From positions 1 to 34,529 of IMG/VR virus record IMGVR_UViG_3300037808_000271: DNA of 34,529 nt; one strand, 5' to 3'. Origin of the DNA: a virus. Below the pieces are notes generated by a model. That model was not told the DNA's origin. It saw nothing but the letters and a program-made list of their open reading frames with translations, and ran no database searches. This document shows positions 1-34,529 of the stretch, one piece after another. Numbering within the stretch: the first letter of the stretch is position 1; the number at the start of each line of letters is the position of its first letter. Both the position numbers and the translations under genes were made by a program.

Positions 1-895
1 TATCAATATAGTTACTAGAGTTAAGTGTCATGTAACCCAAAGTCATTGAATTCAAACCACGATCAAATAAATTTAACCTCTCAAGAACAACTTCATCACC
101 ATATTCAGTTATGAATTCGTTATTATTCTCTAATAATACATTATAGAGAACTGATTCACCAGCTACTATATTAGCTTCACCTGAGCGTATTATTCCTCCT
201 TGTCCAATCAACTCTGCACCAGCTACTACAACAGATGCAGCAAGGAGATTGATTTGTGGTGATGATGATAATGTAACGCTTGATGTTATTTCACTTGACG
301 TATTATGTGAAGTAACTGCTGCTACTGTAATATTAAAGTCTTCTTGTCCTAATGCGACTATACTAGCTTCACCTGAGTGTGTTACTCCTCCTTGTCCAAT
401 CAACTCTGCACCAGCTACTACAACAGATGCAGCAAGGAGATTGATTTGTGGTGATGATGATAATGTAACGCTTGATGTTATTTCACCTGACGTATTATGT
501 GAAGTAACTGCTGCTACTGTAATATTAAAATCTTCTTGTCCTAATGCGACTATATTAGCTTCACCTGAGTGTGTTATTCCTCCTTGATCGTTCATCTCTG
601 CACCAGCTACTATATTAGCTTCACCTGAGCGTGTTATTCCTCCTTGTCCAATCAACTCTGCACCAGCTACTACAACAGATGCAGCAAGGAGATTGATTTG
701 TGGTGATGATGATAATGTAACGCTTGATGTTATTTCACTTGACGTGTTATGTGAAGTAACTGCTGCTACTGTAATATTAAAGTCTTCTCTTTGTGCTTCA
801 TCATCATTCTCAAGAAGTATAATATCCCCATCTTCACATAAGTATAAATCATCTCGTCCTAATGCGACTATACTAGCTTCCGCATAAAATATCAT
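1..895 (-). CDS. Repetitive virion protein, partial (runs off left edge)
   Basis: Reading the minus strand from an ATG at 895 gives 298 codons with no stop to the window edge, so the gene continues to the left. The start overlaps the TGA of the preceding gene (ATGA), which supports translational coupling at the end of the baseplate operon. The protein begins MIFYAEASIVALG and is made largely of Ala/Val/Ser/Thr/Gly-rich beta-type repeats containing NITVAAVTSH, INLLAASVVVAGAELIGQGG and SGEANIVA. It has no Cys cluster or membrane segment. I recognise no family. Operon position after gp6 and the repetitive composition suggest an external virion part (fibre or baseplate decoration). The 611-residue protein at 32072-33907 has a similar style. 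Function is inference. Confidence 0.75.
   Translation of the reverse strand, partial: MIFYAEASIVALGRDDLYLCEDGDIILLENDDEAQREDFNITVAAVTSHNTSSEITSSVTLSSSPQINLLAASVVVAGAELIGQGGITRSGEANIVAGAEMNDQGGITHSGEANIVALGQEDFNITVAAVTSHNTSGEITSSVTLSSSPQINLLAASVVVAGAELIGQGGVTHSGEASIVALGQEDFNITVAAVTSHNTSSEITSSVTLSSSPQINLLAASVVVAGAELIGQGGIIRSGEANIVAGESVLYNVLLENNNEFITEYGDEVVLERLNLFDRGLNSMTLGYMTLNSSNYID
169..790 (-). repeat. 192-base (64-codon) direct repeats, three copies
   Basis: The same anchor sequence (plus-strand tgtccaatca) occurs at 201, 393 and 645. The first interval is 192 bases; the second is 252, that is 192 plus an in-frame 60-base extra unit. Copies are almost identical at the DNA level, so the duplication is recent or kept homogeneous by recombination. 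All length changes are multiples of three. Confidence 0.85.
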
Positions 896-1506
896 ATAAT
901 CACCTCAATGATTTCATTAGGTAAGAAGTCTCCGAATACATCTTTCAGTGGAAGCTCTTTAGCGTCTATATAAAATTGTGGATCTGCTCCTTCAGGTATA
1001 TTAACAAATGCTGTAGCATTGCTAGTGCGTCCTCTTATTTGTTTATTGAAGAATCCTTTCACTATAACATGCTCGACAGTATCGATATTCCAATCAAAGA
1101 GGATGTATTGGTATACTTGCCATTTTCCGTCAGATAATCTTAGTACATTCTCTTTAGGATAGTGTATTGTTATATCTTCGCCAAATTGAGCTTGGAAGAA
1201 GAATCTATAAGCCGCTTCAGATCCTTTCTTTCTGTATACATCTCTAAGATGTTTAATAAGAAATGCTGAGTCAGTTTCTTGTACATATCCAAGTGGCGTT
1301 GCTGGATATGATGGCATATAAGCGTTTTTCAATACATCTATAACGTCTGATGAATTTACATCAACTTGATTTTTTAACTCGGTTATATGTTGATGGGGGC
1401 CATCATCATCTAGAAATTCTAACCACGTCTTCAGAAAAGTTTCAAAAGTTGGATGATCATCTCGTATAAAAGCAGGTAGAACCCTGTTGATTATACTTGA
1501 TAGCAT
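892..1506 (-). CDS. Baseplate wedge-associated protein, gp7-like N-terminal type
   Basis: 204 residues, starting with an ATG that overlaps the gp6 stop by one base, hence coupled to gp6. The N-terminus (LPAFIRDDHPTFETFLKTW) and the central FLIKHLRDVYRKKGSEAAYR with IHYPKENVLRLSDGKW are a pattern I associate with proteins encoded directly after gp6 in marine T4-like phages, where a large wedge protein (gp7 or similar) is expected. It is much shorter than T4 gp7 (about 1000 residues), so it would correspond only to an N-terminal wedge-contact region, with the repetitive gene downstream possibly supplying the rest. It probably acts in the baseplate wedge; the exact T4 counterpart is uncertain. 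Confidence 0.6.
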   Translation of the reverse strand: MLSSIINRVLPAFIRDDHPTFETFLKTWLEFLDDDGPHQHITELKNQVDVNSSDVIDVLKNAYMPSYPATPLGYVQETDSAFLIKHLRDVYRKKGSEAAYRFFFQAQFGEDITIHYPKENVLRLSDGKWQVYQYILFDWNIDTVEHVIVKGFFNKQIRGRTSNATAFVNIPEGADPQFYIDAKELPLKDVFGDFLPNEIIEVII

Positions 1507-3248
1507 TATATAGTATCCGTTGTAATATTAGCAACATCAAATAATATCAATACATTCTGAGATGATTTTACATCTGTATTACTTGGAACAGCGTATATTG
1601 AAATCATCTGTGTTGTATCTATATCAATGTTGAAGTTCCTCAGGTATATGATACCTTTAGTATAATCGATTGTTCCTATATTAATGCTTGTAAATGCTTC
1701 TTGAGTGATGTTATATAAAGTCATCACTCCAAGTCCATCATCCATCAACGCGTAAGTATCTCCTCCAGTCTTGATTATACTACTTGATATAATTGTGCCG
1801 GGTTTGATTGGATTGTGGTAATATAAGTCATATAAACCTGATACGTTATTTGAATCTGGGTTAAATCTTCTTGCCATCTGAATATCTGTGATGTTACTGT
1901 TGATTGCTACATCAGCATTATCAATTGCAGTTACAACACTTGAGTATCTTAAAGTTGATCCGAAATCCCTCAAAGAATCCTCATATTTAGTTTTGATAAT
2001 ATCAGATATTAACTCAATCATCTCTCCTTGACTCTTCTGAGTTTTATTTCTGTAATAAGTAACTTTTGAGTTGATTGTTATGTATACGTATTCTGGATCA
2101 ACTATAACTGGAGTAATCGCAACTATATTATACGGTTTAAGAATTCGATTGATTATATCAGTTTTCGTCATAGGAGATAATCGTTCCCCTGTATTAGGTT
2201 TAATGCTAATCATAACTTTACCGTATTGAGGGGGATCATTAGTTTCTCCTCCCCAAACATTAATAGCATCGATATCTCCAAATTCATCTAATAGTATAGC
2301 TTTGAAATCATCTGCTGATACTGCACGATCTTGTCGTTCATAGTTTTTTGGAGCTCGGAATCTTACATCCTCGATGTCTTCAGGATCCATACCAAGACTT
2401 GCGACATCAACTAAACTTATACTGATACCTTGAGCATCATAACCTCCAACCAATCCTGGGATACTGAATACATCTACTCCATTAGCTGCTGCTCCATCAG
2501 ATCTAATGTATTCAACTTCTAAAGTATCTCCATTATTCGGTCTTAATCCAAACAAACCTGAGTCTGGTCCAAAATATAATTCAGTTTTATTATCATAATT
2601 TTCTTGTATGTAAAATACTTGACTCGATGCATCTACATTGGTAAGGTCTCCATTAGAGTAAGTCCAAAAAACTCCATTCACTTTAAGGGAAATTGAATCT
2701 CTATCAATGTCACTTTCATTTAGAATGAAATTTTGAACAGTCCCATCCAGCCAAGTAAATGTCTTTGTGTGATATGAACCTTGTTTAATAGGTATATCGA
2801 TAGAATAAGGATATGAAGTTGAATATGTATCAAATGTAACAAAGTTGTATATTGAGCCTTGATATGAACCAATAAATTTAGCCCCTTTAGCTATAGTAAC
2901 ACCAATTATATTGTTTGCATCATTCTCAGCTTCATTGAATTTTAAGTTAATTGTTGCTTGAGCAGCCTTTGTGCTGTTAGGAGTGTAACCAATTGATTTA
3001 GCGTGAGATATTATACTATTTCGTCTGATAGCAGTATCGAGAAATGATTCATTCACAGCTGCGTTAACGTAAACACCTTGATAATGTGTGATGTATGCCA
3101 TAGCATCTAAAAGAATTGATAAATTTGAACCTTCGAAATCATAATCATTGAGATCTGATTGAGATCTCATGAAATCTTTAAGGTTATCCTTGATTTTATT
3201 GAAGTCTAGCTCTGATGTATTAAGTTGCTGGGTCATAAAAGTTTCCAT
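1506..3248 (-). CDS. 6: Baseplate wedge subunit gp6
   Basis: 580 residues (T4 gp6 is 660). The N-terminus has the family pattern DFNKIKDNLKDFMRSQSD, then DYDFEGSNLSILLDAMAY, YVNAAVNESFLDTAIRR and AKSIGYTPNSTKAAQA, the conserved J-like wedge region. The C-terminal half carries RAPKNYERQDRAVSADDFKA, typical of gp6/J-like proteins. gp6 dimers link neighbouring wedges into the baseplate ring and change shape on sheath contraction. Two starts are possible: ATG 3248 (METFM) or ATG 3236, the latter preceded by GGAAA. I use 3248. A late-promoter octamer GATAAATA lies 12 bases upstream. It is followed by a coupled gene downstream. Confidence 0.93.
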   Translation of the reverse strand: METFMTQQLNTSELDFNKIKDNLKDFMRSQSDLNDYDFEGSNLSILLDAMAYITHYQGVYVNAAVNESFLDTAIRRNSIISHAKSIGYTPNSTKAAQATINLKFNEAENDANNIIGVTIAKGAKFIGSYQGSIYNFVTFDTYSTSYPYSIDIPIKQGSYHTKTFTWLDGTVQNFILNESDIDRDSISLKVNGVFWTYSNGDLTNVDASSQVFYIQENYDNKTELYFGPDSGLFGLRPNNGDTLEVEYIRSDGAAANGVDVFSIPGLVGGYDAQGISISLVDVASLGMDPEDIEDVRFRAPKNYERQDRAVSADDFKAILLDEFGDIDAINVWGGETNDPPQYGKVMISIKPNTGERLSPMTKTDIINRILKPYNIVAITPVIVDPEYVYITINSKVTYYRNKTQKSQGEMIELISDIIKTKYEDSLRDFGSTLRYSSVVTAIDNADVAINSNITDIQMARRFNPDSNNVSGLYDLYYHNPIKPGTIISSSIIKTGGDTYALMDDGLGVMTLYNITQEAFTSINIGTIDYTKGIIYLRNFNIDIDTTQMISIYAVPSNTDVKSSQNVLILFDVANITTDTI

Positions 3249-3260
3249 GTTATATTGGTT

Positions 3261-3268
3261 TATTTATC
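3261..3268 (-). promoter_or_regulatory. T4-type late promoter (gp6)
   Basis: GATAAATA on the minus strand, 12 bases before the gp6 ATG at 3248. It matches the recurring late octamer of this window. Predicted +1 is about six bases downstream, giving a short leader of roughly seven bases. Confidence 0.6.
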
Positions 3269-3356
3269 TCTGAATAGATAAACTTTAATATATCAGTAGT
3301 TTAAATACTCCATAAATAGTAAAGTGATTATCAATAACTTATAAAAGAGAAATATG

Positions 3357-3385
3357 TTGTATTTTTGTGCAAAATGTGGTATAAT
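3357..3385 (+). promoter_or_regulatory. Early sigma70-type promoter for the BspA-like locus
   Basis: TTGTAT, 17 bases, TATAAT with the ATGTGG lead-in seen in T4-like early promoters. Expected +1 falls at about 3392, the ATG of the broken BspA-like copy. It faces away from the late minus-strand operon, so this insertion carries its own early expression. Confidence 0.65.
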
Positions 3386-3391
3386 AGGTAT

Positions 3392-3656
3392 ATGATAAAA
3401 GTCGAAATTAATGAAGAGTTAAGAAATATAATCAAAGAGAGCTGATAACGCTGATCTCAATGATTTAGATATCTCTAAAGTAACTGATATGAGTCGGTTA
3501 TTTGAAGATGTGAGCAATTGGGATGTATCTAATGTCGTTGGTATGAATTATATGTTCTATGGTAATAAGATAGACGCTAAAGATTTTAAAGATTACAATA
3601 AAAAACAGGAACCTGTAAATAATATGGGTATTTTCATGGATGTATTAGAGTTATGA
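3392..3656 (+). pseudogene. Broken short copy of the BspA-like repeat gene
   Basis: Starts ATGATAAAAGTC like the next gene, but after AAAGAGAG two bases are missing relative to the intact copy, giving an immediate TGA. Past the shift, the frame resumes as ADNADLNDLDISKVTDMSRL, then VSNWDVSNVVGMNYMF, and ends with the same tail (GIFMDVLEL) as the intact gene. Only about two repeat units remain against ten. It overlaps the ATG of the intact copy (ATGA at 3653). It is a tandem duplicate that lost most of its repeats and its frame. Confidence 0.8.
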
Positions 3657-4516
3657 TTAAAGTTAAAGATAATAAACATTTAAAAAGTATAATTAAAGAG
3701 AGAGCTGATGATGCTGATCTTAATGACTTAGATGTCTCAAATGTTCGTGATATGAGTTTTATGTTCAGTAGTTCTAAGTTCAATGGAGATATAAGTAAAT
3801 GGGATGTATCTAATGTTACTGACATGAGTTATATGTTATATAATAATTCACAATTTAATGGTGATATAAGTAAGTGGGATGTATCTAGTGTTGATAATAT
3901 GTGGTTTATGTTCAGTGATTCTGTCTTTAATGGTGATATAAGTAAATGGGTTGTATCTAAAGTTAAATATATGAATTCAATGTTCAAAAACTCTAATTTT
4001 AATGGTGACATAAGTGAGTGGGATGTATCTAATGTAATTAATATGAGTTTTATGTTCAGTGATTCTGTCTTTAATGGTGATATAAGTGGCTGGGATGTAT
4101 CTAATGTTACCAATATGAGTTTTATGTTCAGTGATTCTGTCTTTAATGGTGATATAAGTGGCTGGGATGTATCTAATGTTACTATGATGGATTCGATGTT
4201 TCGAAATTCTAAGTTCGATGATGATATAAGTGATTGGAATACATCTAAAGTAACTAATATGAATTCGATGTTTAGAGATTCTAAGTTCACTGATGATATA
4301 AGCAATTGGGATGTATCTAATGTCGTTGGTATGAATTCGATGTTTAGAGATTCTAAGTTCACTGATGATATAAGCAATTGGGATGTATCTAATGTCGTTG
4401 GTATGAATTTAATGTTCTATGGTAATAAGATAAATGCTATAGACTTTAAAGATTATAATAAAAAATGGGGATCTTATAAGAATATGGGTATTTTCATGGA
4501 TGTATTAGAGTTATGA
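3653..4516 (+). CDS. BspA-like (DUF285) leucine-rich-type repeat protein
   Basis: 287 residues. After a short N-terminus with RADDADLNDLDVSNV, about ten 24-25-residue units follow, of the pattern FNGDISKWDVSNVTDMSYMF, the hallmark of BspA-like/DUF285 repeats found in bacterial surface proteins, mycoplasmas and protists. It ends in a distinct cap (IDFKDYNKKW, then MGIFMDVLEL). There is no signal peptide or membrane segment, so it acts in the cytoplasm or is released at lysis. The family is usually tied to protein binding or adhesion; the role in a phage is unknown. The gene lies opposite to the flanking late genes gp6 and gp25 and is driven by an early-type promoter, which fits a host-takeover or moron gene. 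Internal DNA repeats make it prone to expansion. Confidence 0.8.
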   Translation: MIKVKDNKHLKSIIKERADDADLNDLDVSNVRDMSFMFSSSKFNGDISKWDVSNVTDMSYMLYNNSQFNGDISKWDVSSVDNMWFMFSDSVFNGDISKWVVSKVKYMNSMFKNSNFNGDISEWDVSNVINMSFMFSDSVFNGDISGWDVSNVTNMSFMFSDSVFNGDISGWDVSNVTMMDSMFRNSKFDDDISDWNTSKVTNMNSMFRDSKFTDDISNWDVSNVVGMNSMFRDSKFTDDISNWDVSNVVGMNLMFYGNKINAIDFKDYNKKWGSYKNMGIFMDVLEL

Positions 4517-4518
4517 TT

Positions 4519-4920
4519 CTAGCGAATTCTTTCTAATTGTAAGCTCATTTCTTTTTTGCTTGGTACACCTCTAATGCTAAAGCCAATGGTTACATCATAA
4601 GCATTATCATCGTAATTCGGTGTAGCATTAACTTCGTGTAGTACAATCCTAGGCTCATAATTAGTGATTAAATCTTCTATTTTATACTCAAGCATTATCG
4701 CTGTGGCAGGGTCCATGTTATCAAATAATAATTCATTAACTCCAGATGCTAACCATGGCTGAAATGGTCTCTCTCCATGATTAGTCTGTAACAGTCCCAA
4801 AAATGATTGTTTTACACTATTCTCATCAGTAACTTTTGCTAAGTCTTTAGTGTAAGGATGTTTAGTGAAGTCAATATCAATATCACTATATATCTGTGTA
4901 TGTTTACTTAATCTATTCAT
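4519..4920 (-). CDS. 25: Baseplate wedge subunit gp25
   Basis: 133 residues, matching T4 gp25 (132). Conserved landmarks are DIDIDFTKHPYTKDLAKVTD at the start, SVKQSFLGLLQTNHGERPFQ (including the family's ER-P motif) and the C-terminal half VTIGFSIRG. gp25/GpW-family proteins sit at the inner baseplate, join the wedge to the hub and provide the handshake surface from which the sheath polymerises. The stop lies two bases from the convergent BspA-like stop, so there is no room for a terminator. The start is ATG 4920, exactly five bases after a GATAAATA late octamer; there is no Shine-Dalgarno between them. Confidence 0.95.
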   Translation of the reverse strand: MNRLSKHTQIYSDIDIDFTKHPYTKDLAKVTDENSVKQSFLGLLQTNHGERPFQPWLASGVNELLFDNMDPATAIMLEYKIEDLITNYEPRIVLHEVNATPNYDDNAYDVTIGFSIRGVPSKKEMSLQLERIR

Positions 4921-4925
4921 GATAT

Positions 4926-4933
4926 TATTTATC
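4926..4933 (-). promoter_or_regulatory. Late promoter, leaderless layout (gp25)
   Basis: GATAAATA followed by ATATC and then the gp25 ATG. With T4 spacing, the transcript would start on the A of the ATG. Confidence 0.7.
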
Positions 4934-4967
4934 TATTAATGAGTTAAAAATGATGATAGGTTTCAGT

Positions 4968-5035
4968 AATAAATACAAAAAGGATTAATGCATCATCATT
5001 AATCCTTTTCTAATATAATATTACTGGAATATTAT
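4968..5035 (+). promoter_or_regulatory. Late promoter and 5' stem-loops of GIY-YIG copy 1
   Basis: AATAAATA (4968-4975) is followed at once by a perfect 13-bp stem, 4978-4990 (AAAAGGATTAATG) with 4997-5009, loop catcat. A second small hairpin, 5015-5022 with 5028-5035 (ATAATATT/AATATTAT), places the presumed Shine-Dalgarno (CTGGA) in its loop, directly before the ATG. The same order recurs at 11650, 19062 and 21318. Confidence 0.65.
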
Positions 5036-5036
5036 C

Positions 5037-6008
5037 ATGCATACATCTATTTATAGTGGCCTCAATTATTAGGTAGACATAATAACTGATCTTAATCCTA
5101 TAGGAACAGAAAGATATTATATTGGATCCGCTACTCGAAAGGAACTCTCTGAAAATAATATTGATCCAGAAAAAGATCAATATTACGGATCTTCGTATAC
5201 ACCTCACTTTAGAACACTTCAAGATTCTCAGTCTCTTCAATTAGAGCGTGTCATAGTTAAAACATTTAATGATGTTAAAGAGTGTCTTGAATATGAGGAG
5301 ATGTTGCAAAGGGAGCATAATGTAGCATCTAATCCATTATTCTATAATTTATCATATGCATCGGGAGTTGTTAATACCCCAATATCCACAGCTAAGATGG
5401 TATATAAACGTTCATTGAAAGATGAAAATGGAGAGACGTCATATCAACGTGGAGGGAGAAAAGCAGCTATAACTAAATCTATTCCAGATTTAAATGGAGT
5501 ATCAATTGCTCAGTTGAGTGCGAGAAAAGCAGCTGTAACTAGGAATATAGCAAAAGATGATGGAACCACTATCGCTGAAATAGCAAGACAGAAGGCAAAT
5601 TCAACTAAATTAATTCTAGATGAAAATGGGGAAATCTCTAATCAACGAGGAGGGAGAAAATCATCAGAAACTAAATCATCTAAACAATGGAAAGATGAAC
5701 ATTCTGTTGAATGTCCTCACTGTAATATGATATCAACATCAGCGTGGATAATGTCTAAATACCATAATAACAATTGTTTCAAATTAGATCTGTCTCGTAT
5801 GTGGAATGTATATCACGAAACCGATTCACTTTTATATTCTGAAATATCTAAACAATCTATGAATGTGTTACATAAAAAGTTGATTATTTCGTCACATACT
5901 AATAGAATAGGAAACACTTGTAGATCAAAATCTAAACTCATTAAACACAATAAAGAGCATTTAATAGGAGCATATGCTATTAGATTAGATCATCTGATTA
6001 CCCGTTAA
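5037..6008 (+). pseudogene. GIY-YIG homing endonuclease, copy 1, nonsense-mutated
   Basis: ATG at 5037 opens MHTSIYSGLN like the intact copies, but codon 12 is TAG where the others have a Tyr/Phe codon, and the next residues of the GIY motif (YVYL in the intact copy) read VDII. The rest of the frame is open to 6008: RYYIGSATRKEL (second half of GIY-YIG), ERVIVKTFNDVKECLEYEEM, NPLFYNLSYA, then DENGETSYQRGG-type modules and a C-terminal zinc-finger-like CPHC...HNNNC. A shorter product from ATG 5301 would lack the nuclease half. The end overlaps the convergent PAAR gene by 11 bases. I call it inactive unless the amber codon is suppressed. Confidence 0.8.
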
Positions 6009-6321
6009 TGAATACATTGTTTGATCCTGTTACAGTAATATGATCTCCTCCAAATGCATCTCCCTTTCTCATTGCACCTTTACTGTTAATAAAAACATTT
6101 GGACTGTGAGTGGAACAGGTTGGGGCGTGAGGAGTACAACAAGGTCCTGCGTAAGTGTGAGTAATCATTGCATCTCCTTGACGAACATTACCAATTGAAT
6201 TAGTGAATACATTACCACTTCCCGCATTTGTACTATGACTAGATGGGGAACCGCAACAAAATCCGGAACCATCCGGGTCAGATGTTGCATCAACTCCATC
6301 TTTTCGTACTGCTGCTGGCAT
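5998..6321 (-). CDS. PAAR-type spike tip protein
   Basis: 107 residues. The N-terminus MPAAVRKDGVDATSD, Cys/His-rich centre (GFCCGSPSSH, then THTYAGPCCTPHAPTCSTH) and C-terminal HITVTGSNNVFING are those of PAAR-repeat proteins, with three copies of a (N)VFxNSxGxxRxGD element. Conserved His and Cys would bind a metal ion at the tip. PAAR proteins (T4 gp5.4, 97 residues) cap the gp5 beta-helix spike and sharpen it for outer-membrane piercing. The ATG overlaps the stop of the upstream gene by one base, placing it at the end of the hub/spike segment (gp27, gp5, Cys-motif protein, PAAR). Confidence 0.9.
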   Translation of the reverse strand: MPAAVRKDGVDATSDPDGSGFCCGSPSSHSTNAGSGNVFTNSIGNVRQGDAMITHTYAGPCCTPHAPTCSTHSPNVFINSKGAMRKGDAFGGDHITVTGSNNVFING

Positions 6322-7904
6322 TACATATACTCCGCTTGAGCAGCATCAATTTCTGCTCTAGTCATTTTACTTCCGTCAGCTTTTGTCCAAGGCTCAGGTT
6401 GATTACCATTAAATAGAGCAGGACTGTTTATCCCTTGTGTAATATTAAATGAAGATTCTATTGAATTGATATTAAATCCACTAGTATCAACTGAGGAACT
6501 TACATTATTAACTGGTACTAATGAACTTATCTTATTAGATATGGTGCTGAATAGATTACCTCCGATACCATTCACAACAGGTGTATTAATACTAGGTGTA
6601 TTAATACTAGGTGTAATAGATGATATACTAGATAGTGTATTCAGTTCCACTGTAGTTATCTTAGCACTTATGTTAATGGGAATCTTCACATTATTCGTTA
6701 CGGTTGATGTTGGGATTGTAGGAATTTGGGGTATTGTAGGTAAAAATTCAGTATATGGAGCATTTGATGTGATAGGAGTATCACTTTCGATGGTTTGACA
6801 TCTCCATTCCCCACCATTAGATATACAATCAGCTTCATTCCCGTCAAAGGGATCTCCTCCATGACATACACAACTCTCTCCTCCCCCTTGAGGTGGCAAT
6901 CCTTTGAGAGCGTTACTGATTAATGGTAAATATGATTTAGCCTCGTCTGGTATCAATGCTTCAATAATCTCCCCACAAGGACCAGTTGATACACTCAAAC
7001 TAGAGAGTTTGCTCATTTTCTCAAGATAACCAGTTGCTTTAGCAACCAATGCAACACCTTTAGCATGAAGAGCTTCAACTGCCCCTTGGAGTTTATTACA
7101 CGCTCCATCCATGTCATCTGCGACGTTATCTATACTGTTTATGTTGTTCATAAAGTCTATATTAAATGTATTCGCAGCAGAACCTGATACTTCTTGACAC
7201 CTCCATTCCCCTCCATTAGATAGACAATCAGTTTCATTCCCATCAAAGGGATCTCCTCCATGACATACACAACTCATTACAGGTCCATCTGAACTAGGTA
7301 ATGCTGTAAAAAGATCAGAGTTCATGCTATTTGTTATTTTGTCTATTGAAGATTCAACTGATGTTAAGTTGGATGTAGATGTGAATTCATCGAGAAGATT
7401 CTCTCCTTTCATCACCACATCGAGACCTTCTCCACAATCAATTAATTTAGATGCTGTTTTGTATGCATCTAATATTGCTGTATTCTTAGGAACATCAGTT
7501 ACGTTCTTATCTACAATATTCTGAACCACTTGAGAACATACTGAGGTATTATTAGCAAGAGTGTCGATTTTAGACAAAGCCGCTTTAATCTTCACTTGAT
7601 CATTTGGTACAAAACCAGCAAGGTTTAGCTGTGATGGATTAGTGTAGCCTATTTTATGTGATGCATTCATTGATGTACCTAGACTTGATATACTATTAAG
7701 TTTATCTTGACCAGGGAAACGTAAGAAAGAATCAGCATTATCTATAGTATTGTTAAAACCACCACCAGTGATACTCCCAAAATCAGGTACTCCAGCTGGA
7801 ACCTCTTGGCCAATCCAATTACCTCCTGATGCTAAACATTCAGCCTCTGAGAAAGCCATTGGATCACCCATTTGACAAGTGTAACCGATTCGTGTTTGTG
7901 TCAT
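6321..7904 (-). CDS. Hub/spike-region protein with three Cys-Gly-Trp motifs
   Basis: 527 residues; no family recognised. Three copies of a short motif C-x(2-3)-GDP-x(5-7)-E-x2-C-x3-GG-x-W stand out: near residues 10-31 (CQMGDPMAFSEAECLASGGN), about 210-237 (CHGGDPFDGNETDCLSNGGE) and about 345-372 (CHGGDPFDGNEADCISNGGE). Between them are long Ser/Thr/Asn/Ile-rich low-complexity stretches; the last 150 residues contain SINTPSINTP repeats. There is no signal peptide. Its position between gp5 and the PAAR tip, within nine bases of gp5, implies a tail hub or spike role, or a cargo carried by the tail. The Cys pairs could make disulphide or metal knots. Function unknown. Confidence 0.7.
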   Translation of the reverse strand: MTQTRIGYTCQMGDPMAFSEAECLASGGNWIGQEVPAGVPDFGSITGGGFNNTIDNADSFLRFPGQDKLNSISSLGTSMNASHKIGYTNPSQLNLAGFVPNDQVKIKAALSKIDTLANNTSVCSQVVQNIVDKNVTDVPKNTAILDAYKTASKLIDCGEGLDVVMKGENLLDEFTSTSNLTSVESSIDKITNSMNSDLFTALPSSDGPVMSCVCHGGDPFDGNETDCLSNGGEWRCQEVSGSAANTFNIDFMNNINSIDNVADDMDGACNKLQGAVEALHAKGVALVAKATGYLEKMSKLSSLSVSTGPCGEIIEALIPDEAKSYLPLISNALKGLPPQGGGESCVCHGGDPFDGNEADCISNGGEWRCQTIESDTPITSNAPYTEFLPTIPQIPTIPTSTVTNNVKIPINISAKITTVELNTLSSISSITPSINTPSINTPVVNGIGGNLFSTISNKISSLVPVNNVSSSVDTSGFNINSIESSFNITQGINSPALFNGNQPEPWTKADGSKMTRAEIDAAQAEYM

Positions 7905-7912
7905 GTCAGCTC

Positions 7913-8926
7913 CTAAGGATTTAAATCTATGCGAGGTGCAATTGTGATATTATTACCACCACTAACTTGATCGAATGTCCCACCTATATTTCGATCAACT
8001 TTACCATCTACTTGTTCTGTGAAGTTACCTTTAATGTGTCTATGATAACTTCCATCTATTTGTTCATTGAGATTGCCTTTAGTGTATAAGTTACAGTTAC
8101 CGTCCACTGTAATATTCACATGACCTTTCACATGTAAAAAATCATCTCCGTACACAAGCTCGTAATGATCATTCACAATCTTTTGGACAATTGTACCATT
8201 AGGATGTATCTCTTTAAATGTACCACTTCGATGATAATTATGAACTCGCTCTGCCCCAGGAGTGTCATCAATCTCGGTGATATGACCACTCTCTGATTCG
8301 TGTACATGATTAAAAGGATATCTAGCAGCATATGATAATTCAGGCTCAGTCCATTTACCTTCACCGTTACTACCATCTCGTCCTTTTCCTATAAGAACAT
8401 CTTTATCAGCTTCTCTCGCATCCTGTTTATCCTTGACTATAGTATTCCCGATTTTATTATCATGTTTAGATTGATCTTCAGGATCAATCCACTCAGCTCC
8501 TTTAGTGTTATCATCCTCATCTACAGTAACACCTCGCGCTAGTCTATTTACATCTGGTTCGTTAATATAATCTGTTTTTGGGTACACTCCGAGAGGATCC
8601 TCGAAACCATTCTCTCCTTGACTTGTTGATCTAGGTATACCTCCTGTAGCCCCTATAATGACAGGATCTTGACAATTATCACCATCTCTAAAAAAGCCTA
8701 CCACCCATGAACCTTCAACAACTCCTAATGGGGTCTGACCAATACCGTTCATGTTAGCGCTAGATATAGGCATCATAGGATAAGCCCACATTAAATCATC
8801 CGTTGATATTCCACTAGGACTCTTATCATCAGTATGTAAACCAATGATTCGAACTTTCACGCGACCTAGCATACTAGGATCAAGTCGATCTTCGACTACT
8901 GCATAAAACAGTTTCATATTTACCAT
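7913..8926 (-). CDS. 5: Baseplate hub/spike protein gp5, no lysozyme domain
   Basis: 337 residues (T4 gp5 is 575). The N-terminal OB-fold region is clear: AVVEDRLDPSMLGRVKVRII, MMPISSANMNGIG, TPLGVVEGSWVVGFFRDGDN, CQDPVIIGATGGIP. The last 110 residues form a regular triple-stranded beta-helix pattern (HVKGHVNITVDGN, YTKGNLNEQIDGS, HIKGNFTEQVDGK), as in the T4 needle. The roughly 160-residue T4-lysozyme domain that lies between these parts in T4 is absent; the linker (NEPDVNRLARG...KDKQDAREADKDV) has no lysozyme motifs. The protein should trimerise as spike under gp27 and carry the PAAR tip. The ATG overlaps the gp27 stop (ATGGTAA). I chose ATG 8926; MKL at 8917 is an alternative. Confidence 0.92.
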   Translation of the reverse strand: MVNMKLFYAVVEDRLDPSMLGRVKVRIIGLHTDDKSPSGISTDDLMWAYPMMPISSANMNGIGQTPLGVVEGSWVVGFFRDGDNCQDPVIIGATGGIPRSTSQGENGFEDPLGVYPKTDYINEPDVNRLARGVTVDEDDNTKGAEWIDPEDQSKHDNKIGNTIVKDKQDAREADKDVLIGKGRDGSNGEGKWTEPELSYAARYPFNHVHESESGHITEIDDTPGAERVHNYHRSGTFKEIHPNGTIVQKIVNDHYELVYGDDFLHVKGHVNITVDGNCNLYTKGNLNEQIDGSYHRHIKGNFTEQVDGKVDRNIGGTFDQVSGGNNITIAPRIDLNP

Positions 8927-10224
8927 GTAGCAAAATCCTCTTTAGATCCTGTATTTCGTATCTCTAATTCAATTGTATATTCATCCATGTTCAGTGAATG
9001 TGTAATGGCAGTGACAAGATATTTACCTGAGTTTAAAGCATCAAGACCTTCATTTTTAATAGTATCTCTGAATGATGGCATGTTAAGGAATATAACCTCC
9101 CCACAATAATGTGATGTGTTACCAGGTAATGTAACTGACCAAGTATTACTCTTGATAGAGGCGAATAGTTGATTTCTTATTAAATGATGTTTATGTTTTC
9201 CTTTGTATACAGTCTCTGGATCATTACACTTAACTGTGTATGATGCCATTGGATCACCAAGAAATTCATAATATTGTTCAGTTCCCCATAAAGTATCAGC
9301 AACATTCACATCTGGTATATTATGATCCCATGCTGCTCCTCTACTAGAACCTCTTAATGATTGAGCTGGTAATCTAGGCTTATTCAAATACAAAGCATCA
9401 TCCTGAATAGTGTGTTCATTATTCATACTCTTATTAATGTGTGAATACGTCAACCGTCTAGCACCATACAAACCATCTTTAGTCATCTGCACAGTATCAT
9501 ATAATCGATTGTATTCGATATTCTCAATCACATTTTTTGTTTGACCTTCTGCATTTTTTATAGTTGATGTTCCGTATTCAATAGTCTGGTTGATACTTTG
9601 TTTCAAGAGTGATCTAATCGTAACCCAATGCCAACCTTTCCGATTTTCAAATAACACATAATCATTATAATCGTTATCACTACTAATGGAGTTCTTACTT
9701 AACCACTCAATAGCTTTGAACGGAGACCATGTAGGTATAATAAATCGAGGAGCGGATTCAGATACCTCTATAGAATTTAATTCTTCAACATTCAGCTTAT
9801 CCCATATATCTGCAACAATTATATCTGATGTCATTTTGTTGTATGATTTGCTAAGTTTGATGTTGTTATTTAATTCTGTTTCATGACTTATAAAATGTAT
9901 AATATATGATCTTGTTTTGCCGTCATACTGTTTCCCATTATCAATTCTATATATGTTGAATATCTTCTCATATAAAGCATTATCTTGATCAGCAAATGAT
10001 GTTTGGTATTTGATCTTGATTCGCTCTTCTCCAATGAAAGGTAGCATTTCCCAAAGTCCTATACCGTCTGCTACATGAATCATACCCTGAGTGCCATTAG
10101 CAAATATACTCTCAGTAATAGTCATACTCTGCATCATAGTTGATATATCAGTTTCTTGATTCCAAGCATTTATAACTTTTAGTTCAATTAATTTATATGC
10201 TTTAGCGTTACGAATAGCTTTCAC
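8920..10224 (-). CDS. 27: Baseplate central hub protein gp27-like
   Basis: 434 residues (T4 gp27 is 391). Features of the hub family: MKAIRNAKAYKLIELKVINA opening, SMTITESIFANGTQGMIHVA, MLPFIGEERIKIKYQT, YIIHFISHETELNN, PRFIIPTWSPFKAIEWLSKN and, late, YLVTAITHSLNMDEYTIELE. gp27 trimers form the cup of the hub, bind the gp5 spike below and the tail tube above. Overlaps the upstream gp53 stop by four bases and the downstream gp5 start by seven, a tightly packed operon. Confidence 0.88.
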   Translation of the reverse strand: MKAIRNAKAYKLIELKVINAWNQETDISTMMQSMTITESIFANGTQGMIHVADGIGLWEMLPFIGEERIKIKYQTSFADQDNALYEKIFNIYRIDNGKQYDGKTRSYIIHFISHETELNNNIKLSKSYNKMTSDIIVADIWDKLNVEELNSIEVSESAPRFIIPTWSPFKAIEWLSKNSISSDNDYNDYVLFENRKGWHWVTIRSLLKQSINQTIEYGTSTIKNAEGQTKNVIENIEYNRLYDTVQMTKDGLYGARRLTYSHINKSMNNEHTIQDDALYLNKPRLPAQSLRGSSRGAAWDHNIPDVNVADTLWGTEQYYEFLGDPMASYTVKCNDPETVYKGKHKHHLIRNQLFASIKSNTWSVTLPGNTSHYCGEVIFLNMPSFRDTIKNEGLDALNSGKYLVTAITHSLNMDEYTIELEIRNTGSKEDFATW

Positions 10225-10709
10225 TTGATACTCTCTTTAAACATTTCCTCGAAATCTGCTATATACTCTCTTGGGATGATTTTAACATCTCTTTTAATTT
10301 CGTTTAGATGTGTTTCGTGATCTATATTTGATGTATATATTAGATTATACGTATCATGATCGTTGATCCTGTCATCATATACATGGTCACCTTCATCATC
10401 TTCCCAATGATGGAAATCATTAAGGTTTCCGTACTTATTCTCAGTGTAACGCTCTAACTCATCTATTGAGAGAAGCCAATCCATATGAGGATCTATCACA
10501 TTATTAATTAATAATAATATCCAATGTTTGTTAACATCATTATACAACTTATGAGCTAACATTTCAGGAGTATCTCCATCCTCTAATATATAAGAGTATA
10601 TATTAAACCTTGTATCGATGTTTTTAGTTGGAATTGATCGTCTGAATATATCTTTAATAATCCTTCCGTCATATTCAATTTTAGGTATAGCTGTGTATAA
10701 TGTCTGCAT
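10221..10709 (-). CDS. 53: Baseplate wedge subunit gp53
   Basis: 162 residues (T4 gp53 is 196). The diagnostic LysM-like segment of this family is present near residues 40-85: YILEDGDTPEMLAHKLYNDV, NKHWILLLINNVIDPHMDW, the counterpart of the T4 segment that reads PEELANAIYGNPQLYWVLL. gp53 sits at the outside of the wedge core and links adjacent wedges during baseplate assembly. It starts one base after the gp48 stop and overlaps the hub gene by four bases. The gp53-gp27-gp5 order resembles the T4 53-5 neighbourhood. Confidence 0.9.
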   Translation of the reverse strand: MQTLYTAIPKIEYDGRIIKDIFRRSIPTKNIDTRFNIYSYILEDGDTPEMLAHKLYNDVNKHWILLLINNVIDPHMDWLLSIDELERYTENKYGNLNDFHHWEDDEGDHVYDDRINDHDTYNLIYTSNIDHETHLNEIKRDVKIIPREYIADFEEMFKESIK

Positions 10710-10710
10710 G

Positions 10711-11628
10711 TTAATAACCTTTCAAGATTTCCGCTCTCGTTAGAATGTCCATCTCCTGGAAATTCAAGCTCATTTCTACATTAATTGATAAACCATTTTT
10801 AAATGCACGCCACACTCCATCTGCACCGTAATTGCATTGAAAGTCAGTTAATACTGCTGGACCAAATTTAAACAAACTGTGATTTCTTCCTTCCTCTAGA
10901 TTAAGAAAATTTACTTCAAATACATCTGGAGCATTTAGAATAAATTTATTAGCTACTGATCCTGCTTTGGATACAATAGTCGAAAGTAAACTACCCTTAA
11001 CTTCTTCCTTTCCATTAATTTTCTCGTTAGCAAGAGCATCATCCAGCGTTTGAACTGTATCATAGTATGACGGAGAACTATGATATTTTATCGTCTTGAT
11101 TATATTCATAACAGCTCGAGCTTCTTGTTCACTCCTAGGGTTCATAACAAACGGAAGAGTTATAGATCTCAACTCAGGACTCTCATATGCCACTCCTAAA
11201 AACGGATTAATACTCTTGCCAGTTCCAACAGCATCATTAGCTCCCCATAACGCACCTACAGTCGATGTTATACCAGTTCCAACTTTATTAGCGAGATATT
11301 GAGTTGATTGTAAGCCAGCTATCGATTCCCCTCCGTGCCCTTTAAACATTCCTTCTTGTTTACCCCAATTCTGGGTATAAGCTGTAGATACTGGGACTTG
11401 GTATAACATTATATTAGCTAGAGTATTCTTATTATATTTAGCGTTCTTAGCTTCTGCTTTATCTGGATTTGATAAAGTTGCTCCAGCATGCTCATATAAT
11501 CCAAATATCCTAAGGGATATGATGTTATTAATGTTACTCATATCTAAAGGGTATTGAAGTCCTTTAGAATCAGTAGCATTATACGATTGATTTTGGTCTA
11601 GTGTCGATATTGTTACGTTTTTGATCAT
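10711..11628 (-). CDS. 48: Baseplate tail-tube cap gp48-like
   Basis: 305 residues (T4 gp48 is 364). Tube-fold landmarks: ITLPFVMNPRSEQEARAVMN, IIKTIKYHSSPSYYD, FILNAPDVFEVNFLNLEEGR, LFKFGPAVLTDFQCNYGADG and the C-terminal NVEMSLNFQEMDILTRAEIL. gp48 sits on the hub and starts the tail tube together with gp54; gp54 has the same fold, so the alternative label is gp54. First gene of the minus-strand baseplate operon, with a late octamer five bases before the ATG. Confidence 0.85.
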   Translation of the reverse strand: MIKNVTISTLDQNQSYNATDSKGLQYPLDMSNINNIISLRIFGLYEHAGATLSNPDKAEAKNAKYNKNTLANIMLYQVPVSTAYTQNWGKQEGMFKGHGGESIAGLQSTQYLANKVGTGITSTVGALWGANDAVGTGKSINPFLGVAYESPELRSITLPFVMNPRSEQEARAVMNIIKTIKYHSSPSYYDTVQTLDDALANEKINGKEEVKGSLLSTIVSKAGSVANKFILNAPDVFEVNFLNLEEGRNHSLFKFGPAVLTDFQCNYGADGVWRAFKNGLSINVEMSLNFQEMDILTRAEILKGY

Positions 11629-11633
11629 ATGAG

Positions 11634-11641
11634 TATTTATC
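11634..11641 (-). promoter_or_regulatory. Late promoter, leaderless layout (gp48 operon)
   Basis: GATAAATA, then CTCAT, then the gp48 ATG. It heads the baseplate operon on the minus strand. Confidence 0.75.
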
Positions 11642-11649
11642 TAATATAG

Positions 11650-11694
11650 TATAAATATAACAAAAGGGAATAGTGTTGGATCACTGTCCCCTTT
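11650..11694 (+). promoter_or_regulatory. Late promoter and 5' stem-loop of GIY-YIG copy 2
   Basis: TATAAATA (11650-11657, the exact T4 late box), then a 13-base stem 11663-11675 (AAAGGGAATAGTG) with 11682-11694, one A-C mismatch and one wobble. The predicted transcript start lies at the base of the hairpin. The linker TTTCTAACATAAC before the gene is shared with the copy at 19143. Confidence 0.65.
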
Positions 11695-11721
11695 CTAACA
11701 TAACAACATTGAAGTATTATC

Positions 11722-12723
11722 ATGCATACGTCTATTTATAATGGTAACAATTTTTACGTTTATCTTATTACTGATCTTAATCCTATAGGAACAGAGAGGT
11801 ATTATATTGGATCATCTACTCGGAAGGAACTTCAAGAAAATAACATTGATCCCGAAAATCACAGATATTTTGGATCATCATATGTTAAATATTTCAGAAG
11901 TCTTCAAGATGTGTGCTCATCTCAATTAGAACGTGTTGTAGTTAAAACGTTTAATAACTCTAAAGAGTGTCTTGAGTATGAAGAGTTTTTACAGAGAGAC
12001 CACGAAGTAGCTTCTAATCCATTATTTTACAATTTATCTTATGCTAACTGCAACATGACTAATACTCCTGAGTCTACAGCTAAACAATGTGAAACGATTA
12101 ATGATCCTAAGTGGAAGGCAACTGTTGGTAAAGAGGGTATGGTTAAACGATCTAAAACGATTAATGATCCTAAGTGGAAGGCAACTGTTGGTAAAGAGGG
12201 TATGATTAAACGATCTAAAACGATTAATGATCCTGAGTGGATGGCAACTGTTGGTAAAGAGGGTATGATTAAACGATCTAAAACGATTAGTGATCCTGAA
12301 TGGAAGGCTACTATTGGTAAAGAGGGTATAGCTAAACAACTTAAAATATTTAGTGATCCTGAATGGAAGGCTACTATTGGTAAAGAGGGTATAGCTAAAC
12401 AAGTTGCAACTGTTAGTGATGAAACATGGAAGGCTACTATTGGTAAGGAGCAAACACGGAAAAGATTAGAGACCAATTATGGACACAAGTGTTATGGATT
12501 CAAAGGAGTTGGAGAGTATCACACGATTGTAGATTTACATCACGCTATTAAGAGTGTGTATGGTTGTTGCACATCACTTAGAATAATTCGGAGATATTTT
12601 AAAAATCTAGATGCTACCATCTGCAACAAATCATTTATTAGAAGTCCGTTTCTTCAATCACTAGGGGAGAATTTTACCAGAAAGACGTGGAGAGATGTTG
12701 GTTTTTATTATTATACCACATAA
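11722..12723 (+). CDS. GIY-YIG homing endonuclease, copy 2 (intact)
   Basis: 333 residues. The catalytic domain covers about residues 1-105: FYVYLITDLNPIGTERYYIG (GIY and YIG halves), ERVVVKTFNNSKECLEYEEF with the expected catalytic Glu, and NPLFYNLSYAN. Residues 115-245 are six near-identical 21-residue modules of the type NDPKWKATVGKEGMVKRSKT, probably DNA-contacting modules of the NUMOD kind. The C-terminal domain ends FLQSLGENFTRKTWRDVGFY, shared with the other copies here. Such enzymes cut a recipient genome near their insertion site and spread by repair. It lies on its own between gp48 (divergent) and gp4. Confidence 0.88.
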   Translation: MHTSIYNGNNFYVYLITDLNPIGTERYYIGSSTRKELQENNIDPENHRYFGSSYVKYFRSLQDVCSSQLERVVVKTFNNSKECLEYEEFLQRDHEVASNPLFYNLSYANCNMTNTPESTAKQCETINDPKWKATVGKEGMVKRSKTINDPKWKATVGKEGMIKRSKTINDPEWMATVGKEGMIKRSKTISDPEWKATIGKEGIAKQLKIFSDPEWKATIGKEGIAKQVATVSDETWKATIGKEQTRKRLETNYGHKCYGFKGVGEYHTIVDLHHAIKSVYGCCTSLRIIRRYFKNLDATICNKSFIRSPFLQSLGENFTRKTWRDVGFYYYTT

Positions 12724-12736
12724 AATGATAATAGTT

Positions 12737-12744
12737 GATAAATA
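12737..12744 (+). promoter_or_regulatory. Late promoter, leaderless layout (gp4)
   Basis: GATAAATA, then TAATC, then ATG 12750. The longer open frame from 12735 would begin inside this element, which argues for the 12750 start. Confidence 0.7.
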
Positions 12745-12749
12745 TAATC

Positions 12750-13193
12750 ATGGGCAAGTATCATCAAGGAAAGTGGAAACCAATTAATGAAAGTAAGTAT
12801 CAAGGTGATATAAATAATATTGTATATAGATCTAGTTGGGAACGGACATTTATGGAATACCTTGACAGTAATACACAGGTAGTTACTTGGCGTAGTGAAG
12901 AAGATGTTGTACCTTATATATCACCAGTAGATAATCGATATCATAGATACTTCGTAGATTTTTGGATGTTATTGAAGGATGGTAGAAGTATATTAGTTGA
13001 AGTGAAGCCTCATGCAGAGACAATGCCACCTAAGCTACCTAAATCTGGTCGTAAGACTAAACGATATATTAATGCAATTAAGGTTTATGCTGTAAATCAA
13101 GCCAAATGGAAATCCGCAATGAAATGGTGCGCTGATAGAGGGTGGGAGTTTATGATTATCACTGAGAAGACATTGAAGAGAGGTAAAATGTAA
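12750..13193 (+). CDS. 4: Head completion protein gp4, nuclease fold
   Basis: 147 residues from ATG 12750 (MGKYHQGKWK); T4 gp4 is 150. Conserved core: YRSSWERTFMEYLDSNTQVV, then RYFVDFWMLLKDG and SILVEVKPHAET, which supply the D...E-x-K signature of the PD-(D/E)XK/TnsA-like nuclease fold, then WCADRGWEFMIITEKTL. In T4 gp4 (gene 50/4) is required to finish the filled head before tail joining. I put the start after the late promoter box rather than at the upstream ATG 12735. First gene of the plus-strand gp4-to-tape-measure group. Confidence 0.9.
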   Translation: MGKYHQGKWKPINESKYQGDINNIVYRSSWERTFMEYLDSNTQVVTWRSEEDVVPYISPVDNRYHRYFVDFWMLLKDGRSILVEVKPHAETMPPKLPKSGRKTKRYINAIKVYAVNQAKWKSAMKWCADRGWEFMIITEKTLKRGKM

Positions 13194-13200
13194 TGTGAGT

Positions 13201-13208
13201 GATAAATA
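13201..13208 (+). promoter_or_regulatory. Late promoter, leaderless layout
   Basis: GATAAATA, then CGTGT, then ATG 13214. Confidence 0.7.
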
Positions 13209-13213
13209 CGTGT

Positions 13214-13867
13214 ATGAGTATTAAGAAAGGTATAGTACAACAAGCTACTGATGGTAAATCATATGTATGGAGAGGAGCTCAGTGGGCTCGATTAACAAAA
13301 GCTGGAAAGGCTGGTGTAAGTGCACCTAAAAAGATCCAGCATGAATTAACATCTAAATTAACTGGTAATAAGTTCATTGCAACAGATACAAAGAAAGCTT
13401 CTCAGTGGTTTAAAGGTGTAGTTGATCAAGGAATGCAGAAGCCTAAAAAGGTATCTAATCCTAAATTAGGTTCTATGGTAACATTCATGTATGATGCTAA
13501 ACATCAAGATACATTACCGTATTGGGATAAACATCCATTAAGCATTATAATAGGCATTGAAGGTCAATCTATGTTAGGTTTGAATGTACATTACTTATCT
13601 CCAATGCATCGAATGCAGTTTATGTCGGCTATGCTTAAATTCACTGGACGGAGTGATTTTAGTGATATTACAGATGATGATATGTTCAAAGTTAATTGGA
13701 AGGTAGTATCTAAAGTTAAATTTGTGGAGAAGACTATACATAGATATTTATTTTCTCATATAAACAGTCAAGTGTTTGAGATTTTTCCTACAGATTGGGA
13801 GCAATCTATCTTTTTACCAACATCTAAGTTTGTTGGAGCTTCTCAGAGGGATATATGGAGAGCATAA
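13214..13867 (+). CDS. Conserved T4-like late protein, gp2-type candidate
   Basis: 217 residues from ATG 13214 (MSIKKGIVQQ). A GTG at 13199 would extend it, but it overlaps the late promoter box. N-terminus: SYVWRGAQWARLTKAGKAG. Core: MVTFMYDAKHQDTLPYWDKH, PLSIIIGIEGQSMLGLNVHY, LSPMHRMQFMSAMLKF; C-terminus FEIFPTDWEQSIFLPTSKF. I recognise this as a conserved protein of T4-like phages, but am not sure of its T4 name. Position next to gp4 makes the DNA end protector gp2 a candidate (in T4, genes 2 and 4 are neighbours). Late structural or head-completion role is inferred from promoter and context. Confidence 0.6.
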   Translation: MSIKKGIVQQATDGKSYVWRGAQWARLTKAGKAGVSAPKKIQHELTSKLTGNKFIATDTKKASQWFKGVVDQGMQKPKKVSNPKLGSMVTFMYDAKHQDTLPYWDKHPLSIIIGIEGQSMLGLNVHYLSPMHRMQFMSAMLKFTGRSDFSDITDDDMFKVNWKVVSKVKFVEKTIHRYLFSHINSQVFEIFPTDWEQSIFLPTSKFVGASQRDIWRA

Positions 13868-13878
13868 TAAAATTAGTT

Positions 13879-13886
13879 GATAAATA
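13879..13886 (+). promoter_or_regulatory. Late promoter, near-leaderless layout
   Basis: GATAAATA, then CATAAT, then ATG 13893. The spacer is six bases here against five elsewhere. Confidence 0.65.
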
Positions 13887-13892
13887 CATAAT

Positions 13893-14486
13893 ATGAATAT
13901 ATCACATTTTACATCAACTGTATTTAAATCGGGGAATGATCTAGCACGAGATAATCTGTACAGTTTTAGTTTCACTGGTTTCCCGAAAGTACTCGAGACA
14001 CAGTTTTGGGAAGGGCGAACGCTAACAAACGCTTCTGAAGTTTTCCCTACTGCGGATGTATACGTTAAAGGAGTTACATACTCTCCATACTCAGCTACTA
14101 ATATACCTAGAGTTGGGGATGGGTTTAATCATATTAAACCTGTTACGGGTATAGGGCATGAATCAGATTTAGAGGTAACATTCTTGAATGCAGATGATCA
14201 CAATTTGTTTGGTTTAATGGATGCGTGGATAATGGGTATGCAGGGATCAGCTTTTGTTGATAGTTCCTTAAAGCAAGATACTATCATGTATTATGATGAT
14301 TATATATCATCTTGTATATTGAAAGATTTAGATCGTCAATTTAATACTATCATGACGACTAAGTTTCATGATATATACCCATTAAATATTACTCCAAAAA
14401 CGTATACGAGTGGTCCGACATCAGAAGTTAGTGATTTTCAAGTGAATTTCGCTTACAGAAAACATGAAATTTTAGTTAAGAATTAA
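13893..14486 (+). CDS. Tail-tube-fold protein (gp19/gp54 type)
   Basis: 197 residues. The second half has the order typical of T4-like tube proteins: SDLEVTFLNADDHNLFGLMD, MYYDDYISSCILKDLDRQFN, TKFHDIYPLNITPKTYTSGP, SEVSDFQVNFAYRKHEI. Length is close to T4 gp19 (163) and well below gp54 (320). Its place just before gp26 and the tape measure fits either the tube or a tube-initiating paralogue. No sheath gene (gp18) is visible in the window, so I cannot decide between them. Confidence 0.65.
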   Translation: MNISHFTSTVFKSGNDLARDNLYSFSFTGFPKVLETQFWEGRTLTNASEVFPTADVYVKGVTYSPYSATNIPRVGDGFNHIKPVTGIGHESDLEVTFLNADDHNLFGLMDAWIMGMQGSAFVDSSLKQDTIMYYDDYISSCILKDLDRQFNTIMTTKFHDIYPLNITPKTYTSGPTSEVSDFQVNFAYRKHEILVKN

Positions 14487-14510
14487 TTATATTATAAAGG
14501 AATATTGAAT

Positions 14511-15212
14511 ATGGCATTACCACAGATACAACAAGCAACATTTAATCTAACTCTTCCGTCATCTAAGAAGAAATGGAAATACAGAAGTTTCACAGTTAAA
14601 GAAGAGAAGATTCTCTTGATGGCTCTTGAGTCTAAAGATGAAAAAGCTATGGTGTCAGCTATATTACAGATTATTGATAATTGTACATTTGGAAATATTA
14701 AAAATCTTAGTGATCTTCCGTTCTTTGATATTGAATATATGTTCATTAAAATGAGACAGAAGAGTGTTGGGGATACTATCAATGCTACTAAACGGTGTAC
14801 GAAATGTGATGAGGAAATACCTATAGAAATTGATCTCAACAAAGTTCAAGTTGATCTTAAAGATAAACCTAATCCATTAATCGAGATTACAGAAAATATT
14901 GGTATGGAGTTGAGATACCCGTCTGGGGATAATTTAGAGATGGTAAATGGGGATACAGATATAGATAAGATGTTCAACGTTGTTATTCATTTAATTAAGT
15001 CTATATATGAAGGGGATGTTGTACATAAACCATCTGATTATACAGATGAGGAGTTGATGAGTTTTGTTGAGAGTTTACCTGATACTGTATTTAAAAAGGT
15101 TAATGAGTTTATGGCTAATATGCCGAAAACTGTATACGAAGCTACTATGCCATGTCCAATTTGTAATACTGTAAATGTAATACGACTTGAGGGTCTATCT
15201 TCGTTTTTTTAA
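14511..15212 (+). CDS. 26: Baseplate hub assembly protein gp26, zero-frame form
   Basis: 233 residues from ATG 14511, which has AAAGG ten bases upstream; a TTG at 14505 is possible. T4 gp26 is 208 residues. Family landmarks: FNLTLPSSKKKWKYRSFTVK, EEKILLMALESKDEKAMVSA, NCTFGNIKNLSDLPFFDIEY, IKMRQKSVGD. Two CxxC knuckles (CTKCDE near residue 88; CPICN near 220) probably bind zinc. In T4 gp26 is needed for hub formation. The frame ends GLSSFF-stop on a run of seven T (15204-15210), where a -1 shift would add a conserved tail. Confidence 0.88.
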   Translation: MALPQIQQATFNLTLPSSKKKWKYRSFTVKEEKILLMALESKDEKAMVSAILQIIDNCTFGNIKNLSDLPFFDIEYMFIKMRQKSVGDTINATKRCTKCDEEIPIEIDLNKVQVDLKDKPNPLIEITENIGMELRYPSGDNLEMVNGDTDIDKMFNVVIHLIKSIYEGDVVHKPSDYTDEELMSFVESLPDTVFKKVNEFMANMPKTVYEATMPCPICNTVNVIRLEGLSSFF

Positions 15213-15382
15213 TTAGCTTCACTCATGATTTAAAATCTTATTTTGAAATAAATTTTAGCCTTATACAACATCATAAGTGGAGCTTGACAGAAATTGAGAG
15301 TTTGGTTCCTTGGGAACGAGAAGTATATGTTGGATTGTTGTTAAAGCACTTAAAAGAAATGGAAAAAGAGAATGCCAAATAA
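14511..15382 (+). CDS. gp26 -1 frameshift product (gp26 plus C-terminal tail)
   Basis: At codons TCG TTT TTT TAA, seven T in a row (15204-15210) precede the stop. Slipping back one base gives TTA ATT AGC TTC and a 57-codon extension ending at 15382, total about 290 residues. The tail reads FTHDLKSYFEINFSLIQHHK, WSLTEIESLVPWEREVYVGL, LLKHLKEMEKENAK, a pattern I know as the C-terminal end of gp26-type proteins in related phages. The tail has no ATG before its last few codons and no ribosome site of its own. It overlaps the tape-measure start by 11 bases. The layout parallels the frameshifted tape-measure chaperones of lambda (G/GT) and P2 (E/E'). A sequencing error in the T run is the alternative. 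Confidence 0.65.
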
Positions 15383-18005
15383 ATTACCTATCGTGAATCA
15401 AATTAAAGATAATGATCAGAATGAGGCTAATCGTCATAAAGAATTAATTGAAACAGTATCGAAAATGATACCAGCTCAGAATAATACACCTGACGCTTTT
15501 GGTGATATCGCTAAAAACATTCGAGAAGAAATGAGATCAGGAGTGGAATCTGCAACACGAGCTGCTGATCTACATTTCAAACAAGAGCAACTCACAAAAG
15601 ATATAATGCACGATGCAAGTCTATCAAATGCAGATAGGCTTGCTGAAGAAGCTAAAGCACACGCTGATAAATTAACTGATATGGATATTGAAGCAGCTAA
15701 AGATGCTGCTGATAAAGTAGAGGTTTTGGCTAAGAAGGAACGTGAAAGAGCAGAACATAGAGCAGATATGACTCCTGGTTTGAAAGGGGTGGCTATGCGA
15801 TCTAAGGTTAAGATCAAAGATGGCTTAGGTAAAGCTAAACAAACAGTGGTTGATAAGTTAAAGGAGCATGGTACTAAGATCGCAATTGGAGCTGGTTTAG
15901 TTGCTCTAGAAAGTATATATAATAATTGGGATAAAATTGCAGCTGCTTGGAATGATGTTAAAGAAAGTTTATCATCATACGTTAATAAGATTCCTTCTAT
16001 ATTCCCTACAATCGCCGCAGTTACAGCCGCCTGGAGTAAATGGGGAAATAGTATTAAAGCTAGCAGTGTAGCTATAACAGAATCAGTAAAGAAAACTAAA
16101 TTAGGAGGAGCTCTCTTTAACGCCTCTAATGCTGTAAAGGAGTTCAGTGGTAACATTGCCTCTCGGATTAACACTATAACAGATACCATAAAGAATAGTA
16201 AAGCTTGGAATCTCATGAAGGCAGCAACAAGTTCTATTGGAAATGTGATTAAAAGTGTTGGGGCAGTAGCTAAAACTGCTACAATAGCTGCTGCAACTGG
16301 TGGGTTATCTCTTCTAATGCCTAAAAAAGATGAAGTTGCTAAAGCTGCTAAAGCTGCTAAAGCTGGAACACTTGGCACTACTCTATCGAAAGCAGGTACA
16401 TTTTTAGGTAAGTTTGCAACTATTCTAGGTAAGATTGCTTGGCCATTAACTGCAGTGATGGGTATATATGAAGGTTTCCGATCTAGTGTAGATGATTTTA
16501 AAGCTGGTGATATAGGCACAGGCATTCTTAATTTTAATAAAGGTGTTATCAAGAGTGTTATCGGTGCTCCTCTTGATCTCATTAAGAGTGTAATTTCGTG
16601 GATTGTGGGGTTCTTTGGAGGTACCGACCTAGAGAAGAAGATGGATGAATTCTCTTTCTCAGAATCAATTGATAATATATTCAAAGCTATACCCGAATTT
16701 TTCGCTAAAATAGGACAACTTGTGAGGGATCTTTTACCGTCATGGGAAACTATAAAAGCTGAGTTCGGTGACTTCTGGAAGGATCCTAAAGGATATATAG
16801 TAAATGCATTTAACTCGTTTAAATTAAATTTACCGTCATGGGAAACTATAAAAGCTGAGTTCGGTGACTTCTGGAAGGATCCTAAAGGATATATAGTAAA
16901 TGCATTTAACTCGTTTAAATTAAATTTACCGTCATGGGAAACTATAAAAGAATCGATGCCTAAATGGCTTACTAACTTCGGTGGTTGGATGGGATCGAAG
17001 CTTAACACATATATGTTAACTTTACCATCATGGGAAACTATAAAAGAATCGATGCCTAAATGGCTTACTGACTTCGGTGGTTGGATGGGATCGAAGCTTA
17101 ACACATATATGTTAACTTTACCGTCATGGGAAACTGTAAAGACAGGGTTATCAGAATTTTGGAAGGATCCTAAAGGTTATATAGTGAAATCATTTACTAA
17201 TTGGAAGCTGAGTTTACCATCATGGGAAACTATAAAAATGGGGTTATCAGAATTTTGGCAAAATCCAGTTAAATATATCCAGAATAAGATTAATGGATGG
17301 CTAACGTTTGAGGATGATAAAGGTGTTAATATTAGTATATTTGATAAGATTACTAGTATGGTAGATGAGTATATAACTAATCCTATATTAGATCTCTTTG
17401 ATACTATAGGCAATGCTCTAGATAATATAAAATTATCAGTTATGAAGTGGGTTGAGGAAAAAGGGACTTTCTTTGGATCTAAGACTATTGACTATTCAGA
17501 TGAAATAGCAGATACTGAAAAAAGAATAGCTAAAAGAGATGCTACGAAACTTGCAAGGAATTCTAAAGATAGTGATACTGTATTCGATACACTACTTGCA
17601 GATGGAGGATTAAATGGAATAGAACCTGTCCCTGAACATGCAGGTGTTCCGATTCCAGGAGAATCAACTCCAACTATTACTATTGAATTTGGAGAAGGAG
17701 AAGCTTTTGCAGATGGACAATCGTTAGGTCCTGTTACATATGATTCCAAGACAGCTGGTATATCTAGTTTAACTCCTGCTCAATCTACAGCTGATACATA
17801 TAAAACATTGAAAAATTCTGGTAACCAAGATGGGGCTAATATATATCTAGCTAATATGATTAAAGGTAATAAAGAGTTTATGGAGCAGGTAATAAATGCT
17901 ATATCAGGTATAACAAGATCTGGAAACGCTAATGTGAACAATAGTTCAACTACTAATATACTTAACGCTGGATCACCATACCCAGACCCAGTGATAGCTC
18001 GATAA
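15372..18005 (+). CDS. Tape-measure/hub protein (gp29-type)
   Basis: 877 residues, larger than T4 gp29 (590). Residues 1-140 are charged and helical, with coiled-coil character (ELIETVSKMI, EEAKAHADKLTDMDIEAAKD). Ala/Gly-rich hydrophobic segments follow near residues 165-185, 290-315 and 345-370, and ISWIVGFFGG near 410, as in tape measures that insert in the host membrane. Six 32-residue repeats beginning LPSWET(I/V)K occupy about residues 455-646. The C-terminus is low-complexity. Position directly after gp26 and its frameshift tail supports a tape-measure role: it sets tail length and is ejected ahead of DNA. The first two repeats are almost identical DNA copies. Confidence 0.82.
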   Translation: MPNKLPIVNQIKDNDQNEANRHKELIETVSKMIPAQNNTPDAFGDIAKNIREEMRSGVESATRAADLHFKQEQLTKDIMHDASLSNADRLAEEAKAHADKLTDMDIEAAKDAADKVEVLAKKERERAEHRADMTPGLKGVAMRSKVKIKDGLGKAKQTVVDKLKEHGTKIAIGAGLVALESIYNNWDKIAAAWNDVKESLSSYVNKIPSIFPTIAAVTAAWSKWGNSIKASSVAITESVKKTKLGGALFNASNAVKEFSGNIASRINTITDTIKNSKAWNLMKAATSSIGNVIKSVGAVAKTATIAAATGGLSLLMPKKDEVAKAAKAAKAGTLGTTLSKAGTFLGKFATILGKIAWPLTAVMGIYEGFRSSVDDFKAGDIGTGILNFNKGVIKSVIGAPLDLIKSVISWIVGFFGGTDLEKKMDEFSFSESIDNIFKAIPEFFAKIGQLVRDLLPSWETIKAEFGDFWKDPKGYIVNAFNSFKLNLPSWETIKAEFGDFWKDPKGYIVNAFNSFKLNLPSWETIKESMPKWLTNFGGWMGSKLNTYMLTLPSWETIKESMPKWLTDFGGWMGSKLNTYMLTLPSWETVKTGLSEFWKDPKGYIVKSFTNWKLSLPSWETIKMGLSEFWQNPVKYIQNKINGWLTFEDDKGVNISIFDKITSMVDEYITNPILDLFDTIGNALDNIKLSVMKWVEEKGTFFGSKTIDYSDEIADTEKRIAKRDATKLARNSKDSDTVFDTLLADGGLNGIEPVPEHAGVPIPGESTPTITIEFGEGEAFADGQSLGPVTYDSKTAGISSLTPAQSTADTYKTLKNSGNQDGANIYLANMIKGNKEFMEQVINAISGITRSGNANVNNSSTTNILNAGSPYPDPVIAR
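16734..17309 (+). repeat. Six 96-base repeats in the tape-measure gene
   Basis: Units start LPSWETIK or LPSWETVK and are exactly 32 codons each. Units 1 and 2 share AEFGDFWKDPKGYIVNAFNS, units 3 and 4 share ESMPKWLT(N/D)FGGWMGSKLN, units 5 and 6 are more diverged. Pairwise near-identity implies stepwise recent duplication. Confidence 0.9.
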
Positions 18006-18008
18006 CAA

Positions 18009-18040
18009 AAAAAGCTCACATCATTTGGTGTGAGCTTTTT
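18009..18040. terminator. Bidirectional Rho-independent terminator
   Basis: Perfect 12-bp stem (AAAAAGCTCACA at 18009-18020 with 18029-18040), 8-base loop, A-run on one side and T-run on the other, so it works on both strands. It separates the convergent tape-measure gene and gp32. Confidence 0.92.
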
Positions 18041-18054
18041 CTGTTAAAGTTTAA

Positions 18055-18951
18055 TTAACTTTCAGCCATATTTTTAAAGTAATCTAACATATCCTCAGAA
18101 TCATCTGTTGAAGAGGAGTCTGCTTTAGCAGATGTGGGGGCAGGATTATCATCTCCTGTATCCTCAGTTACTTTAACAGGTCTCTTATTAAGGTTTAGAG
18201 CATTGTTAAGTTTAGTTTCATAATACCCGTATCCCTTGAAATTTGCAGGATCTGTGAACTCATTGAGATCATATTGTTTATTATAAATCTCTTCTAATTC
18301 ATCATCATCCCCATCCAACAACACTGATACAGGAGCAAATTCTGAACGATCGTAACTTCTCCATCCTCCATCAGCTTTCCGGATTTTGATTTTGAAATCA
18401 GCTCCTTCCCAGAAATCAAATGGATTTAAAGCATCTTCATCTGCAAACTCAGGCTCCATAGCAGTTAGAATCTTATCAAAAATGCTTTTACCGTACTTAT
18501 AAAGCATTACCTGTCCTTCTAATTCAGGTTGATGTTCATCTTTGATTACAAGGATATTACTGATGTAACTCTCTCGACGTTTATGATCTCTAACAAGTTT
18601 CTTGTCTTTCTCATTTAAAGATTCCCACCCTCCCCCAACTTCAACGATGCCTCTGTTATGAGTGCATACAGGACAATCCTGCTCAATAGTCGTTGGACAT
18701 TTATCAATGTACCAACCACCTGGTCCTTGGAAGCCATGATCAAATACTTTTACAAATGGGATGTCACAATTCTCTGATGGAGGTAGCAATCGTATAATTG
18801 CATACCCGTTCCCAGACGGTTCAACGTGAGGTTTGTAAATGCGATCATCTCCATAATCTTTTTTCTTTCCGCTTGCGGATTCTAGTTTAGCTGCTAGATC
18901 AGCGATATTAGTTCTCTTTTTCTTGAGATTCTTGAATGAATTTCCTGCCAT
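18055..18951 (-). CDS. 32: Single-stranded DNA-binding protein gp32
   Basis: 298 residues (T4 gp32 is 301). N-terminal basic segment FKNLKKKRTNIADL for cooperative self-contact, then the OB-fold core GYAIIRLLPPSENCDIPFVK. The zinc site is visible as H-x12-C-x7-C-x2-C in DHGFQGPGGWYIDKCPTTIE and QDCPVC; the T4 protein has H-x12-C-x9-C-x2-C. Aromatic DNA contacts (WYID, YGYYETK). The acidic tail (STDDSEDMLDYFKNMAES) is the protein-interaction domain for partners such as gp59. Start ATG 18951 has AAGGA ten bases upstream. The roughly 70-base leader from the early promoter may hold an autoregulatory operator as in T4. Confidence 0.96.
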   Translation of the reverse strand: MAGNSFKNLKKKRTNIADLAAKLESASGKKKDYGDDRIYKPHVEPSGNGYAIIRLLPPSENCDIPFVKVFDHGFQGPGGWYIDKCPTTIEQDCPVCTHNRGIVEVGGGWESLNEKDKKLVRDHKRRESYISNILVIKDEHQPELEGQVMLYKYGKSIFDKILTAMEPEFADEDALNPFDFWEGADFKIKIRKADGGWRSYDRSEFAPVSVLLDGDDDELEEIYNKQYDLNEFTDPANFKGYGYYETKLNNALNLNKRPVKVTEDTGDDNPAPTSAKADSSSTDDSEDMLDYFKNMAES

Positions 18952-19025
18952 GATAAGTATTCCTTATAGTTTTCGGGTTTATATGATACCAATAAGCATT
19001 CCCCGTGAATCTCATTGATAGTATT

Positions 19026-19054
19026 ATTATACCACATTAAATGATAAATGTTAA
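19026..19054 (-). promoter_or_regulatory. Early promoter of gp32
   Basis: TTAACA, 17 bases, TATAAT, with ATGTGG immediately before the -10 box. The same block recurs at 21281 with one-base changes. The leader to the gp32 ATG holds a possible CGGG/CCCG pairing near 18980-19005 that could seed the kind of pseudoknot used for gp32 autoregulation in T4; that last point is weak. Confidence 0.8.
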
Positions 19055-19061
19055 TAATTGA

Positions 19062-19111
19062 GATAAATAATATTAAATATACAAAAAGGATTAACATTAG
19101 AGTGTTAATCC
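19062..19111 (+). promoter_or_regulatory. Late promoter and 5' stem-loop of GIY-YIG copy 3
   Basis: GATAAATA at 19062-19069; stem GGATTAACA (19088-19096) with TGTTAATCC (19103-19111), loop of six. The linker then reads CTTTCTAACATAACAATACT and TGGAG before the ATG at 19143. Confidence 0.65.
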
Positions 19112-19142
19112 CTTTCTAACATAACAATACTGGAGTATTATC

Positions 19143-19965
19143 ATGCATACATCTATTTATAGCGGCCTCAACTTTTACGTTTATCTGATTACAGACTTGA
19201 ATCCAATAGGAACGGAGAAGTATTATATTGGATCCGCAACACGCAAAATATTAAAAGAAGATAACATTGATCCAGAATTAGATACTTATTATGGATCATC
19301 AACCGTCGAGCATTTTAGGATCCTTCAAGATTCTCGATCATCGCAATTGGAACGTGTTGTTATTAAAACGTTTATGGATAGTAGAGTGTGTCGAATGTAT
19401 GAAGAGATGATACAAAAAGATCACAATGTTATTGAAAATCCTCTATTTTACAATAAAGCGTATGCTAATGGTGTAACCACATCTTCGAAAGAATCCACAA
19501 TTAAACGGTTAAACACTATGATTGGTGATATTGATGAAAATGGTCTTGATGGGATACAGCGAGCATCTTTAAAACGAGTTGATACTATGAATAATGATGT
19601 GGATGAAAAAGGATTCAATGCTCATCAACGATCAACAGTTAAACATTATGATTAGTGATATTGATGAAAATGGTTTTAACACGTTTCAGCGAGCAACTGT
19701 AAAGAGATGGGATTCTAGCATAGGAAGAATATGTCACAAGTCTTTGGGATGTTTCAAATTTGCTCGGGAGATAGGGGAATTAACATTAATATCAAAGCAC
19801 AAGATGTGTAGACTTGTGAATAAACGATTTAACGTTGTGATCACTAAACGATCATACCTTCAAAACAATTATCTCAAATCTATAGGATCTGAGAATGAGA
19901 TAGTTGGGTTAACTTGGAAGGATCTTGGATTTTATATGGAATCTACTAGATCAGCTGTTTTTTAA
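19143..19965 (+). pseudogene. GIY-YIG homing endonuclease, copy 3, frameshifted
   Basis: The nuclease half is intact: FYVYLITDLNPIGTEKYYIG, ERVVIKTFMDSRVCRMYEEM, NPLFYNKAYAN. Two complete DIDENGLDGIQRASLKR-type modules follow. Inside the third, the frame hits TAG at 19653 (TVKHYD-stop). One frame over, the module pattern continues without break as MISDIDENGFNTFQRATVKR and runs to a normal C-terminus (YLKSIGSENEIVGLTWKDLG) ending at 19965. A single indel near 19640-19650 therefore splits the gene. The N-terminal 170-residue product could still fold as a nuclease without its DNA-binding tail. It lies antisense between gp32 and the small early genes. Confidence 0.82.
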
Positions 19966-20202
19966 TAGTATATCATCAATAAAGAATACAGCATCTTCAA
20001 GTTTACTTAGATGTTCGTTGTGAATAGTTTTAATTGCTTCAATGATCGAGTTACTTTCATTATTTTCATTGTGTATACCAGCAGCTACATTCATTTTAGA
20101 ATCTATTAAAATATCTTTTGGTGATAATACATCATCAACATGCTCTTCGTGTATGTTATGTATTGTTGGGTTTTCGTTAAGGATCATTTTATACTCTCTC
20201 AT
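19951..20202 (-). CDS. Small early protein, unknown (83 aa)
   Basis: 83 residues, acidic and helical, no Cys or membrane segment (MREYKMILNENPTIHNIHEE; SKLEDAVFFIDDILLKNS at the end). No family recognised. The start overlaps the end of the next upstream 83-residue gene by 14 bases, and it is last in the gp33-gp59 early operon. The 3' end overlaps the convergent GIY-YIG relic by 15 bases. Confidence 0.6.
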   Translation of the reverse strand: MREYKMILNENPTIHNIHEEHVDDVLSPKDILIDSKMNVAAGIHNENNESNSIIEAIKTIHNEHLSKLEDAVFFIDDILLKNS

Positions 20203-20440
20203 TTAAAATCATATCCTGTTCTTTCTCGATTACTTCTGTTAAATCTCTTATTGCTCTATAATCAGTTAACGCATCTACATAAGAAGTGTATCGATACGAT
20301 CGTTCAAATATAGTATCGTTTATCTCTTGCCATATCACTAGAACTTCAAGACTCTTCTCTGGTCTATATGCAATTTTTTGTATCCTATTTAATTCTGTTG
20401 ATGAAATTGTATTGTTATCTTCATCTTTCATTTGTAACAT
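20189..20440 (-). CDS. Small early protein, unknown (83 aa)
   Basis: 83 residues, charged and helical (AYRPEKSLEVLVIWQEINDT, YRAIRDLTEVIEKEQDMIL). No recognised family. Overlaps the gp59 end by 20 bases, so translation is probably coupled to gp59; ATG 20431 (MKDEDNN) is an alternative start. Position between gp59 and gp32 suggests a minor replication or recombination accessory, but nothing in the sequence proves it. Confidence 0.6.
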   Translation of the reverse strand: MLQMKDEDNNTISSTELNRIQKIAYRPEKSLEVLVIWQEINDTIFERSYRYTSYVDALTDYRAIRDLTEVIEKEQDMILNERV

Positions 20441-21017
20441 TATATATTCTCCGCATTATTTTATTTTTATCTAGTTTAATGAATATTGCATATTTATTTA
20501 GTAATTGTTTAGTATCATTCCAAATATAATCATCTTTCAAGTGTATATCAAAATCATTGTAAAACCCTATTAACATATTTAAAGCAATGAACGTCTCTCG
20601 TTCAATATCCTCTGATAACAACATCTTGAGTATGTATGGGTGTTCATTCTTCTTACACACGAATAAATCAGAGAATTTCAAATTATTTGGTTTAATAAAA
20701 TGATCTTGTATATCTATTATATCACATTCTATAACATTTGTTAACTTATTGTGTTTCTTCTTCCAGATGTGATATGATTTTAAATCTAATTTAATTATAT
20801 CCTCGTAAGCAACATTGAGTATTGTACAAGATACTACATATTCAATGAACTCATCTCGATTAAACTTATTCTTAGCTTTACTTAAAAAACGTTTATATTT
20901 ATTAAACTCCTTTTCTGATACAGTGACTCCTTCAAAACCATACTTCTTTATATCATAATCTTTAAGGAGGAATAATCTAATACTCTTAAATATTCTGAGA
21001 TAATCTGTTGTAGTCAT
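20421..21017 (-). CDS. 59: Helicase loader gp59
   Basis: 198 residues (T4 gp59 is 217). Matches the T4 protein in order: LLKDYDIKKYGFEGVTVSEK (T4 YDVIKYNW region), FNRDEFIEYVVSCTILN, then the C-terminal domain NEHPYILKMLLSEDIERETF, IALNMLIGFYND, DDYIWNDTKQLLNKYAIF. Highly basic and all-helical. gp59 binds gp32-coated forks and loads the gp41 helicase. The order gp33-gp59-(small)-gp32 on one strand repeats the T4 33-59-32 cluster, which strengthens the call. Start overlaps the gp33-like stop by four bases. Confidence 0.85.
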   Translation of the reverse strand: MTTTDYLRIFKSIRLFLLKDYDIKKYGFEGVTVSEKEFNKYKRFLSKAKNKFNRDEFIEYVVSCTILNVAYEDIIKLDLKSYHIWKKKHNKLTNVIECDIIDIQDHFIKPNNLKFSDLFVCKKNEHPYILKMLLSEDIERETFIALNMLIGFYNDFDIHLKDDYIWNDTKQLLNKYAIFIKLDKNKIMRRIYNVTNER

Positions 21018-21247
21018 TTGCAGAGAGTTGGGGTAGTCTCTACTGTTGTGTGGTCTTTATGGGTTTTGTGTTTGATACAGCACTGAGTGATACGCTCTCT
21101 CAAGTGATCATCGATAAATCCATTTACTTTACTGTGATCAATTTTAAATTGCTCACATACTATTGTAACAGCTTGCATGTGGGTTAAACCATCATTCACG
21201 AAACGTAAAACTTGTTCTGCAAAAGCTTTTTGACGAGGGGATGTCAT
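21014..21247 (-). CDS. 33: Late transcription coactivator gp33-like
   Basis: 77 residues (T4 gp33 is 112). The central helical segment QVLRFVNDGLTHMQAVTIVC, EQFKIDHSKVNGFIDDHLRE resembles the T4 gp33 core (EEFGMSYLEATTAF and following), and it sits directly upstream of gp59 as gene 33 does in T4. gp33 binds the RNA polymerase beta flap and connects it to the sliding clamp for late transcription. The T4 C-terminal hydrophobic clamp-binding end is not obvious here (TVETTPTLCK), which lowers confidence. SD AAGGAGAA about ten bases before ATG 21247. Confidence 0.5.
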   Translation of the reverse strand: MTSPRQKAFAEQVLRFVNDGLTHMQAVTIVCEQFKIDHSKVNGFIDDHLRERITQCCIKHKTHKDHTTVETTPTLCK

Positions 21248-21280
21248 TGTTATAATTTCTCCTTTTGTGTTGGTAGATTA

Positions 21281-21309
21281 ATTATACCACATAAAATGAT
21301 AAATGTAAA
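21281..21309 (-). promoter_or_regulatory. Early promoter of the gp33-gp59 operon
   Basis: TTTACA, 17 bases, TATAAT with ATGTGG lead-in. It overlaps, back to back, the late promoter of GIY-YIG copy 4. Confidence 0.8.
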
Positions 21310-21317
21310 CGGAAGAA

Positions 21318-21371
21318 GATAAATAACTACTGATAAACAAAAGGGAATAACACTGACATGTTACTCCCTTT
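21318..21371 (+). promoter_or_regulatory. Late promoter and 5' stem-loop of GIY-YIG copy 4
   Basis: GATAAATA at 21318-21325. Stem AAAGGGAATAACA (21340-21352) with 21359-21371, one A-C mismatch, six-base loop. The hairpin survives although the gene behind it is gutted. Confidence 0.6.
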
Positions 21372-21401
21372 CTAACATATCTAACTTCAAATGAGTTAAT
21401 G

Positions 21402-21697
21402 ATGCATACATCTATTTATAGCGGCCTCAACTTTTACGTTTATTTAATTACAGATCTGAATCCAATAGGAACGGAAAAGTATTACATTGGATCCGCAACT
21501 CGTAAAGAACTCATTGAAAAGAATATTGATCCAGAATTAGATGATTATTATGGTTCATCAACGGTACCTCATTAGCTAAGAGTAATTTTGATGTGGTTAT
21601 CACGAGACGATCATTCTCGAAGTGTTCATTTCTTAGATTATTAGGAGAAGATGTAATAGGAAAATCTTGGAGGGATGTTGGATTTTGTGTGGTATGA
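21402..21697 (+). pseudogene. GIY-YIG homing endonuclease, copy 4, internal deletion relic
   Basis: From ATG 21402 the frame gives the first 50 or so residues of the nuclease (FYVYLITDLNPIGTEKYYIG, RKELIEKNIDPELDDYYGSS), then TVPH-stop. Immediately after, in another frame, the extreme C-terminus of the family appears: SNFDVVITRRSFSKCSFLRL, LGEDVIGKSWRDVGFCVV. The middle, with the catalytic Glu and all repeat modules, is deleted. Only the ends remain. Confidence 0.85.
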
Positions 21698-21721
21698 TGA
21701 TTCAGAAAAATTTATATTGAT

Positions 21722-22363
21722 CTATCTTTTTACCCATTGTCTGTAGCTTAGTATCCTTTGGCGTAAAGGCTCAAGCCATTTATCTCTATCAGATATAAAC
21801 TCTTTAATGTCTCCATTCTCAGCTACCATTAAAATCACTAACTGAGGGATTTTAATGTCTGTTAACTCTTCAATCATTAAACTGTAAGCAGTTGTTTGTA
21901 ACCAGTAATCTGTAATCCATTTACTATCTTTTATCTTAGTTGCGGTTTTAAAGTCAATGACACTCATAACCTCTTTGTACAGACCTACACAATCAACTCT
22001 TCCAGCTAACTTCATTCCATCAGAGTATAGTGGAGTTTCGAGTCCTATAATATTATCTATATTATCGAGCTTCCATTTAAGCATTTTAAATAATTTAGTA
22101 TATTCATTTTGATCTACTGGTTGATTGAGTAAATATTGTTCAATCATTTCATGAACAGCTGTACCTCGTTTAGCAGCAGCAGTACAGATGCGTTCTGCTT
22201 CTTCCTCTCCAACTCTCTGTTTCCACTCATCTAATCCAGATTTATCGAAATTAATTACAGTAGTAACAGATGAGTATGATTTACCCTCAGGAGTAATGTA
22301 GTGCCGACCTAATTCAGAATATCCTACATCGAGTTCAGGTGTATCTAGTAGTATAGATGTCAC
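21722..22363 (-). CDS. RecB/Cas4-like PD-(D/E)XK exonuclease
   Basis: 213 residues. Nuclease motifs in order: AKRGTAVHEMIEQYLLN (motif with conserved G-x2-H-E), MKLAGRVDCVGLYKE (Asp), VMSVIDFKTATK (D-x-K) and DYWLQTTAYSLMIEE (Q-x3-Y). This is the RecB/Cas4/MGME1-like single-strand exonuclease arrangement common in T4-like marine phages, where it may replace other recombination or DNA-degrading nucleases. Overlaps the DsbA-like stop by four bases, so both are one transcription unit. Confidence 0.82.
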   Translation of the reverse strand: MTSILLDTPELDVGYSELGRHYITPEGKSYSSVTTVINFDKSGLDEWKQRVGEEEAERICTAAAKRGTAVHEMIEQYLLNQPVDQNEYTKLFKMLKWKLDNIDNIIGLETPLYSDGMKLAGRVDCVGLYKEVMSVIDFKTATKIKDSKWITDYWLQTTAYSLMIEELTDIKIPQLVILMVAENGDIKEFISDRDKWLEPLRQRILSYRQWVKR

Positions 22364-22638
22364 GCTAACCGATTATCAACACTAACTAGAGTTTCGTATG
22401 CATCAACAAAATCAGTATCCAAACTCTGTTGTTCAATGAAATCACGAGCGTGGTATGTTTTAGCTAATCTTCGAACGATGCTCTTAGGGATATCAAACTC
22501 TTCGTTTATGAAATCTATAGATTCTTTTATAATCTCTCGTATCAACTCTTGTTTAGTCATTTCAGCAGAAATAGCTTTTAGAGTTGAATTGATCCTAGCT
22601 AGATCTTTAGGGTTTGTTGTTTGTAGAGCGTTGCTCAT
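22360..22638 (-). CDS. dsbA: DsbA-like double-stranded DNA-binding protein
   Basis: 92 residues from ATG 22638 (MSNALQTTN), chosen because GTGAGGA lies eight to nine bases before it; an upstream ATG at 22668 is in frame. The core NSTLKAISAEMTKQELIREI, IKESIDFINEEFDIPKSIVR, RLAKTYHARDFIEQQ matches the T4 DsbA arrangement (IKDIRIRAKDELGVDGKMFN and following, 89 residues). T4 DsbA binds late promoter regions and sits near gene 33, as here. Not to be confused with the disulphide oxidoreductase of the same name. Confidence 0.7.
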   Translation of the reverse strand: MSNALQTTNPKDLARINSTLKAISAEMTKQELIREIIKESIDFINEEFDIPKSIVRRLAKTYHARDFIEQQSLDTDFVDAYETLVSVDNRLA

Positions 22639-22720
22639 AATATAATCCTCACCATTGGTGTATAACACCAGTTATAATAAAAATACATGTAACTAATTCT
22701 AATAGGTACATACCAAGTCT

Positions 22721-22750
22721 AAAGAGACAGCAATGATCAGCTGTCTCTTT
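22721..22750. terminator. Stem-loop terminator after tRNA-Thr
   Basis: Perfect 11-bp stem, AAAGAGACAGC (22721-22731) with 22740-22750, 8-base loop. The U-run is short on both sides. It separates the tRNA from the DsbA-like unit. Confidence 0.65.
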
Positions 22751-22801
22751 ATTATCATCGCACCTAGTTCCTAGGCTTTTACATATTGTTTTCATGTTAT
22801 T

Positions 22802-22877
22802 TGGTGCCGCCACGGGGATTCGAACTCCGGACCTACGCATTACAAGTGCGTTGCTCTACCAGCTGAGCTATAGCGGC
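22802..22877 (-). tRNA. tRNA-Thr (anticodon TGT), CCA encoded
   Basis: Minus strand: acceptor GCCGCTA pairs with TGGCGGC (one G-T), D-arm GCTC-AGCTGGTA-GAGC, anticodon arm CGCACTTGTAATGCG with loop CTTGTAA, T-arm CCGGAGTTCGAATCCCCGTGG region, discriminator A and templated CCA. It would read ACA/ACG and other ACN threonine codons, which are frequent in these AT-rich genes. It lies between the HNH relic and a terminator. Confidence 0.96.
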
Positions 22878-22885
22878 TTTTTAAG

Positions 22886-23363
22886 TCAACGAGCATTTAT
22901 ATGTTCATTGAGGGTTGTTTCTAATAAATCTATTTTAGTATTCATCACTGGACAATTTATTTTATTGTTGTGTATCTTTGTATGACAGTTTTTACATACA
23001 ACGATACATTTACTGAATTCTTTGATTAGCTCAACGACTGATCCTCTGATTAAATTAGAGGGGTGAATGTCTTTACTTGTATGATCTATGTGATGTAGAT
23101 CTAAACAAACTGGCTCATCTTCTTTACATACTCCACAACCAACATCATGTTTTCATTGTTGTATAATGGTTTGTATACATATCCGTCTACGTTCTCGTGA
23201 TAGTGCATAGTGTGTTTTGTTATTAATTTTAGTAGTATCACTCATTATATCAGCACAATTCTTGCAAGCTGTAGAAATACCATTTTTTATTCCTCTTATT
23301 TTTATAAAAATCTCTGATTGATTTTTATTCTAAACATTTAGAGCAGATTTTAGTGGTATACAT
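22886..23363 (-). pseudogene. HNH homing endonuclease relic
   Basis: From ATG 23363 the frame gives MYTTKICSKCLE then TAA; read past it, KSIRDFYKNKRNK and, after a one-base shift, NGISTACKNCAD: the N-terminal CxxC zinc ribbon of many phage HNH enzymes. A TGA follows TIIQQ. The remaining frame is intact and contains the full HNH core: VCLDLHHIDHTSKDIHPSNL, IRGSVVELIKEFSKCIVVCK, NCHTKIH, ending at TGA 22886. At least three lesions make it non-functional as a whole, although the C-terminal half from about 23140 is still open. Confidence 0.8.
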
Positions 23364-23372
23364 GAATTAATA

Positions 23373-23480
23373 TCATTTGCATATTTCATGTTCATCTATA
23401 GTGAAATCCATTCTATCAGCTATATTATAACACCAGTTACCAGCTTGATGTAATTTATTTCCTAACCATCTTAACATCAT
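23373..23480 (-). CDS. Small early protein (35 aa)
   Basis: ATG 23480 (second ATG 23477) behind GAGGA, seven bases away; 35 residues, MMLRWLGNKLHQAGNWCYNI and ADRMDFTIDEHEICK. Amphipathic helix rich in Trp/Leu with an acidic C-terminus. It is the first frame after the early promoter at 23511-23539. No family recognised with confidence; short LGNKL-type peptides are common in phage early regions. Confidence 0.5.
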   Translation of the reverse strand: MMLRWLGNKLHQAGNWCYNIADRMDFTIDEHEICK

Positions 23481-23510
23481 ATCAAATATCCTCAATTGTA
23501 TAGTAATATA

Positions 23511-23539
23511 ATTATACCACAAAAAATGGAGTATGTAAA
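23511..23539 (-). promoter_or_regulatory. Early promoter of the small-ORF/HNH/tRNA unit
   Basis: TTTACA (23534-23539), 17 bases, TATAAT (23511-23516), with TTGTGG lead-in. Its -35 box lies in the loop and stem of the terminator at 23521-23550. Confidence 0.8.
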
Positions 23540-23550
23540 CCATACTCCAT
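23521..23550 (-). terminator. Rho-independent terminator of hsp20
   Basis: Minus strand: ATGGAGTATG, loop GTTTA, CATACTCCAT, then TTTTT. Perfect 10-bp stem followed by the T-run, 19 bases after the Hsp20 stop. Confidence 0.85.
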
Positions 23551-23568
23551 CCAGGCGTCGACCACTTG

Positions 23569-24021
23569 TTACGTGTTTTCTAACATAAGCTCTGATTTAC
23601 CTATTGATAAACTTCTAATTTTCTTGTGTTCCGGAACTTTTTCATCTAACCACACACTCAAAATACCATCATCAAAAGATACATTATCTGGAATAAGATC
23701 GTCACTAACTACACGTGACCATTCGAAACCCCGTTTAGCTATACCGTGTTGAATCCATTTAAAATCAACATCATCAGGATATTCATCTTCTTTTGGATCT
23801 CCTTTAATAGTGAGTTTATTATTCCCTACAATCACTTCAAGTTCTTCTCTTAACCAACCAGCTAATGCTAAATCTACTCGAAAACGTTTATCATTATTTT
23901 CATTTAAGTATGATGCGATATTGCATGGGGGGAATTTCTGATCTACTGGAACAGTATTCATATTACGAAGCATAGGTTCAAAACCAAATGCTCTATTAAA
24001 GAGTGTATCTAAATCATTCAT
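23569..24021 (-). CDS. Small heat-shock protein Hsp20 (IbpA-like)
   Basis: 150 residues. N-terminus MNDLDTLFNRAFGFEPMLRN resembles IbpA-type starts. The alpha-crystallin core runs from about residue 30: FPPCNIASYLNENNDKRFRV, DLALAGWLREELEVIVGNNK, LTIKGDPKE, IQHGIAKRGFEWSRVVSDDL, VSFDDGILSVWLDEKVPEHK, KIRSLSI. sHSPs hold unfolding proteins; T4-like marine phages often carry one, probably for capsid or replication protein folding. SD CAGGAGA seven bases before the ATG. It follows the tmRNA on the same strand and is probably in the same early transcript, ending at the terminator at 23521-23550. Confidence 0.92.
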   Translation of the reverse strand: MNDLDTLFNRAFGFEPMLRNMNTVPVDQKFPPCNIASYLNENNDKRFRVDLALAGWLREELEVIVGNNKLTIKGDPKEDEYPDDVDFKWIQHGIAKRGFEWSRVVSDDLIPDNVSFDDGILSVWLDEKVPEHKKIRSLSIGKSELMLENT

Positions 24022-24074
24022 TATTGTCTCCTGACAAATTGGGACCCAAAAGGCATCCCGGTTAATACAATATA

Positions 24075-24620
24075 CGACCCTATGTCATGTACTGTTAATA
24101 CGAGAATGGAGAACTCGTAAAAGAGAATAAAGTTTCAGGGATATCTCATTACTCAGATACAGAAAAGTTTCCTTTTAAGTGTACCGTGAACCCAACCATT
24201 TTGAAATAAGATCCTCTCTGTTGGATAATAAAGATGAGAGGATGAGATATTCTTCAGATGAAATTCTAAGCGTTAGCTTGTAATCTCATAGCAGTAGAAC
24301 GGGATGCCCATACAGGTGTTCCTTCTACTTTAAATGCAGTTTTAGTGTCATTTAAGTTTTAAAGTGCTTCTTATATTAAGTCAATTCAATTTCAGTTTAC
24401 ACCTATCATTGAACTCTCAATCACGGCTTTAGCATTGCCGATTCTAAATAATGATCATTATACGTTAGTCGATTCCAATTCATCCCCATCATAAGTACAT
24501 TAATATAATCCGTGAATTAATATACTTATGGTGGAGATGACGGGATTTGAACCCGTGTGCTATCCGCCTTTTTCATTACCATCATCAAATTCTGTTTACA
24601 ATCTTTTTGTTGAATTATCT
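24075..24620 (-). ncRNA. ssrA: Circularly permuted (two-piece) tmRNA
   Basis: On the minus strand the acceptor half comes first: CACGGGTTCAAATCCCG T-arm (complement of about 24541-24557), acceptor strand TCATCTCC, discriminator A and CCA ending at 24529. A 41-base intervening hairpin follows (TAAGTA...TACTTA). The 5' half then begins GGGGATGAATTGGAATCGAC at 24487. GGGGATGA pairs with TCATCTCC, with a G3-U wobble, the alanine identity element. A second helix joins the halves: TCATTATT (24447-24454) with GGTAATGA (24573-24580). A tag frame ends ATGRLQ-like: STAMRLQANA-stop (stop 24266-24268); upstream in frame GCA at 24337 could be the resume codon, giving 23 residues. Hairpins CCTCTC/GAGAGG (24213-24241), AAAAG/CTTTT and ACGAG/CTCGT fit the pseudoknot region. 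Outer ends are estimates; processing would remove the intervening loop. Confidence 0.87.
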
Positions 24621-24645
24621 CTGTATTTATCCTTATTATGAATCT

Positions 24646-24674
24646 ATTATAACACATTTCTAATCTTTTGTTAA
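24646..24674 (-). promoter_or_regulatory. Early promoter of tmRNA-hsp20
   Basis: TTAACA, 17 bases, TATAAT, with ATGTGT before the -10. The expected start is near 24639, some 40-60 bases before the acceptor half of the tmRNA. Confidence 0.8.
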
Positions 24675-24693
24675 CTATCTCAATGAACTAAAT

Positions 24694-24701
24694 GATAAAT
24701 A
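24694..24701 (+). promoter_or_regulatory. Late promoter, leaderless layout (membrane protein)
   Basis: GATAAATA, then TAATA, then ATG 24707. Confidence 0.7.
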
Positions 24702-24706
24702 TAATA

Positions 24707-25390
24707 ATGATTACATACAATGAATTTACAAGCGAAATAGAGTATCATCAGTTTAATGAGGCAGTTGATTTATACCTTAACGGAACAATGAATGAGGGGT
24801 TAATTCCAGCATCATTAAAGAAGAAGTTTGAGTTTGTTAAGGATTTAGCAGCTAAGATGAAAACTGATTTCAAGAGTCTGTTATCGTTATTTAAACAGAA
24901 ACCTGTTTTTACATTCTTCAAGATGATAAAGTGGTCATTTAAGAAATTGTTTAGTATTCTTAAAAAGGGTTTTAAAGCTTATCAAGATGTAATTAAAGCA
25001 ATTACTGAGTATATAGCTGATACAGTGGTAGGTAAGTGGACGGAAAAGGAACTAAGGAAATTAGATAAATTCCTCCAAGAACATCCTATTCTCAAGAAAA
25101 TGGGAGGCCTCGTTGTTGGAGGTATATTGATCTATATATGGTTTAATATGTCGTTCTCAGGTGATCTTGGGTATGATTTTGGTATGGATGATTTATTCGG
25201 AGCTCTTGCAGGTAAATTCACTCTAGCTACACTATTTGCTGGATCTGAAGGGGCTAAATTATTAGGTTTATTGGTTGTTGGGTTGGTTGGAGCATCATTC
25301 CCATGGCCTGGACCATCTAGTGCTCAGTTTATTATTGGGGTTGTCGGTACCTTAGCGGCTAAAGTTAAACATAAGTTGAAATCAACATGA
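24707..25390 (+). CDS. Late membrane-associated protein
   Basis: 227 residues from ATG 24707 (MITYNEFTSEIEY); an ATG at 24692 overlaps the promoter. The N-terminal half is basic and helical (LIPASLKKKFEFVKDLAAKM, FKKLFSILKKGFKAYQDVIK). Hydrophobic segments follow at about residues 130-150 (MGGLVVGGILIYIWFNMSF), 175-190 and 192-222 (LLGLLVVGLVGASFPWPGPS, FIIGVVGTLAAKV). I recall similar proteins in T4-like marine phages, without a proven role. Its place directly before the spanin, overlapping it by four bases, makes a role in lysis or membrane disruption (holin-like or pore) possible; a virion protein is the alternative. Confidence 0.65.
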   Translation: MITYNEFTSEIEYHQFNEAVDLYLNGTMNEGLIPASLKKKFEFVKDLAAKMKTDFKSLLSLFKQKPVFTFFKMIKWSFKKLFSILKKGFKAYQDVIKAITEYIADTVVGKWTEKELRKLDKFLQEHPILKKMGGLVVGGILIYIWFNMSFSGDLGYDFGMDDLFGALAGKFTLATLFAGSEGAKLLGLLVVGLVGASFPWPGPSSAQFIIGVVGTLAAKVKHKLKST

Positions 25391-25740
25391 AAATAATTAC
25401 ACTACTTATTGTAACTCTATCACTACAAGGTTGTGGTTTAGGTTTATTAACTAATCTTGCTGGGGGAGGAGATGCTCCATCTATATCAGCTAATGTAGGA
25501 GAGAATGTTGAAACTAATGAGGGTATTTCAGCTAAGAATAATTCAGACGCTTTTAATAACGATGGGGATGTTAATAATACTAAAGCTGATATGATAGCTG
25601 ATACTATAACTAATATTGAGGATATACCGTTTTGGGTTTGGGTTTTAATGATATTAGGTTGGATGCTCCCGAGTCCTAAAGAGATTGGAAGTGGGATTGT
25701 TAGTGTATTTGAGTATTTCATTAAAAGGAAGTGGAGATGA
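25387..25740 (+). CDS. Unimolecular spanin (lipoprotein with C-terminal TM)
   Basis: 117 residues. Lipobox LSLQGC near residues 12-17 after a short signal (MKIITLLIVT), so the mature N-terminus should be a lipidated Cys in the outer membrane. A Gly/Asn/Asp-rich periplasmic linker follows. A C-terminal transmembrane helix IPFWVWVLMILGWMLPSPKE and a basic cytoplasmic tail (FIKRKWR) complete the layout. One protein tied to both membranes is the u-spanin design (T1 gp11 type), which fuses inner and outer membranes in the last lysis step. Overlaps the upstream gene by four bases and the next by four. Confidence 0.8.
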   Translation: MKIITLLIVTLSLQGCGLGLLTNLAGGGDAPSISANVGENVETNEGISAKNNSDAFNNDGDVNNTKADMIADTITNIEDIPFWVWVLMILGWMLPSPKEIGSGIVSVFEYFIKRKWR

Positions 25741-26489
25741 AGTTGTTGTTAGTGGTTACGTTATTATCATTTAATGTTAGTGCTAATTTCATGAATACTG
25801 AGTCTTGTGATCAAATACTAGAAGATGAGTACAGTTCTATATGCTACTCGTATGATATGAAAGGTCCGATAGCAATTACAGCTAATGTTACGTCAAAAGT
25901 GAATGATCTTAATATTAAAAAGAGACCATCTTTCTATCGTGATACTAGAATTCCTAAACAATTTGCAGTTATCTCGAAAGATTATAAGAATACTGGATAT
26001 GATAGAGGTCATCTAGGGTTATCTGATTCTTCATGGGATTGGAGTCAAGATTCTTTGAATGCTACTTATACAATGGCTAATATTCAATTCCAGACTAAAG
26101 CTACTAACAGATATAAATTCGTACCTCTAGAACGCTTAGAGAGATCTCTAGCTATAAAGTATGACGGTATTACATCAACTACATTAGTTTATTTTAATGA
26201 TAAGCCGTTTATTATTAATGGAGCTTCTGTGCCATCTGCATTCGCTAAAATATATGAGTATAATAACATTGAGATGTGTTTCTTTATTATTAATGATGAT
26301 ATGAATGTTAATAAGGATCCGTATTACTATGAGAGGTCGTGTGCGTCTGTGAAAGATATGTGGGGAAATTCATACGGAATCGCTAAACGATTTGGTAATA
26401 AAGAAGCTTTGGAGTTGAATGATTTGATTGATCAATTTAACTTAACTGGTGATAGTACATATATAGTGAGTTTTTTCGAATCTTTGTAA
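25737..26489 (+). CDS. Secreted DNA/RNA non-specific endonuclease
   Basis: 250 residues from ATG 25737 (ATGA overlap with the spanin stop, SD AGGAAG upstream; an in-frame GTG lies two codons earlier). Sec signal peptide MKLLLVVTLLSFNVSANF. The beta-beta-alpha-metal catalytic motif is clear: NTGYDRGHLGLSDSSWDWSQ (DRGH), then LNATYTMANIQFQTKATNRY with the metal-binding Asn, as in NucA/Serratia-type and NUC1 nucleases. Four or more Cys could form disulphides in the periplasm. It may degrade host or competing phage DNA in the periplasm, or released DNA at lysis. The linkage to the spanin is unusual. Confidence 0.88.
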   Translation: MKLLLVVTLLSFNVSANFMNTESCDQILEDEYSSICYSYDMKGPIAITANVTSKVNDLNIKKRPSFYRDTRIPKQFAVISKDYKNTGYDRGHLGLSDSSWDWSQDSLNATYTMANIQFQTKATNRYKFVPLERLERSLAIKYDGITSTTLVYFNDKPFIINGASVPSAFAKIYEYNNIEMCFFIINDDMNVNKDPYYYERSCASVKDMWGNSYGIAKRFGNKEALELNDLIDQFNLTGDSTYIVSFFESL

Positions 26490-26493
26490 GCTA

Positions 26494-26501
26494 GATAAAT
26501 A
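26494..26501 (+). promoter_or_regulatory. Late promoter (Lys-rich protein)
   Basis: GATAAATA; the gene starts 30 or more bases downstream with a normal AGGA site, unlike the leaderless set. Confidence 0.5.
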
Positions 26502-26536
26502 TATAATGTAATTTTAACTTAAATAGGAATATGATA

Positions 26537-26767
26537 ATGGGTAGTTTGATAGTAGCACTTTTACCAAAAAAGGTATTAATAGGTTTGGGTTTAGATATAC
26601 TTGAATGGGCTGTATCTTTAACTGATAATAAGATTGATGATCAGTTAGTAGCTAGAGTTAAAGATGCATTTGATAATAAAGAATCAGAGAAAAAAGTTGT
26701 TAAGAAAAAAGCTGTTAAGAAAAAAGTTGTTAAGAAAAAAGCTATAACTAAGAAAATCGTTAAATAA
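26537..26767 (+). CDS. Small protein: hydrophobic helix plus Lys-rich tail
   Basis: 76 residues from ATG 26537 (AGGA eight bases upstream; ATG 26531 is too close to it). N-terminus GSLIVALLPKKVLIGLGLDI is hydrophobic and could insert in or lie on a membrane. The middle helix DDQLVARVKDAFDN is amphipathic. The last 25 residues are a VKKKAVKKKVVKKKA repeat. Lys-rich tails of this kind bind nucleic acid or acidic lipid heads. It closes the lysis-like group (membrane protein, spanin, nuclease), so a holin or antiholin function is possible; a DNA-binding protein is the alternative. Confidence 0.6.
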   Translation: MGSLIVALLPKKVLIGLGLDILEWAVSLTDNKIDDQLVARVKDAFDNKESEKKVVKKKAVKKKVVKKKAITKKIVK

Positions 26768-27546
26768 GACTATAATAGGTACAATGGCTGCAGGAAAGAT
26801 ATCATGATTATTTTCGCGGCTGTTCGAGGATGATCGCGGTATTTTAACAGTACTTTAACGGTAGTTAGAGGATGTTCGATGTAAAGTCTAAAAATACCAA
26901 ATTATGAAACATTAATTTATCTCTGATTCAATTTTATTCGGACATCTATCAACTAAATATATTCAAAATCATTCAGATACACTTACCCCTTTTCTCCAAG
27001 GTGTTTGCTTTTGAATTGACCTAAAAGCTCATCCTTTAACTAGCAAGTTAACAGGAGAGTAAAAATCTCCTGCGGATAATCATATTGTGTAAAAGATATA
27101 TTCTCATACACAGACGCTGTCTATTATCAATCAGACTTTATTTCCGTAGCGCCTCTCCAAGTAATCTCCATAAAGACGAGATTATCATCAAAATCAATAT
27201 ACAGTACTGCTATCAAGGAAATTTCCTGTATACATTTATTTTGATAAGTGTTTATCTAACCCAGTGGGCCCGTTGTCGCAAGTTGTTAGGGGGGAACAGA
27301 GCCTGCATTGTATTTTTGGTTTATTTTAATACCTCATCAGGTATTGAGTTCATCCATTAAAAGTAACAAAAAATTAAATAAACTCAACAACAATACTGAT
27401 ACTTATTACTTTATTGTGTTTAGAGTCTCATCAGACATATTTCATCTAAGTTTTTATCCTGGTCAGCGCATTAATTAGAGCCCAGTACTAGTATATCTAT
27501 TTATCATCTATTGTACAACATTAATACTGATATGTACACTTAAACA
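26768..27546. other. Gene-free region with scattered hairpins
   Basis: No open frame here has a believable protein; a 91-codon frame at 27085-27360 has unphage-like composition and no ribosome site. The stretch holds several short perfect hairpins: CAGGAGA/TCTCCTG at about 27052-27072, AATACCT/AGGTATT at about 27328-27345, and the palindrome GGAAATTTCC near 27218. It has islands of higher GC (27260-27305, cccagtgggcccgttg; ggggggaacagagcctg) and a short direct repeat near 26840-26870. It could be a non-coding RNA, a replication or packaging site, or decayed gene sequence. Confidence 0.4.
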
Positions 27547-27554
27547 GATAAATA
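27547..27554 (+). promoter_or_regulatory. Late promoter, leaderless layout (53-aa gene)
   Basis: GATAAATACTATT then ATG: it equals the T4 late consensus except for the first base. Confidence 0.75.
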
Positions 27555-27559
27555 CTATT

Positions 27560-27721
27560 ATGATAGAACTGTATAAACAAAAGAATCTTGAGATTATAGG
27601 GGATGTGGTTTTAATCGATGGGATTGAAATGAACTTAAAAGAATACGTCAGTGTTAAAATGGATGATGGTTTTGAGTTTATACGGGTGGATGAATTACAA
27701 GAAGGAGATTTCGTTGTATAA
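27560..27721 (+). CDS. Small late protein (53 aa)
   Basis: ATG 27560, five bases after the late octamer. The 53 residues start MIELYKQKNLEIIGDVVLID and end VDELQEGDFVV. The sequence is acidic with a beta-rich pattern (VVLIDGIEMNLKEYVSVKMD). No family recognised. Its stop overlaps the next small gene by eight bases, and the end supplies that gene's ribosome site (GAAGGAG). Clean late promoter and coupled downstream gene support a real gene. Confidence 0.65.
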   Translation: MIELYKQKNLEIIGDVVLIDGIEMNLKEYVSVKMDDGFEFIRVDELQEGDFVV

Positions 27722-27863
27722 TAATGATAAAGATTCGTGGTTAAAAGCTGCTAAACAAGCTAGAGGAAAAGGACCATCTAATAAACCATATACACGCAAG
27801 ACTATTCACGATAAAGGGATATCAGCTTGGAATAAATGGAATGATACTAAACCAACCAATTAA
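27714..27863 (+). CDS. Small basic late protein (49 aa)
   Basis: I place the start at TTG 27714, six bases after GAAGGAG; the frame is open upstream to an ATG at 27651, but that part overlaps the previous gene. The 49-residue product is basic: DKDSWLKAAKQARGKGPSNK, PYTRKTIHDKGISAWNKWND. It could bind nucleic acid. No family recognised. It is followed two bases later by the GIY-YIG ATG. Confidence 0.55.
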   Translation: MYNNDKDSWLKAAKQARGKGPSNKPYTRKTIHDKGISAWNKWNDTKPTN

Positions 27864-27865
27864 GA

Positions 27866-29023
27866 ATGTTATCTTATACAGGCCTTAACTTTTATGTTTA
27901 CTTGATAACAGATTTAAATCCAATAGGAACCGAACGATACTACATCGGTTCCTCTTATCGCAAAGAATTACAAGAAAATAATATCAATCCTGAAGAGGAT
28001 ACTTACTTTGGATCATCTTCCAATCCCCATCTCAGAGCTCTTCAAAGAAATCAATCACCTCAATTAGAACGTGTTATCATTAAAACACTCTCAACTAATA
28101 TTGAATGTTTAAACTATGAAGAGACTATTCAAAGAGAACATGAAGCAGCTTCTAATCCTCTATTTTACAATAAGGGGTACGCTAACATGGGATTCTGTAA
28201 TTCACCTAAAACATTAAAGAAGATTGTATCGAATAGGAGAAATGATATAGATGAAAATGGATTAGATTCGTATCAGAGAGCATCTATTAAAGGTGTTAAA
28301 GCTAAAAAGTTGGACGTTGATGGTAATGGATTAGATACATATAAACGATCATCCATTAAGAGTATAGCTACAAAGAAAAACGATATAGATGAAGATGGGT
28401 TCAATGGATGTCAAAGGGTAATTCAGAAGAAGTTAGATACAATGAGAAAGGATATTGATGATGGTCTCGATGGATGTCAACGAGCAGTATTTAAAGGTGT
28501 TATTACTAAACTACAAGATATCGATGATAATGGGTTTAACACCTTTCAGAGAGCATCCGTTAAAGGGATTAAAGCTAAGAGGTTGAACATTGATGATAAC
28601 GGGTTTAACACCTTTCAGAGAGCATCCGTTAAAGGGATTAAAGCTAAGAAGTTAGATATTGATGATAATGGTCTTAATGGTTGTCAAAGGGCTATGAATA
28701 AGAGATTGGATACAATGCAAACTAATATAGATGAGAATGGTCTTAATGGTTGTCAAAGAGTAGCTCGAAAGAAGAATGCTCATCTGGGATTGATATGTCA
28801 CGATGAGTACGGATGCTTCCATTTTGCCCATGAGATAATAAACATATTACCATTATTAAAGGTAACTGTTATTAACTCTCTCAGAAAGAAACACTTTAAT
28901 GTAGTTATCACCACGAAATCCTATAACATGAATAAGTATCTTCAATCATTAGGATGTAAAGATGATATTATTGGTTTAACCTGGAATGATTTAGGTTTCT
29001 ACATTAAAGATGTAGATAAATAA
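27866..29023 (+). CDS. GIY-YIG homing endonuclease, copy 5 (intact)
   Basis: 385 residues. Nuclease domain 1-105: FYVYLITDLNPIGTERYYIG, QLERVIIKTLSTNIECLNYE with the catalytic Glu, NPLFYNKGYAN. Eight or nine modules of about 21-22 residues follow (DIDENGLDSYQRASIKGVKA type), two of them (NGFNTFQRASVKGIKAK) nearly identical in DNA. C-terminal domain SLRKKHFNVVITTKSYNMNK, YLQSLGCKDDIIGLTWNDLG. Unlike copies 1-4 it lacks the late-promoter/hairpin cassette and the MHTS start; it begins MLSYTGLN, two bases after the preceding small gene, so it is read from that gene's transcript. It sits directly before gp13. Confidence 0.88.
   Translation: MLSYTGLNFYVYLITDLNPIGTERYYIGSSYRKELQENNINPEEDTYFGSSSNPHLRALQRNQSPQLERVIIKTLSTNIECLNYEETIQREHEAASNPLFYNKGYANMGFCNSPKTLKKIVSNRRNDIDENGLDSYQRASIKGVKAKKLDVDGNGLDTYKRSSIKSIATKKNDIDEDGFNGCQRVIQKKLDTMRKDIDDGLDGCQRAVFKGVITKLQDIDDNGFNTFQRASVKGIKAKRLNIDDNGFNTFQRASVKGIKAKKLDIDDNGLNGCQRAMNKRLDTMQTNIDENGLNGCQRVARKKNAHLGLICHDEYGCFHFAHEIINILPLLKVTVINSLRKKHFNVVITTKSYNMNKYLQSLGCKDDIIGLTWNDLGFYIKDVDK
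29015..29022 (+). promoter_or_regulatory. Late promoter of gp13, inside the GIY-YIG 3' end
   Basis: GATAAATA formed by the last Asp-Lys codons and the TAA stop of the endonuclease. It lies 16 bases before the gp13 ATG, with AGAAAGGA between. Confidence 0.65.
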
Positions 29024-29038
29024 CAGAAAGGAACTAAA

Positions 29039-29779
29039 ATGAAATTACAGAATAAATCTGAGTTAACTGATTATGTGATGCGTCGATTAGGAGCACCCGT
29101 AATATCGATTAACGTTGCCCCCGATCAAGTTGCAGATAGATTAGATGATGCTTTACAATTCTTTCTTGAGGAACATTATGACGGAAGTGTATTAAGTTAC
29201 CATGAAATCACTACAACAGCTGATAACGTGAGTAATGGATATTTCGATATTCCAGATGAAGTGATTAGTATTATCGATCTCATTGAACCATTAAATGGGG
29301 AAGGAGATGAGGTATTCATGTCAGAGTCTTGGCAATTAGCTGCTCAAACGTATAATAATATGAGAGGAGGAGCTTCTACCGGATTTACTGATTATGAGTT
29401 AACTCAACAACAAATAAGTTTAGCTAACCATTACTTTAAACCAGTAAGAGATTACACCTACAATAAAAGTAGTAATAGATTGGTAGTTAATGGAGCTGAG
29501 TTAGTTGAAGGTAATAAATTTATAATTGAGATATATAAAACACTAGACCCCGACGCTAACGGAGATGTGTTTAATGATACATGGCTAAAGAATTACGCAA
29601 CATGTTTGGTTGGAATTCAGTTTGGAGATAATTTAGGTAAACATTCGGGAGCAATTCTTCCAGGTGGGCTTGAAATTAACGGTTCAGATATCCGTGAGAA
29701 ATATGCAACCGAAAAAGAGAGACTGTTAGAAGAATTCCGTACAAGATATCAAGATCCAGTAGACTTTATGATAGGGTAG
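29039..29779 (+). CDS. 13: Neck protein gp13
   Basis: 246 residues (T4 gp13 is 309). Family N-terminus ELTDYVMRRLGAPVISINVA, PDQVADRLDDALQFFLEEHY; later GYFDIPDEVISIIDLIEP and the C-terminal WLKNYATCLVGIQFGDNLGK, LPGGLEINGSDIREKYATEK. gp13 joins gp14 in the neck ring that closes the DNA-filled head and accepts the tail. SD AAAGGA nine bases before the start. Normally gp13 and gp14 are adjacent; here an HNH endonuclease gene separates them. Confidence 0.93.
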   Translation: MKLQNKSELTDYVMRRLGAPVISINVAPDQVADRLDDALQFFLEEHYDGSVLSYHEITTTADNVSNGYFDIPDEVISIIDLIEPLNGEGDEVFMSESWQLAAQTYNNMRGGASTGFTDYELTQQQISLANHYFKPVRDYTYNKSSNRLVVNGAELVEGNKFIIEIYKTLDPDANGDVFNDTWLKNYATCLVGIQFGDNLGKHSGAILPGGLEINGSDIREKYATEKERLLEEFRTRYQDPVDFMIG

Positions 29780-29802
29780 GACTTTCATCAGGTTTAATTT
29801 TG

Positions 29803-29844
29803 TATAAATATTAGGACCAGTCGCGAAGATCGAATTCCACTGGT
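29803..29844 (+). promoter_or_regulatory. Late promoter and 5' hairpin of the HNH gene
   Basis: TATAAATA at 29803-29810, then ACCAGT (29816-29821) pairing with ACTGGT (29839-29844). The leader continues to CGAGGAAG and the ATG at 29876. Layout equals that of the GIY-YIG cassettes, with unrelated stem sequence. Confidence 0.55.
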
Positions 29845-29875
29845 AGTACTTTATCATTTAAACGAGGAAGCACCT

Positions 29876-31210
29876 ATGCATATTTATCCAACTAAGACTT
29901 TCATCAACAAGTATCATAAATGGTACTATTCAATCATATCTAATCGTGTGTTGAATCCTATATTTAGAGAAGATATGTATGTAGAGAAGCATCACATTAC
30001 TCCTAAGAGTTTAGGTGGTTCCAATAAACATACTAATATAGTTAATTTAACAGCTCGGGAACATTTCATTTGTCATATATTATTAACTAAATTCCTTGAA
30101 GGTCAAGCAAAGTATAAAATGCTTTCTGCTGTTACTTTAATGAATAGATTAAAGGATACAATTAATTCAAAGGTATATGAACAAGCTCAGAAATGTAAAT
30201 CTACATTTAAATCATATTATAACATTAATGATGGTAAATTTGAGTGGTATGATGTAGATCCAGGAGAAGGATGGATTAAACAAGGTATATCTCGTTATAC
30301 TAAAATATGGCACAATAACATTACAAATGAGTATATTAGAGATAAGGTTTCTCCTGGAGTTGAATGGGTGAATGAAGCTCCGAATAAAGGAACAACTTAC
30401 TGGTACAATTCCAATACCAATGAATATATCTGCAGTTTTGAGTGTCCAGGAGAGGGATGGATTAAACAAGGACATGCAATTAATAAACTTACATGGTATA
30501 ACACACATACCAATGTTTATAAAAAATCAATTAATAAGCCTATCGGAGAATGGGTTGAACAAGGCACTCAAATAGGAACAAATTTCTGGTACAATGAATC
30601 TAAAATGAAATACACAACCTCTAAGATTTCTCCTGGAGATGGTTGGGTTAAACAAGGGCCATCTAAAGATACTTTATTCTGGTACAATGATAAGATGGAT
30701 ACGTATACATCTGCTAGAAACTCTCCAGGAGATGATTGGGAAAGAAGGGGAGTTAATACCAATAAACATTTCTGGATGAATGTAAATAACGGAGATTATA
30801 CAACCTCTGTAGATTCTCCAGGAGATGATTGGATTAAACAAGGACCTAACATAGGAACCACATCATGGACAAATACTGTGACAGGAGAATGTGTTAGAAC
30901 TACAAATAAACCATCTGGATGTAATTGGATTAATAAAGGATCTCACGGAGGAACTCGCTCTGGTACATTTAAAGGATATTACTGCCATACCAAGTATGGA
31001 GAGTATCCATCTGCTGGTGAATTATCGGAAGCAATAGGTAACATAGGAACAGCTACAATCATAAGAATAATTAATAAATTGGATAATAAAATTTCTAAAT
31101 CATCATATACACAAGGAAGATATCTTCAAAGTATCGGTTCTCGGGATGTTATAGTGGGACAGACATGGAGAGATGTAGGGTTTTATTTTATTCCCAAAGA
31201 TAAATACTGA
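29876..31210 (+). CDS. HNH homing endonuclease with repeat modules
   Basis: 444 residues. HNH core at about residues 35-75: VEKHHITPKSLGGSNKHTNI, VNLTAREHFICHILLTK (His-His, Asn, His). Residues 120-360 carry about seven units of roughly 35 residues with the pattern PG-x2-W-x-KQG followed by T-x2-WYN-x(6-8)-Y. The C-terminal domain (GYYCHTKYGEYPSAGELSEA, YLQSIGSRDVIVGQTWRDVG, FYF) is the same module that ends the GIY-YIG enzymes in this window. It inserts between gp13 and gp14. SD GAGGAAG before ATG 29876. Appears intact. Confidence 0.88.
   Translation: MHIYPTKTFINKYHKWYYSIISNRVLNPIFREDMYVEKHHITPKSLGGSNKHTNIVNLTAREHFICHILLTKFLEGQAKYKMLSAVTLMNRLKDTINSKVYEQAQKCKSTFKSYYNINDGKFEWYDVDPGEGWIKQGISRYTKIWHNNITNEYIRDKVSPGVEWVNEAPNKGTTYWYNSNTNEYICSFECPGEGWIKQGHAINKLTWYNTHTNVYKKSINKPIGEWVEQGTQIGTNFWYNESKMKYTTSKISPGDGWVKQGPSKDTLFWYNDKMDTYTSARNSPGDDWERRGVNTNKHFWMNVNNGDYTTSVDSPGDDWIKQGPNIGTTSWTNTVTGECVRTTNKPSGCNWINKGSHGGTRSGTFKGYYCHTKYGEYPSAGELSEAIGNIGTATIIRIINKLDNKISKSSYTQGRYLQSIGSRDVIVGQTWRDVGFYFIPKDKY
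31199..31206 (+). promoter_or_regulatory. Late promoter, leaderless layout (gp14), inside HNH 3' end
   Basis: GATAAATA is formed by the Asp-Lys-Tyr codons that end the HNH gene; CTGAT then the gp14 ATG follow. Confidence 0.7.
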
Positions 31211-31211
31211 T

Positions 31212-32072
31212 ATGGCTACTTCACAATATTTCAATCACTTTAACTCGACCAATGAACAAGATCTTCTTCACGATCTATCAATGGAGTTTATCTCAAATTA
31301 TGGGATTGATTTGGTGTATTTACCCCGAGAACGATTAAAAGAAGATCTTATATTCGGAGAAAGCACTTTAGATAGATTCTCTGAGACTTATGAACTAGAA
31401 ATGTATATATCTAGTACTGACTCTTTTGAGGGAGAAGGAGAAGTATTTCAACAATTTGGTATCGAAATAAAAGATAGAGTGTCACTTCAGGTTAATCCTA
31501 GAAACTTTCAACATTACACTACTATGGATCACCCGTTGGAAGGAGACTTAATATACTTCCCTTTAAATGATAGTTTATTTGAGATCACTTATGTATCGAG
31601 TGATAGATCTAGTTTCTATCCTATGGGAACTCTTCCTTATCTTGAACTTCAGTGTGAGTTATTCACATATGCTAATGAAGAGTTTGATACTGATAATATA
31701 TCGATTGATGATATCGAGAATATTACAGATCAACCAATAACAGATTATCCGATATTGATTAATGCTCCGGTTGGTATACAAGATTGGAAATCAAATCATA
31801 GATATTCTGTAGGAGATTTAGTGCATCCTACTGCTAATGGTATGTGGACAGGGTTGTGGTATAAGGTAGTTCAACAGACGGGATTAGGAATGTCTAATAT
31901 CCCGTCTCAAGAGCCATCATGGCCTCGAGGAGCTAAGGATGTAATACAGGATCATGAGTTAATTTGGGAGGCAACTGGAATTAATAATGAGTTTGACACT
32001 ATTCAAACGGAAGGTAATGATATATTAAACTTTGATGAATTAGATCCTTTTAATTTTACTGACTATACCTGA
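31212..32072 (+). CDS. 14: Neck protein gp14
   Basis: 286 residues (T4 gp14 is 256). N-terminus SQYFNHFNSTNEQDLLHDLS, MEFISNYGIDLVYLPRE; core DLIFGESTLDRFSETYELEM, then EGEGEVFQQFGIEIKDRVSL, GDLIYFPLNDSLFEITYV, typical of gp14. Near residues 190-260 there is an extra segment, WKSNHRYSVGDLVHP...LWYKVVQQTG...SWP...HELIWEATG, with the spacing of small carbohydrate-binding-like (ChtBD/CBM5-12) domains. C-terminus FDELDPFNFTDYT. gp14 binds gp13 and completes the neck. Stop overlaps the next gene's ATG (TGATG). Confidence 0.9.
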   Translation: MATSQYFNHFNSTNEQDLLHDLSMEFISNYGIDLVYLPRERLKEDLIFGESTLDRFSETYELEMYISSTDSFEGEGEVFQQFGIEIKDRVSLQVNPRNFQHYTTMDHPLEGDLIYFPLNDSLFEITYVSSDRSSFYPMGTLPYLELQCELFTYANEEFDTDNISIDDIENITDQPITDYPILINAPVGIQDWKSNHRYSVGDLVHPTANGMWTGLWYKVVQQTGLGMSNIPSQEPSWPRGAKDVIQDHELIWEATGINNEFDTIQTEGNDILNFDELDPFNFTDYT

Positions 32073-33907
32073 TGAGATATATTAGATATAGAGATAATAT
32101 ATCGATATTAGCAATTAATGCATCAGATAATCCTGAGTTAATACCTAATCAAGTCAATTTGATTAAAGATCGCCGCTTAGTTAATCTCAATCAAAGTACA
32201 TTTACTAAACAAAGTAGTTGGGTTCCTGCATCTCAAAGCACATCTGATGTGAGAATATTAAGAGCTGAACCATCAAGAGATACTCTTAGTACATATGCTA
32301 CTGAGGATGGTATATACACATCAAACCTTGAATCTGATATGATGGAAGCTTGGGCAGGATTAATCAATTTTCTTGATGTTGTAGCTGATTCAAGAGCATT
32401 CATTGAAGGATCATCTGATACATTCTTGAATGGTAACTTATCTGCAATCGGTTCCATCTATTATCAAGTTTATGCTGACATTCATCTTGATTTGAATGAT
32501 CTTATGTCTGTTTGGTCTGTTCTTGGGGATGGAGCAGGAAATATACAAGGTATCTCTTATGGAGAAGCAGATACAATTGTTACTCGATATGCAACAGCTG
32601 ATGTAACTGGAGGAGTTGACATCAACTCAGATTCTGTTATGTTATATCAAGCTTCATCTAACATTCACGGAAGTTCAATTTATGTGAATGCTGGAGTGAT
32701 TGTTGGGGATGGATGTGCTGTATCTATATCAGGATCTAATATAATTGCTGATTGTTCTATACAGAAAGCAGGATCTGGATTGTGTACTATTAACGTTGAT
32801 ATTCAATGTCAATCTCACAATACTTCATATAATTCATTAACAATTGATGGAGGAGGAGTATCTGTTGTTGGAGGGGGAGCGTATCATATTGGAGCTGGAA
32901 TCACATTCTCTAACTGTTCAATCGAAGTGTATGCTGTTAAATTAGTTACAGTGTCAGCTGATATCAATAATGAAGTTACAGTAACAATTAATCCTATAGT
33001 TGCAGATGCAGCAGCTGGAGTATTCATTTCTAATGTATTATCACTTAACGTTAATCCTTATATTATTAGAATGGCATCAGCTGAAGTATATGTAAATTGT
33101 GATTCAGTTGCTATTTGGGAACCATTCCATTATTATCCTATTGCAGATGTATTGGGATCAGCCTCATTGGAATGTAATCCTAATACTATTATAGGAAGAT
33201 CTCGTGCAGATGTTCATTGTTCAGGGGCTTTGATGGGAGCTGCATCTTCTCATAGCTATGGATGGGATACATATGTTAATACAGCTTCAGTTGTTGTTGA
33301 TAACGCTCAGCAGCATATAGTTGAACCGTTTGAAGCAAAAGCTCAAGCTCTTGTGGATGTTTGGGCTTCTAAAGTGTTTGAGGGAAAGGCTAGTATTGAT
33401 ATTGATTCTGGAGTTGTATCGATATCTGGAGTTGTTGGAGATGGATCGGCGAGTGTAATCAACATAGGAATAATCTCTGTTGCATCTCAAGTTACGTTTG
33501 ATACTCAGTTAAATAGTATGAAAGGATCATTAACAGTTGACACTCAACCTATAATCAATCATAATACTGTATCAGAGATGCAAGGAGAATCATATGCTAG
33601 TATTTGGGTTAATATGAACTTCTCATGTGATGCTGATGTAGACATTGACTCTGGACTAATATCTGCTGGTGGTGTGAATGCTACTGGTGTTAGTATCCTT
33701 ATCACTCTAGCTGAATCTTTTGCATCACCATTAACAATACTTAATGGAGTAGCTGAACATGTTACAACTTGCTCAATTGAAACGTGGCCAGTGATTAATG
33801 CTATATGGACTGATCAATACGGACCTGAGTGGGCTGCTGTACAAGTTATTAGTATGGGTGTTGGTATATCTGGCGGACAAGCTGTTGTTACTGCTAACCC
33901 TGATTAA
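32072..33907 (+). CDS. Repetitive beta-rich virion protein (611 aa)
   Basis: 611 residues, coupled to gp14 by a TGATG overlap. N-terminal 90 residues are charged (MRYIRYRDNISILAINASDN, QSSWVPASQSTSDVRILRAE). The rest is a long run of irregular Ala/Ser/Val/Ile/Gly-rich beta repeats with alternating hydrophobics (ASIDIDSGVVSISGVVGDGS, ADVDIDSGLISAGGVNATGV), no membrane segment and few charges. C-terminal EQYGPEW-like region around residues 580-600 (WTDQYGPEWAAVQVISMGVG). The position after gp14 suggests a neck/collar or fibre-type virion protein. I recognise no family. It has the same style as the left-edge protein. Confidence 0.65.
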   Translation: MRYIRYRDNISILAINASDNPELIPNQVNLIKDRRLVNLNQSTFTKQSSWVPASQSTSDVRILRAEPSRDTLSTYATEDGIYTSNLESDMMEAWAGLINFLDVVADSRAFIEGSSDTFLNGNLSAIGSIYYQVYADIHLDLNDLMSVWSVLGDGAGNIQGISYGEADTIVTRYATADVTGGVDINSDSVMLYQASSNIHGSSIYVNAGVIVGDGCAVSISGSNIIADCSIQKAGSGLCTINVDIQCQSHNTSYNSLTIDGGGVSVVGGGAYHIGAGITFSNCSIEVYAVKLVTVSADINNEVTVTINPIVADAAAGVFISNVLSLNVNPYIIRMASAEVYVNCDSVAIWEPFHYYPIADVLGSASLECNPNTIIGRSRADVHCSGALMGAASSHSYGWDTYVNTASVVVDNAQQHIVEPFEAKAQALVDVWASKVFEGKASIDIDSGVVSISGVVGDGSASVINIGIISVASQVTFDTQLNSMKGSLTVDTQPIINHNTVSEMQGESYASIWVNMNFSCDADVDIDSGLISAGGVNATGVSILITLAESFASPLTILNGVAEHVTTCSIETWPVINAIWTDQYGPEWAAVQVISMGVGISGGQAVVTANPD

Positions 33908-34529
33908 ATCACGTATATACCAATATCTCTCCAAGTAGTTCCAGGGGATAAATTTAAACTTTGAAGATACTCATCATCTACTATTTCATCTCTCATTGTT
34001 TGGGTTGCTTTTAAGTGTGACGGATCCCCAACTCTCTCTTTCCAGACACTATCACCTTTAGTTTCTTTTTGCTTCATACTACTAATTTCAGCGTTTGATA
34101 TTCCATCACCGTTACGTGTTGATAAGGAAAGCAAATAACTTTTGTTCCCCCTCTTTGATAACTCGTTAACCCATCTAACCCAATCTCTGATCTCGTTTTA
34201 ACTATATCAATAGTACGGTTCTGTGCTATTGAAATTCCTTTATCATCTAAACGAGTAATTGTTTCTCTTACCTTTATCCCATTCAACTCATTAATATTCA
34301 TTCCATTCACATCTAGTGTATGTAATCATGTGTAACCACTCTTTTGTCCACTCCTCTGCAATCCATTAAACCCAAGAGCATCTACATCATCCCGTTTTGT
34401 TTGAGCTCCTTTAAATGCAGTTTCAGATGTTCCTATGAATTTAGAATTAGGTAATGATATATTATAGAATGATGAGCTTCTAACAGCATTATGTGATTTG
34501 ATTAAATGTTCTTCCATTAAACGACACTC
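33904..34529 (-). pseudogene. GIY-YIG homing endonuclease, copy 6, partial and frameshifted
   Basis: The right edge cuts the gene; its nuclease domain lies outside. Visible from 34529 down: ECRLMEEHLIKSHNAVRSSS, FYNISLPNSKF (the family's E-E and FYN region), a DVDALGFNGLQRSGQKS module, then TGA at 34327. After one shift come LDVNGMNINELNGIKVRETI and IGLDGLTSYQRGGTK modules; after a second shift near 34140, LSLSTRNGDGISNAEISSM, GDSVWKERVGDPSHLKATQT and the C-terminus YLQSLNLSPGTTWRDIGIYV. Two frameshifts make it a pseudogene. Its stop overlaps the end of the 611-residue gene by four bases. Confidence 0.8.

Follow-up and report, generated by a model that had tools for sequence, protein, structure and literature searches.

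tmRNA releases ribosomes that have stalled and attaches a tag to the incomplete protein. The closest described system to the locus reported here is that of Melnitz, an isolated phage of the Kyanoviridae in whose annotation a permuted ssrA lies between dexA and gp33 (MZ577097.1, 45984-46436), and the phage permuted tmRNA as such has therefore already been published. A survey of 18,146 phage genomes gave 53 two-piece tmRNA candidates, of which 50 come from aquatic samples, and a permuted tmRNA is present in 17 of 47 Melnitz-like contigs (PMC9004378). In our own pattern scan for permuted tmRNAs at least 120 viral-contig stretches matched, and ARAGORN reads 101 of the 120 pattern-matched viral stretches listed as permuted tmRNAs. 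The initial annotation of the locus regarded phage tmRNAs as rare, a view that overrates their rarity, since among aquatic phages permuted tmRNAs are common and have been published. The locus is a divergent addition to this group, overlooked by the standard tRNA/tmRNA program at its default settings.

The window (the whole stretch of DNA analysed, a 34,529-base IMG/VR virus record) and Melnitz share a permuted two-piece tmRNA in a T4-like marine phage, the gp33/dexA/gp59/gp32 neighbourhood and an early promoter nearby (PMC9004378). Melnitz differs in having an ordinary tag of 14 residues (ANDNYVPVDYALAA), a glutamine riboswitch and an intervening segment longer than 100 nt, whereas the window has a 41-nt segment, a probable tag of 23-27 residues ending in -ANA and hsp20 directly downstream, and an Rfam search for the Melnitz-type riboswitch found none near its tmRNA. 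With the Rfam families RF04321 (tmRNA_permuted) and RF01849 (alpha_tmRNA) the locus shares the helices of the tRNA domain, the CCA, the G3-U70 pair and the gene order, but it is divergent from both, and the models leave the part beyond this domain uncovered.

Phage background of the window

Judged by gene content, the source of the window is a T4-like myophage. It encodes baseplate wedge and hub, tail tube, head closure and DNA end protector proteins together with gp32, the helicase loader gp59, the exonuclease DexA and a gp33-like regulator, and the tmRNA is flanked by phage genes of this kind (T4-like tail, gp32, gp59, gp33), which places it within a phage genome. At the DNA level no close relative of the window was found among isolated phages. 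At the protein level gp32 and DexA alone match isolated phages, with at most 52% identity among the records listed: gp32 reaches 52% identity to cyanophages at best among the 25 top records listed, and DexA is about 38-45% identical to Melnitz, phage C48C1 and cyanophages.

Identification of the permuted tmRNA gene

Both covariance models, the comparison that the initial annotation had proposed as a check, score the minus strand above their cut-offs: RF04321 matches 24591-24359 with 68.1 bits (E 3e-11; gathering cut-off 47) and RF01849 matches 24581-24447 with 54.5 bits (E 1.2e-12; gathering cut-off 50). The score of 68 bits lies far under those of alphaproteobacterial genes (115-166 bits), and ARAGORN at default settings reported no tmRNA in the window. 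Taken with the flanking phage genes and the synteny described below, these matches make it very probable, as read from the sequence, that the minus strand of the window carries a genuine but divergent phage-encoded permuted two-piece tmRNA (ssrA) gene. The parts of its tRNA-like domain and the two pieces are the following.

24529-24591, minus strand: acceptor piece, the 3' half of the tRNA-like domain, ending ...CUCCACCA (RF04321, RF01849 and sequence)
24488-24528, minus strand: intervening segment of 41 nt, a hairpin (shuffling test of a 53-nt hairpin, z -4.36)
24200-24487, minus strand: coding piece with GGGG 5' end, D-like arm, P2 strand, PK1 region, tag frame and post-tag pseudoknot
24481-24487, minus strand: acceptor helix, 5' strand GGGGAUG (sequence and Rfam alignment)
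24533-24539, minus strand: acceptor helix, 3' strand CAUCUCC, in which U70 pairs with G3 (sequence and Rfam alignment)
24540-24556, minus strand: T arm, ACGGG-UUCAAAU-CCCGU (sequence and Rfam alignment)
24573-24580, minus strand: P2 strand GGUAAUGA, partner 24454-24447 (sequence and Rfam alignment)
24447-24454, minus strand: P2 strand UCAUUAUU, partner 24580-24573 (sequence and Rfam alignment)
24424-24440, minus strand: hairpin CGGC-AAUGCUAAA-GCCG at the position of PK1 stem 1 (RF04321 alignment)

The main items of the architecture that had been proposed from the letters alone are all present. The CCA-bearing piece, which ends at 24529, precedes the GGGG-starting piece, which begins at 24487, on one strand (the minus strand, left unnamed in the initial annotation); the hairpin segment between them is exactly 41 nt long; and the second helix, P2, joins the two pieces by 8 bp between 24454-24447 and 24580-24573 precisely as described. 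The acceptor helix was given as 8 bp with a G3-U pair, and here the pair G3-U70 is present, but the helix of the mature RNA has 7 bp, the eighth pair, U(-1)-A73, being confined to the precursor. The 5' end of the acceptor piece probably lies at or upstream of 24591, and the intervening segment would be removed to yield the two pieces. For the coding piece RF04321 spans 24487-24359; the remainder was delimited by comparison with relatives, and its 3' end is approximate. In the PK1 region stem 1 (CGGC/GCCG) appears in the model alignment, a second stem was not identified and the pseudoknot is not clearly formed; the gap from this hairpin to the tag is longer in the window than in relatives.

The segment between the two pieces also varies elsewhere among phage permuted tmRNAs. 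In L195 the tRNA and tag parts are nearly identical to those of L194 and the intervening segment is much longer and unrelated, which suggests that this segment is freely swapped or expanded.

The probable tag frame and the structures around its end

The coding piece contains a reading frame ending ...STAMRLQANA, followed by TAG at 24268-24266, and three features bear on its function.

24266-24337, minus strand: probable tag frame AFKVEGTPVWASRSTAMRLQANA with TAG, 23 residues (ARAGORN at low threshold, hairpin, pseudoknot position)
24258-24289, minus strand: P5-type hairpin that encloses the stop and the final tag codons, AUGAGAUU-AC-AAGC-UAAC-GCUU-AG-AAUUUCAU
24211-24256, minus strand: post-tag pseudoknot, UGAAGA 24256-24251 with UCUUUA 24234-24229 and AUCCUCUC 24243-24236 with GAGAGGAU 24218-24211

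From the sequence, candidates for the first codon of the tag are GCA at 24337 and GAC at 24349; resumption at the latter would give a tag of 27 residues, DTKTAFKVEGTPVWASRSTAMRLQANA (DTKTAFKV...), and at a lowered threshold ARAGORN reads the same frame in this 27-residue version. The frame is supported as the tag because its stop lies in a hairpin, a pseudoknot follows just after it and its end is alanine, as in almost all tags. The hairpin is more stable than expected (z -2.85; 2 of 200 shuffles did as well in a test on 24287-24254), and a tag-end hairpin enclosing the stop codon is found in the window and its relatives alike. The pseudoknot starts nine bases 3' of the stop, and 4 of 100 shuffles were as good. 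On the other side, the length of the frame is no better than chance against shuffled sequence, and its similarity to the long tags of relatives (18, against a mean of 17.7 for shuffled DNA) is not above chance. The frame noticed in the initial annotation is thus present, and as a tag it is plausible rather than established; we consider it likely that ...RLQANA* ends the tag in use.

A pseudoknot of the same topology lies 6-9 nt past the stop in the window, L206, L198, L194 and L192, with unrelated sequences; that of L198 taken on its own is not better than shuffles, and in L197, L409 and L406 the best-scoring pseudoknot by the program is a different one. The loop CUUUAUUAUCCAA of the window resembles CCUUAUUAUCAAA and CCUUGUUAUCAAA of relatives. 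An alternative post-tag pseudoknot, in which the CCAAC loop pairs with GUUGG downstream, is possible.

Relatives and gene order

The viral contigs that share the window's tmRNA are 100% identical over the region and hence hold no covariation or codon evidence, and searches with hsp20 and with the open reading frame at 24692 as baits returned identical contigs only. A search with gp32 led to contigs of 57-63% gp32 identity with an above-threshold permuted tmRNA (L197-L199, 84-86 bits), and a scan with the tag DNA of those relatives added L206. In L131, L130 and L127 the order tmRNA-hsp20-gp33-dexA-gp59-gp32 lies on one strand, matching the window; L206 has tag, hsp20, gp33, dexA and gp59 in the same order, and its contig ends before gp32. 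With the same locus occupied in these relatives and in Melnitz, the gene seems to have long been established in this part of T4-like phage genomes.

Compared with the window, these uncultured T4-like phages (L131/L197, L206, L130/L198) share the orthologous place, the gene order, the post-tag pseudoknot, hsp20 as the next gene and, if the window frame is indeed the tag, an extended tag. They differ in tags of 29-30 residues ending in ASTRLAA (AKKKSYRVSKAIFAPFFGAQGVASTRLAA, AEKKSYRVSKAIFAPFFGAGSGVASTRLAA and AEKKGYRVSKAIFAPFFGAQTGFASTRLAA; ARAGORN itself reads AKKKSYRVSKAIFAPFFGAQGVASTRLAA and AEKKGYRVSKAIFAPFFGAQTGFASTRLAA) and in a T arm sequence unlike that of the window, and their tags have no detectable sequence similarity to the window tag. 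In less closely related T4-like phages the tags are short and of the usual kind, for example ANDEKFALAA, ANDNNAYVDYAIAA and ANANTYSLAA. The place of the tmRNA is thus fixed in this T4-like lineage, and its tag changes almost completely.

Among the relatives themselves the tag is kept largely through synonymous change, the tag codons of L206 and L130 differing by 7 synonymous and 4 non-synonymous changes. Their stop codon, UAA or UAG, changes in step with the paired leucine codon of the tag-end hairpin, UUA or CUA. As read from these sequences, UUA..UAA versus CUA..UAG is a compensating change that keeps the stop-codon pair in the hairpin.

Length and end of the probable tag

The candidate tag had been described as long and unlike the usual AND- or ANK-type tags, and the oddness of its length was overrated. 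A tag of 20-30 residues is unexceptional and is also found in bacteria with a permuted tmRNA. Long tags as a phage trait were considered and dropped: a first, smaller sample gave 8/61 phage tags and 1/33 bacterial (p 0.15), and with more bacteria added tags of at least 20 residues made up 10/66 distinct phage tags and 5/62 distinct bacterial tags (p 0.28). Two viral permuted tmRNAs missed by ARAGORN (L059 and L082) seemingly have, by eye, a long tag ending ...VNFGALNDFAVNEDFALAA.

The -QANA end of the window tag is the odd feature. Other -NA ends were found in 2 of the 66 phage tags and in none of the 62 bacterial tags; both end in -VAANA and belong to L033 (1955-2288) and L089 (5904-6249), with the tags ANDANFKVAANA and ANDAQFLVAANA. 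In E. coli the terminal Leu-Ala-Ala is the part of the tag recognised by ClpX, as Flynn et al. reportedly found in 2001. The -ANA end matches this -LAA signal poorly, which predicts an altered recognition by ClpXP, and it may be read poorly; the initial annotation was right to point to the fate of the tagged protein.

One possible reading, a sub-case of the genuine gene, is that the tmRNA works and its tag stabilises: with -ANA in place of -LAA it would be poorly read by host ClpXP, and tagged phage proteins would be spared. The role of the last tag residues as the ClpX signal in E. coli is established knowledge, and the -QANA end with the two -AANA tags of other phages, set against none among the 62 bacterial tags, points the same way; the orthologues at the same locus, however, end in an ordinary -RLAA, and two of 66 is a small number, so that we hold this reading to be doubtful, if worth keeping in mind. 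The broader proposal that a non-standard extended -ANA tag would allow ribosome rescue in which the product is not passed on to ClpXP, or would direct it to another protease or to a chaperone such as the neighbouring Hsp20, with trans-translation uncoupled from degradation, seems to us unlikely. If the -ANA tag were no degradation signal, the locus would offer a natural test of what the phage needs, ribosome rescue as against protein destruction, or rescue only.

Alternative origins of the locus

The gene could instead be a decaying or coding-free copy, of which the tRNA-like domain folds and the mRNA part lacks a used tag, and which would serve as a tRNA-like decoy or SmpB sponge blocking host trans-translation. 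Precedents have been reported, namely 72 permuted tmRNAs that lack a coding part and, in phage DS6A, an inhibitory RNA consisting of the TLD only (PMC11915505, PMC4131195). The low score against bacterial genes would agree with such a copy, as would a tag frame that is not above chance in length or similarity. Yet the promoter, the helices of the tRNA domain, the post-tag pseudoknot and the stop within the P5-type hairpin show no damage, and well-formed tags persist at this locus in close relatives, which makes such decay quite improbable. That the locus is a chance assembly of a tRNA-like sequence and unrelated DNA, or a bacterial tmRNA misassembled into a phage contig, would agree with the silence of ARAGORN at default settings but is ruled out for practical purposes by the two Rfam models above cut-off, the identical locus in other viral contigs, the flanking phage genes and above all the synteny of orthologues in the same T4-like gene order.

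Putative promoter, hsp20 and proposed mode of action

The preferred reading of a genuine two-piece tmRNA may be considered together with the elements on either side of the gene.

24646-24674, minus strand: putative promoter of the extended -10 sigma70 type, TTAACA-17 nt-TATAAT with TG ahead of the -10 (assigned by consensus match)
23569-24021, minus strand: hsp20, a small heat-shock protein gene, next downstream of the tmRNA (PF00011, E 1.3e-8; phrog_432, E 3e-24; synteny)

The promoter, already noticed upstream in the initial annotation, matches 11 of 12 consensus bases and lies just upstream of the tmRNA. From it a single precursor would be made, which, to judge by known permuted tmRNAs, the tRNA-processing nucleases of the host would cut into two pieces that would stay paired through the acceptor and P2 helices. 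By the same comparison the CCA end would be charged with alanine by the host AlaRS through the G3-U70 identity pair, and host SmpB would deliver the charged tmRNA to ribosomes that have come to a halt on broken mRNA. A search of 12 phage contigs, which are fragments, gave no SmpB gene. The ribosome would then resume on the coding piece, add a tag that ends ...RLQANA and is about 23 (or 27) residues long, and be freed. The likely purpose would be to keep the ribosome pool working during degradation of host mRNA. Such a role fits since the breakdown of host mRNA by a phage leaves many ribosomes stalled, and since a strong sigma70-type promoter and a small chaperone adjoin the gene; the position just upstream of hsp20 would likewise fit a protein-quality-control module.

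Between the tmRNA and hsp20 lies a leader of about 180 bases (24022-24200, minus strand) with several small hairpins just 5' of the hsp20 ribosome-binding site. Rfam gave here a weak match to the ROSE thermometer that is not significant (14.9 bits, E 3); it and the other low-scoring Rfam matches (snoRNA, microRNA) lie far below their cut-offs.

Other features of the window

A tRNA-Thr (TGT) at 22802-22877 on the minus strand matches, with 90% identity across 79 bases, the tRNA-Thr of phiKZ-type Pseudomonas aeruginosa jumbo phages, the sole DNA match in the phage collection for this half of the window. Genes resembling homing or HNH endonucleases, some of them assigned from weak matches only, lie among the structural genes at 5301-6008, 11722-12723, 19143-19655, 27866-29023 and 29876-31210 (plus strand). 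Three long open frames have no PHROGs or Pfam match, at 15372-18005 (plus strand, 877 residues), 32072-33907 (plus strand, 611 residues) and 6321-7904 (minus strand, 527 residues), and the first of these is overlapped by an antisense frame of 542 residues at 15476-17104.
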